DNA from: Chondrosia reniformis
Taxonomy: Eukaryota; Porifera; Demospongiae; Chondrillida; Chondrillidae
Direction of reading: 5' to 3'
Length of the DNA stretch: 64,000 nt
Assembly: GCA_947172415.1 (NCBI GenBank)
Contig: OX359202.1
Coordinates: forward strand, 6,682,899-6,746,898
The notes under the pieces were generated by a model. The model made no database searches. It was given only the letters and a program-made list of their open reading frames with translations, and had not been told where the DNA came from. Of the stretch, positions 1 through 64,000 are shown in pieces. How positions within the stretch are numbered: position 1 is the first letter of the stretch; each line of letters opens with the position of its first letter. The position numbers and the translations under genes were made by a program.

Positions 1-2150
1 CTTGCTGACATGCGATGATTGGAAGAGAAGACTTCTGGTTCAATGACAAATGGTCCATTCCTAAATTAAAAAGGGGCGTGGCAAGTGAAGGGGTGGGGCA
101 GGTCAAAAGGGGCGTGGCAAGTGAAGGGGCGTGGCAAGTGAAGGGGTGGGGCAGGTCAAAAGGGGCTTACCATCCAATCTGAGGTTGCATGATGAGGTTC
201 ATAAGGTTACTGATAGTTGCACCTCTTATTAGAGCACTGCTTGGAATGCTCTATGTACGTAGGTGTGAAGGAATTAACGCTATATACATCTCATTATTGT
301 CTTGTCAGCACTCACTTGAGTCATGCACAGATAAACGATATTGTCATTGAGTTGAGCCACCTTTTTGGCAAACATTTTCTTCTTCAAATCTGTTCTGGAG
401 TATTCTCTAAAGGATTGGTCTTATTGAAGTGCACAGCTGATGTGCAGTGAGGAGTGTCCTACCTGATGGCTGTTTGCAGTGACAGTGGGTGAGGTGTTGA
501 CACAGCGAGGATCCTTGAGAGCAGCCACACATATTGTGCAATGGCAGACAGTCCTGCACTTATGGTGGCTGACGGGTTCTTGGTCGGGTCACTGCCTGTA
601 TAGTCTATTCAGAGAAACCGTATTATGCATTACTAGTTAACAAGTGCTGATCAGTGTACCTACCTGTAGTGTGGTATTCATTGTAGTTTCCATCCATTGG
701 CAGTGGGGCATCATTGATACGTATCCGTGGCGATGGGAGCCTGGAGTATCCACTCAAGATCCACTGGTCCTCCACTTCAATGTCAGCATTCACATCAACA
801 TTTAGGGTCAGTGGACTTTGTGATAGAGATGGGGTGGGAGCTGTATATAGGTAGGACAGAGATGGGGTGGGAGCTGTATATAGGTATGTCAGAGATGGGG
901 TGGGAGCTGTATATAGGTAGGACAGAGATGGGGTGGGAGCTGTATATAGGTAGGACAGAGATGGGGTGGGAGCTGTATATAGGTAGGACAGAGATGGGGT
1001 GGGAGCTGTATATAGGTAGGACAGAGATGGGGTGGGAGCTGTATATAGGCAGGTCAGAGATGGGGTGGGAGCTGTATATAGGCAGGTCAGAGATGGGGTG
1101 GGAGCTGTATATAGGTAGGACAGAGATGGGGTGGGAGCTGTATATAGGTAGGACAGAGATGGGGTGGGAGCTGTATATAGGTGGGAGAGAGATGGGGTGG
1201 GAGCTGTATATAGGTAGGACAGAGATGGGGTGGGAGCTGTATATAGGTGGGAGAGAGATGGGGTGGGAGCTGTATATAGGTAGGACAGAGATGGGGTGGG
1301 AGCTGTATATAGTTAACCAACTTTCTCCTTCATCATCAATGGTAACTGGCTCCACTTCGATCCTAAATATATCTCTGTTGGCTTGCGTCACCATGGCACA
1401 CCTTAGCCGCTGAAGCTGACTGCACAAGTTCCTACTTTTTTGAGACTCCCGTTGCTGGGCCTCAGACATCTTCAGCCAGGCGTGCTGGCCCTTTAAAAAT
1501 CCACATGTCCGTCTGTAGAGCAGGTTTTCACAGACACTGATTTCATTCTGACATAAGACAAGTTCCTTTTCATCTATTGCCATTATGATATAAAGGACTT
1601 ATGGGACGATCATGTGATTGCCATCTGTCTCTATCTTGTACACATACATACCTTTTTGTTTAGCAAGGTGTTCGTTGTCCTTGACAGTTTTCCAGTGACA
1701 AATCTTTTCTTTATACTTGTCCACTGCTTGGAGCTGAAATATTCCCAACATAATCACAGAATTAACTACCACCACTTTCTACTCACCTTGTCATAGACGC
1801 TTCTCTTGTGGGCGACCATTTGGTGGAGCCTGAGATAAACGTAACCACAAGCATGTAAGACAGCGAGGCAATCGTATTAACGCACGCGTACCTCTTCCGT
1901 AGGCCAGTCAAACCCTCTTCTAGTTCCTTGAGCTTACAATACCTCTCCCTAAAGGAAAATACGAGAGAGGTGGAGTATTCGCGATTGACACCACCATATC
2001 TCTCTCCGCTGACCTACAATCCTGCAAGAGAACTTCGTGGTCTAAACCGCAGCGCTTTACACATTCCATATTTTGTATTGCGCTACTATCGTTGGAACAG
2101 TTGCCTTGAGCAACGCTATCATTCTCTTCGACTGACGATTCCGAAGCCAT
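1..2150 (-). CDS. ATG14: ATG14/Barkor autophagy protein, 3' end cut by window edge
   Basis: Subunit of the autophagy-specific PI3-kinase (VPS34) complex that directs it to the ER for phagophore formation. Predicted exons, 5' to 3': 2150-2014, 1948-1892, 1829-1787, 1733-1652, 1573-1318, 815-664, 595-463, 406-316, 250-171 and 60-1, all in compatible phase. The N-terminus is cysteine-rich (ECVKRC, DCRERYC), loosely like the vertebrate cysteine repeat, followed by a coiled coil. The recognisable ATG14 core is LPMDGNYNEYHTT, then NPSATISAGLSAIAQYVWLL, then KKVAQLNDNIVYLC and ALIRGATISNLMNLI, and finally NGPFVIEPEVF, in the same order as vertebrate ATG14. The C-terminal membrane-binding part lies left of the window. 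The 815/1318 intron is almost entirely a 33-bp minisatellite. The start ATG at 2150 sits in AAAATGGC context. Family call is firm; the short exons are inferred. Confidence 0.85.
816..1317. repeat. 33-bp minisatellite filling an ATG14 intron
   Basis: About 15 near-perfect copies of a 33-bp unit that reads MGWELYIGRTE on the + strand and, because 33 is divisible by three, stays open in several frames on both strands. The long open frames it creates are not genes: splice-phase analysis places the whole array between the ATG14 donor at 1318 and the acceptor at 815. Related single or double copies occur at about 2790-2862 and 4427-4457. Confidence 0.9.
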
Positions 2151-2572
2151 TTTACTTTAGATAACAAACCACAAGTCCGCTGCTCTTCGAATATACTGTA
2201 TGCATTGCAGTACGTATTTATCGTCTAGTTGAGGGCCACAAATGAATTATATATTAATGTCCATCATGACAGTTGGGGGTAAGGCATGGCTTTGAATCCA
2301 CCTAATTATCTATGAAAATCTGTAAATATCACACAAAACGGCTGGATATATGCATGAAATTCTTAGCAGACCTAGACCTACGTACATGATAAGTATGTTA
2401 TAGCCCCTGCCGATAAGACCTCTAATAATATAATATTTATATGTAAGTCCTACTATAGACAAATCATTAATGAAGCAATACCACTACTTATGCTAAATGT
2501 ACAGTAGAACAGTTAATTAGGGAACACAGATATTTTTTAAAATAGAGAACTTAGAATCCAAACACTAAAACA

Positions 2573-2865
2573 TTTAACACTTTGTTAAAGATACACATTT
2601 AGTCATTCCATTAGTATGCTACTGTAGTTCTGTTGTAATCCCACTGATTGATTATGATGAAAGATAAACTGCAATGTGAACCATCAGCCAAAAGAAATAA
2701 ATCTATAAATATCACATAAAATGGCTGTATAATTTAGGTCAGATCTTCTGTAGATCTGTTGGCCTGAAGGAAATTCTGCTGGATCATCAAGATGGGGTGG
2801 CAGCTGTATAGAGGTGGGACAGAGATGGGGTGGGAGCTGTATATAGGTGGGACAGAGATGGGTAG
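2573..2865. repeat. Left copy of a direct repeat flanking the collagen gene
   Basis: A segment of about 250 bp beginning near CATTTAACACTTTGTTAAAG and running to the GGGGTGGCAGCTGTATAGAGG block is repeated in the same orientation at 4214-4470. It ends in one to two units of the 33-bp minisatellite found in the ATG14 intron. The rest of 2151-2572 shows no gene or feature that I can identify beyond the probable promoter of ATG14. Confidence 0.8.
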
Positions 2866-2875
2866 GCATTCCTTT

Positions 2876-2937
2876 AAATGTAGCACCTCCACAGCTGCAA
2901 CTCCTATGCATCCCACATTGTTGTAGGCCTTGGCTGT
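2876..2937 (+). pseudogene. Fossil fragment of a collagen-like 5' coding region
   Basis: The stretch from GTAGCACCTCC to TTGTTGTAGGCCTT closely parallels 3203-3262 in the intact collagen gene, which encodes the end of the signal peptide and the CKSYAPPIVVGL region just before the Gly-X-Y repeats. Here it has lost the reading frame and is followed by unrelated sequence. Together with the flanking direct repeats this suggests an older tandem copy of the gene that decayed. No other part of the copy can be seen. Confidence 0.6.
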
Positions 2938-3148
2938 TTAGTGGTGATTTCATCGTACAAGCTTTTAATTTGCATAGGACCTGGCCCATTTCTCGTGGGA
3001 GAGACCACCTTAACCAATTGGTCACTGGCCACCATCAACCACAGAGGGGTATAAGAGCAACTGTTTGGCGAGGGTGGGAAGTAGCTTGAGGTCTAGGAAC
3101 AACTGAAAGAGAAGTACTAGCAGGCTATAGTGACACACAGTTATCAAG

Positions 3149-4159
3149 ATGCCAAAAGTGCTACAAATACTCATGATGATTGCAACCATCCTCCAGCAAG
3201 CCGAATGTACCACCTCTGGCAACAGCTGCAAATCGTATGCACCCCCCATTGTTGTAGGCCTTCCAGGTAGAGAAGGGCAGCAAGGAGCTCCTGGTACAAG
3301 TGGTGAGCCAGGTCTTCCAGGCCCCATTGGTGAATCTGGGCCTGTGGGCCCACCAGGATTGCAGGGCCCAGTAGGCCCTCCTGGGATGAAAGGTGAGCCA
3401 GGATTGCAGGGCCCATCAGGAGCAAAAGGTAGTCAAGGAGTCCAGGGCTTACAGGGGGCAAAGGGCGATGGAGGGTCAGAAGGCCCAGCAGGTCCCAAGG
3501 GCGATCAAGGAGTAAAGGGCTCACAGGGGGCAAAGGGCAATACCGGAGCACAAGGCCCAATGGGGACAAATGGAGCAGCGGGTGAAAAGGGTGAAAAGGG
3601 CTCGGCAGGTCAGAATCTTGTCGGAGGGTCCATCTATACCCGCTGGGGACGCACAACTTGTGATGCCACAGGCACAGAGCTAGTGTATGCTGGCATTGCA
3701 GCAGGGAGCACATACAGGGACACAGGGGGAGGAGCAGATCTACTTTGCTTGCCAAACAATCCTGTTTACAGCTCATTCCGTGCTGGGGTAACAGATTCGG
3801 CAAGACTTGGTCCAGTTGAAGTCCACCCAAGGAGTACTATTAATACTCTTGATTTCAATGACAATATTCCATGTGCTGTGTGCAGGACCACTCGGCCCAC
3901 ATCAATGATGCTACCTGCCACCATCAACTGCCCATCAGGATGGACACGGGAGTACTACGGCTACTTGATGACTTCAGATAAAAACACTACCCGTGGATCT
4001 CATCTTTGCGTAGATGAATTGGCTCAGAGAGTTCCTGGTAGTGAGGGTCACACTGACAAAGCTCATGACCTGTGGAATGTGGAGGTGTACTGTGACATCA
4101 TTCCCTGCCCTCCATATGAGGAGGAAAAGGAGCTAACCTGTGCTGTGTGCTCCAAGTGA
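3149..4159 (+). CDS. Short-chain (spongin/C4-type) collagen, single exon
   Basis: Secreted extracellular-matrix protein of 336 residues. Residues 1-20 form a signal peptide (hydrophobic MPKVLQILMMIATILQQ). A short linker leads into roughly 35 Gly-X-Y triplets (about residues 38-154), first proline-rich (GEPGLPGPIGESGPVGPPG) and then lysine-rich (GAKG, GDKG types). The C-terminal non-collagenous domain begins with YTRWGRTTC and contains GGGADLLCLPNNP, CAVCRTTRP and many cysteines, ending in LTCAVCSK; this is the domain of sponge short-chain collagens such as freshwater-sponge C4, also found in cnidarians and other marine invertebrates. No intron is needed, unusual among its neighbours. It is flanked by direct repeats (2573-2825 and 4214-4470), which suggests local duplication or a retrocopy origin. 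Which short-chain paralog it is cannot be told. Confidence 0.9.
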   Translation: MPKVLQILMMIATILQQAECTTSGNSCKSYAPPIVVGLPGREGQQGAPGTSGEPGLPGPIGESGPVGPPGLQGPVGPPGMKGEPGLQGPSGAKGSQGVQGLQGAKGDGGSEGPAGPKGDQGVKGSQGAKGNTGAQGPMGTNGAAGEKGEKGSAGQNLVGGSIYTRWGRTTCDATGTELVYAGIAAGSTYRDTGGGADLLCLPNNPVYSSFRAGVTDSARLGPVEVHPRSTINTLDFNDNIPCAVCRTTRPTSMMLPATINCPSGWTREYYGYLMTSDKNTTRGSHLCVDELAQRVPGSEGHTDKAHDLWNVEVYCDIIPCPPYEEEKELTCAVCSK

Positions 4160-4213
4160 GCATGTACAACTATGCATATGGGCTGAACAGACATTTAGAA
4201 CAGTTACTCACAA

Positions 4214-4470
4214 CATTAAACACTTTGTTAAAGATACACATTTAGTCATTCCATTAGTATGCTACTGTAGTTCTGTTGTAATGCTGCTGATTGATTAATT
4301 TTGATGAAAGATAAACTGCAATGTGAACCATCAGCCAAAAGAAATAAATCTATAAATATCACATAAAAATTTAGGTCAGATCTTCTGTAGATCTGTTGGC
4401 CTGAAGGGAATTCTGCTGGATCATCAAGATGGGGTGGCAGCTGTATAGAGGTGGGACAGACCATTGGTAG
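4214..4470. repeat. Right copy of the direct repeat flanking the collagen gene
   Basis: Same sequence and orientation as 2573-2825, with a handful of substitutions and a 13-bp deletion before TTTAGGTCAGATC. It again ends in a single diverged unit of the 33-bp minisatellite. The remaining 4160-4591 gap contains only the collagen 3' flank and the MRPS10 3' flank. Confidence 0.8.
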
Positions 4471-4591
4471 GTATATATAAGATGTAGAAGAGGTGGATCT
4501 ATACATGCTTTGAGTGGCGATTCCAAAGGCAACAGTTTGGTTCAGTAGAGTTATTTAAGTGAACACATTTTATGCTTTACAATTAGATAGT

Positions 4592-5508
4592 TTATTTTGC
4601 AGTTTTTTTAGTTTTTGTCTTAACTTTGCCTTCTTCATCGGCAGCAGGAGGCTGTAAAAGTAGATCTGGTAACTTTTCAAATGCTTCCTACAAATTGGGC
4701 AGACAGTATACATTTTAGCATACACAGCAGGGCTACACTCACCTGGTATACAGACATTGTCACCCCCTCTGGAAGATTCCTCTGAATGTACTCTAAAAAG
4801 ATGTCCGCTGAGGTCCCAGTGATCTGCTTGATCTATTAGAACATACAAACTTATATGATGTTCTGGGACATTTGTACAAAACTCTTCATCAGAACTCTGA
4901 GATTTTCTATATATTGTTCTCTTTACTGATAGTTTTATTTATTTCATAATTCCATGCATATACATATGTATGCATATCTACAATGCAACATCATTTGGAA
5001 ACATGTCCATACTAGGTCTGGTAACACAGACCCTGTCAGCCATGTTTACTCTTCAATATTATATCCTGCGAAGCTAATGATATTATACACTATAGCTAAC
5101 TTGAACTACGCGAGAATGAGTTCGCATTTCATACTGCACCCTGTGTTTCTTAAAAATATGCGGAGACTTCAGAACCGTATATTTTCGTATTTTAGTTGGC
5201 AGATAGGCTACTCCACTGACGGCGATGTCCAAGTTATAGGCAGCGGTTGTAACAAACTTCATGTAACTGTCGAGCACTGGAAAATCGTATCCCTTGACCT
5301 TAACGTTAATCCTTTTGTAGAAACGCTCCATCATTAATTCTGATTTCTTGGAATCGTCGCGTGAGACTGCTGTCACTGACACGGAGGAAGTACGCCTGAT
5401 GACACTCCACTCTGCAGCCAGTAGCGGGGATAGTGTACTTCTTTGCGAGACAACTGACCGTATAGAAGCTCCCAAAGGGTGCATTCGGTACAAAAAGGCA
5501 GCTGCCAT
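4592..5508 (-). CDS. MRPS10: Mitochondrial small-subunit ribosomal protein uS10m
   Basis: Component of the mitochondrial 28S subunit. Three exons: 5508-5101, 4832-4743 and 4687-4592. The signature runs through [29 protein letters not shown] in exon 1 and [20 protein letters not shown] in exon 2, the same block order as vertebrate MRPS10, with a lysine-rich C-terminus in exon 3. The N-terminal 50 residues are basic and serine-rich as expected for a mitochondrial targeting peptide. I chose the ATG at 5508 (MAAAFLYRM) rather than the upstream in-frame ATG at 5598, because the upstream one would overlap the coding start of the divergent RCC1 gene; ribosome position cannot be verified from sequence. 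Confidence 0.92.
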
Positions 5509-5528
5509 TTTAACTTTGGCCCCGCCCC
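5509..5528. promoter_or_regulatory. Extremely short divergent intergenic region
   Basis: Only 20 bp lie between the chosen MRPS10 start (5508, minus) and the first ATG of the RCC1-like gene (5529, plus). Transcription of one gene must begin inside the other's coding sequence or use nearly leaderless mRNAs. No TATA box is visible. Confidence 0.6.
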
Positions 5529-6653
5529 GTGATGTGGTCGTGGGGTAGTGACGGATACGGGCGACTCGGTTTAGGGACGGAGGATAGGCATCAAGCATCG
5601 CCGCAGCTCCTAGTGAACCTTAGGAGCGCTAAGATTGCTTCAGTAGCCGTTGGAGCAGCGCACAGTCTATTGGTGGACGGTCAGTCGGAGGAAGTTCCGG
5701 TCTGTTACAGCTGGGGCAAGTGCCACTACGGTCAGCTGGGCCACGGGGAGCTGGACGTGGACGAACACGTGCCCAGACCAATTAAGGCCCTATCTGGCGT
5801 GAAAGTTGCATCAGTTGGCGCCGGCGATTCACATTCGCTGGCCATAACAACCAGTGGGCGTGTCTATTCTTGGGGGATGGGCTTTTACGGATGTCTGGGT
5901 CATGGCAGTGAGACGTCTTTAGCCGTTCCGTGTCTGATAGAGGCTCTAGAGGGCGTGGTCATTCGGTCGGCAGTGGGTGGAGCCTCGCATACACTTGCAG
6001 TTGCTGCAAATGGTGATTTGTATGCCTGGGGGCGTGACCACATGGGCCAGTTGGGTCTTCCCCCCTTCAGTATCCCCAAGGATAAAAAGCAGATTAGACT
6101 GAACCAAAGACTTCCTCTCAAAATAGTCCTTCCACGGCCAGTCAAGATGGTGTCTGCTTGCAGTAGTCACTCTCTGATATTGCTGACTGATGGGAGTATG
6201 TTAATGCTTGGGGAAGCCCCTAATCAAGTGGGTGGAGACTGCGATGATGTAATGAGTTGTGCTCTCCCTTCAGAACACTTTGGTTGCCTTCCTGTGGTGG
6301 GAGTGGCCTCTGGCACCAAACACTGGGCAGCCATCAGCAGCACTGGGGAGGTGTACTGCTGGGGATCAGGAAAGTATGGCCGCCTGGGCAATGGTTCGTG
6401 TATTGACTGTGCTCGACCTAAAAGAGTTCCACTAAATGATAAAATATTTCAGGTGTCTTGTGGGGAGTCGCATACTATGGCCCTGTCAGATAAAGGGGAG
6501 GTGTGGTCTTGGGGGAGTGGTCACTATGGCAAGCTGGGGACAGACTGCCCAGGTCAGTGGAATGAGCTGCCGCAAAAGGTCCCAATTACGAGCCCAGTCA
6601 ACATGGTACTGTGTGGTACCAACCATACCAGTGCTTGCATCTTAGAAAAGTAA
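5529..6653 (+). CDS. RCC1-propeller protein, single exon
   Basis: A 374-residue protein consisting almost entirely of a seven-bladed RCC1 propeller. Blades are marked by SWGSDGYGRLGLG, SWGKCHYGQLGHG, SWGMGFYGCLGHG, AWGRDHMGQLGLP, a degenerate blade around MLGEAPNQVGG, CWGSGKYGRLGNG and SWGSGHYGKLGTD. No HECT, BTB, FYVE or kinase domain is attached and there is no nuclear-localisation cluster, so function as a Ran exchange factor is not established; SERGEF/RCCD1-like or other stand-alone propellers are equally possible. There are two tandem ATGs (5529 and 5532). No intron, in contrast with most neighbours. Confidence 0.85.
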   Translation: MMWSWGSDGYGRLGLGTEDRHQASPQLLVNLRSAKIASVAVGAAHSLLVDGQSEEVPVCYSWGKCHYGQLGHGELDVDEHVPRPIKALSGVKVASVGAGDSHSLAITTSGRVYSWGMGFYGCLGHGSETSLAVPCLIEALEGVVIRSAVGGASHTLAVAANGDLYAWGRDHMGQLGLPPFSIPKDKKQIRLNQRLPLKIVLPRPVKMVSACSSHSLILLTDGSMLMLGEAPNQVGGDCDDVMSCALPSEHFGCLPVVGVASGTKHWAAISSTGEVYCWGSGKYGRLGNGSCIDCARPKRVPLNDKIFQVSCGESHTMALSDKGEVWSWGSGHYGKLGTDCPGQWNELPQKVPITSPVNMVLCGTNHTSACILEK

Positions 6654-6808
6654 AGACTTCACTGATATTTTATTATTGATTTAAATTGATTGTTCAAAAA
6701 TCCGATGCAAACGTGTACATATCAGAAGAGAAAGTGAAATTAAAAGTTACAACTTTACTAGATCATGTGACAAGTAAAATGTCAGCCAATACAGTGAGTA
6801 TGTAGCAT

Positions 6809-8000
6809 TTAGGATTTTTTAAAGTGTCTCAAAATTGGATAAATGTTCTCAAAGGCCTCTATTATCTGAGTCCGTTCCTTGGCTCCCGTCAATACCACCT
6901 TCCCAGACACAAATATCAGCAGAACAACCCGAGGCTTGACCATGCGGTAGATGAGCCCGGGAAAGAGCTCTGGTTCGTAACTACGCACAAGACATAGGAC
7001 ATGAATGAATACATTTAAGCACTTTTTCCTACATACTGTACTACCTTGCAAACTGTCCATGCTGGTGCATCAGCCCCTCCAATCGGATGGGGAACTTTAC
7101 ATCACAACTTCCAACCATGTTTTGAATCTTGAATTCTGTGAACTTTGCCTTCAGTACAAACACACAAACAGTTACATAACATAGGTCAGACATTAACATA
7201 AAGAACTAACAGGAAACCCCAACTTTTGGATCACACGAGCATACTTCCTGGCTGCCAAACGTGAGTGCTCCTCACTAGAAGAAGGAAACACTGCAACCTT
7301 TTGCAACTCAGCTCGCAGACCAGCTTACCTTTTGGCACCTGTACACACCATTTTACCTGAACTGAAAATGAGGGCTGTCGTGCGAGGGTCTCTAATTCTC
7401 ATAATAACTGCTGCAAAACGCTACAGCCAGAAGTGCAGACAAGCCAATCGTGTCAATGAGAACGTTGTTGGGCTGGTATAACATACCTTGGGATTGTACT
7501 CTGCATTCCGAGCACTCAGAGCAATCTTCTTCAGATCCAGCTTGCATCCCAAAGTCACAGTCGACACTATGTTTCTGTGGTCAGCACACACACATAACAG
7601 TAGACATACATGAGACGAGAGAAAGACTCACTGCAAAACTGGCACTATTCCCTGGCTCTCGGCAGTAAACATGGCCGGACTGGGCACGCTGTGCGGCGTG
7701 GCGGGGCTGCTGTGGTAGCCCACGGACCCGGCCGAGGGCAGGATGGCGCCCACAGAGTGCAGCCCGGGACGGTTGGAGGGAGGAGGCATCAGATGCGAGT
7801 CAGGAGTGGCCGGCTGACCTGTCCCGTGGGACTATAGGGAAGTGTACAAAACATAAAGTGACATAAAATCCGCGTCACATAACCTTCCTCACGGGAACGC
7901 CAGTGGAGTAGTTTAAAAGACGCGTGGAGGGTGTCATAGGCGATTGGAGTACGACGTTCCCTGGTGTATGGTCATCCCTTCGTTCTCTGGTGTCGCTCAT
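6809..8000 (-). CDS. TBP: TATA-box-binding protein
   Basis: General transcription factor that binds TATA DNA as part of TFIID. Seven exons: 8000-7884, 7831-7632, 7574-7487, 7420-7329, 7274-7211, 7148-7045 and 6980-6809, all phase-compatible. The saddle core is complete: [19 protein letters not shown], then [20 protein letters not shown], then [15 protein letters not shown] in the first repeat, and [33 protein letters not shown] and [18 protein letters not shown] in the second. The N-terminal region (about 105 residues) is proline/serine/threonine-rich with [10 protein letters not shown], typical of animal TBPs, but without a polyglutamine tract. TBP rather than TRF is supported by near-identity in the second repeat. 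Confidence 0.95.
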
Positions 8001-8182
8001 CTTCCACTCAAGTTACACCGATATTCTCTTTTTATACACAGCCTCATGTGAGGTCATGCGGGTCACGCTCAAATCACGTGACCGATTGGCGCGGATGTCT
8101 GAAGAGAGTGAACAATTTTTTCAGATTAATTGCTTAAACGAGAGACCATTTAGGAATCGGATGTGTACTCTATCAATTCAGT

Positions 8183-11100
8183 ATGCCATTGATTAACGGT
8201 AAAAGGTTTGTTCCATTTCCGCCGCCTCCCAGCCTGTCCCCAGAGGAGCGCGTCTTTCAGGTAGCTGCAACTGGTGAAGTGTTTCGTAATTATGAGTAAG
8301 TGGAAGGAAACGATAATGTCTCCCTGAACATTCTTTAAGCTGTGACATATTTAGAAATTGTGTGTGCCATATTGTAAAGTTTAAGATATTAACGTATACA
8401 GCAGGTATCACTTCAACATCGTTCGTACAATTGTACTCCATTTTGTGTTTTCAGTAAAATGGCCGCCATCTTGCAGCAGACAGGATTGCAAGTATAAATG
8501 TTAATTATTCTGTAGGTCATTTTACAAGCGCAGTTTGCTGTGCAAGTCACTGTTATGGAGTTGTGAATTTACTGGAAAGAACAGTCTTACCCTCGAGGAG
8601 GCTAAGCAGAGCGAAGAGGAAGCAAGCAAGATGATAGAGGCCATTCCTGAGCCAGTGAAGAAAGCAATCTTGTCAATGATTCACAGCAGCCAGCGTGTCA
8701 GTACTTGGCAGTTGTTTGACGAGGTGTGGTCTATCATTAAAGATAGATACTATGTTGGGGAGCAAGTTGAGGCTGCTTTGGAAAAGAAGTTTGTCAAGTG
8801 AGTTGTTATCTCAATCGGTAGCTCTGCAGTGATATTGTGATATCCCATAGGTCCAGAGGCAAAGTGGTGGAGGTGGTAGCCCCTCCCCCTTTGGAATGTA
8901 GAGGTGTGACCACCTCTCCTGTATCAAGTGACACACTGCATACAGGCTTATCAACGTCGGTTAACCTTGTATCTGAGGAGATCCTCAGTCTTGATTCTCC
9001 AAAGAGCACTTCAGCAAATGACTCCTCACTTAAAGTGGAGAGTACACCAGTAACCTCTGAGGAGGGCAGAAAGGTTAAAGTGGAGAGTACACCAGTGACC
9101 TCTGAGGAGGGCAGAAAGGTTAAAGTGGAGAGTACACCAGTAATCTCTGAGGAGGGAAGAAAGGTTAAAAGCCGACGGAAGCTCCTCTTGAAGTCTCCTC
9201 TGTGTCCAGATGCATCGCTGGACCCCTCGCTCTTCAGATACAAGGTGGAACTGAAGAACTTGACAGGTACTTCTACTGCTGAACTACCAGGTCAAGCAAT
9301 TAGGTGAGTGTGCCGACCTTACTTCACACAATCTCTGCAACTTGACCAAATTTACATTTGTACTCAGTCGGGTGAGGAATTCTGTCACTCGAGAGCGGCT
9401 GAGATTATTTATTAGATATTCTACCTACAAGCAAGTCAATAATGACAAGTTCCCTATTCTAGTAAAGGTATGTTCTCCAGTTGATAGCAACTGCATTGTT
9501 AATAGCTCTCAAATGTCTGGTAATTAGGACAGATTTGTTGTGCAATACAATTTGGGAGAGAGACCCTTCTCCTCGGGACCCATTGAACAACTGCTGTCGA
9601 CAAAGAAGTCTCCCACCAAATCAGCCAAAAAGAGGTCACTATCACAAACCTCACTCGATGCATTCTTTACTGAGAGCTCTCCTCCAAAGAAGAATAGAGT
9701 CAGTAGTTCCACTGATAGCAAGACTCCGGAGAGGGTCTTTGTATCTCCTAGGCGACAGTCCTCTAGTAAGAAGCCACCAAAGAAGTGGTCGAAAGAGGCT
9801 CTAAGGGATATGCTGAAGAAGAAGAAGATTACTCCAAAGAGAAGGCAGAAGCTAAATGAAGAACTCAAAAAGATCTTAACTGAAGAAAAGGAAAAGAAAA
9901 AGGCAGAACGTGATGCACAGAGACAGATAATGAAGGAAGAGAGGGACAAAGTGAACTTGCATTGTATTTCTTGTGGTATTGTGTTGTTTCATCTTTCCTT
10001 CATTTGTAAACTTGTAGGAACGTGAAAAACAAAGGGAATTGAGAAAACCAAGAGAAGATACACTTTTGGAAGACAGCAAAGTTAGTTTATTATTGTATTC
10101 TATTGCTCTGTTCTTTAAGTAGACCTTTCCTTGTGTGCACAGCCCCTTCCCAATATGGCTGCCATTCCTTTCAAGCTACCTCCAGAGCTGTTTGCTGATG
10201 CAGTCATGATTCTAGAGTGTTTGAGGCTCTTTGGACCACTTTGCGATATCCAGGACTCCCGACTGGCCAGCGTCACCTTCAGTCAGTGAGCGTCCAGACC
10301 TGTTTGGTTACAGAAATTACTTTGTCCTACCATTCTGGTGTGCAGGTAGATTTGAAGAATGTCTCTTGGAGAATGACCCAAACTGCACATTGTACCATGT
10401 CCTGCGCTTCCTGCTCCTTGCTCTGTTTGTGACAATGGAGGACGAAGAGGAAAAGGAATTGACACTTGACCAAATGGACAAAATGGCCGCCATACAGGAA
10501 GTCACACCCTGTGATTGCAATGAGGAAATGGAGATTGAGGAATCTCAACAAAGCAAGGAGAGAGATTCGTTCATTGCTGTTGCTAAACTACATGCACTTT
10601 GGCCTTTGAAGTGTCAAGGTGTGCCATTGCGTAACCTTCCTCTTGATTACAACACTTTGTCAGAGATACTCCGACTCCACCTCCTCTCATCGGGAGCAGT
10701 TCAGACAACAACAGCCACCAACCAGTTCCGGCACTACAGAAGAGGAGGCTATTCACAGCAAGATGACCCAGGAATAGATTTCTGCATAAGGCACCCTCAG
10801 CTGCTGTCACGCCTGAGTCGCAAGCCAGTGTACGATCTCTCTGCTGAGGACAAGCTGTCCCTTCTGTCAGTTCTCTGTAACCAGCTGATGACCTACAGTG
10901 TGGTCAGGGATGCTCTGAGTGAGAACAACTCAAGTCTCAAGGCGGTTCGTAAAAAGTATCGTTTCCTCCAGTTTGAGCTGGAGAGACTGAAAAAGGTTTC
11001 AAAGAGGAAGTAAGTATATATGCTGAAAATATATTTAAAGTCTGTCAGGTTGACTGTTTACGTATCTATTGCGTTTTAGAGTGAATGGAGACAGTGAATC

Positions 11101-14100
11101 TAAGATGAACAGAAAGGAGGTAGGGGAGAGCTTGGGGAAGCAGAGCTGTGAGAATAGTGTGGCAGAAGAGCAAATAGATAAAGCAGACATTGATCAAGCT
11201 AAGGAGTATGTACTTGCATTGTCTTGTGTAAGGTGTTGTTTAAAAATGTACCATGTTTGTTTGTAGTACTGAAGTTGAGACAGCAACAGAGAATGTTGAG
11301 GAGATAGAAGAGGAATTGGCCAAATTGTCAAAGAAGATCATTGAGTACTCCAGAGCTATAAACCTGAGGTCCTTAGGTTCAGACAGATGGCATCGAATGT
11401 ATTGGTACTTTCCCTCAATGGCTGGAATATATGTTGAGAGGATGGACAGCACTGTGCAATCTCCTGGCAAGATGGCTGCTGTAGTCCCTCTTCCCAGATG
11501 GTCCTACCTTCCAGCAGAGGAGGAGCAATTGGATGATCTGATCAGCAGCCTCAATGCGCGAGGCATGAGGGAACACGCTCTGAGAGAACAGTTAATCCTG
11601 TACAAAGAGGAGATTATTACCACCAGTGAGCAGACAATGAAAAGACGCCCAAAGGAATGCAAGTCTGACCACAATCCCTACAGCTCCAGCGAGGATTACC
11701 TTGAGATTAACCTCAGAGAGCAGCTGCTGGAACTAGAAGATAACATTTACTGTGGAAACCTGGGTCACGTCCGGTCCGAGGATTCGCGATCTGATTGGAG
11801 GAAGTGTATTGAGACCTCAGTTACAGCTTCTAAGCACAAAACTGATATCACACAGGATGAACATAATACTACTGTGCGTACAGGGGCTGGATCCACAGAA
11901 GTTATGGAGGCTGGATCCACAGAAGATATGGAGGCTGGACCCACAGAAGATATGGAGGCTGGACCCACAGAAGTTATGGAGGCTGGACCCACAGAAGATA
12001 TGGAGGCTGGACCCACAGAAGATATGGAGGCTGGACCCACAGAAGATATGGAGGCTGGACCCACAGAAGTTATGGAGGCTGGACCCACAGAAGATATGGA
12101 GGCTGGACCCACAGAAGATATGGAGGCTGGACCCACAGAAGATATGGAGGCTAGATCCACTGGAGGTTCAGAAACAAACTATGTGGATGCAAGTCAAGTA
12201 GAATGTTCTAAAAGGTCTAATGAAGGTAGTCCATCAGATTCCCGAGTGTCTACGCCTTTTGTCAATCCAATTGTGAAGGAGCTCTTGAAAGTGTTGGGTC
12301 AAATTGAAGAGGGAGTTGAGCAGCGCTTCCTAAAACTGCCACTTGGTAATGATTTAGATGACAGCGATAAGAGAAAGAAAAGGCTTTCTCAGGTGCAATA
12401 TGTCAAGGAGCCATGTATAGCAAGCTGGAGATCCTCCTTAAAATCAAGCACCAACTTCTCTCAGCTCTACCTTCACCTCTACACTTTGGACGGTGCTGTC
12501 AATTGGAGCAAGTCTCTGCAGAATATTCGCTGTAGAAGGTGTCGCAAGAAAGGAGGTGACGAGTACCTCTTGTTATGTGATGGCTGTGACAATGGCTTCC
12601 ACACCTACTGTCTGGACCCTCCTCTGATGGAGGTGCCTGAGGGCGATTGGTACTGCAGCAAGTGCAAGCCGGCCTCTCCAGTGAAGCTTCGCCGCATCTC
12701 AAGCATGAGGCCGAGCATGGCAGAGGAGAGCGGGGAGAGCAGTGATGAGAGTGATACTCTCGAGGAGCAGAAGACTACCAGTAAGAGCAAGAGACAAAAG
12801 AACAGAAGTCATTTGGAGCTGCCTCGAAGGAGCACACGCATTCACAACAAAAAGTACCAGCTGAGTGAGGATGGAAGCAGTGAGGAGGAGATTCTGTCTG
12901 AAAGTGGCTCAGATAGTGTAGATGTCCCGATTGAGCTAATGGAAGAGACTGAGCGAGTGCGAGATCAGCTCAGAAGTGCTCAGTCAGGCTCCAGAGCCTT
13001 TCTCTCCAAAGTTGGACATCTCCAGGAAGCGCTGCTCACGGAACTCATCTCACACCCGGATGGTTGGATGTTTGAGGCACTGCCAAAGAAGTCACAAGTA
13101 AGTCATTTAGTGTTCTATTTCTCTTCTCTCTTGTGCACCAATGTATCTCTTGTGCACCAATGTATCTCTTGTGCACCAATGTATCTCTTGTGCACCAATG
13201 TATATCTTGTGCACCAATGTATCTCTTGTGCACCAATGTATCTCTTGTGCACCAATGTATCTCTTGTGCACCAATGTATCTCTTGTGCACCAATGTATCT
13301 CTTGTGCACCAATGTATATCTTGTGCACCAATGTATCTCTTGTGCACCAATGTATATCTTGTGCACCAATGTATATCTTGTGCACCAATGTATCTCTTGT
13401 GCACCAATGTATCTCTTGTGCACCAATGTATCTCTTGTGCACCAATGTATCTCTTGTGCACCAATGTATCTCTTGTGCACCAATGTATCTCTTGTGCACC
13501 AATGTATCTCTTGTGCACCAATGTATCTCTTGTGCACCAATGTATCTCTTGTGCACCAATGTATCTCTTGTGCACCAATGTATCTCTTGTGTATGTAGAA
13601 TCCTGGGTACTACAAAGTGATCAGGGAACCACTCTCGCTACAGACCTTGAAAGTTAAGGTCACTCATAGAGAGGAGATGACCATTCAAGACTTCATTGAC
13701 AATGTCATTCAGATCTTCACAAACTGTTACGCATATTACAGCCTAAACAGTGAAGAGTGTAGCAGTGCTCGGAGACTGGAGGAGTACTTCAACTGTAGGA
13801 TCAGGGAATTGGATTTGCTTCCTAAGAAGAAGAAAAGGAAATCAACTAGAAATGGTGCATCCTCCAGTGACGATTTAGTGGCTGATTGTGTAATTCCAGA
13901 GGACCTGCTCTCTAAGACATATCTGGCTGTTCTGAAGGTCAATGACTGTCCTCCTGGGACCAGGGTATACCAGGCACGATCCAGTGCCCTGCATGAGTGT
14001 CTGATTGAAGAACTGTACCAGCATCCTAGGGCTGCCATCTTTCAGAGGCTCCCCACAAGAAAACAGGTAAACCAGCTTAATTTATATATATGTTGCCATG

Positions 14101-14391
14101 GTTACCAGGTTTTCTAATTACATACAGGAGCCTGCTTTTTATGAAACTGTAAAGGATCCAATTGACTTGCAAGGACTGAAAGTTCAGGCCAAAAAACAAG
14201 GTTTTGTGACAAACGAACAACTGTTTAAGGAGCTTTCAAGAATGTTCCAAAACACTAAAAAGTTTTATGGTAAGAAAAGTGACGAAGCTGAAGCTGCCAC
14301 TGCAGTAGAGTCCTTCCTAAGCCAGCGCCTCAGTTCCCTCGGTCTCACCACTGACAAGAGAAGAGCTAGAAGAAAGTTCAGACATAATTAA
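8183..14391 (+). CDS. BAZ1A: BAZ1A/ACF1-like ISWI remodeler subunit with two bromodomain-like regions
   Basis: Large accessory subunit of ACF/CHRAC-type ISWI nucleosome-spacing complexes. Predicted exons: 8183-8295, 8516-8797, 8851-9303, 9368-9467, 9528-9950, 10018-10080, 10143-10281, 10346-11009, 11080-11205, 11267-13097, 13599-14066 and 14128-14391. Domains in order: WAC domain starting MPLINGKRFV; basic coiled region; DDT domain (LPPELFADAVMILECLRLFG); WAKZ/WHIM-type region (YNTLSEILRLHLLSSG, then DRWHRMYWYFPSMAGIYVE); PHD finger (CRRCRKKGGDEYLLLCDGCD); and bromodomain-like sequence. Vertebrate BAZ1A has one bromodomain; here two related units follow each other, one with NPGYYKVIREPLSLQTLK and one with EPAFYETVKDPIDLQGLK, each preceded by an intron at the same place. 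Minisatellites occur in exons 3 and 10 and in the intron 13098-13598. Confidence 0.9.
9031..9167 (+). repeat. 45-bp coding repeat in BAZ1A
   Basis: Three tandem copies of a 15-residue unit VESTPVTSEEGRKVK in the acidic/basic linker after the WAC domain. The period is divisible by three and the copies differ by only a few silent or conservative changes. Confidence 0.9.
11884..12155 (+). repeat. 24-bp coding minisatellite in BAZ1A
   Basis: About eleven copies of the eight-residue unit MEAGPTED (variants V for D, S for P) in the linker before the PHD finger. In frame, acidic and probably disordered; likely length-polymorphic. Confidence 0.9.
13128..13591. repeat. 19-bp intronic minisatellite in BAZ1A
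   Basis: About 24 copies of TTGTGCACCAATGTATCTC, occasionally ATC for CTC. It fills the intron between the split halves of the first bromodomain-like unit. Because 19 is not divisible by three and the unit contains no stop in any phase, all six frames are open across the array; none of these frames is coding. Confidence 0.95.
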
Positions 14392-16634
14392 CATCCATCA
14401 TTGCTTTTTTATTATTGAATCGTTTTGGCTCTGTACTTCACAAGCATTTTGTCCAATTATAATTGCTATTGTAAATGATCAGTTAACGTATCTGAGGTGA
14501 TGAATACAGGACAAATATAAAATTACTATAAACTACACAGCTAAAAAGATATAAGGGTATACAGTACTATTCATAGTCTGTGACGGAGTAAAGGAACCTT
14601 TTAACATTTATACTTATTATTTGTCTCACTACACATTAAGTAATTAATACATTTGGTGCTATAATTCTGTCAAATGGAAAGCTAACAAGCTACAACTTGG
14701 TGTCAGCATTCACAGACATGTCTGAAACATTTCCAATAAGTTTTTGAAATTTTAATAAATCTTGACATTTGCCCTATCTTTCACCATACATTAATTTCGT
14801 ATACCAATACTTGAATGTACATTTGGTGTTATAACTCTGTCAAATGGAAATGTATGAAGCTAACACTTGGTGTCAACATTCATAGACATGTCTGAAACAT
14901 TTCCAATGAATTTTTGAAATTTTAATAAATCTTTACATTTGCCCTATCTCTCATCATACATTAATTTCGTATACTAAAACTTGAATGTACATTTGGTGCT
15001 ATAACTCTGTCAAATGGAAATGTATGAAGCTAACACTTGGTGTCAACATTCAGAGACATGTCTAAAAGATATACAGTTGGTTTCTGAAATTTTAATAAAT
15101 CTTTACATTTGCCCTATCTCTCACCATACATTAATTTGGTATACCAATACTTTAATATACATTTGTTCCTATAAATCTGTTAAATGGAAATGTATGAAGC
15201 TAACACTTGGTGTCAACATTCATAGACATGTCTAAAACATATACAGATGGTTTCTGAAATTTTAATAAATCTTTACATTTGCCCTATCTCTCACCATACA
15301 TTAATTTCGTATACCAATACTTGAATGTACATTTGGTGTTATAACTCTGTCAAATGGAAATGTATGAAGCTAACACTTGGTGTCAACATTCATAGACATG
15401 TCTGAAACATTTCCAATGAATTTTTGAAATTTTAATAAATCTTTACATTTGCCCTATCTCTCATCATACATTAATTTCGTATACTAAAACTTGAATGTAC
15501 ATTTGGTGCTATAACTCTGTCAAATGGAAATGTATGAAGCTAACACTTGGTGTCAACATTCAGAGACATGTCTAAAACATATACAGTTGGTTTCTGAAAT
15601 TTTAATAAATCTTTACATTTGCCTTATCTTTCACCATACATTAATTTCGTATACCAATACTTTAATATACATTTGGTGCTATAACTCTGTCAAATGTAAA
15701 GATACGAAGCTAGAAATTGGTATTAGCATTCACAGACATGTCTGAAACATTTCCAATGAATTTTTGAAATTTTAATATATCTTTACATTTGCCCTATCTC
15801 TCACTATACATTAATTTGGTATTCCAGTATATGAATGTACATTTGGTGCTCTAACTCTGTCAAATGGAAAGATATGAAGCTCAAACTTGCTGTCTCTATT
15901 CACAGACATGTATGAAACATTTCCAATGACAATCTGAAATTTTAATAAATCTTGACATTTGCCCTATCTCTCACTATACATTAATTTGGTATTCCAGTAT
16001 ATTAATGTACATTTGGTGTTCTAACTCTGTAAAATGGAAAGATATGAAGCTCAAACTTGCTGTCAGCATTCACAGACATGTATGAAACATTTCCAATGAC
16101 AATCTGAAATTTTAATAAATCTTGACATTTGCCCTATCTCTCACTATACATTAATTTGGTATTCCAGTATATTAATGTACATTTGGTGTTCTAACTCTGT
16201 AAAATGGAAAGATATGAAGCTCAAACTTGCTGTCAGCATTCACAGACATGTATGAAACATTTCCAATGAGAATTTGAAATTTTCATAAATCTTTACATTT
16301 GCCTTATCTCTCACTATACATTAACTTAAATGTACATTTAGTGATGTAACTCTGTCAAATTGGTAAATTTGAAGCTTAAACTTGGTATCCACATTCACAT
16401 ACAAGTATGAAACATTTACAAACAGTTTTAGAAATTTTGATTTTTACAGAAATTTACCCTATCTTTCCCCATACATTTTCTTAATACAATGTACACTTAG
16501 TGCTGTAACTCTGTCAAATGGCTAAATATGAAGTTTAAACTTTGTGTCTACATTCACAGACATGTATGAAACATTTCCAAACAGTTTTAAAAATTTTGAT
16601 TTCTACATAAATTTCTCATCATACATTAACTAAC

Positions 16635-17692
16635 CCTAATTGCGTAATACTATAAATGGCCGACCTTGAGTAGGTGTAAGAGTGAACATGCGGTACTGTA
16701 TATATTTCTGAAAAAATAGAACTCTTTGAAAGATTTCTTAAACACATGGATATGCACTGTGTAGTACTTGATTGTTGTTGAAGCAGTTTCTATCCACATA
16801 CATTATATGGATGTCGTTAAAGTGAAATTTCGTCAATCGAAAGCCAACGAAACTCCAAAGAAAAAAAGTTGGACCATACCGAACGCTACCATCCACGACG
16901 CTCAGAGGCCGGGATCGGTGGTAACGCTCTGCCGAGTTGAGCTTTGGGTGTCACTTGCGTGAGAAGAACCAGTTCTTCTCGATATGGCCGACTCATATGA
17001 ATCCTAAGATATCAGATGCCAATCCCACATTACGTGGAACCCCCCCGAAATCCGGATTATTGGTGAGCACGTCTCTATGGCACCAACCGATTAGGAGACA
17101 GCTTCAGAGTCTAAGCGCTACCAACCTCTATGGGAACCGCTACCACCATAGAGATGTGTCCAGGTAGGCCTACTTTATAAGGTTTTGCGCTTCTATTTAA
17201 ACAAGAAAATTTCAAAAGGAAACGATTGTGGTTGGCGCTATTCCATACTTAAGAATAGGGTATTTGCGAGAAAAATGTAGTCAAATTATATCAAGTTAAT
17301 TCGGGATGAGTGCATCGTTCCAAGCCATTTTAAAGGTATATCCAGTATTCGTGGTTCATCTAGAAACTGGGAAAAATGGATAGAATCCTGTAAGTGTCTT
17401 GATTGGCGGAGGAGACCAACTTTTCTGGTCCCATGTAGAAACGATTTTAGCGAGAGGTGTTCCGATATGAACGTAAACTGGTATAACCAGCCACACTCAA
17501 TCTCAATTGCAGTAATAGCATAATGGCTACCTGCCTCTATGTAAAGACCTTCTGACAGCTGCGTTCTGGACTGTCCCTGCGTGTTTCTAGTTGCCCCATT
17601 CATGTCAAAACATTTTAACTTCGTATGCCGATAATTTGCAAAATAGTATCGCACGATATATATGCTACACCCATTTAAGGTCGTATACTAGA
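16635..17692. repeat. Satellite-embedded 1.05-kb unit, copy 1
   Basis: Non-satellite block starting near CTAACCCTAATTGCGTAATA and ending where the satellite resumes after GTCGTATACTAGAAATTT. It is higher in GC than the surrounding monomers and contains a perfect 9-bp inverted repeat (GAGAAGAAC, two-base loop, GTTCTTCTC at 16961-16980). Copies 1-3 are almost identical. Open frames of 64, 76 and 122 codons are conserved only because the copies are nearly identical. Confidence 0.85.
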
Positions 17693-20028
17693 AATTTAAT
17701 GTACATCAGAGTGCTGTAGCTCTGTCAAATGGAGAGATATGAAGCTTTAACTTAACGTCAGCATTCACAGACATGTTTGAAACATTTCCAATGAGAATTT
17801 GAAATTTTCATAAATCTTTACATTTGCCCTATCTCTCACCATACATTAATTTGGTATTCCAGTATATTAATGTACATTTGGTGCTCTAATTCTGTCAAAT
17901 GGAAAGATATGAAGCTCAAACTTGCTGTCAGCATTCACAGACATGTATGAAACATTTCCATTGAGAATTTGAAATTTTCATAAATCTTTACATTTGCCTT
18001 ATCTCTCACTATACATTAATTTCGTATAACAATACTTTAATGTACATTTGGTACTATAACTCTGTAAAATGGAAAGTTAATAAGCTACACCTTGGTGTCA
18101 GCATTCACAAACATGATTGAATCATTTCCAAAGAGTTTTGAAATTTTTATAAATCTTTACATTTACCCTATCCCTCACCATACATTAATTTGGTATTCCA
18201 GTATATTAATGTACATTTGGTGCTCTAACTCTGTCAAATGGAAAGCTATGAAGCTCAAACTTGCTGTCAGCATTCACAGACATGTAGGAAACATTTCCAA
18301 TGACAATTTGAAATTTTCAAAAATCTTTACATTTGCCCTATCTCTCACTATACATTAATTTGGTGTTCCAGTATATTAATGTACATTTGGTGCTCTAACT
18401 CTGTCAAATGGAAAGATATGAAGCTCAAACTTGCTGTCAGCATTCACAGACATGTATGAAACATTTCCAATGAGAATTTGAAATTTTCATAAATCTTTAC
18501 ATTTGCCCTATCTCTCACTATACATTAATTTGGTTTTCCAGTATAATAATGTACATTTGGTGCTCTAACTCTGTCAAATGGAAAGATATGAAGCTCAAAC
18601 TTGCTGTCAGCATTCACAGACATGTATGAAACATTTCCAATGACAATTTGAAATTTTCATAAATCTTTACATTTGCCCTATCTCTCACTATACATTAATT
18701 TCGTATACCAATACTTTAATGTACATTTGGTACTATAACTCTGTAAAATGGAAAGTTAATAAGTTAAACCTTGGTGTCAGCATTCACAAACATGATTGAA
18801 TCATTTCCAAAGAGTTTTTGAATTTTTTATAAATCTTTACATTTGCCCTATCTCTCACTATACATTAATTTGGTATTCCAGTATATTAATGTACATTTGG
18901 TGCTCTAACTCTGTCAAATGGAAAGATATGAAGCTCAAACTTGCTGTCAGCATTCACAGACATGTATGAAACATTTCCAATGACAATTTGAAATTTTCAT
19001 AAATCTTTACATTTGCCCTATCTCTCACTATACATTAATTTGGTTTTCCAGTATAATAATGTACATTTGGTGCTCTAACTCTGTCAAATGGAAAGATATG
19101 AAGCTCAAACTTGCTGTCAGCATTCACAGACATGTATGAAACATTTCCAATGACAATTTGAAATTTTCATAAATCTTTACATTTGCCCTATCTCTCACTA
19201 TACATTAATTTCGTATACCAATACTTTAATGTACATTTGGTACTATAACTCTGTAAAATGGAAAGTTAATAAGTTAAACCTTGGTGTCAGCATTCACAAA
19301 CATGATTGAATCATTTCCAAAGAGTTTTTGAATTTTTTATAAATCTTTACATTTGCCCTATCTCTCACCATACATTAATTTGGTATTCCAGTATATTAAT
19401 GTACAATTGGTGCTCTAACTCTGTAAAATGGAAAGATATGAAGCTCAAACCTTCTGTCAGCATTCACAGACATGTATGAAACATTTCCAATGACAATTTG
19501 AAATTTTCAAAAATCTTTACATTTGTCCTATCTCTCACTATACATTAATTTGGTATTCCAGTATATGAATGTACATTTGGTGCTCTAACTCTGTCAAATG
19601 GAAAGATATGAAGCTCAAACTTGGTGTCTCTATTCACAGACATGTATGAAACATTTCCAATGAGAATTTGAAATTTTCATAAATCTTTACATTTGCCTTA
19701 TCTCTCACTATACATTAACTTAAATGTACATTTAGTGATGTAACTCTGTCAAATTGGTAAATATGAAGCTTAAACTTGGTATCCACATTCACATACAAGT
19801 ATGAAACATTTACAAACAGTTTTAGAAATTTTGATTTTTACATAAATTTACCCTATCTTTCCCCATACATTTTCTTAATACAATGTACACTTAGTGCTGT
19901 TACTCTGTCAAATGGCTAAATATGAAGTTTAAACTTTGTGTCTACATTCACAGACATGTATGAAACATTTCCAAACAGTTTTAAAAATTTTGATTTCTAC
20001 ATAAATTTCTCATCATACATTAACTAAC

Positions 20029-21086
20029 CCTAATTGCGTAATACTATAAATGGCCGACCTTGAGTAGGTGTAAGAGTGAACATGCGGTACTGTATATATT
20101 TCTGAAAAAATAGAACTCTTTGAAAGATTTCTTAAACACATGGATATGCACTGTGTAGTACTTGATTGTTGTTGAAGCAGTTTCTATCCACATACATTAT
20201 ATGGATGTCGTTAAAGTGAAATTTCGTCAATCGAAAGCCAACGAAACTCCAAAGAAAAAAAGTTGGACCATACCGAACGCTACCATCCACGACGCTCAGA
20301 GGCCGGGATCGGTGGTAACGCTCTGCCGAGTTGAGCTTTGGGTGTCACTTGCGTGAGAAGAACCAGTTCTTCTCGATATGGCCGACTCATATGAATCCTA
20401 AGATATCAGATGCCAATCCCACATTACGTGGAACCCCCCCGAAATCCGGATTATTGGTGAGCACGTCTCTATGGCACCAACCGATTAGGAGACAGCTTCA
20501 GAGTCTAAGCGCTACCAACCTCTATGGGAACCGCTACCACCATAGAGATGTGTCCAGGTAGGCCTACTTTATAAGGTTTTGCGCTTCTATTTAAACAAGA
20601 AAATTTCAAAAGGAAACGATTGTGGTTGGCGCTATTCCATACTTAAGAATAGGGTATTTGCGAGAAAAATGTAGTCAAATTATATCAAGTTAATTCGGGA
20701 TGAGTGCATCATTCCAAGCCATTTTAAAGGTATATCCAGTATTCGTGGTTCATCTAGAAACTGGGAAAAATGGATAGAATCCTGTAAGTGTCTTGATTGG
20801 CGGAGGAGACCAACTTTTCTGGTCCCATGTAGAAACGATTTTAGCGAGAGGTGTTCCGATATGAACGTAAACTGGTATAACCAGCCACACTCAATCTCAA
20901 TTGCAGTAATAGCATAATGGCTACCTGCCTCTATGTAAAGACCTTCTGACAGCTGCGTTCTGGACTGTCCCTGCGTGTTTCTAGTTGCCCCATTCATGTC
21001 AAAACATTTTAACTTCGTATGCCGATAATTTGCAAAATAGTATCGCACGATATATATGCTACACCCATTTAAGGTCGTATACTAGA
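20029..21086. repeat. Satellite-embedded 1.05-kb unit, copy 2
   Basis: Same block as 16635-17692, displaced by 3394 bp, differing by very few bases (for example a single C to T near 20710 that changes one residue of the minus-strand open frame). Flanking satellite monomers are in the same order as around copy 1. Confidence 0.85.
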
Positions 21087-22414
21087 AATTTAATGTACAT
21101 CAGAGTGCTGTAGCTCTGTCAAATGGAGAGATATGAAGCTTTAACTTAACGTCAGCATTCACAGACATGTTTGAAACATTTCCAATGAGAATTTGAAATT
21201 TTCATAAATCTTTACATTTGCCCTATCTCTCACCATACATTAATTTGGTATTCCAGTATATTAATGTACATTTGGTGCTCTAATTCTGTCAAATGGAAAG
21301 ATATGAAGCTCAAACTTGCTGTCAGCATTCACAGACATGTATGAAACATTTCCATTGAGAATTTGAAATTTTCATAAATCTTTACATTTGCCTTATCTCT
21401 CACTATACATTAATTTCGTATACCAATACTTTAATGTACATTTGGTACTATAACTCTGTAAAATGGAAAGTTAATAAGTTAAACCTTGGTGTCAGCATTC
21501 ACAAACATGATTGAATCATTTCCAAAGAGTTTTTGAATTTTTTATAAATCTTTACATTTGCCCTATCTCTCACCATACATTAATTTGGTATTCCAGTATA
21601 TTAATGTACATTTGGTGCTCTAACTCTGTCAAATGGAAAGATATGAAGCTCAAACTTGCTGTCAGCATTCACAGACATGTATGAAACATTTCCAATGACA
21701 AATTGAAATTTTCATAAATCTTTACATTTGCCCTATCTCTCACTATACATTAATTTCGTATACCAATACTTTAATGTACATTTGGTACTATAACTCTGTA
21801 AAATGGAAAGTTAATAAGTTAAACCTTGGTGTCAGCATTCACAAACATGATTGAATCATTTCCAAAGAGTTTTTGAATTTTTTATAAATCTTTACATTTG
21901 CCCTATCTCTCACCATACATTAATTTGGTATTCCAGTATATTAATGTACAATTGGTGCTCTAACTCTGTAAAATGGAAAGATATGAAGCTCAAACCTTCT
22001 GTCAGCATTCACAGACATGTATGAAACATTTCCAATGACAATTTGAAATTTTCAAAAATCTTTACATTTGTCCTATCTCTCACTATACATTAATTTGGTA
22101 TTCCAGTATATGAATGTACATTTGGTGCTCTAACTCTGTCAAATGGAAAGATATGAAGCTCAAACTTGGTGTCTCTATTCACAGACATGTATGAAACATT
22201 TCCAATGAGAATTTGAAATTTTCATAAATCTTTACATTTGCCTTATCTCTCACTATACATTAACTTAAATGTACATTTAGTGATGTAACTCTGTCAAATT
22301 GGTAAATATGAAGTTTAAACTTTGTGTCTACATTCACAGACATGTATGAAACATTTCCAAACAGTTTTAAAAATTTTGATTTCTACATAAATTTCTCATC
22401 ATACATTAACTAAC

Positions 22415-23472
22415 CCTAATTGCGTAATACTATAAATGGCCGACCTTGAGTAGGTGTAAGAGTGAACATGCGGTACTGTATATATTTCTGAAAAAATAGA
22501 ACTCTTTGAAAGATTTCTTAAACACATGGATATGCACTGTGTAGTACTTGATTGTTGTTGAAGCAGTTTCTATCCACATACATTATATGGATGTCGTTAA
22601 AGTGAAATTTCGTCAATCGAAAGCCAACGAAACTCCAAAGAAAAAAAGTTGGACCATACCGAACGCTACCATCCACGACGCTCAGAGGCCGGGATCGGTG
22701 GTAACGCTCTGCCGAGTTGAGCTTTGGGTGTCACTTGCGTGAGAAGAACCAGTTCTTCTCGATATGGCCGACTCATATGAATCCTAAGATATCAGATGCC
22801 AATCCCACATTACGTGGAACCCCCCCGAAATCCGGATTATTGGTGAGCACGTCTCTATGGCACCAACCGATTAGGAGACAGCTTCAGAGTCTAAGCGCTA
22901 CCAACCTCTATGGGAACCGCTACCACCATAGAGATGTGTCCAGGTAGGCCTACTTTATAAGGTTTTGCGCTTCTATTTAAACAAGAAAATTTCAAAAGGA
23001 AACGATTGTGGTTGGCGCTATTCCATACTTAAGAATAGGGTATTTGCGAGAAAAATGTAGTCAAATTATATCAAGTTAATTCGGGATGAGTGCATCGTTC
23101 CAAGCCATTTTAAAGGTATATCCAGTATTCGTGGTTCATCTAGAAACTGGGAAAAATGGATAGAATCCTGTAAGTGTCTTGATTGGCGGAGGAGACCAAC
23201 TTTTCTGGTCCCATGTAGAAACGATTTTAGCGAGAGGTGTTCCGATATGAACGTAAACTGGTATAACCAGCCACACTCAATCTCAATTGCAGTAATAGCA
23301 TAATGGCTACCTGCCTCTATGTAAAGACCTTCTGACAGCTGCGTTCTGGACTGTCCCTGCGTGTTTCTAGTTGACCCATTCATGTCAAAACATTTTAACT
23401 TCGTATGCCGATAATTTGCAAAATAGTATCGCACGATATATATGCTACACCCATTTAAGGTCGTATACTAGA
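22415..23472. repeat. Satellite-embedded 1.05-kb unit, copy 3
   Basis: Same block again, displaced 2386 bp from copy 2. The left flank has lost one diverged monomer, so that the GATGTAACTCTGTCAAATTG monomer is fused directly to the last one, which points to unequal exchange within the array. Confidence 0.85.
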
Positions 23473-25504
23473 AATTTAATGTACATCAGAGTGCTGTAGC
23501 TCTGTCAAATGGAGAGATATGAAGCTTTAACTTAACGTCAGCATTCACAGACATGTTTGAAACATTTCCAATGAGAATTTGAAATTTTCATAAATCTTTA
23601 CATTTGCCCTATCTCTCACCATACATTAATTTGGTTTTCCAGTATATTAATGTACATTTGGTGCTCTAATTCTGTCAAATGGAAAGATATGAAGCTCAAA
23701 CTTGCTGTCAGCATTCACAGACATGTATGAAACATTTCCATTGAGAATTTGAAATTTTCATAAATCTTTACATTTGCCTTATCTCTCACTATACATTAAT
23801 TTCGTATAACAATACTTTAATGTACATTTGGTACTATAACTCTGTAAAATGGAAAGTTAATAAGCTACACCTTGGTGTCAGCATTCACAAACATGATTGA
23901 ATCATTTCCAAAGAGTTTTGAAATTTTTATAAATCTTTACATTTGCCCTATCCCTCACCATACATTAATTTGGTATTCCAGTATATTAATGTACATTTGG
24001 TGCTCTAACTCTGTCAAATGGAAAGATATGAAGCTCAAACTTGCTGTCAGCATTCACAGACATGTATGAAACATTTCCAATGACAATTTGAAATTTTCAT
24101 AAATCTTTACATTTGCCCTATCTCTCACCATACATTAATTTGGTTTTCCAGTATATTAATGTACATTTGGTGCTCTAACTCTGTCAAATGGAAAGATATG
24201 AAGCTCAAACTTGCTGTCAGCATTCACAGACATGTATGAAACATTTCCAATGACAATTTGAAGTTTTCATAAATCTTTACATTTGCCCTATCTCTCACCA
24301 TACATTAATTTCGTATACCAATACTTTAATGTACATTTGGTACTATAACTCTCTAAAATGGAAGGATATGAAGCTCAAACCTGCTGTCAGCATTCACAGA
24401 CATGTCTGAAACATTTTCAAAGAATTTTTGAAATTTTAATAAATCTTTACATTTGCCCTATCTCTCACCATGCATTAATTTCGTATACCAATACTTTAAT
24501 GTACATTTGGTACTATAACTCTGTAAAATGGAAGGATATGAAGCTCAAACCTGCTGTCAGCATTCACAGACATGTCTGAAACATTTCCAAAGAATTTTTG
24601 AAATTTTAATAAATCTTTACATTTGCCCTATCTCTCACCATACATTAATTTCGTATACCAATACTTGAATGTACATTTGGTGTTATAACTCTGTCAAATG
24701 GAAATGTATGAAGCTAACACTTGGTGTCAACATTCATAGACATGTCTGAAACATTTCCAATGAATTTTTGAAATTTTAATAAATCTTTACATTTGCCCTA
24801 TCTCTCATCATACATTAATTTCGTATACTAAAACTTGAATGTACATTTGGTGCTATAACTCTGTCAAATGGAAATGTATGAAGCTAACACTTGGTGTCAA
24901 CATTCATAGACATGTCTAAAACATATACAGATGGTTTCTGAAATTTTAATAAATCTTTACATTTGCCCTATCTCTCACCATACCTTAATTTCGTATACCA
25001 ATACTTTAATGTACATTTGTTCCTATAAATCTGTTAAATGGAAATGTATGAAGCTAATACTTGGTGTCAACATTCACAGACATGTCTGAAACATTTCCAA
25101 TGAATTTTTGAAATTTTAATAAATCTTTACATTTGCCCTATCTCTCACCATACATTAATTTCGTATACCAATACTTGAATGTACATTTGGTGTTATAACT
25201 CTGTCAAATGGAAATGTATGAAGCTAACACTTGGTGTCAACATTCAGAGACATGTCTAAAACATATTCAGATGGTTTCTGAAATTTTAATAAATCTTTAC
25301 ATTTGCCCTATCTCTCACCATACATTAATTTCGTATACCAATACTTTAATGTACATTTGGTGCTATAACTCTCTCAAATGTAAAGATATAAAGCTAGAAA
25401 TTGGTGTTAGCATTAACAGACATGTCTGAAACAGTTCCAATAAGTTTCTGAAATTTTTATAAATCTTTACATATGCCCTATCTTTCACCAATACATTAAT
25501 TTCG

Positions 25505-26580
25505 TATATCAGGTAATTGCGTAATGTTAAAAATGGCCGACCGTGAGAAGTATAAAACAAATTCAGTACCATGTATATATAGATCTAATAGACTAGAGCG
25601 CTTTCTTAGATTTCTTATGCTCATAGATATGCACTGTGTAGTACGTGATTGTTGGTGAAGTAGTTATCTATCCATATGTACTATATGGATGTCGTTAAAG
25701 TGAAATTTCGTCAATCGACAGCCAACGAAACTCCAAAGAAAAAAAGTTGGACCATACCGAACGCTACCATCCACGACGCTCAGAGGCCGGGATCGTTGGT
25801 AACGTTCGAATCTACCGAAGCAAATTACTGCCGAGTTGAACTTTGGGTGTCACTTGCGTGACAAGAACCAGTTCTTCTCGATACGGCCGACTCATATGAA
25901 TCCTAAGATATCAGATGCCAATCCCACTTACGTGGAACCCCCCCGAAATCCGGATTATTGGTGAGCACGTCTCTATGGCACCAACCGATTAGGAGACAGC
26001 TTCAGAGTCTAAGCGCTACCAACCTCTATGGGAACCGCTACCACCATAGAGATGTGTCCAGGTAGGCCTACTTTATAAGGTTTTGCGCTTCTATTTAAAC
26101 AACAAAATTTCCAAAGAAAACGGTTGTGGTTGGCGCTATTCCATACTTAAGAATAGGGTATTTGCGAGAAAAATATGGTCCAATTATTTCAAGTTAATTA
26201 CAGATCAGGGCATGGTTTGAAGCAATTTTGCACATAAACTCCGTATCTGTGGTCCATCTTGAAACTGGAGAAACTGGATAAAAGGCTGTATGTGTCTCCA
26301 TATGCCGAGGAGAACGGCTTTTCTGGTCCCATGTAGAAACGATTTTAGCGAGAGGTGTTCCGATATAAACTTTTAACACTACAAACAGCCACACTCAATC
26401 TCAAGTGCTGTAAAACGGTAATGGCTGCCTACCTCTATATGGACACCTTGCGATAGCTGTGTTTAGACTGTCTGTAGTTGTTTCTAGTTCGCCCCAGAAA
26501 GTAAAGCTAAGCTAACTAGAGTAATTCCGATATATTTGTATTTTAGTATCGCACGATATAAAATGTACCTATACCAGTAT
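25505..26580. repeat. Diverged copy 4 of the satellite-embedded unit
   Basis: Homologous to copies 1-3 but clearly older. It carries 21 extra bases inside the first conserved block (around 25805-25828), a 2-bp deletion near 25925 and many substitutions towards the right end. The 122-codon minus-strand frame of copies 1-3 is not preserved. It marks the right edge of the satellite. 26581-26987 holds no feature I can identify apart from the NEMF 3' flank. Confidence 0.8.
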
Positions 26581-26987
26581 TGTAGTGCTGTAACTCAAAT
26601 GGGTAAATATGAAACTTTAAATGGATGTCAGTATTCATATGTTGACATGTATGAAGAAATTCCAAAGAATTTGTAGATATACGTGAAGGATTTGCAAGTG
26701 ATCCGAAGAAGCTGTTTGGTCCAGTAAAGTAAAGATCTGCACGCAAAATTAGGGAACTAAATGTTAACTTGCAGGTGAGAGTGTAGGATGCAGGAAAATG
26801 GTTTATTGTATGCATTATGAGAATTTACACTATTTTTGGTGCTGGCTTCATAGGATAGAGATATATCTCTGAAACTTATATTTCGAAAGTGTCATTATAC
26901 ACATTGTATATGTATGATAAAATGAATAATACATATAGGGAAAAGGGTTTTGTTAATTGAATGAAATGAATAAACTGCTGTTCAATT

Positions 26988-29900
26988 TTATTTCTGCTTA
27001 GCAATTGCCTTTGATGGGATAGCAGCCTTGACATTACCAGGAAGGTATCGGGAAAGATCTGTGTCCTGTGTAAGTATGTGTCACATTACAATAAGTGTTA
27101 GACAAGTTACCCTTTAAGTGCTCAACTTACTCGTACACTCTTTAATAGATCTCGTTCATGTACTGGAATTCCCTTTGTATTAATGAAGTGGAAAATGGCA
27201 TTCTTTGCAGCTGTAGACAGAAATAGTAGTAACCATTTGAAATTGACTTTATGTAACACTTAATACACACAACCTTTTCCTCTCCTCATGGTACCAGGAA
27301 TTAGCTTAACTTTGTACCTAAACAGGAAAGGGAATTTACAATTGTGCAGAAATGTGTCACATGCTTCATTACTTGTAGCTGCTAGTGGTAGTATATGGTG
27401 CACAAACAGGAAGGGCAAATTGCAAAATGTCGTTTTCTCTTGGACACCCAGTTATTGAGTTAAGAAGCTTCGTGTGATGATCGTCATCCACATGATCCTG
27501 CTCATCGCCATCCACACGATCCTGCTCATCGCCATTGACACGATCCTGCTCATCGCCATCCACAAGATCCTGCTCATCGCCATCCACACGATCCTGCTCA
27601 TCGCCATCCACAAGATCCTGCTCATCGCCATCCACACGATCCTGCTCATCGCCATCCACACGATCCTGCTCATCGCCATCCACAAGATCCTGCTCATCGC
27701 CATCCACACGATCCTGCTCATCGCCATCCACACGATCCTGCTCATCGCCATCCACACGATCCTGCTCATCGCCATCCACACGATCCTGCTCATCGCCATC
27801 CACACGATCCTGCTCATCGCCATCCACACGATCCTGCTCATCGCCATCCACACGATCCTGCTCATCGCCATCCACACGATCCTGCTCATCGCCACTTACT
27901 AATTCATCAGAAGATGGGTGTTTGCTAGCAAGGAGACTGCCATGTACAACAGCAGACTGCTCTTCCTCTTCCGAAGAGGTCCCTTCATCCATCAAGAACA
28001 TTGGGTCAGCTTGCTTTCTTCGAGAAGGTACAATAGCTTGAGATAGCTTTTGCTTGTATTTGGTTTTCGGATTATTTGATGACTTTCGCTTCCCTTTCCG
28101 TTTTTCTCTGATATGTTCCCTTGCACTTGACACCTGATGATAAGTGAAGTACATATGTACGTATCAGCAATTGCACTCTCCAACTAAACACAAACTTACT
28201 CCCAAAACTTCCAATTTAATTATTTCTTCCTTCTCATCTTGTTCTGCATATTTCAATTGGGATTGTTTGCTCTAAACATGTGTCCAGCAAAGGATGGTCA
28301 ATTGGGTACCACATCGCATTATCGGGTAAACACACCTTGTTTCTCTTTTCCCGACCAACTGTTGGTGCTCTCGATACTTTGAGTGGTGGCTGCAGCGGTT
28401 TCTGTGAGGTCTGCTGTGAAGATTGACTGCTCTTTGACTGAAATTTCTTTGAACTACACAAACAATTTGTGAATACACACCATATCACACATTTAGTTAA
28501 GTATTCACTACCTCTCTGAGTAGTCAAATGAGATAACTGTGTCGGGATAGTCCGAAAGAGACTTCTCTGTCAACGTATGAGTCAAAGTATCCATTTCTTC
28601 TGATCCATTATCTAACAATTACAAATCCTTTGATACCTCTACTGGTAACACAGAGCTACCAGCTCTAACCTAATGACTGTGTCTGACTTCTTTCCACATC
28701 AGTTACCTGAGTACACATAGTATCATGTGATTGTCATGTGAGGTTAACTGTAAAATGTCTAACTTGTGACTGTTCCTCGGGGCCACTCCCCCTGACACGC
28801 CTCTCTCCCTCATGACTGCCAATGCATGTGCTGTCCAATTTGAACATGAGCCCAAATCCCAAGATTAGAGGACTGTTTGGCAAGTAGTTCTTCCTTCCAC
28901 GCACCATGAAGCTCCCAGAGCTTAGGTACTCTCCCGAAGGAGCAGTCTTTGACACTTGATGACTGTACACCCAGTAAGCCTCAGTTGACATGTGGGCAAG
29001 CCATGCACTACTGAAGCACACGGCCATGCAGGCAGCCTCCTGCAAAGTCAGCGGTGGAACGGGCCCCTTGGCAGGGTTCTTTACAACAACACTGGTTGCA
29101 CCATGGAGGTCCGCGTGCACGTAGAGGTCTCCTATTATTAAGTGGGAGGAAGGCAGCCTCACACACACCTAATGTTGGGTGGGAGGAGGGCAGCCTCACA
29201 CACACCTAATGTTGGGTGGGAGGAAGGCAGCCTCACACACACCTAATGTTGGGTGGGAGGAGGGCAGCCTCACACACACCTAATGTTGGGTGGGAGGAGG
29301 GCAGCCTCACACACACCTAATGTTTGGTGGGAGGAGGGCAGCCTCACACACACCTAATGTTGGGTGGGAGGAGGGCAGCCTCACACACACCTAATGTTGG
29401 GTGGGAGGAGGGCAGCCTCACACACACCTAATGTTGGGTGGGAGGAGGGCAGCCTCACACACACCTAATGTTGGGTGGGAGGAGGGCAGCCTCACACACA
29501 CCTAATGTTGGGTGGGAGGAGGGCAGCCTCACACACACCTAATGTTGGGTGGGAGGAGGGCAGCCTCACACACACCTAATGTTACAAGAGACATAGACAC
29601 AAGTGTAGTACCATCTTTTAAATGCTTTTTGACAATCTGTTCATTTTGCTGTTGATCACGACCTCCAATGACAAGATAGTTTTCAGAACTTATAAACCAA
29701 ATGTACTTTTCAAACCTATGTACGTACAACCATTTAAAATGCAATTGTGCAAGTTGTCTACTTGGCAGTCGTATGTTACTAGTATACCTACCAGTAGGTC
29801 TTTCTAGACTTGAGTATGGCAGAGACAGTCTTCACATCTTTCAGTTTTAGCTTTGCTTTCTTCTCAGCAGACTTAAGAGCCTACAAAAGGGAGACTCAAG

Positions 29901-32221
29901 TCATGTGACTGTCATGTGATCACAAGTAATTATTACTTTGGCTGAAGCATCCAAAGTCTTTTGTTCCTTTTGAGCCGCACTCTTTCTGTGATGGTAGTAT
30001 CTACAGCATCGAATTAACTCTGTGAGTCTATATACATCAGTCCACCTATCCATCCATCCGCCCACCCATCTATCCATCCACCCATCTATCCATCCACCCA
30101 TCCACCCATCTATCCGCCCACCCATCTATCCATCCACCCATCTATCCATCCACCCATCCATCCATCTATCCATCCACCCATCTATCCATCCACCCATCCA
30201 CCCATCCACCCATCTATCCATCCACCCATCTATCCATCCATCCGCCCATCTACGTACATATCCACCCACCCCCCACTTATCCATCTCTGTGTTACTCACT
30301 TTCTTGCATTAGCAAATACTGACAGTTCCAAGTGAATATCAACTGGAACCATTTGAGCTTCTTCCTTCTTCTTCTAGGGCGACAACAAGCAACAGGTCAG
30401 TTTCACTGCATGAACACTCAATTGAATACCAACCAAATCTTCTTGTTCAGCAAATGGATCGTTTAACAGCAACGTCATCAGACCTTCCTTTAGTTTCAGT
30501 TTGTGTATTCTCTGAGCTACGCTGTCCCCTCTCTCCCTGGCGTCCCTCACAACTGCTTCAATGTCTGTCCAAGTCATTCCACTAGCAATGGCGCTCTGAA
30601 TGACCAGACAGGCTCGTTCCACTAGATCTGTGTTCACTTCAATCAGTTGGGCCTTCTCCTGGTCCTCCTCCTGTGTCTTTTTTAGCTTGGTGACCCTCTT
30701 CTCGTGGTCTCTCTTAACTGCCTCTGTCTTCTTCACAGCTTGCTTCTCCTAAGCACACACACACAACACACAATATCTGCCACTTAACTACAGTACTCAA
30801 CTTCACATACTTTTTGGTGAATTTTAGATTCAATTTTCTGTGATTCTAAATTAGAAAAAAATTCATCGACAGCTTCATTAAAACTTGGTAATTCCTTATA
30901 AGGACTCTTCTTATGTTGATTAAACAGAACTGGATGGAACTCTACATTGCTACGGATATATATGAATAAAAATGGCTGACAAGCACTCTGTATATACACA
31001 ATGGCATATTGCACACCTGACGTGAACTTTACTGGCTTCCTCTGTAGCCTCATTAAAATGCAGACCATCCTCAACTTTCTGTAAAATATAGCCCTAACAT
31101 GTGGAAGGGTTGGTCAACTGTGGTTGCTAGGCAACTCTATATACAGTACCTTAGATGGTGAGGTTTTGACTTTGCTAAATATTGTCTGACACATTTCTAA
31201 AGCTTCATGTAACTTTGGAACATCTAAAGAATGTATATATTATGCCTTTGACCTCATCAGATAATACAATAATTCTTACCATCTCTCCTGTGAAAGGCTC
31301 CTCCCACTTTGACCCCTGCCTCAAAGCCCTTCTCCACAAGACAGTGTCCAACTAGCATGTGTCCAAACTCTATTGAAGTGTCCATACAGTCAGGCAGAGG
31401 TCAAAGGACAACTGCACACTTACGTACCTACGTGCTCATTAAGAACTCTATTGACGGGCTTCTTCTCTGCCACACCCTCCAACACACTCACCAGCCTAGA
31501 ATGAGATGACGGATGTGCTGAACTGAGGAGAAGCAGTTACAGACACTTACTGCTCTACAGAGGGAAGCGGCTTCTGCTGGCGAACACTCTCAAGAGGATA
31601 CTGCTCATCCTTGTGGAATCTCAGCTCCGCCTCTTTATCTGTTCTATTGCGCAACAGTTGCAGTATTGTGTACTTGTGGTCTGTCAAGATGACATTCCCT
31701 CGGTCGTAGATCTCCACAATTAGATGGTGGGCAACTTCGCCCGACCCAAACTGCATGTCCACCACTCGATCCACTCCCAGCTGTTCGATGGACACCAATC
31801 GCTTGTTGTTCAAGTGCTTGCGACACTACAGAGTCATCATTTCATGTCATGTGCCATATCACGTGACTTACAACCTCACCTTCATGGAAAAACTTGAGGG
31901 ATGCAAGTTCTTTGGCCACTTAAATTCTGTTAAATGTACCCGAGCACCGGATTGGATTAGAATTAAAACTTTCTCCTCCGACCTAGTGAGGAATTGTATT
32001 CAACACACTTGACTTGGCGCTATCGCTCCCTACTTACCTCGTCAGTTTGATCAGATATGTTTTCGAGTCAATGTCGTACACTTTATCCAGTCTCATACCT
32101 AATACTCTGAACATTAAAATGTAGTAAAACAACGGATAACTACAAATGAGTAGCGAACAAACTTTTCTTTCAATTCGTACAGAACTGCCATCAAGTCTAG
32201 AGTACTAAAACGTTCCTTCAT
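26988..32221 (-). CDS. NEMF: NEMF / Rqc2-type ribosome quality-control factor
   Basis: Binds stalled 60S-nascent chain complexes with Listerin and directs C-terminal tailing. About 19 short exons between the start at 32221 and the stop at 26988; examples are 31825-31551, 30748-30434, 29715-29612, 29131-28764, 28133-27373, 27317-27274, 27210-27131 and 27065-26988. The NFACT-N domain begins [17 protein letters not shown] and contains [16 protein letters not shown] and [11 protein letters not shown]; coiled-coil and NFACT-R follow ([51 protein letters not shown]); the C-terminal domain carries [22 protein letters not shown] and DTDLSR. Family identity is secure. An acidic 24-bp minisatellite lies inside exon 28133-27373, and two introns are full of other minisatellites. 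Confidence 0.93.
27478..27893 (-). repeat. 24-bp coding minisatellite in NEMF
   Basis: About 17 copies of a unit encoding the acidic octapeptide DGDEQDRV on the minus strand, in frame with NEMF on both sides ([11 protein letters not shown] upstream, [14 protein letters not shown] downstream). It lengthens the acidic linker before the C-terminal domain. Confidence 0.92.
29135..29583. repeat. 37-bp intronic minisatellite in NEMF
   Basis: About 12 copies of a 37-bp unit containing CACACCTAATGTTGGGTGGG, filling the intron between exons 29715-29612 and 29131-28764. The exon boundary GGAGACCTC resembles the array edge, so the repeat abuts the splice acceptor. Confidence 0.9.
30040..30275. repeat. 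Tetranucleotide-rich (CCAT/CCAC) array in a NEMF intron
   Basis: Interrupted repeats of TATCCATCCACCCA type occupying most of the intron between exons 30373-30300 and 30000-29937. Confidence 0.9.
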
Positions 32222-32287
32222 TTTGACGTATATTTGGGGAATCCCCTATTGTTGATCGGTTGCGCAATAGCCTCCTAGCATCGATCG
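32222..32287. promoter_or_regulatory. Divergent NEMF/golgin-84 promoter
   Basis: 66 bp separate the NEMF start codon (32221, minus) and the golgin-84 start codon (32288, plus), so the two genes probably share a bidirectional promoter. No TATA box is obvious; GATCGATCGATGG surrounds the golgin start. Confidence 0.55.
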
Positions 32288-35172
32288 ATGGCTTGGTTTA
32301 CCAACTTGGCGAGTAAAGCCGAGTCCTTTTTAGAGAATCTTGACCAAGCTGCCGCCTCGTCTGTGGAGAAGAGTGGGTTGAGGAAACCTCTCAGAGCAAC
32401 TCCTGATGAAACGGAGCCGAGGACAGATCCTACTTCTTTACTGTCGTTCGAATCTGATTCCTCCCTTGGGCCCAGCAGACCAGCCAGGCCCAAGGCATCG
32501 GAAGATGCATTTAGTTCACAGAAAGTCAGTTCTTCTAGAAAACAAGAAATCCCAAATGACGAGGAGCTGTTTCAATTCCTTAATACCCCATCCAAACCTT
32601 CATCGACCATTAAACCTAGAAAACTTTCATTGAAAGAGGCTTCTTCAGGAAAGCGGCTCCTCAAGTCTAAAGGACCTACCAAGAGTCTCTCCTCCAATTC
32701 AGAGATTGCACAAACTAAGCAAGTTGCAGGGCGTGTTGAGACACATCTTACGCAGAGTGACAAACCTGGATCACCTACCTCTGACTTAATGGTTCAACCT
32801 GCATCTCCGCAATCAACCACTGATGCCACGCCCCCACAGTCAACCACTAGAGCCACGCCCCCACAGTCAACCACTAGAGCCATGCCCTCACAGTCAACCA
32901 CTGATGCCACGCCCCCACAGTCAACCACTGATGCCACGCCCCCACAGTCAACCACTGATGCCACGCCCCCACAGTCAACTACTGAAGCCACGCCCCCACA
33001 GTCAACCACTGATGAATTTCTACAGGATAGGGTGTTAAATTCTTTGCAAATGCAAATATCAAACTTGGAATTGGAGAAAAAGTTGTTAAAGAGAGAAGTG
33101 TCGTCGTTAAATGAAGAGTTGAGTGAGACTGCTGGAGAGCTAGTGAAATTAAAAGCTGGTGAGTCTTAGATCCATCACAATTTCAATTAGACCTGATGTG
33201 ACATGTTCCAAAACACAGAGAATAGCTCTTTTCGACAAGAGAACACAGACTTGCAGAAGCAACAAGATGAACTTTTAAGTGAACTGTCAAAAGTTTCCTC
33301 ACAGCATCATAACACAATGCAGCAGTTGGACAAGGCTGTTGCACAGCTACAAGTAGGCACAGCTCACAGATGGAGTGACACACATGAGTACAGTGTATTT
33401 GTCTGTAGGAACAGCAAAACCAGCTTGACCAACACGACAAAGAAAACTTTAGCTTGCGTCAGGACCTGTCTATGCTGACAGCTGCAAAAGAGAGGTACAT
33501 GTCACATGGGCAGTGCATGCATGATTTAGAGACTGTTTTGTTGTCTAATCAGATTGGCAAAGGAGGTGAGCAGTGCAAGTGGAGTGCAGTCGGCAACACT
33601 GACCAACCTGAAGCATCAGCTATATTCCCTGCAGGACCAACTACTAAAGGAGGAACTGGCGTCCAAAGAGTTAAAGGTACAAGTATGCTCCCCACCCCCC
33701 ACCCCTGGTGTCACATGTCTTGTTTGGTATAAAGAGGGTTTTAGCAGAAAGGGAGGATGAGTTTGCAAGTAAGTTGTCTGTTTTGGAGGAACAAAATGAA
33801 ACAAATTTAGTGGAACTGAAAAGGAAAAACGAATCTTTACTTGAAAGTATAAAGGCTTTGGAAAAAGTTGAAAAGGATCTGTTTGCTCTGAAATGTGAAC
33901 ACCAGGACTACAAGCAGAAGGCAGCTGTTGTGCTGATGGTACAAGTGTTGGGGGCAAAGGGTGGCAGCTTTGTCTAGTCTCACCTTTCTGTCATGTAGGC
34001 AAAGGAGAAGGAGATTGACAGACTGCAACACTGTGATGCTTCTTCTAAGGAAGAGTTTCTGCTAAAACAAGTTCAGGAACGACTTTCAGCATCAGAAACT
34101 GAACTGTCTGCTGCCAAACAACGCATAATTGAGCTACAAGATGAGCTAAAAGTAGGTGCAACATGTTGTCAAGTGTGCTAGATGGTGAGACACCACATCT
34201 TTGCTAGACTGTCGGAGAGGAGACTGAAGGAGAAGTGAGTCACTTGGAGGCCTCCTTAGCAGTGGCTGATGAGTCTCTGGTGAGAGAGAGGGCGTCTCGC
34301 AACATTGTGGAAACAGAGCTTGTTAGAGTTAAACAGGATCTTGATCACGCCAGAAGAGAACTGGTTCAACAGATTTCAGAAATGAATGCTGAAATGATTG
34401 TTAGTCTATTTCTCTACCTGGTCGCACCCTTTCACACCTTTGTGTATTTCCATGTAGAAGAAACAGGAAGTAATCAGTTCACTGGAGAACCAGCTGTCAA
34501 TAAAGTCGCTACCCGACACTCCTACCCCGGGGGAGGGGGGTGGCGACAGAACAGAGTTGGAGCTAAAGCTCCAGGAGCTCACAGAAAGTTTAATTGCCAA
34601 ACAAGCTTTGGCGGAGACGGTGACTGGTGAAAGGAACTCTTTAAACATTCAAGTGGATCTGCTGCAGAAGCAGGTGGAAGAGCTGAAGAGAGTGCCCTCA
34701 CAGCAGCAGCCTGCAGCTCATGTTGTCATCACGGGGCTGGACAGCGGAAACCAGCAAGGTTTGTAGGCAGCCAATCAGGTACTTCAGACAAGTCACATGA
34801 CCTACTGTTTTAGGTGGCACTCGAATGAGAAGTATAGCTTCAATCCTACCCAGTGGGGAATCCCCCTCATCTGGCTCGGCCCGTCGCTATGTACATAAGG
34901 CAGCAAACTCAGTGGACCATATAAGGTAGTTGTCTGCTCTCAAGTTGCCTCCCATTAATGGCTATTCTCCTCCTCCTCCTCCTGCAGCGTTCAGGTGGCC
35001 CTGCTCCTTCGTCGGTACCCGCAGGCCAGACTGCTGCTGATACTCTATGTGGTAAGTGCGCTGCTGAGCAACACAGGTGCACAGTGCCAGTTGCTCCGTC
35101 TCTCTGCCACAGGTGATACTCCATCTCTGGGTCACACTAGTACTGCTCACATACACACCAGAGGCACACTAG
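32288..35172 (+). CDS. GOLGA5: Golgin-84
   Basis: Tail-anchored coiled-coil tether of the cis/medial Golgi. The first residues MAWFTNLASKAESFLENLDQ match the conserved golgin-84 N-terminus. Exons: 32288-33158, 33219-33352, 33409-33494, 33553-33676, 33735-33938, 33999-34151, 34208-34399, 34458-34758, 34814-34925, 34988-35051 and 35113-35172, all in phase. The middle is coiled coil (for example QQDELLSELSKVSSQHHNTM and ELVRVKQDLDHARRELVQQ). The C-terminus, VALLLRRYPQARLLLILYV then VILHLWVTLVLLTYTPEAH, reproduces the transmembrane tail of the family. Exon 1 contains a 27-bp coding minisatellite. A 32-bp unit containing CACTAGTACTGCTCACATAC, tandemly duplicated at about 35145-35204, spans the stop codon. 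Confidence 0.92.
32806..33014 (+). repeat. 27-bp coding minisatellite in golgin-84
   Basis: About eight copies of a nine-residue unit TPPQSTTDA (variants R, E) between the N-terminal region and the coiled coil. In frame; probably disordered. Confidence 0.92.
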
Positions 35173-35274
35173 TACTGCTCACATACACACCAGAGGCACA
35201 CTAATATTTGATCAATTTTATTAAACAATTTGAAATTGAGTTAGATGATTTAAATGGTTACTTTTCATTTGTGA

Positions 35275-37503
35275 TCAACTCTTGAAAATGCTACTCTTCT
35301 TCTCAAAAGCATTCTGCAACAAGTACAGCAACTAAAAACAGTTGACAAGAGGTGACACCGTCTTACCTGTATTTGTAGAGCTGTTTTAACATGTTGTCTG
35401 TGTGTCAGAATGCTGTAGACGCAACTGTTGTTACCTTTGCTACCCACCCTCCCAGTTCTGCCTGCCCTGTGCAAGTAGTCAACCAGGCTTAGGGGAAAGT
35501 CAAAATTGACAACACAATCCACCTATATACCATCAAGTATTAATCACAAATGTTGATACACAATAATATTAACATTGCATTACCTCTAGTAGGTCAATTC
35601 CCCTTGAAATGACATCCGTGCAGAGTAGCACATTTGAATTGCTGTTTGAGAAGGCATTTGTCAATCGACTACTTCTCTCCTAAAGTGAAACATAATTAGC
35701 TCATCTCAGACACACCCACCCACCTCAGACACACCCACCCACCTCAGACACACCCACCCACCTCAGACACACCCACCCACCTCAGACACACCCTCCCATC
35801 TCAGACACACCCACCCACCTCAGACACACCCACCCACCTCAGACACACCCACCCACCTCAGACACACCCACCCACCTCAGACACACCCACCCACCTCAGA
35901 CACACCCTCCCATCTCAGACACACCCTCCCATCTCAGACACACCTACCAACCTGTGTAGAGTCCACTCACTTTAGAGGGGATGCCCCCATGCAGTTTGAC
36001 AACATCTACTCCTTTGCTCCTCAGAAAATGTTCTGTCCAGTCACAACTTGGAACAGAATTACAAAATACCATATATCGGGATGACTTGTTTGCTAAGAAT
36101 TTGAGCAAAATTTCTACAAAAAGGAATACATTGAGTGACAGCCATTTTGACACGTTTGTCTACTCGTGCACCTGGCTTTTGGTTGGGGAGGGCCTTGACA
36201 AAGGTCTGATCAACGTGAGGAAGCACTTGATGGAGATTCTTTGTGGAAACTTTTATGATGTTGGGAATATGATGTACAATGTCTTTGTACAGTTCTTCAT
36301 TTAGTGTTGCCGTGGCAACAGTAACCTGTGTACCCCTGTTACCAGTTCTGACCTATGAATACATTATGAACCTTTAACGACTTACATTTTCAGAATGCCT
36401 GCCATACCTGAAAGTTGCGTAATACTCTCAATGTTTCCTCTTTAAAGGACTTGTCAAACATCGTGTCTCCTTCATCAATAACAAAATGGCTGACATCAGT
36501 CAATTTGACTCCAGTAGTACGTTGGTATGTCATCAAAGACTTGGGTGTTGCTATGGCAATCTCTACAGGAGCTGTCATTTTCTCCTTAATCCATTTCTAT
36601 CGATGCATATAAACTGACGTACCAGATGTGCCAGTATATCACTTGGAGAGACTCACCCTTCTTGTACCGCCAGACAGAGCCACCACTCGTAGCCTGACGC
36701 TGTGAGTTAGTCTCTTTGCCACCGACTACCACAGAGATGAGGCTTACATATAACTATATAATATACTCCCATCTAACTATCCCACACACCCTCTCCTGCC
36801 ACACCCCTCAGTCTCCCGCCACACCCCTCAGTCCCCCGCCACACCCCTCAGTCCCCCGCCACACCCCTCAGTCCCCTGCCACACCCCTCAGTCTCCCGCC
36901 ACACCCCTCAGTCTCCCGCCACACCCCTCAGTCTCCCGCCACACCCCTCAGTCCCCTGCCACACCCCTCATGCCATGAACCCCTAATCCTCTCACCAGGA
37001 CCTGCTCTGCCAGCTCTCTCGTGGGGACTAGCACAAGCCCTCGCGGTCTGTGCAGCCGAGTGACCACGCCTTCGCACTGTTGGTTCTTCAGTTGGTTAAG
37101 AAGAGGAAGGAGGTATGTTAACGTCTTCCCGGAGCCCGTTTCAGCGGCTACCAAAGTATTGTTGCCTTCCAGAATGCGTGGCAGAGCCAAAACCTGCAAC
37201 AAGACCACAGTCAAAGCGGAACAAGACGTAACGACCGGATGGACGTTACTTGTATAATTGTGGGTCGAGACAGATTCATCTCCCCAAGGCCCTCTACAAC
37301 ATCTCCTCTGATCTCTCTAAAGTCCTTAAACTCTTGCGGGACTATTCCTATACCTTTCGCGACAGCGGGATGCCTCGTTAGCTTCTACAGGAGTTATACA
37401 TACTTGAGATACGATTTCATTTACTACTTTTGCAACTAACTGAAGGAGCTTTCCTGATCGTAATAGTTCTAAGTTTTGAAATCGCTGTAGGGGCCTTGTT
37501 CAT
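35275..37503 (-). CDS. DDX28: DDX28-like RNA helicase with DEGD box
   Basis: Probable mitochondrial DEAD-box helicase of the large-ribosomal-subunit assembly type. Exons: 37503-37428, 37384-37250, 37193-36996, 36725-36657, 36584-36408, 36352-36172, 36113-35971, 35679-35584, 35522-35367 and 35313-35275. The N-terminus [18 protein letters not shown] looks like a matrix-targeting peptide. Motifs in order: Q motif (PTIIQ), I (AAETGSGKT), Ia (PTRELAEQV), GG, II as DEGD (36465-36476) instead of DEAD, III as ATAT, IV region (YMVFCNS), V (TDVISRGID), VI ([10 protein letters not shown]). Order, spacing and the short length match DDX28. The intron 35972-35970 region and the 36726-36995 intron are minisatellite-filled. 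Alternatives are other mitochondrial DEAD proteins such as DDX18-unrelated MRH4-type helicases. Confidence 0.85.
35704..35951. repeat. 19-bp intronic minisatellite in DDX28
   Basis: About 13 copies of a CACCCACCCACCTCAGACA unit, some with CTCCCATC replacing CACCCACC, in the intron between exons 36113-35971 and 35679-35584. Confidence 0.9.
36793..36971. repeat. 20-bp intronic minisatellite in DDX28
   Basis: About nine copies of CGCCACACCCCTCAGTCTCC (variants CCC or CCT before the junction) in the intron upstream of exon 36725-36657. Confidence 0.9.
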
Positions 37504-37551
37504 CTTGCACGATACTCGAGGGAATTCCCCACCAGCTGTCCCGTCTATACT
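37504..37551. promoter_or_regulatory. Divergent DDX28/ERMARD promoter
   Basis: 48 bp lie between the chosen start codons of the DDX28-like gene (37503, minus) and ERMARD (37552, plus). Confidence 0.5.
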
Positions 37552-40472
37552 ATGGCTGCGTCCACGCACAGAAGAGGAGAGTATTTGTCGGACGGTGTTC
37601 GAAATCTTCTGATAGACCCGGTTCCCGATGGTGCTGTCCACCGCGACCTTCTAACTCCATCCTTGACATTTGACTGGCGAATGATGGAGCTACTACATCG
37701 ACATCATGGTCAGTTTGAATTGCAGAAGGTGGATCTGTGTCATGTAGTCGTCTTTGTAGAAGAGGATCAGGCGGACGCGACTGTGGATTTTGTGAGGCTG
37801 GCGAAAGAACTGACATCGGCCGTGGCTCCCTGTCTGAGGATGGATGAAAAGGAAAGACGAACTTTCTGTGGATTGTTTGAGTGGACGGGTCACTCTAGAG
37901 TACGGACCTATAGTACTTTAGCCGAATCACGTTTACAGGATACATAATATTTTCTAGGAATTTGAATATAGTCTCAAACTTGTGCAGGACGGGTCAGTCC
38001 TCGGGCCGAGGGTACCCGTGCGGGGAGCATCTGAACTGTCCGTTTTAATAACAACTGCTTACTTCGAGCGAAGCCTGGGTGATGTAAGACTAAACATTTG
38101 GGCACTTGAAAACAGTTTATTTATAAATTACCATTTTTACTCATCAGGTGTTCCTGCACAAGTGCAATGGAGGTGAGGGACACTGTTCAACAACTGTCTT
38201 GTTGCATTCATGTGTGCTGCTTGCTTAGCTGTGCAGTGTCCATCAATGCTGAAAGATCTCATAGCAAAACCAGAATTAATAAAAGTATTTGGACACTTGC
38301 CAGTGAGTATAGAGTGTATCTCACTTGCACAATAAATGGTTGAGTAGTGCGTTCTGCAGATGGATGTGGTCAACGCTGTCATGGGCTCACCCAGAGCTTT
38401 GAACCTGCGCAACATTGCATGGCATGGCTTCCTGTGTGCTGGAGATATAGATCAAAAGTGAGTCATTGCTAGTTTGAGTGATCAACTGATAGAGTGGCTG
38501 GTTTCTGTCTGCAGGTATGCGATGCTGCTACTTGTGCTAGTGGCCAGCTTTGGGGCGCTGATTGAAGGGAAGATGGATGTGGAAGGGTTGCCTCACAGAC
38601 CCCCAGTCAAGTATCACTGTCCTGAGCTGAAAGGGTGGCAATCAACATTAGATGGTATGTCTATTTAATGCATTTATTTCATCTATCACTGTATCCTTAA
38701 TTGCTAGACAATGTATCACTATTTCAAACGGCAATTGAAACATCTAACTTTGTTCCAAGAGGAAAGCAGTCAAATTGGTTGTTGTCTCTCCACTTGTTGA
38801 GGAATAAGAAGTCAGTTTTTAGACACTTTCTGTTTTGCAACTTTAGCTGAATGAACTTTTCTTAGAAATGGATTGTTTCTCTTACAAGTTCTACCAGAAA
38901 TGGAGCACGCTTTGAGAGTTCTCTTTGCAGAATGTAACCACTCTCCACAGCGAGTTCAGACAGCTGAGGTACAGCTGATCTGATGTGGCACTGATGGAGT
39001 ACTTTACCAATCTTATGACCTTATTTCTGTAGTCCTGCACTCACTTTACAACCTTTACTGAGGTAATACGACTCTTTTCAGAGTCATATAGAACTAATTT
39101 TATGGAAAATTCTTTAACATGTAGATTCTCTCTAGTACTCTTTCTACTGGGGAGGGAAATTCCCTCTGGTCCTGCCTCGGAGAAGATATAATGGTACAGA
39201 GGAACCTCTAATGTTGCTCTAATCTAGCTTGTCAAGCCATCCATTTCATGCTCAGGAGTACTTGTATGATGTGCTCATCTTCCCAAGTGGATTACGATTG
39301 AGAGATAGACTTGGCCATGGCGAGGTGTCTCTTGCTGTAACCATGGCAAGTGATATACTTCACATCTTATTTGTTGTTCCCTTTAGGTGGACATAGAGAA
39401 CTTTGATGTAGCAATTGTGTCATACATGCTTTCTCTGATTATTGCCCTTTGTCGAAAGTGCGGAGACACATCTGGTGCAACCAGCCCCTATACATCCCTG
39501 TTTCATATATCTGCTTATCTGCATAGAGAGGTCACTGCCACACCCACTTATGCCACACCCACCAATTAAGTGTTTTATCATCTTTTCAGGTCAAATCTGT
39601 TGATTCAAAGATAGCTGAATTTGACAAAACTGGATGTTGCTTTTCAAAGCTCTTGGAAGAAGTCCCTACAGCAGCCATTATGTTTGTTCATGTGACAGTC
39701 ATGTGACTCCTTCTCCAAATGATGCTGTTCTATGGGGTCTGTTCTATGTACAGGTTAAAGAACGCTAGAAAAGGTGATGAGAATGTTAGATGGATGACTG
39801 GTCTTGTAGATAGCTCTTGGAAGAGAGTTAAACCTCTGCAGTGCACTGGTTTTCAGATGGAACTCTTTCGTTTACTATTGCAACAAGCACAAATTTGCAA
39901 TCAGATATTAAACCAGGTATGGAAATGTGACTCCCATGTGACCATCATGTGATGGCTAATATCAATCATGCACCTAGGTATTCAAGACCCATTCAAAGAG
40001 GATGGATTTGCTTGAAAAAAAGTTGCTTCACTCAAGACAGAGGGGGAATTTTGAAACGCTTTGCAAATTGTTAGTTAACTGATTTTTCTAGTTGCCATTC
40101 TTACCATACCAACGTTGTCATGTTGTAAGTGTGTGTCTGTTAGGTCCTCTGTATCCATGTGTGTGCAGCATTCCTGTTTTGCTGAAAGTTCTCTCACTGG
40201 TACTGATTGCTGCCTGTGGGCAGGCTTCTTGTTCAAGGGTAATGCAGGAATGTGTCAAGTTAGTGTGAATGTCTCACAAATGCTGCAGGTGCCCTGAGCT
40301 TAATGACACGGTGCGAATGTGTTACAGAGGCGGTAGGCGAGTGCTGACTTGTCTTGAAAACATCAGAACTGAGACATTGCCGGTAAAGAATCGATGGAGT
40401 GAAAGTGAAGTGATTTGTACAAAAATGCAACAAATATTAATTGATATTGTACAAATTGTGTTTGAATGCTAA
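37552..40472 (+). CDS. ERMARD: ERMARD-like ER-membrane protein (DUF4209); last exons uncertain
   Basis: Animal protein of the ER membrane linked to RNA degradation. Exons: 37552-37899, 37958-38093, 38148-38172, 38229-38302, 38360-38457, 38515-38654, 38708-38810, 38866-38968, 39033-39062, 39125-39193, 39256-39324, 39387-39530, 39590-39681, 39754-39916 and 39978-about 40069, in phase. Diagnostic segments are VLITTAYFERSLGD, the DUF4209 core VVNAVMGSPRALNLRNIAWH with GFLCAGDI, and EYLYDVLIFPSGLRLRDRLG with HGE. After 40069 a hydrophobic segment (IPVLLKVLSLVLIAACGQ, about 40161-40215) fits a C-terminal membrane span, but I could not fix the final splice sites. One frame ends TAA at 40470-40472, where it would overlap the TADA2B stop. 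Confidence 0.8.
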
Positions 40473-42464
40473 AGTGTGTGACCTTGAGATTTGAGTATGT
40501 TTTCCAATTTTGTGATCAGATATTGTTCATTAGATACTCCTCCACTCACGGTAGCCTACAAATTAGATAAGAAAGTCAATCCTGATATTGTTACACAGGC
40601 AGTAATAACAATACCATTTTCTCAGCTGATGTAAGTAGACTAAAAGTATCGCCACCATCTTCTGTCTTGCCAGTCACTTCTGTATATGAATGAGATCACA
40701 TGACATTGTCTTCAGATCACATGACATCATGGTATGGTCACATGACTCAAAGTGTGATTGGGGTACCTTCTATTTGAGTGAAGCCTTGTTGACGAAATTG
40801 CTGCAGTTGAGTTATAGTTCGGGTCAGATCTCTTTCATCTGCCAAAAGAGAGCAATTTCTCAGTACCAATCAAATGTCACATGTGAAAATGTACTTTTCA
40901 AAGACGACATCAGCTGCTCAAAGTATCCATGATTGAGTAGTCTAGTTAGAGATCGGTAACGTCCTCTCATTTCCCTATGGATTCATTAAAGTGCACAATT
41001 AGTAAATGTCCTACTTACCTCTCCTCCCCACCCACCCACACTCAACTCCCTCCTCCCCACCCACGCTCACCTCCCTCCTCCCCACCCACTCACCTCTCCT
41101 CCTTGGTGAAACTCTTCTTGTAAACTGAACATAGAGAGAGGTGCTCATCAAAAGAGAGGGTAGCTGAATGTGGCTAACTTACTGTGTTTCTGTCTGGATC
41201 CCAGTAAACTATGTTGGATGCACATTCTGTTAAATGAAGCGAAACAGTAGTTCAACTGCACCAAATTGACATGATCATTACAACCTTTTCCTAAGTTGTC
41301 TCTTTTTCAACTGTCTGTTAAATATCTCCAGGTGAGCAATTTTCAGCTCTAAAAGATGAAAGGCTTCACAATACACACATGATCCCTCAGCTACTCATTA
41401 CCTGTCAAAAGAGAATCCTCAGAACTCGTTGAGCTCAGGCCACTGATAATGCCTTCAGCATCATTGAAGAACTCGTACTCAAAGTCGTTCCTCTTTGGCA
41501 AGTACCCAATCTCACTCTGTTCAGAAGTGTCCATCTGTGGAGGGGCAGACACTACCCGATCAGGTGACACTGCAGGGAGATATGGGAATGGGTCCAGTGA
41601 GATGGGAATGGGTCCAGTGAGATGGGAATGGGTCCAGTGAGATGGGAATGGGTCCAGTGAGATGGTAATGGGTCCAGTGAGATGGGAATGGGTCCAGTGA
41701 GATGGGAATGGGTCCAGTGAGATGGGAATGGGTCCAGTGAGATGGGATTGGGTACAGTGAGATGAGAATGGGTCCAGCAATAATACAGAGGATTACATAC
41801 GTTGTCCTCCTTGTCCATCCAAGTGTGAGGAATGATGCACACTATTAACAATGGCACCTTTCCCAATTACACTGTTGATGTACATCTGTTCGTAGTACTC
41901 CTTTAACTGACGAGGCCTCTTTGTAGTAACATGCTTAGCAACACCCAGCCTATTGGTAAACACAAAGTCATCTCTCAAAGCACCTCTGAAGACCACCTAC
42001 GAACCAGTTTCCTAATCCCTCTTGTTCAACCGCATCCAGTAGCAGCACCTCCTCAATGGCACCCCAGTCATCAGTGAGCAGAGAGAAGATACCATCATCC
42101 TGTGTGACACAGAAAACGCGTTTGATGAAACTGATGATCACAGCGAGCGGTTTCTTTGTCACTCACTATAACCTCATAACCATGGTTACACTTGTGATGG
42201 CCAAATTCCGCCCCATGGGAGAAGCACTGTTCAAAAGTAAACAAGTGAATCTACTACGACTGCGGACCACGAGTAGACCTACCTCCAAACAGAGGTCGCA
42301 CTCCCTACAAGACGGCTCCGCACACTTTAGACGTAGAGTGACATCCTTACAGCAGTTCGCACAGCGATATCTCTGGTCAGGAGGATCTGTAGGCAAATGT
42401 AACATTGGGCTTTTACAAAAGAATGGTCATTAGCTGATATAAGGAGTTCACCTTCCGACGCCAT
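40469..42464 (-). CDS. TADA2B: TADA2B, SAGA-complex adaptor
   Basis: Adaptor of the SAGA histone acetyltransferase module, binding GCN5. Thirteen exons: 42464-42452, 42386-42283, 42226-42167, 42099-42005, 41949-41801, 41569-41402, 41348-41285, 41226-41183, 41124-41094, 40974-40895, 40838-40767, 40679-40615 and 40555-40469. The ZZ zinc finger is RYRCANCCKDVTLRLKCAEP with CRECDLCLE and CFSHGAEFGHHKCNHGYEV. The SANT region reads DDWGAIEEVLLLDAVEQEGL. NDFEYEFFNDAEGIISGLS is the TADA2B-specific block. The basic helix LTRTITQLQQFRQQGFTQIE and a short SWIRM-like end follow. The C-terminus is shorter than in vertebrates, lacking the last SWIRM helices. TADA2B is favoured over TADA2A by the EYEFFNDAE motif. 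The exon at 41226-41183 is the least certain. Confidence 0.88.
41580..41779. repeat. 20-bp intronic minisatellite in TADA2B
   Basis: About ten copies of ATGGGAATGGGTCCAGTGAG between exons 41949-41801 and 41569-41402. Confidence 0.92.
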
Positions 42465-42536
42465 TTTTTGATTACGTAAAAAATCGTAGTTCTAAAAATG
42501 GCTACCGACTAGAAGGATACTCTTTAATAATTTAAA

Positions 42537-43894
42537 ATGTCTGAGGAAGATTCCGTGCCACTGGCCACGTTTGAAGGTACAGCGGAGAAATCAAATTAAA
42601 CTGGAAACTTTAATGTATCATTTTTGCAGGTTTGGTAAACTCTGAACCTGAGAAAGCAGTTAGTGTCGCGGATGAAGCTGTCAGAAAGATTGCTCAATCT
42701 GGAGTACCTCAGTAAGCTAGAGTTAAAAAGGACCTGAAGAGTGTGTTCATATTCTTCTTTGTTCTTAAATTGTAGTTGTCCTTGGTCATTTCTGAAGGAC
42801 GTCTTAACCTTTAAATTGAACAGAATCATTTTAAATCGAGTTTTTGATGAAATTGGGCCAGATCCATCCGAAAATAATCACTTGTGTCACATTTTGCTGA
42901 AACGGTTAGGTGGCTTCTCAAAGTAAGTGAATATGTGACCCTGTGCTGCCGTGGTAACATGGTGTGTCTGTATGTAGTGCTCCATTTACTGTGCAACGGC
43001 TTTGTGAACTGCTGGATGTCCCGAGGATGCACTACAAGAGAGAGGACAAGTATTTGAGGGCACTTGAGAAGGTATTACTCACACCCTAGGGGGGTGGGGA
43101 TGTACTGTTTGCACCCTAGGGGGGTGAGGTGATGATATACCTTTCAGGTCAATTAGATCACTTTGTTTAGTAGTTATACAAATATTCTCAGAATGTGAAA
43201 ACATTGTTTAAATGGTAAAAGCATTTGATATTTGCACACATTGTCAATCACCACTGTGATAGCAATCATCTTAGGAATCTAGAACCTACCGTACTGTTTA
43301 TGTCATGGGAAAATCCTATGAACTGTCATGGTGGGGGTAGGGTGACCCAGCTATATCTATGAACTGTCATGGTGGGTAGGGAGAACCAGCTATATCTATG
43401 AACTGTCATGGTGGGGGTAGGGTGACCCAGCTATATCTATGAACTGTCATGGTGGGGGTAGGGTGACCCAGCTATATCTATGAACTGTCATGGTGGGGGT
43501 AGGGTGACCCAGCTATATTTGTGTCTCACTGTTGCAGGTGCTGATGGTAGTGTCAGTTGTTGACAGTCAAATGTCCACTAAAAGTAAAGTACAATACACC
43601 CTGCCAGTAGTAGCAGCTTCACGATCGGAGGAGAGTGAAGAGGATTCTGCTGAGACCACACACCCCTCAAGGAAACGCTCCGTTTCTATGGAAACTGTTG
43701 AATTTCAGGAGGCGGACTCAACTATTGAGGACAAAGATGATGTAGACAACATTGGTTGCCATGACAGCAATGTACATTTATGTAAAAGGGTTAAAGTATG
43801 TGATAATCCAGTTAAAATGGAGGATCTGCTACCAAAGTCACTCACACCACCTCCGCTAGCAAAGGAGAGCGACCATGAATTGGACCACTGTTAG
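42537..43894 (+). CDS. PPP4R2: Protein phosphatase 4 regulatory subunit 2
   Basis: Regulatory subunit of the PP4 phosphatase, involved in DNA-damage and centrosome functions. Five exons: 42537-42576, 42630-42711, 42776-42922, 42978-43071 and 43538-43894. The PPP4R2 core is [20 protein letters not shown], then [14 protein letters not shown], then [18 protein letters not shown], in family order; the C-terminal 100 residues are acidic and low complexity as in other animals. The start lies 72 bp from the divergent TADA2B start. The last intron contains a 41-bp minisatellite. Confidence 0.9.
43311..43518. repeat. 41-bp intronic minisatellite in PPP4R2
   Basis: About five copies of a unit containing TATGAACTGTCATGGTGGGG and GACCCAGCTATATC, ending just before the last intron's acceptor at 43537. 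One copy has a short deletion. Confidence 0.9.
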
Positions 43895-43992
43895 CTTACT
43901 GTATGTAGCACTCCATTTTATGTTATTATATATATGATACAAAAACTATAAACTTTGTGCAGTAATTATTATTTTGTAAAATAAAAATAATA

Positions 43993-46135
43993 TTAAACAG
44001 TTGTTTCTGGTGCACTTTTTGCTCTAAGATGAACAACATTAAAAGGTTCCCTCAGGAGTTGGGCTTTGCCAAGGTCCCTCCTAACCCTGGCAGCCCTGCG
44101 AGGAGAACCCCTCAATATTGCTTTGTCTTTTTGGTCATGCCTTATTGGCCTTGAAGGAGGAGGATTATGAGGTGAAAAGTGCTTCAAAGGGGAATTCCTC
44201 TCCTGAGGGCTAAGGATTCGGGAGATGGGGGTGGGGCAAATGTTACTCTCCTTGGGGTCCTCTGGAGAAGGTGGGTGTGTTTTGGAGTCCAGGGACCCGC
44301 AGCTGTCGACACGCCTCATTGCACAGGAGTCCTGTCCAGAAAGAGAGTCAAATTACTTTGGAATTCACAGGAAATAGTTCTGCTATCACATATCTTATGC
44401 AAAACATGCATTAAGGTCATTCATACCATTTTTGGTCGTTGCACAGTTATGGTGATAGTAGGGTCCTGTTCCAAGAACATTAGAAGGGCTTCCTCAGTGT
44501 CATGTGTCTCAAAGCCATTGATCTAAAGAGAATGCATTAACATGCTATTTGTGTAGGCACATTCCTTGAGGAATATGTTTCTATTTGTGTTGACCACAAG
44601 GTTTACACTGAAGTGATGGGTACGCCCACAAATATGCAAACCAGGCAAGCACAGACCTGCAACCTGTTTACTATTAACCTTCTGAGTGCTTTCAAAGGGT
44701 AAATAGACCACACAAACTGGCAAGCAGTGTTTACTTACCCGAACAATTATGTCTCCCTCTTTGAGACGGCCATCTTTAGCTGCAACTCCATCAGGAAGAA
44801 TCTGGGAGATGAGCAGAAATGTATTTGTTGACATGCGGTACATATAAGAGAGTGCTTACTTGTAAAATGAAGACTTTTGATTCTCTCTTCAGTCGATCAA
44901 AACCTAGCGTAATGCCAAGCCTTGTTCCAGCTGATCGATGCAGTACCACTTCCTAAGCACATGGAAGACTATGCTTCAAATGCATGCAAAGTAGTAATTA
45001 CATCTACCTTACCAAAATTTCAAACTCATGATCATCCTTCAGAGTGTCCAGGCTCTGTTTTCTTGCTCTAGTTTTTTTGTGCGAACTTCTCTTTATTTCT
45101 GCCTCTGATCTCAGTGACATTCGCACTGCTTGATTTCGACCAAAGTTGTTGGAGGGCCCTGGGCCCTGTACAGGTTTACTGACTCTGAGGAGCTGCTGAC
45201 TCGAAGCACTGAATTCAGACTTTCCCATTCCACTGTCTCTATCTGAACTACCTACAAGATGTGTAGGAGTACCTTCTGACGACACTCTTGTTTCAGTGCC
45301 ATTGATGGGCTTTGCTTCTTGTCTATCCACAGTCAGTGTAATGGGAGAACTACAAGTTCGAATCAGATGGACCACCTCTTGATGCGACCTGAATCTTACA
45401 TTTTTACTGTTCACCTGCAAACGCGAAAGTCTTAAAATACTACAGTGTTCGTTAGTAGAGATCCGGATGGTGTATATAGTACTTACCTCTATCAGGCTGT
45501 CCCCCGCCTTCAGACCTGCCCTATCTGCCGGCAGCCCCCTAACGACACTGGATACGTAGACCTGTTGCTGCAGATAAAAAAGGGCGTCACGCGCAATGCA
45601 AATTTATAAGAAAAATCGCCCACCTTCTGTCCTCCAGCGATGTGAAACCCAAGCGGTTCGCCTGGATTGCTAAAAAGAGTGATCTGCATCTGTCGGAAAG
45701 TTTTTTATTAAATGAGTGCAGCTGTTAAACGTACTTCCAGCTTACCGTTCCTTTATCCTTCCTGGGACTCGGGGTCGCTGTGCGAGAGGCCGGCGTGCTG
45801 GTGCACACTTTTTCATGAAGAATAAGATCGCCAAGTCGTAGTATTCTGTAACATCCAAACTTATATCGCGGACATCGTATAAATTGAGCTTCAATCTCCA
45901 GGTCGATGTCAGGTACCAACTTAAGTTGGCTTACTTCAGTGCGCCCACAGTCGAAAGGACAAGTTCCGTACCTTTCCAACCACACTCTCACGCAAGAGAA
46001 GCAGAATATGTGATCGCACTTGGTCGATACGGTCGACCGAATAACGTTGTTGCATAAGCCGCATATCCACTGTTCACTTATTCTGTCCAGAAAGAGGTGG
46101 ACCGGATAGCCTCCTCGGGACCATAGTGAATTCAT
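43993..46135 (-). CDS. PDZRN/LNX-type RING-PDZ E3 ubiquitin ligase
   Basis: Membrane-proximal ubiquitin ligase scaffold. Exons: 46135-45746, 45689-45624, 45567-45487, 45414-45013, 44952-44870, 44801-44739, 44522-44427 and 44331-43993. The RING finger is CGLCNNVIRSTVSTKCDHIF followed by CFSCVRVWLERYGTCPFDC, with a TRAF/SINA-like zinc region after it (CPRYKFGCYRILRLGDLILH). PDZ1 starts ITLFSNPGEPLGFHIAGGQK with a GLP-type second half (VRGLPADRAGLKAGDSLIE); PDZ2 starts EVVLHRSAGTRLGITLGF with ILPDGVAAKDGRLKEGDIIV. The protein ends ETTV, a class I PDZ ligand, as in vertebrate PDZRN3/4. Two PDZ domains and the terminal ligand favour PDZRN over LNX1/2 (four PDZs). At about 530 residues it is roughly half the vertebrate length. 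Confidence 0.88.
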
Positions 46136-46237
46136 TTTGCGAATGATGAATTTGCAAATATTTGCTTTTTTCTAAGGAGTGGTCTACTTGATGGGGGCGG
46201 GGCCTACACTACGCCCAATAAGGATAGGAAAAAAAAG
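46136..46237. promoter_or_regulatory. Divergent PDZRN/presenilin promoter
   Basis: 102 bp between divergent start codons (46135 minus, 46238 plus). Contains GGGGGCGGGGCC near 46194, an SP1-type GC box on the presenilin side. Confidence 0.5.
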
Positions 46238-48302
46238 ATGGCCGCTCTAGAAGTAAGCACAGAAGGATTACGCGACCCCGACGATGTCGAATCTAGCGAT
46301 TCCCCGGCCACTGAGAGGAGACAGCTGTTACAGCCTTCCGGCAATCCCCAACAAATGAAATCTTACAGTAGTGAAGTGGGCATCGCGTCTCCTGTGTATA
46401 TTCGTTACCTGACGGTCGCTCAATCCCTTCTCCATTTAGGAACGTACACTCAGCAGCAGCCAAGGAGCTACTGATGCGCCTCGCGAAAGACCGGATACTA
46501 GTGTATGTCGTTTCTAGGACTCCGACTGTTAATATCATGACGCCATGTTTTGTCCAATCTCACTGGGAGTGTTGACTTCCAAAGAATGCATTACATGCGT
46601 ACCATCTGCGTCGTATCTGTAGGACTCCGGCGAGAAGAAGGAATGCGGCTTTGTGTTTATCTTCAAAAAATGTCTGAACCTTCTTCCCAAATTTGGAGAC
46701 GATGATGATGAGGACCAACAGCATTCTGAGGAGCTGCTCCGCTATGGGGCCCTGCAGATCATCAACCTTCTGACGCCTGTGACTATTTGCATGGCCGCGG
46801 TTCTTGTGTTTGTGGTGTCCATACAGTTAAATTCAACCCAGGCTGTAGCGTGAGCTGTCACTCTCTGTGTGTGTTGCCATGGTGATATCTATGCTTCCTT
46901 GTAGTGCGTACCTCCCATTTGGGCAAGAGAACACAGACAACGGAGGACTGAGGTTCGGTCAAGCACTGCTGAATGTTGCTGTCATTCTTGCTCTGGTCAT
47001 CGTCATGACGATAGTTCTGGTGTGTCTGTTCAAGTACAAGTGCTACAGGGGAATATATGCCTGGCTCCTCGTGTCCTCCATTTTGTTGCTCTTCTTTTTT
47101 TCCTCTCTCTACCTCCTGTAAGTCTGGTTAGTGGGGTGTTTGGGGGCGTGGTTAGGGTAAATCTTTTCATGTCTGTTAGGGAAGTCTGTCAAAAGCACAA
47201 TTTAGCGTTGGACTGGATGTCTTTGGTCTTCTATTTGTGGAACTTTGGTTCAATGGGAATCATTGTCATTTACTGGAAAGGTCCTTTAAGACTACAGCAA
47301 GCCTACCTGATTGTTGTCTGTGCTGTTGTCGTGAGTCACCATGGTAACCATATAACAGTACAAACTATTATATATGTAAATTTGCTGTTAGGCAACACGT
47401 CTTTTACATTATCTGCCCGATTGGACAACATGGTTGCTGCTTTTTGCCATTTCTATTTGGGGTAAGTGCCTTTGTGAGGGAACTAATCTCGAGTACACGG
47501 TGCTCCTTCTCTTTGTAGATATTATTGCAGTTTTGTGTCCAAAGGGACCACTTCGTATTCTGGTAGAGACAGCTCAGGAGAGGAATCAAGAAATCCTACC
47601 TGCTCTTATATATTCTTGTAAGTAACTTTTGCATTCACTAGAATATCTTGTTTTTGTGTTAATGGAACTTATGTATGTACATAGCCACAATGATTTGGAT
47701 GGTTGGCATGGCAACAGTGTCATCTGCTAATAAAGATTCAGATGAGGACAGCTCTGAGTGAGTGTAGAGTGTTGTTTTATGAAATGAAGGTTTACTTGTG
47801 TGATTGCTCCCAGCAATACTGGACCAAGTGAGTCATCTCCTAGCAACCAAGAGAATGGACAGAGTAATGACACTCAGCAGCAAGAGGAGGAGAGTGAACG
47901 TAGGTTGGCTCCTTTGAAGTCACATGATTGTCACATGCTTGAGGTGGTTTCTTTTAGGTCGCGGTGTAAAGTTGGGGTTGGGTGATTTCATCTTCTACAG
48001 TCTGCTCCTTGGTAAAGCTGCCATTGACAGCAAGGGAGACTGGGTCATTATCAGCTCCTGTTTTGTGGCCATTTTAATTGTCAGTTCTTGTCACTTAAGA
48101 TTTTCACTGCATGTGGGTTACTCTGTCTTAATTCCCTTTGCTGTAGGGTCTCTGCATGACTACCGTCCTCTTGGGTATGCTGCGAAGGGCACTGCCGGCT
48201 CTGCCCATCTCCATTATCTTTGGACTGATCTTTTACTTTGCCTCTCAACACCTGCTATCACCTTTTGCTTTTGTAATGTCCACTAACCAGGTGTTCCTCT
48301 GA
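46238..48302 (+). CDS. PSEN: Presenilin, with WD in place of the first catalytic YD motif
   Basis: Aspartyl protease subunit of gamma-secretase, which cuts Notch-type receptors in the membrane. Exons: 46238-about 46370, about 46699-46849, 46905-47117, 47180-47330, 47392-47461, 47519-47617, 47685-47757, 47814-47899, 47958-48079 and 48147-48302. Membrane segments follow the family order ([71 protein letters not shown]). The first catalytic aspartate is in [20 protein letters not shown]; other presenilins have tyrosine before this aspartate. The second is intact in [13 protein letters not shown], and the PALP motif is present (LPALPISI). The hydrophilic loop is short. The junction of exons 1 and 2 is uncertain. 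One presenilin is expected in sponges, so PSEN1 versus PSEN2 does not apply. Confidence 0.92.
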
Positions 48303-48518
48303 ACACTCAAACTTATATATAGTCCTGATTAACTGTAATAATGCATGTTTAATTCATTTCAACTGTAAATTGCACCAATTGACACATAAACATATAATTA
48401 CATAAACTGATGCCAAATTTTATATCCAAATTTAAAATTAGTAGTGTTGAAATAAATAATTATAGAAATCAATTCTCTCAATTTGACAATAGAACAGTTC
48501 TGCATGTCAGAAGCCTTT

Positions 48519-51500
48519 TCAATCCTTGGAGTTGCATTCACTTTGAAAGAGTTGCAACAGCTCTTCAGAGAAGCGCTGAAGTAATTCCTTAAATTGTGGC
48601 CCATTCAGGACAGAGGTGGTTTCTGCAGGAAGAATTGGAGTAGTTCCATCAACCCCAGTGGGGGTAGCGCGGGTAGTTCCATCAACCCCAGTGGGGGTAG
48701 CGCGGGTAGTTCCATCAACCCCAGTGGGGGCAGTACGGGTAGTTCCATCAACCCCAGTGGGGGTAGCACAGGTAGTTCCATCAACCCCAGTGGGGGTAGC
48801 ACAGGTAGTTCCATCAACCCCAGTGGGGGCAGCACAGGTAGTTCCATCAACCCCAGTGGGGGCAGCACAGGTAGTGTGTGGTATTCCATTCAAAGATGTT
48901 GAGTCTACAAGAGGAAATTCTGTAAACTTCTTCAGTAGTTTCTTGTTTGCCTTTTCCTCAATGGCAGTTTCATTTAGTATCTAAAGGAAAAAGTATTAAT
49001 ATGAAACATGTGACTGACAGCTAGTGAGGAAGACTCACTTTTGAATGGAAAGTTTTTAAAGATGCTAGAAAGGTGTCAATGTATGCTATAAATTCTTCAC
49101 ATTGGGAGACCAGTTGAGATGGTTGTGGTTGGCTCTTATCACCTGCCACTTCAGTAGGGTCTCTAAGTACACTTGGGGCGTTATGGACTCCATTTAATTG
49201 GGCTGAGCTAGTCTCTCTTGTGGTTGGCAGGGTGGGACTAGCTATTACATCTGCAGTGCCAGCTGGAAGAGATCCTGGAGGGGCAGACTGAACAGCTATC
49301 TTAAAATCTCTAGACCTGCAGATCAGAGGTCAAAGGTCAACAGACAGTCATTATCTCATTATGTGTGCGTGGTGCATTCACTTCATATTTCTGTACAGGA
49401 ACTGAGCAGACATGCTTATTCTACCAGGAAAGGTACTGGGCTGTGTGGGGCAACTTGGTGTACTGCCAAATATGGCATCACCATCTCCAACAGCCAGGGC
49501 ACCTGATTGTGGCTCTAAAAGATCATCTTCATCATTTATCCGGGCTTCTTCAAAAGCCTCATCATTGGAAGTATCTTCATCCTTCCCGGGACTACCTGTG
49601 AACACAATTCAGCTGTGAAAAGCAAAGGTGTGACACAGTTATGTGGGCAGACCTTTCTTAAATATATCTTTAACTTTCACAGGAGTTGATACACTAAAGA
49701 GCTCAGGATCAGAATCTGAGGACTGAATCTTCTTTTGGCTAAAATAAATCAACTCTTCACACACTTCTTCATCTGAGGAAGAAACACAACTGCTGTCCTG
49801 GTCATAAGTAGAGGGGGCAAGCTGGTCTGAGGTGGGAGGGGCCAGTTGGTCCAATGTGGGAGGGGCAAGCTGGCCTAAGGTGGGAGGGGCCAGTTGGTCC
49901 AATGTGGGAGGGGCAAGCTGGTCTGAGGTGGGAGGGGCCAGTTGGTCTGAGGTGGGAGGGGCCAGTTGGTCTGAGGTGGGAGGGGCCAGTTGGTCTGAGG
50001 TGGGAGGGGCCAGTTGGTCCAATGTGGGAGGGGCAAGCTGGCCTAAGGTGGGAGGGGCCAGCTGGTCTGAGGTGGGAGGGGCCAGTTGGTCCAATGTGGG
50101 AGGGGCCAGTTGGTCTGAGGTGGGAGGGGCCAGTTGGTCTGAGGTGGGAGGGGCTAGCTGGTTTGAGGTGGGAGGGGCCAGCTGGTCCAATGTGGGAGAG
50201 GCAGGCTGAACTGGGCTTGTGCCTAAACTTTGATTGCTAATCTTCTCAACATCATTTATATGTAGCACTCTCTGAAAAGGCAATGACATACAGTAAAACA
50301 GGAAGTATACAAACTACAAAGAACTCACCTCTGACCATTTCCCAAGATCCTTACTTCCTGGTGTCTCTACAGTAAATGGCGGTGATGGCCCATATACCAT
50401 CATACTCTCTCTACCCAGAACCTGCTTCTGTGCCCACTTGGGAAGTCTACTGACACTAAACCGGAAGTCTGCACCTCCTCTGTCGTTAGCACATTCTGAG
50501 GCTATCAAAAGAAATACAATGACCAGCCGCACTGCTGACTAATTGTGGTCTTACATGAGCTGTCTTGGTTAGACAGATTGTACGTTTCTCTAGCTGTAGA
50601 CACAACACTTGCCTCAGGAGCAGTCATTCCAAGATCCAGTAACCTGTCCTTCATACTCTTTGTTATATCACTGCTCAGTCGCCACACAAATATACACCTA
50701 CATACGTACACAAGAACAGTAACTCCAGCTAGTTCAAGTTGAACATGTACAGTACCCATCTCCGGAGACAGTGAATATTCTCTTCATGTCCTGACTGAAT
50801 GTAATACCAGTGACAACCTCTGGTGGGAACAGATATACACATAGTTCAGTCGGTCTGTCATACAACATAGGCCGCACCTATACGTACCTGAATGTCCAAA
50901 CTGTTTCGATAGTGCATCTCCAGAGCGGAATTGAAATACATTGACTGACTTGTCCGTACTGCTAGCGGCCATCAAAGAGCCACTTGGGTCAAGGCTTACC
51001 TGTAGGACCACACAAGTCATACAATACTCTACCCCACCCCCCCCCCCCAGTGGACCCACCCTTAGTAGGGCTCCGTCATCACTACCAGTTGCTTTGTAGG
51101 AAGTACGTTGTTTGCCATCTGTGTAGTACAGCCTACGTACAAAAAAGGAAACCGGTATAACAGAGACATACCTGCGTAGGTAGGCACGCTAATGAGTTCT
51201 GACCTTAAGTTTCTATCCTGTCCAGCAGTAGCTAGGTAGGTCCTGCAAAACAAGTCAAGTGGTACCTAGTGACATGCACTGCGGAAATGGCAGGTCCCTT
51301 GCACTGTCAGACTAGCTGTGCACCCACTCACCCAGACACATCCACAGCCATGTCATAGACACTGCTCTTTCCTGCGACATGTGATGACAGCTGGAACAAC
51401 TGGCCATCTTCACAGCTCTACAACACATTATTACACAATTAATAGGAACACCTCATGGTGGGTGGTCTTACAGGGCCAAGTTTTCTGAATATGATTGATT

Positions 51501-54500
51501 TATCTACTCCAGCACTAATAAGTTGAAAGGAGTCTCCACTTCCTAATATGGAAGGAGAAAGGTTACGCAGTTGAACATTGATCCATTGCTATGACACACC
51601 AGAAAACTTGACTGATGTGACAGCTCCTGAGTGCTCATCAAGAGTTTGGAGGTACCGGTAGTTGGACTTCACGTCAAAGACATGTATTAGTCTGTCTCTG
51701 CCTGCAGTCACCATCAACTCATGACCTGTCAAGAAACAGACCCCATTACCATATATGGGCACATATCCCTGTAAAACCAAACCTTGTTTGGGCAAAGAGT
51801 ACTGAATGCAGAGAATCTCAGAATCGTGGGCTTGCACCATCACCAGTTTATCCATAAATTGGAGATCATAGATGCTACAATCCAAAGAAAAGAGAAACTT
51901 GAAGCACCACTGAAACTCACACAAGTAACTTACTGAAGATTCCCAATCCGATCCCCAATGGCTAAATGCTGGCCGTCGGGACTGAACTTGACAATTCTGA
52001 CACCCTGACCAGCCTCCAGCAGGGGAGCACTGCCTACAGCACAGAGAACACAGGAGTGAGGCCAGACCGTACAGCACTTTAGGAGGTACGTACCTGCTTG
52101 GGCAGAAGTGTCCTTCAGAACAGACAGGTCTTGCTCAGTGTAAAGGATTTTCAACATTTCCTAGAAATGATATTAAAATGTCTAATAACCCACTTTCCAC
52201 AAAGGGTGCTTCTACATACCTTTGAGTATACATTGCTCCATTGAGGGCTGACAGCACTTTCCAAATTCCAAAACCGCAGGGTACCATCTGAGGAACACGT
52301 GACAAACGTGCCTTGAGGGAAGCTTGGAAATGCATTGTGTTCCAATACCTAATGCACCGTCACACTGTTCAGTGATTGTTAGCGGACACACACGAGCAAT
52401 GACTCACATCAATGTCCCACACACACGCATTGTGGTACAGGAAGGAGTAGACTTTCCCAATCTGGTTAATCTTCTTCAGATCCCACACGTACAGGCTATG
52501 ATCATTGTATACACAAGTCAGCTGCAGTGTAAAACAATGGCAAAATGATCAAATAAGAGCCCACAAAGAATCGATATACAAATTAGAGACCAGCAGGAGG
52601 TGACACAAATTAGAGCCCAGCAGAAGGTGATACAAATTAGAGACCAGCAGAAGGTGACACAAATTAGAGCCCAGCAGGAGGTGACACAAATTAGAGACCA
52701 GCAGGAGGTGACACAAATTAGAGACCAGCAGGAGGTGACACAAATTAGAGACCAGCAGGAGGTGACACAAATAAGAGACCAGCAGGAGGTGACACAAATT
52801 AGAGCCCAGCAGGAGGTGACACAAATAAGAGACCAGCAGGAGGTGACACAAATTAGAGCCCAGCAGGAGGTGACACAAATTAGAGACCAGCAGGAGGTGA
52901 CACAAATTAGAGCCCAGCAGGAGGTGACACAAATTAGAGCCCAGCAGGAGGTGATACAAATTAGAGACCAGCAGGAGGTGACACAAATTAGAGCCCAGCA
53001 GGAGGTGACACAAATTAGAGCCCAGCAGGAGGTGACACAAATTAGAGACCAGCAGGAGGGGACACAAACTAGAGACCAGCAGGAGGTGACACAAATTAGA
53101 GCCCAGCAGGAGGTGACACAAATTAGAGACCAGTAAACTTGCCCTTTTAGTTTCAACATCAATGTCAAGAGCAACTACATCCGGATAGGATAACTCTGTT
53201 TTGCTTGCACACTCATTGGAAGGTTCAGGGTCAAACCCTCCAATTTCCACTCCCAGGTGATGTGGTTTTGGGACTGTTATGACATATTCCAATGTATAGG
53301 GATCAAATAGCCTGCACAGGAAGCGAAATTGAAACAGCAGATGGCTTCTATTGCAGTAACCATGTTAGTGGGTGACTAACCTTACAACTCCATTAGCACC
53401 TCCACAATAGAGATACTGCCCACACACTGCCATACTAGTACCACAGCTAACCTGAGTCGGGTCACATGACATGTTCAGTAACTAAATACTTCACATTGAC
53501 ACACAAGTGCATACCTTGACCTCAATGAACTGATCAAGAACTCTCTTCTCGTTAAACATGCACAATTTCCCTGACTTTGTCAGACAGTACATGTTACCGG
53601 CTGTCCCGCCCACACCAAAACAGAGGCTCACAAAACACTCCTTCAAGTGATCCCCCAAAATGGCCGACCTCCCTTGGAGGGGCTGGGCTTGGTGTGACTG
53701 CAGAAACACATTCCATTTAGTACATTTCATAAAGAAGCTATGATTGTCTTGCCTGCATTTCATCCAGTTTGATGTACCAGTACTTGATGTGTCGGTTGCC
53801 GGCAGTCACAAAGCAGTCTCCCTCCTCGTTGAACTTCACCTGACACACCTTCATAAGGGAACCTGGAGTAGACTTAACTCTTGTACAAGCCCCTGAGCAC
53901 TCACCTTTGCAGACACTTTGTTGCAAGCCAACTTAACACCATTCTTCCAGTTCCACAGAATAACTTGCATGTCGTGTTGGTATCCAATGGAAACCAGAAA
54001 CTTGAAGTTTGGTGAAAAGGCCTATCATTGGGAATTATTGAAGATGTGGGAATAGAGATGGGAGTGTGGTAGAGATGGGTGTGTGCAAGGGGTGTGGTTG
54101 AGATGGGTGTGTGCAAGGGGTGTGGTTGAGATGGGTGTGTGCAAGGGGTGTGGTAGAGATGGGTGTGTGCAAGGGGTGTGGTTGAGATGGGTGTGTGCAA
54201 GGGGTGTGGTTGAGATGGGTGTGTGCAAGGGGTGTGGCAGATGGCACTTACAAGGCAGGCAATGCCAAAGTGATGTGACACGAGCTGTGACACAACTTCC
54301 CTTGAAGAAACTGACCATATTCTCACACAGGGCTGATGACCACATTCACCAACAGCAATATAGTTTCCATCAGAAGAGAAGGTCAAACAAGATACTTGTT
54401 TCCTGAAGAATAAGAAGAGTGTTCTATTCCAATTACTCGATCCCATAGCAAACTCACCCGACAGGATTGACCAGGTGAATATGTTTACCAAGTTTTGGAT

Positions 54501-55006
54501 AATATAGAACAACGACGCACCTGGAGAGGAAAGGGCTGGTCACGTGATTAACATGTGCTTCGAGCAGCCAACTTACCCAGCTGCATAGGCTATGCATCTC
54601 TGTGAACTAGCTACAGACAGTCCATTATTGTTGAAGCACGTGATTCCGAGTATTCGCTCCAGGGTCACCTGCGCATACAAGACGTGTAGTACCTAACCCG
54701 ATCTGTAGCCAAGAAGGCTATGACACAGATACTAACGTAACCAGTACTTTAATATTGGGTTTAAGTACGACTGAGCCTGCGGAAGACTATGCCCTAGGCC
54801 TCTTGTACAGCCGACTGGCCTACAAGATCTTGGGACTCTAACTAATTTACTCGGTAAATACGGACTGGCTAGCCAAAACGAACCTGTTCTTGTTTCTGAG
54901 ACATCTCGCGTCTCTTCCTTCGCGCTAAAACTGGAGGTCTTGGAGAGGCTCCGGTGGAAGAGCTACGGCGATTAGTAGAGGACTTTCGGGCAGCAGACAA
55001 AGACAT
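48519..55006 (-). CDS. MAPKBP1/WDR62-family WD40 scaffold
   Basis: JNK-pathway and spindle-pole scaffold with tandem WD40 propellers. The start at 55006 gives [20 protein letters not shown]; exon 1 is 55006-54884, then 54668-54577, with many short exons to the stop at 48519. WD signatures include [119 protein letters not shown] and [11 protein letters not shown]-type sequence. After the propellers comes the family hallmark [13 protein letters not shown] (about 50400), and then a long low-complexity tail ending [20 protein letters not shown]. Order and hallmark fit MAPKBP1/WDR62; the two vertebrate paralogs cannot be separated here. Two coding minisatellites sit in the tail; two others appear intronic. 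Confidence 0.9.
48640..48878 (-). repeat. 33-bp coding minisatellite near the MAPKBP1/WDR62 C-terminus
   Basis: Seven copies encoding [11 protein letters not shown] (variants R for C, A for T) on the minus strand, in frame with the C-terminal coiled coil. All frames on both strands are open across it, which produces spurious open frames. Confidence 0.88.
49812..50200 (-). repeat. 24-bp coding minisatellite in the MAPKBP1/WDR62 tail
   Basis: About 16 copies encoding APPTSDQL (variants L, N, G) on the minus strand, in frame from [16 protein letters not shown] to [16 protein letters not shown]. Confidence 0.9.
52566..53136. repeat. 27-bp minisatellite within MAPKBP1/WDR62, probably intronic
   Basis: About 21 copies of a unit containing GAGACCAGCAGGAGGTGACA, alternating GAGACC and GAGCCC. 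It separates the exon ending [16 protein letters not shown] from the exon beginning [13 protein letters not shown], so it interrupts a WD blade and is best read as intron. The exact donor is unclear because the repeat is open on the minus strand too. Confidence 0.8.
54058..54243. repeat. 28-bp intronic minisatellite in MAPKBP1/WDR62
   Basis: About seven copies of a unit containing GATGGGTGTGTGCAAGGGGT, in the intron following the exon that ends with [13 protein letters not shown]. Confidence 0.88.
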
Positions 55007-55249
55007 GGTTGTTTATACTCTTGACGTGAAGAGAAACGTTCAAACTGCACCTACATACGGTTATATTAAATTATTTGGCGGGTAATTACGTAAGGGCCGC
55101 TACTGTTATCAGCCAATAAAACCACAAGTGTAGTAATCGTACAACGGAACACATGCACTGAAGTAATTATTAGAATATACATGAGAGGAGTGATACAAAA
55201 TTGGGAGTAAATAGTGTTTCCTTGACCATCTTTAGAAGATGAGACTTGT

Positions 55250-57539
55250 TTAACTGGGTAATAATTGAAGCAACTTAATTTCTTGTGTAAGCTGCAGGAA
55301 CACTGGTCTGTTTTCAGGATTGATGCTCCAACAGTCCTTCATCAGCTTCTGGTGGACATCGTCGTTGCATCCCTGAGGAACTGGTAATGTAGTTCCTCCC
55401 ATTAGTATTTCCCGTAACTACATGTAATATAAAAGAGGTTAATACCAACTACAACTCAGTCTGTGAAGTATTGCTAGCGCATGAACATACCACATTGAGG
55501 TTGTGTTGATCAGGTACAAAACCTGGATATCTTGGGGAATCCCCAAATGTAAACATTTCCCACACAAGTACTCCGTAGCTCCAGACGTCACCTTTACTGG
55601 TAAACCTCATTCTGTCCATGACAAGACATTCGGGAGCATACCTTTTGGGCAGACAAAATCAAGACTTGTACAATAGCCCATTGCTCAAGTTAGCTTACCA
55701 GAGACAGGGAATGACTTTCTGTGGTGATGGATTCATTCTGTAGTAACCACTTTCACCAACCTTTCTTGCCAAACCGAAATCTGATATCTTGACAGATTCT
55801 GGACTAGCTACAAGAATGTTTCTAGCAGCTAAATCTCGATGTACAATACCCCTTTGTTCCTATGGCAGAAAATCCTAATACATAGGCCTCTGATCTTCAA
55901 TGTGGAATGAAACTTACATACCAAAGCCATCATCCCAAAGGCTATTTGATAGGCAAACACCAACAAAGAGCTCTGTGGCAGCCTGTTTTCTCTGTGCTTG
56001 CGCAAGTACTGCCTCAAATCACCAAGTGGCAGAAACTCAGTAATCAACATCTGCTTTCCTTCTGCAGTGCAATGGCCATAGTACTTGACAATGTTATCAT
56101 GAGAGAGCTCCTTAATGTTTGCCTCCTCTTTCAAAAACTCTTCTTCACCCTCTTGGCTCTTCAGTACCTTGACGGCCACATCCAACAGTAGTCCTCCCTG
56201 ATTCAGTTTGGCTTTGAACACTTGACTAAAGTTACCCTAAGTGCAGATTGAATATGCAACACACAGCAACAATAAAGTGAATAACATACTTCTCCAATTG
56301 GTCTGTGATCAGGAAAGCTCAATTGACTGTACACAATTGAGTGAGGAATTGATTCATCATCTAAGTCATACTCAAATGGTTTTATGCTTTCTAAGTCAAA
56401 TAGATATATGACATGTCACATTTGAGTACATGTCACACTCGAGTACATGTCACTGTACCATTTTCAATGTGTAACAATGGGCAGGTTTCAAACTCCCACT
56501 CCTCCTGGTCAATAATTGGAAACCGCTCAGAGACAGTTGCAGGACTGTGGTTCACAAATTCAACTGCACCTAGACCCAAACGATTCTACAAAAACAAGTG
56601 GTGAAGTACATTTATGCCCACAAAGCCAAGCCTGATTGCATACCTGCTCAGAGTAGTAGCCAAGCATCTGTTTAATGGAAATGAAGGTCTCGGTATTTTC
56701 ACAATTGTTGCCGAGGCTATACTTGCCATCTGGGCTCCGCTGGACCCTCCAGCGACTGAGATTGTCACCGTGGTTACCTTTCTTGATGCATAGCACAAAA
56801 GAGTTATCCTGGGTGCGACTTTCCCGTAAAACAAAACTGCCATCTCTCTGGCGCTTCAAGTAGTCATTGATTTGCCTGCGACTGTAATTTAGTGGATTGC
56901 AGGCAGCTAAAGTATCAATGATGGCACAAAGTGACTGGCTTGGCTGCAGCAACTTACTTGACTTGAGCATGGTACAGCTGCTCCCTAGGATAGTCAGGGT
57001 TGGGGAGGTGTTCACCGTCTGCATGAGGCTTCAGTCCGCCTTCAACAATGCAATGATTAGCATCTACAACCAGCAGGCTGAGAGCGTCCACTAGAGCACA
57101 GAAAGTGTGCAGCTGACTGTCACGATCAAACTTGAATCGCTGAAGAAGATAAAGTTCCTAATCACTGGTATGTGGCAGTGCATGACTACTTACAGCGCTC
57201 AGCCGTTGACCTCCGGTATGGTGGAAAATCACAGCAGTCTTGTGGGAAGACTGAACTTCTATTGACTGGACTTCATACATCTGACAGATACTTCGAAAAT
57301 ACTACATAAATACAGACAATGAGTACTACATATGCAAGCTAGGAACTAGCTATATATGTTCGCAAGTACTTTAGACATACCTGATGTCCATGTGGTTTGA
57401 TTTTTATGCCATTAAAGGCTGACACCTCAACATTGACCTTTTCCTGTGAGCCTCTTTCGATATCTTCTCCCTAGAACACAGAGCATATGCCATTTAAGGT
57501 CACACGCACGTACGCACACACACACACACACACGCACGT

Positions 57540-57575
<36 letters not shown>

Positions 57576-58612
57576 TCACTATAATGACGGAGAATTTGTG
57601 AATGTCTGGTTTTACAAACTCCTCATAAGTTTTGATATAGCCTTGCATACACTTGCAGGAAGTCATCTCTTTGCCCCCGTAGACCCGATTGGGGATTTGC
57701 TCACATGCCTGGATCAACAATTGTCTAACTTTTGGCAGTTTGACCACCCAAGATTTCGGAAGAAATGATTTCGGTTTCTGAGACTTGCTAAAGTCAAAGC
57801 ATTACTAATAGAATACGGACCAAGTACACCCGTGCTGTCGTGTGCCTTACATGAAAGCTTTGACTGAACTTAGGTCTCCTCTGTTGTCCTCCAAACAAAC
57901 CTTCCATATGTGGAGACCTGCCATCTTGCACAAAACAGACATCCCATCCTGCCCCAAGTCAAGATTGTCAAATTTCGAAGACAAAAATTCCTGTTGGATC
58001 TGATGACAAGAAATGTACACCAATCGCCCTGGTGGGATTATAATCACTTACTTGATTAAACAGGAACTCCAGAGGTTCGTAATCAGTCGCCAGACGCGTC
58101 AAATGGAGATGGATCCCTCGTATGAAAGCAAACATTCTCAGTTCGTAAACACCTTGACAGTCGTCCGGTAGCATCGGCCTGTAAGTGTAGAGACACTCAT
58201 TACTGGCTCCTTGTGGACACAGCGCGAGGAAGGGACGAACACAGGGAGGCAGTTTGGCGTGTTGGTCTTGACATGCCTCAGCGATCACATCCTAATTGGA
58301 CAAATAACAGAAATTGTCTTACGAATCACAGAACAAGATTGCTCCAAACAACTTTTGCTACATTACTAATATTTTCGGCTTCATGAACATTGGAGCTATA
58401 TTATTATAAATATACTGTATAATGAATTATTTAATTATATTATATTATTTATTTATATTAGATTACCTTAGTATTATTGTAACTTGTACTGTATATAGGA
58501 CTCGCTTTAAAGTTGACATATTTACCTTCACAAATAACTTGTCCTTATAAACCAAAGGCATATGCTTCCCATTTGGAAAGATAACTAAGCCATTCTCGCT
58601 TGATTTACTCAT
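55250..58612 (-). CDS. JAK-like FERM-SH2-tyrosine kinase without a pseudokinase domain
   Basis: Predicted cytoplasmic tyrosine kinase. Exons include 58612-58526, 58291-58052 and 57999-57851, with about ten more to the stop at 55250. [39 protein letters not shown] and [20 protein letters not shown], positioned as in JAK. SH2: [20 protein letters not shown] then SFVLRES and [20 protein letters not shown]. After about 60 linker residues comes one kinase domain: glycine loop GEGNFSQVF, catalytic lysine [21 protein letters not shown], tandem tyrosines GYYRM in the activation loop, WYAPE and DVWSYGV. All catalytic residues are present. JAKs have a pseudokinase (JH2) between SH2 and kinase; no such sequence fits here. 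Its closest vertebrate relative is uncertain, because single-kinase FERM-SH2 proteins are not a vertebrate class. Confidence 0.85.
57514..57573. repeat. CA microsatellite in a JAK-like intron
   Basis: Two runs of (CA)n separated by CACGTACG. Confidence 0.95.
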
Positions 58613-58711
58613 AACACTCGTGGCGTCTAAACTGCTCTAGTCCTCTTCTGTTTATCGCGTGTTTGTGCGGTTAACTGACGACAAAATAGGTCAGAGCAAA
58701 GACTTGCATAA

Positions 58712-58719
58712 TGACGTCA
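58712..58719. promoter_or_regulatory. CRE-type TGACGTCA palindrome upstream of the JAK-like gene
   Basis: Perfect TGACGTCA about 100 bp upstream of the JAK-like start codon and just outside the left end of the transposon-like element. A second perfect copy lies at 60718-60725. Binding is inferred from motif only. Confidence 0.45.
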
Positions 58720-58740
58720 TGGTTTCCCACGAATTCATAC

Positions 58741-59697
58741 GGGCCAGGATAAACGGCGGAATGACGGAATGGCGGAAATGGCGGAAACGGCGAAAACGAA
58801 CCCTTGCAAATGGCGATCTCGATTCAGAAGACGTTTTGCTCAGCCGCTTCTCGTTCCCCACTACGAGGCAATGTGAAACGGCCGAAACAATCGAAGCTCA
58901 TAAGTCAGGAAAACGATTTTTCGAACGAATTTTATTAATTTTTGTATTGCTTAGCCGCTTCTCGTTCCCCACTACGAGGCAATGTGAAACGGCCGAAACA
59001 ATCGAAGCTCATAAGTCAGGAAAACGATTTTTCGCACGAATCTTATTAATTTTGTGCCTTATGTTATATTAAGCAAATAAAGTCCACTGGCAAAAACTAA
59101 GTATTAGTACTAGTGTCACTGAATTAATATTTTGAGTTAGCTGCTAAAGAGGCCTTTGAAAATAGGCAGTACACACACTGTTCAAACTCTACTTCCAAGG
59201 TTCTGAAAGAGAAATATCTTGTGCTCTGGTTGTAACATAGGTAGCAGTTCTGTGGGAATAATGATATCATTGCCAGATAAGGTAGGCCAGTTGGATCGCA
59301 GACAAGGCAAGTAAACGTGGTAATAGGCATTACCAACTCTACTTGTTGGCATCCCAGTGATGGGGCTGTTGAACATTCGCTGTTCCACGTAGCTGAAGTA
59401 AGCGTTTCTTCTAAATTTGCGCTGATATGTATACGTGCATGGTACGAAAATTTGTGTTACCGCACTGTACGATCAAAAAATAATAAGATTCGTACGAAAA
59501 ATCGTAGTTTAACCTACGTTAATTTTTCATGACTTATGAGCTTCGATTGTTTCGGCCGTTTCACATTGCCTCGTAGAGGGGAACGAGAAGCGGCTGAGCA
59601 AAACGTCTTCTGAATCGAGATCGCCATTTGCAAGGGTTCGTTTCCGCCGTTTCCGCCATTTCCGCCATTCCGCCATTCCCGCCGTTTATCCTGGCCC
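58741..59697. mobile_element. Long-TIR, Mutator-type non-autonomous element with probable captured coding fragment
   Basis: Inverted arms of about 175 bp (58741-58914 and 59523-59697) start GGGCCAGGATAAACGGC and match over their whole length. The left flank is AATTCATAC (58732-58740); the right flank is AATTTCATAC (59698-59707), the same with one extra T, as expected for a 9-bp target duplication. Long arms and 9-bp duplications are typical of MULEs. Inside the left arm a 110-bp segment is tandemly duplicated (58843-58952, 58953-59058). Between the arms, a minus-strand open frame (59388-59182, containing VGNAYYHVYLPCLRSNWPTL) looks like real protein sequence. No transposase is present. Confidence 0.8.
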
Positions 59698-59716
59698 AAT
59701 TCATACGGTGGCAAGG

Positions 59717-60519
59717 GGTCTCTCTAAATCGCGGAACCGGAGCGAATTCCGGAACACGGAAAACGGAGCACGGAATAACGGAAACGCATAATTCGCCGTG
59801 AAGGCAATGTTCGTGATCGTTGTGATCGTTTGAATGACGATCACAAGGCTCTCCTGTCTGCCGTGGGAGTGACAATTGATAGAGTCAACTAGCCATGTAC
59901 ACCAGTTTTCTTTGCAGTCAAGTTTATTAACACTTGCTAGCTCATTGCCGCAACTGTAGGTTTTAACTAAGTTGTCCTTTGTTATGATCTCACCACTTAG
60001 CTATGATTTTAGGGCAAGTTAGCTAATAACAGGAGTGTTACATACCTGCCAGTCCATATTCATACATGTGGCCGACCAATAGTGTGAATACGTTAAGTAT
60101 AATATGTGCACGTACGCTTGGCCTTCACAAATAGCTAGCTACTTGCCTATTAGGGGTACAAGCTCAGCTTGCAGGTGTAATAACGGCGATTTCTACATAC
60201 AGTATACTTAGTTTGTTCGTGTATTTAGTCGAAGAACATCAATGAACCGTTTACGTACGCATTATCAATTGCTAGTTAGCTACCTAGTTCGTTCGTAATT
60301 ATAGTTGTCGCAGTTGCCGCTAATCTCACGCAAGCCTTCCATTCTCTGCTCTCTGTATTCCTGCACGCTGCGTAAATCAGTTGCGCCTGCGTATCGACCG
60401 AACCAATAATTATTATTTAGTTGTTCGGTTTAATTACGGCGAATTATGCGTTTCCGTTATTCCGTGCTCCGTTTTCCGTGTTCCGGAATTCGCTCCGGTT
60501 CCGCGTTTTAGAGAGACCC
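59717..60519. mobile_element. Second inverted-repeat element, about 803 bp, 84-bp arms
   Basis: Arms 59717-59799 and 60436-60519 begin GGGTCTCTCTAAA and are nearly identical over about 84 bp. It starts 10 bp after the target duplication of the element at 58741-59697. No flanking duplication can be recognised and no transposase is encoded, so the superfamily is unknown. Confidence 0.75.
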
Positions 60520-60813
60520 TTCATCTTCTTCATCTTCTTCGCCCGCTGTAACTAAAAACGGAAATAAGCTTGCGGACTATTTCTTAAGCGAAAATACGTA
60601 TATATACTCCAAATTTTCCGAGCTGTATTCTTTTGTAGAAGCGAGAGCGATAACGTTATTAAGCATGACGGTTTTCGAGGCCAATAATTCAAGGCTTCAA
60701 TAAAGTCACCATTTTAATGACGTCATAATCAGTTGTGATTGCGAAACCAAAATGGTGTAAAATAAAAATCTAATTCCTAGCTTATGCATGCTCCATAAAA
60801 AGTACAGAAACTA

Positions 60814-61031
60814 GAGAACAATAAAAAATTTCAACAAAAATAGATGTAGGGATGGCACTAAAAACACAGAAACAAGAAAGGGATGTTACACAGTGAAGTA
60901 TTATTCATGCATGAATCCTACAAGCAATATGATTCATGCATAAATAATGCTTCACTGTGTTTCTTGTTTCTGTGCTTTTTGTGCCATCCCTACATCTTCT
61001 ATTATTTTTAAGAAAATTTTTTATTGTTCTC
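60814..61031. mobile_element. Fold-back (palindromic) element
   Basis: A 218-bp imperfect palindrome starting GAGAACAATAAAAAAT and ending with its complement; the central arms include GATGTAGGGATGGCAC and CACAGTGAAG, with a loop near 60930. AT-rich, no coding capacity. Confidence 0.8.
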
Positions 61032-61119
61032 AATTAAAATTAGAGTAATATATAGATTTACTAAGAATGACATAAATCCATTATTCACGCAGTGAGTATA
61101 TATACAATTATTTGCAGCT

Positions 61120-61445
61120 ACATTCGTCTACCTGCGCCTACATGCACCAACATGTACTTAAATGCGCCCACATGCACCTACAATCGCTTACATTAGCCTA
61201 GATGTGCCTATATGTACCTACATGTGCCCACATGCACCTACATTCGCTTGCATTAGCTTTGATGTGCTTAGAGCTAAATGCATCTAAAATCACCAACATG
61301 CAACAACAAGCATCACAATGTTCTTACATGCACCAACTTGCATCTCATGTGCCCACATGCACCAACATGCATCTCTAAGGGCCTACATGCACCAACATAC
61401 ATCTCCATGTGCCTACATGCACCAACATGCATCTCCATGTTGGTT
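61120..61445. repeat. Degenerate minisatellite of ACATGCACC(T/A)AC type
   Basis: Interrupted repeats of about 10-18 bp based on CTACATGCACCAACATGCAT, ending just before the telomere-like tract. Confidence 0.85.
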
Positions 61446-61484
61446 CCACTAGTGTTAATGGGCTAGGGTTTTTGGGCTTGGATT

Positions 61485-61522
61485 TAACCCTAACCCTAAC
61501 CCTAACCCTAACCCTAACCCTA
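61485..61522. repeat. Interstitial telomere-like (CCCTAA)n tract
   Basis: About six perfect TAACCC units on the + strand. Degenerate relatives (CCCTAAACC, TTAGGGTTATAG and similar, both orientations) continue at about 61797-62010. The intervening AT-rich sequence 61530-61790 shows no gene. Confidence 0.9.
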
Positions 61523-62334
61523 GCCATGACCCTTTGAGGAGACTGGTGAAATATTTCATGTAATTATTTAAATATTATTTTAATTAACGAATTAATTAAA
61601 AAATCGCAATATAAAAATATCTTTGAAATTCTTTCTCAAATAATTTCAAAAAAATTGACAAATTTAATTAATTAATTTTACATTTTACTTATTATCTCAA
61701 AAATTAATTAATATAGACATAGGGACATTAGGTTCTCCAGACGTCATTTTTTATGGGCTATCCGATGATACCCATTTTGACCTAAATAACCTATGGGCAC
61801 CACCCTGTAACCCTAAACCTAGCCCCTAAACCCTAGCCCCTAGCCCATAAACCCTAGCCCATAGGTTTTAGGGTTATAGAGTTATTAGAGTTTTATAGGT
61901 TTATTAGGGTAAGAGTAAGGGTTACGGATTGGGTTGGGATAAGGTTGAGGTAGGTTTACCGTAAAGATTAGGGCCAGGGTTAGGGTTATAGGGTTATAGT
62001 GTCAAATCCTAACAAATTATATATCATCGGATAGCTCTCTTCAAGATCAATCTTATAAACTAAAAATAACCTAAAAATTGTAATTAGTTTTTGCGTTAAT
62101 TGAGAAAACTAAATTCATTTTTTAATGTATTTTCCAATACTTAAGCTTTAAATGTCGGTTAATTATAAGTTGTAGCCCCTCCCACAATCTCATCGAACTA
62201 ATCAAAGACCAAGTCCACCAAATAAATCGGATCAATTAGCGTAGAACGGAGGATCCACCCATAATAACTTTTATAGGAAAACCCATGGCCTCCGAAACTA
62301 ATAAAAGTGGGTGTGGCTTAAGTCAAGCCTAATT

Positions 62335-62460
62335 TTAATGGTTAGTTACAGTGTAAGGGTTAGTGACAGCGTTAGGGTTAGTGACAGCGTTAGGGTTAGT
62401 GACAGCGTTACAGGGTGTTGCCCAGACATCACCATATGAGATATGGGTTAGGGTTAGGGG
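62335..62460. repeat. 18-bp TTAGGG-containing repeat
   Basis: Three to four copies of GTTAGTGACAGCGTTAGG, a telomere-like hexamer embedded in a longer unit, followed by GGGTTAGGGTTAGGG. 62011-62335 has no identifiable feature. Confidence 0.85.
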
Positions 62461-62533
62461 GCAATTTTTATCATTTTAAGGAGTCACTGTATAAAGTCGC
62501 ATTTAATAAACAACATTATAAGCTTGAAAATAC

Positions 62534-64000
62534 TTAAAATTTGTAGCGTATGTAATATAAGTTAGCTGTTTTGTCGTATGTGTAGTCAATTGGGAACAGA
62601 ATTTGTCCCAGCTTGACTTTCCTTGTCTGTCCTGCTGTAAACTTGTAGCCATTTTCTCCTAGGTGGTGCCTGAGTGGAGAAAGGATGATGTCTTCACCTT
62701 GAAGTCTGTACACTTTCCCGAAGGATCCATCTGTCTTGATAGCCACAAGTTCTCCAATGGTAGGTTCCAATGTTGTGTTTTCTATGATGTCGTCTGCTGT
62801 AGCAGACCTCTTTGGTGAGCCCTCACAGTTGGAGTCACCTAATAAGCTTGTTTGGAGCATGGTTCTTGAAAATTCATGTGCCTCCTTTTGCTTGTCCATG
62901 CTTGTTCGTCTGTCATACTCTGACAGTTGCTATGTATATGTGATAAGATAAATGTGACTCCGTTCAGCAGGTACTAAAGTAGTCAGCTTACCGTTTTTCT
63001 ATTGTGCTTCATGGACCTTGCTAAAGATGTCTTAAGTTTCTCCGATAAGTCCATCTCCTCTAGATTAGTAACAAAACTTGACCTTATAGTGTTGATCCCC
63101 ACATTTTGACCCGTGAATTGATAAAAAATACCCTTTATATAGGTGGACCAGCTGCCAGAAGTAAAGGGACTTCCACCTGGTCTCTGCATGTAGAAGAACA
63201 TTCAGAAATAAAGATGCAGAAGTGATTGTTGATCAGTTGACTTACCACAAAGAGGGATGAATTCTTTGGATCCGAGCAAAGGTAAGCCTTCCTGTTTAAT
63301 ATATGTTCCTTTAATTGTTGCAAAAGTAGGGGGTGATCATCCAGAGAGACCAGATCATCATTGTAAAACTTCTTTGTTTTGTAATCTGACAGGTAGAGAA
63401 AGGCGTGGTCCCCCTCCAGATCTATATGGAGCATGTTGGCCTTGGTGGCATGCTTTCCCAGCGATGGAAGCTTCTTGTGTACCTGTGTTTGCAGGGAGGA
63501 AGTGACGACAGACCTAGGTGAGTCAGACAGTGATAATTTAATACAATATACGTACTTGTGCCTTTACCATAAAATGTAGGGACTGGTACTCTTTTGACCT
63601 CCTGGGAGGCAGGTCTGTATAGAATAGTAGTGCTAGAAATTTTTGTCCTAGCACAGCCTTCTTTATACCAGAGTCTTCACTAGCATATGCATTTTTGCAT
63701 TGTTTCACCACCTGTAAAATTTCGTCCCTAAGTAGAAAGATTAGTATATAATTTTGTTATGTTATTTACAAACAACAGAGATACACTAATTAGAAACTTA
63801 CCAATCAAGCCACATTCTCCGTGCCTTCAAAGCATCTCTGCTTTGATGAGCTGTAAGGGAACTAGATGCTTTCTTAAAGGATTCTGATTTTTTCTTAAGC
63901 CTTTTGTAGAAGGGTGTGTCATATGAAATGTCTTCTTCTGCTGCTAAGTAGCGTAGAATGTAGCAGAGATGGTCAATGTACGTCCCAATTGTGCTTCCCA
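62534..64000 (-). CDS. Spliced tyrosine recombinase (Crypton-type), 5' end beyond window
   Basis: Minus-strand exons 64000-63802, 63727-63568, 63482-63246, 63183-62992 and 62929-62534 join in one frame. The first exon resembles a SAM-like core-binding domain (IGTYIDHLCYILRYLA). The catalytic domain then shows the expected boxes: arginine box LLFYTDLPPRRSKEYQSL; strands LHIDLEGDHAFLYLSDYKTK; second arginine in GINTIRSSFVTNL; SMKHNRKT (histidine box); and SEYDRRT with the candidate nucleophilic tyrosine. This R-R-H-Y layout is that of tyrosine recombinases of Crypton/DIRS type. A C-terminal extension of about 110 residues ends FPIDYTYDKTANLYYIRYKF. Catalytic residues appear intact. No terminal repeats can be assigned; domestication or an active element are both possible. 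Confidence 0.75.

What the first reader, a model, noticed from the sequence alone, without database searches (positions are those of the whole stretch)
62534..64000. Multi-exon tyrosine recombinase beside telomere-like repeats
Five spliced exons encode a tyrosine recombinase catalytic domain with all expected boxes (PPRRSKE arginine box, TIRSSF second arginine, MKHN histidine, SEYDRRT tyrosine) and an unrecognised C-terminal extension. It lies about 1 kb from an interstitial TTAGGG tract and from a cluster of palindromic elements. Intact boxes across splice junctions argue for an active or domesticated gene, not decay.
Basis: partly seen in the sequence, partly recalled or inferred. Interest (0 to 1): 0.75.

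Follow-up and report, generated by a model that had tools for sequence, protein, structure and literature searches.

The report
Recombinase element capping sponge chromosome ends
The gene is part of a small, probably mobile DNA element found in near-identical copies next to the telomere repeats at chromosome ends of a sponge, where a DNA-cutting-and-joining enzyme may have carried it.

Summary
The gene has seven predicted coding exons, five in the window. It is the proximal half of a bounded element (7.0 kb here, 8.6 kb on C1) with a second gene (808-822 aa where whole). Ten gene-bearing copies were found, all within 20 kb of contig ends, transcribed inward, 97.6-100% alike near the head. [T/C]AGGG abuts the identical inner border in 12 of 12 heads while flanks differ; 8 of 9 tails meet TTAGGG. 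No exact end was found elsewhere. Tyrosine recombinase (YR) identity rests on ordered catalytic motifs kept in 40-51%-identical relics; Pfam, NCBIfam, PHROGs, PDB and fold searches neither confirm nor exclude it. Best reading: a telomere-resident YR element using TTAGGG as attachment site (0.53). Main rival: Y'-like spread by telomere recombination (0.34). Telomere-specific YRs are known in endogenous nimaviruses; a small non-viral one in a sponge would be a new variant.

The parts
62448..62459 (+). TTAGGGTTAGGG abutting the element's inner border (left junction)
   Evidence: sequence; [T/C]AGGG abuts 12 of 12 heads
62460..64000 (.). Proximal part of the element (head GGCAATTTTTATCATTTTAAGG onward); it continues outside the window to window-equivalent 69507 (7,048 bp in all), then (TTAGGG)n to the contig end at 71500
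62534..62929 (-). YR gene exon 7: putative catalytic Tyr (EYDRR) and C-terminal extension, stop
62992..63183 (-). YR gene exon 6: second Arg (NTIRS) and His (MKH)
63246..63482 (-). YR gene exon 5: putative beta-hairpin Lys (DYKTKK)
63556..63727 (-). YR gene exon 4: first Arg box (PPRRSKE)
63802..64000 (-). YR gene exon 3 (part; runs to window-equivalent 64013): putative SAM-like core-binding stretch (by eye); exons 2 (64158-64234) and 1 (64317-65679, with a 15-copy 60-bp repeat coding 20-aa Pro-rich units) lie outside the window
61485..61533 (-). Interstitial (TTAGGG)n on the minus strand in the inner flank, not part of the element

Best explanation
The gene is the recombinase of a two-gene mobile element (8.6 kb at full length) that lives at telomeres. 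Shown: the element has fixed ends meeting TTAGGG-type repeats; gene-bearing copies other than two decayed relics lie only at chromosome ends, in one orientation. Inferred: the product is a tyrosine recombinase; it joins the ends of an excised or replicated circle at a single TTAGGG and recombines that core with a TTAGGG in a short or newly healed telomere, giving [host]-TTAGGG-element-TTAGGG-telomere. Orientation is fixed because the TTAGGG core is asymmetric. Telomere-telomere recombination may then multiply copies and make tandem arrays.
For: Ten gene-bearing copies, all terminal and all inward (40 of 44 matches; the other 4 are two interior relics). Twelve heads exact, 1.4-25.4 kb from a contig end, none elsewhere with up to 3 mismatches. 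Nine exact tails, 1.5-12.8 kb from a contig end (12 further one-mismatch matches lie inside chromosomes, against 15 for the reversed control). The nine other gene copies match C14R only from 12-21 bases before the head, inside the repeat, and not in the flank beyond it apart from repeats and two pieces of 71 and 83 bp; C14L and C14R are 100% identical over 1,988 bp while their flanks share only TTAGGGTTAGGG. C7R and C10R hold a shared spacer before the outer element that is only 88-89% alike over 460-474 bp, whereas each element is 99.4% like C14R: the element is younger there than the spacer. TTAGGG at both ends fits a short direct-repeat core as described for Cryptons (PMC3212892, passages). 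8 of 10 copies keep exons 2-7 free of frame changes; Arg, Lys, Arg, His are kept in the C5 relic and Arg, His, Tyr in the C14 relic. Precedent for telomere-repeat-specific YR insertion: PMC10871703 (passages).
Against: No profile or fold confirmation of YR; no Tyr exon was aligned for the C5 relic. 10 of 12 heads sit only 1-5 repeat units from host sequence, not random in a 2-kb telomere. Attachment-arm inverted repeat 9 of 12, reached by 254 of 2,000 shuffles. No tail-head circle junction among 11 matches in the assembly. No empty site was shown: at C14R and C2R host sequence is cut and not resumed on the far side. Interior relics are not beside TTAGGG arrays within the 6.0 and 5.5 kb fetched. 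Short telomere-capped head fragments (22 bp at C2L; perhaps 6 bp at C14L and 3 bp at C1R) look like abortive copying. No clear purifying selection between copies.
Confidence: 0.53

Rival explanations
1. A Y'-like subtelomeric repeat: broken or eroded ends carrying a few TTAGGG units invade the TTAGGG stub beside an element on another chromosome and copy everything out to the tip. The fixed head border is where the homology stops; the recombinase-like gene is a passenger or relic of an earlier mobile state.
For: Tandem elements at C10R, and at C7R an inner remnant, separated by telomeric tract plus related spacer; short stubs in 10 of 12; telomere-capped short head fragments; host sequence cut and not resumed at C14R and C2R.
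Against: Shared repeat at the joins is only 1-5 units (6-30 bp) in 10 of 12 heads; spacers at C7 and C10 are 88-89% alike, so not recently co-copied with the 99.4%-alike elements, although later conversion of the element could mimic this; gene without frame changes in 8 of 10 copies; relics keep catalytic motifs.
Confidence: 0.34
2. A host gene family domesticated for telomere protection or healing, kept at subtelomeres.
For: Whole copies only at ends; 8 of 10 without frame changes in exons 2-7.
Against: Only 11 of 28 expected chromosome ends carry a head (14 chromosomes from PMC12181767); decayed interior relics; second gene internally deleted in 6 of 10 copies; 2 of 10 YR copies disrupted.
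Confidence: 0.06
3. The protein is not a tyrosine recombinase; the motifs are fortuitous.
For: No library match; fold models weak.
Against: Arg-x-x-Glu, Lys, Arg, His and Tyr in order with His-Tyr spacing of 9; 44 of 20,000 shuffles; motifs kept in relics.
Confidence: 0.13
4. End fragment of a large endogenous virus like the telomere-inserting nimaviruses.
For: Telomere repeats at both ends and a putative YR, as in PMC10871703.
Against: The C1R copy is bounded at both ends with 8,561 bp between; beyond frames overlapping the two genes it has no open frame of 90 aa or more on the minus strand or 110 aa or more on the plus strand (short exons would be missed).
Confidence: 0.03

Closest known systems
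Telomere-associated tyrosine recombinases of endogenous nimaviruses (majaniviruses, pemoniviruses; PMC10871703, passages read)
   Same: YR associated with insertion in the host telomere repeat; telomere repeat on both sides; related multi-exon YR genes in two 28S-inserting relatives
   Different: Those are viruses of hundreds of kb in crustaceans with (TAACC/GGTTA)n; here an 8.6-kb two-gene element in a sponge with TTAGGG. Their protein sequences were not compared here.
Crypton elements (PMC3212892, passages read)
   Same: Small YR-encoding DNA element without terminal inverted repeats; short direct repeat as core in fungal and oomycete ones
   Different: No Pfam match of the protein to any YR family; animal Cryptons were reported without terminal repeats or C-terminal domain; here telomere restriction and a second gene
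Yeast Y' elements (recalled)
   Same: Multicopy, subtelomeric, one orientation, tandem copies separated by telomeric tracts
   Different: Y' encodes a helicase-like protein; here a putative YR and an unnamed second protein
Terminon retroelements of bdelloid telomeres (PMC6431247, passages read)
   Same: Elements attached at chromosome ends, with short telomeric repeats at truncation points, arrays
   Different: Terminons encode reverse transcriptase; none seen here
Starship YR elements of fungi (PMC12506042 and PMC11905480, passages read)
   Same: YR-encoding DNA elements with short direct repeats
   Different: 34-688 kb with cargo and a DUF3435 captain; the passages seen do not describe insertion into telomere repeats
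DIRS-type YR open frames of the same genome (PF00589, 35 matches)
   Same: YR superfamily (if ours is one)
   Different: All interior; no detectable relationship

Membership tests
Tyrosine recombinase superfamily | Catalytic residues in order: Arg, Lys, His/Asn-x-x-Arg, His/Trp, Tyr | tested here: met
   the HxxR His is Asn; residue rules recalled
Tyrosine recombinase superfamily | Significant profile or fold match | tested here: inconclusive
   none found; fold model of half the domain too poor
Crypton | YR DNA element, no terminal inverted repeats, no reverse transcriptase | tested here: met
   (arm repeat not above shuffles); RT absence judged from the open frames of C1R and the empty Pfam scan of the second protein
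Crypton | 4-6 bp terminal direct repeat from integration | tested here: inconclusive
   TTAGGG at both ends, but the host target is itself TTAGGG repeats
Crypton | YR sequence related to Crypton YRs / DUF3504 | tested here: inconclusive
   no Pfam YR match up to E 10; no Crypton sequences compared
DIRS/Ngaro YR retrotransposons | Reverse transcriptase in the element | tested here: not met
   no RT-like open frame in the 8,561-bp C1R element, read by eye, with an empty Pfam scan of the second protein
Endogenous nimavirus | Genome of hundreds of kb with viral core genes | tested here: not met
   bounded at 8.6 kb
Endogenous nimavirus | Flanked by the host telomere repeat, with an associated YR | tested here: met
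   for the repeats; YR as above
Y'-like subtelomeric repeat | Multicopy at chromosome ends, tandem copies with telomeric tracts between | tested here: met
Y'-like subtelomeric repeat | Helicase-type open frame | tested here: not met
   neither protein matches a Pfam helicase

The most novel reading that the evidence does not exclude
A small, non-viral, intron-bearing DNA element in an early-branching animal whose tyrosine recombinase uses the host telomere repeat TTAGGG as its integration core, so that it inserts into short or newly healed telomeres and becomes part of the chromosome cap, carrying a second (possibly SET-like) protein.
Probability: 0.47. Interest if true: 0.75.

Novelty: new variant of a known kind. 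Interest (0 to 1): 0.62.

Why it matters
Telomere-targeted mobile elements that I know of are mostly retroelements; a compact recombinase element that uses the widespread TTAGGG repeat would be a simple, testable system for how selfish DNA colonises chromosome ends and how ends are healed. Near-identical copies with exact borders at 11 of 28 expected ends, plus public RNA-seq, HiFi reads and an alternate haplotype for the same specimen (PMC12181767), make the question directly answerable.

Tried and rejected

Attachment-site arms: best inverted 12-mer 9 matches, reached by 254 of 2,000 shuffles. Circle or head-tail junction in the assembly: none among 11 matches. Selection: over 10 copies 13 replacement and 9 silent sites in exons, 3 variable of 415 intron columns; in the 8 copies without frame changes 2 and 3: too few to decide. 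SET-like motifs of the second protein (GAGLGCF, GRFVNQGG, KELTIHYG) are named from memory; they recur in part in relics, but Pfam and PDB searches found no SET match.

Mended on the second reading: I had called the C7 and C10 spacers one co-copied block. Measured, they are 88-89% alike over 460-474 bp, less than the elements; this weakens the Y'-like rival, so I moved the best reading from 0.50 to 0.53, the rival from 0.37 to 0.34 and the novel case from 0.45 to 0.47.

Literature: seven searches on YR with telomere, subtelomere, Crypton, TTAGGG or sponge terms and one on telomere-repeat DNA transposons showed no telomere-targeted YR element outside nimaviruses in the titles and abstract starts listed. 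I read passages of six papers only, and the library lacks most subscription journals, so absence from print is not shown.

Full report
What was checked. The window is G000:C14:6682899-6746898 of a 117,379,552-base genome in 15 contigs. The eight contig lengths seen (C1 10.41, C2 10.29, C3 9.42, C5 8.80, C7 8.46, C10 7.66, C11 7.63, C14 6.75 Mb) equal those printed for Chondrosia reniformis odChoReni1, 14 chromosomes and a mitochondrion (PMC12181767, passages), so the host is very probably that sponge. The window stops 7,500 bases before the end of C14, which closes in (TTAGGG)n from window-equivalent 69508 to 71500.

Gene. On the minus strand seven predicted coding exons join into an 882-aa reading frame. 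AG/GT is kept at the borders of exons 2-7 in the ten copies, except that the exon-4 donor falls in an alignment gap in 8 of them. Exon 1, outside the window, codes a 20-aa Pro-rich unit in a 15-copy 60-bp repeat. The rest has a putative core-binding stretch (exon 3), PPRRSKE (exon 4), DYKTKK (exon 5), NTIRS and MKH (exon 6), EYDRR and a C-terminal extension (exon 7). His to Tyr is 9 residues, the usual spacing (recalled). In C1R intron 4 is 4 bases shorter and in frame, so exons 4 and 5 read through; the C5 relic has stops between them, so I keep it as an intron.

Copies. A protein search of the genome gave 44 matches at E 1e-5 or better: 40 in ten copies, all within 20 kb of contig ends and all transcribed inward (C1R, C2R, C3L, C5L, C7R, C10R twice, C11R, C14L, C14R), and 4 in two decayed interior relics (C14:2306 kb, C5:4096 kb) (the tool calls its counts lower bounds). 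8 of 10 copies have exons 2-7 without frame changes; C2R and C3L carry frame-changing indels under this model. Over about 2 kb from the head the nine other copies match C14R at 97.6-100%.

Borders. The nine other copies begin to match C14R 12-21 bases before the head, inside the TTAGGG-type repeat. The 25-base head occurs 12 times without mismatch and nowhere else with up to 3, always 1.4-25.4 kb from a contig end: the ten gene copies, a 22-bp head at C2L capped directly by telomere, and a head at C11L that matches for 101 bp, repeat included, before unrelated sequence. [T/C]AGGG abuts 12 of 12; 10 of 12 have 1-5 such units, C7R and the outer C10R copy sit in 44- and 23-unit TTAGGG/TCAGGG arrays. 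At C14R and C2R subtelomeric sequence known from other ends is cut and followed by repeat plus element. Nine exact tails (TTCAGGATTAATTAG) exist, all 1.5-12.8 kb from a contig end; 8 have at least one TTAGGG next, at C1R one unit then GGCGGG before more repeats; the ninth (C2L) meets a spacer. One search also gave two partial matches near C2 ends. No tail was found at C2R, C5L or C14L: C5L runs into an expanded 353-bp satellite, C2R into other subtelomeric repeats, C14L reads N there.

Second gene. Distal to the YR gene, same strand, an open frame of 808-822 aa is whole at C1R, C2R, C5L and C7R and internally deleted in the other six gene copies; C7R also holds pieces of it in an inner remnant. 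Relics lie inside C1, C2 (two places) and C5. No library names it; SET-like motifs are my reading from memory.

Enzyme class. Motif order, and its survival in relics at 40% and 51% identity over the aligned parts, support a YR; no database or fold search does (listed under Tried and rejected). The genome's Pfam-recognised YR matches (35, not a full count) are all interior; of twelve loci read, ten showed a DIRS-like YR frame as the longest frame.

Mechanism. Both ends meet the telomere repeat, as expected if a circle bearing one TTAGGG recombined with a telomeric TTAGGG. But a broken end with a few TTAGGG units copying from an element's TTAGGG stub would give the same borders, and tandem copies, telomere-capped head fragments and short stubs fit that well. 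In favour of a site-specific step: 6-30 bp of shared repeat in 10 of 12 cases, the C14L/C14R pair (100% over 1,988 bp, flanks sharing 12 bp), and spacers at C7R and C10R that are 88-89% alike while the elements after them are each 99.4% like C14R. I put 0.53 on YR-driven insertion and 0.34 on recombination alone.

Known and new. Telomere-repeat-specific insertion with a distinct YR family is documented for endogenous nimaviruses (PMC10871703, passages). What would be new is a compact, non-viral, two-gene version in a sponge.

Noticed in passing
window 59716-59799 and 60436-60519: 84-nt, 99% complementary inverted arms 636 nt apart: probably a MITE or fold-back element.
   Followed up: no
window 60814-61031: Nested palindromic element of about 220 bp, likely another MITE.
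   Followed up: no
L073 (C5:8500-13500) and L009:6405-7269: A 353-bp tandem satellite inside the element, 2.5 copies at C14R, much expanded at C5L.
   Followed up: partly
L050 (C2 left end): A 22-bp head of the element capped directly by telomere repeats, with remains of another element's tail further in.
   Followed up: yes
C5:4092397-4096521 (L054, L074): Relic with YR upstream of the second gene, the reverse of the terminal copies: circular permutation, or two relics side by side.
   Followed up: partly
L017 (C14 left end) flank: Inverted TTAGGG-GGCAAT-TAGGG fragment fused head to head with the element's repeat stub.
   Followed up: no
genome-wide, e.g. L059, L060, L066: DIRS-type YR open frames; 35 Pfam PF00589 matches listed, none terminal.
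   Followed up: partly
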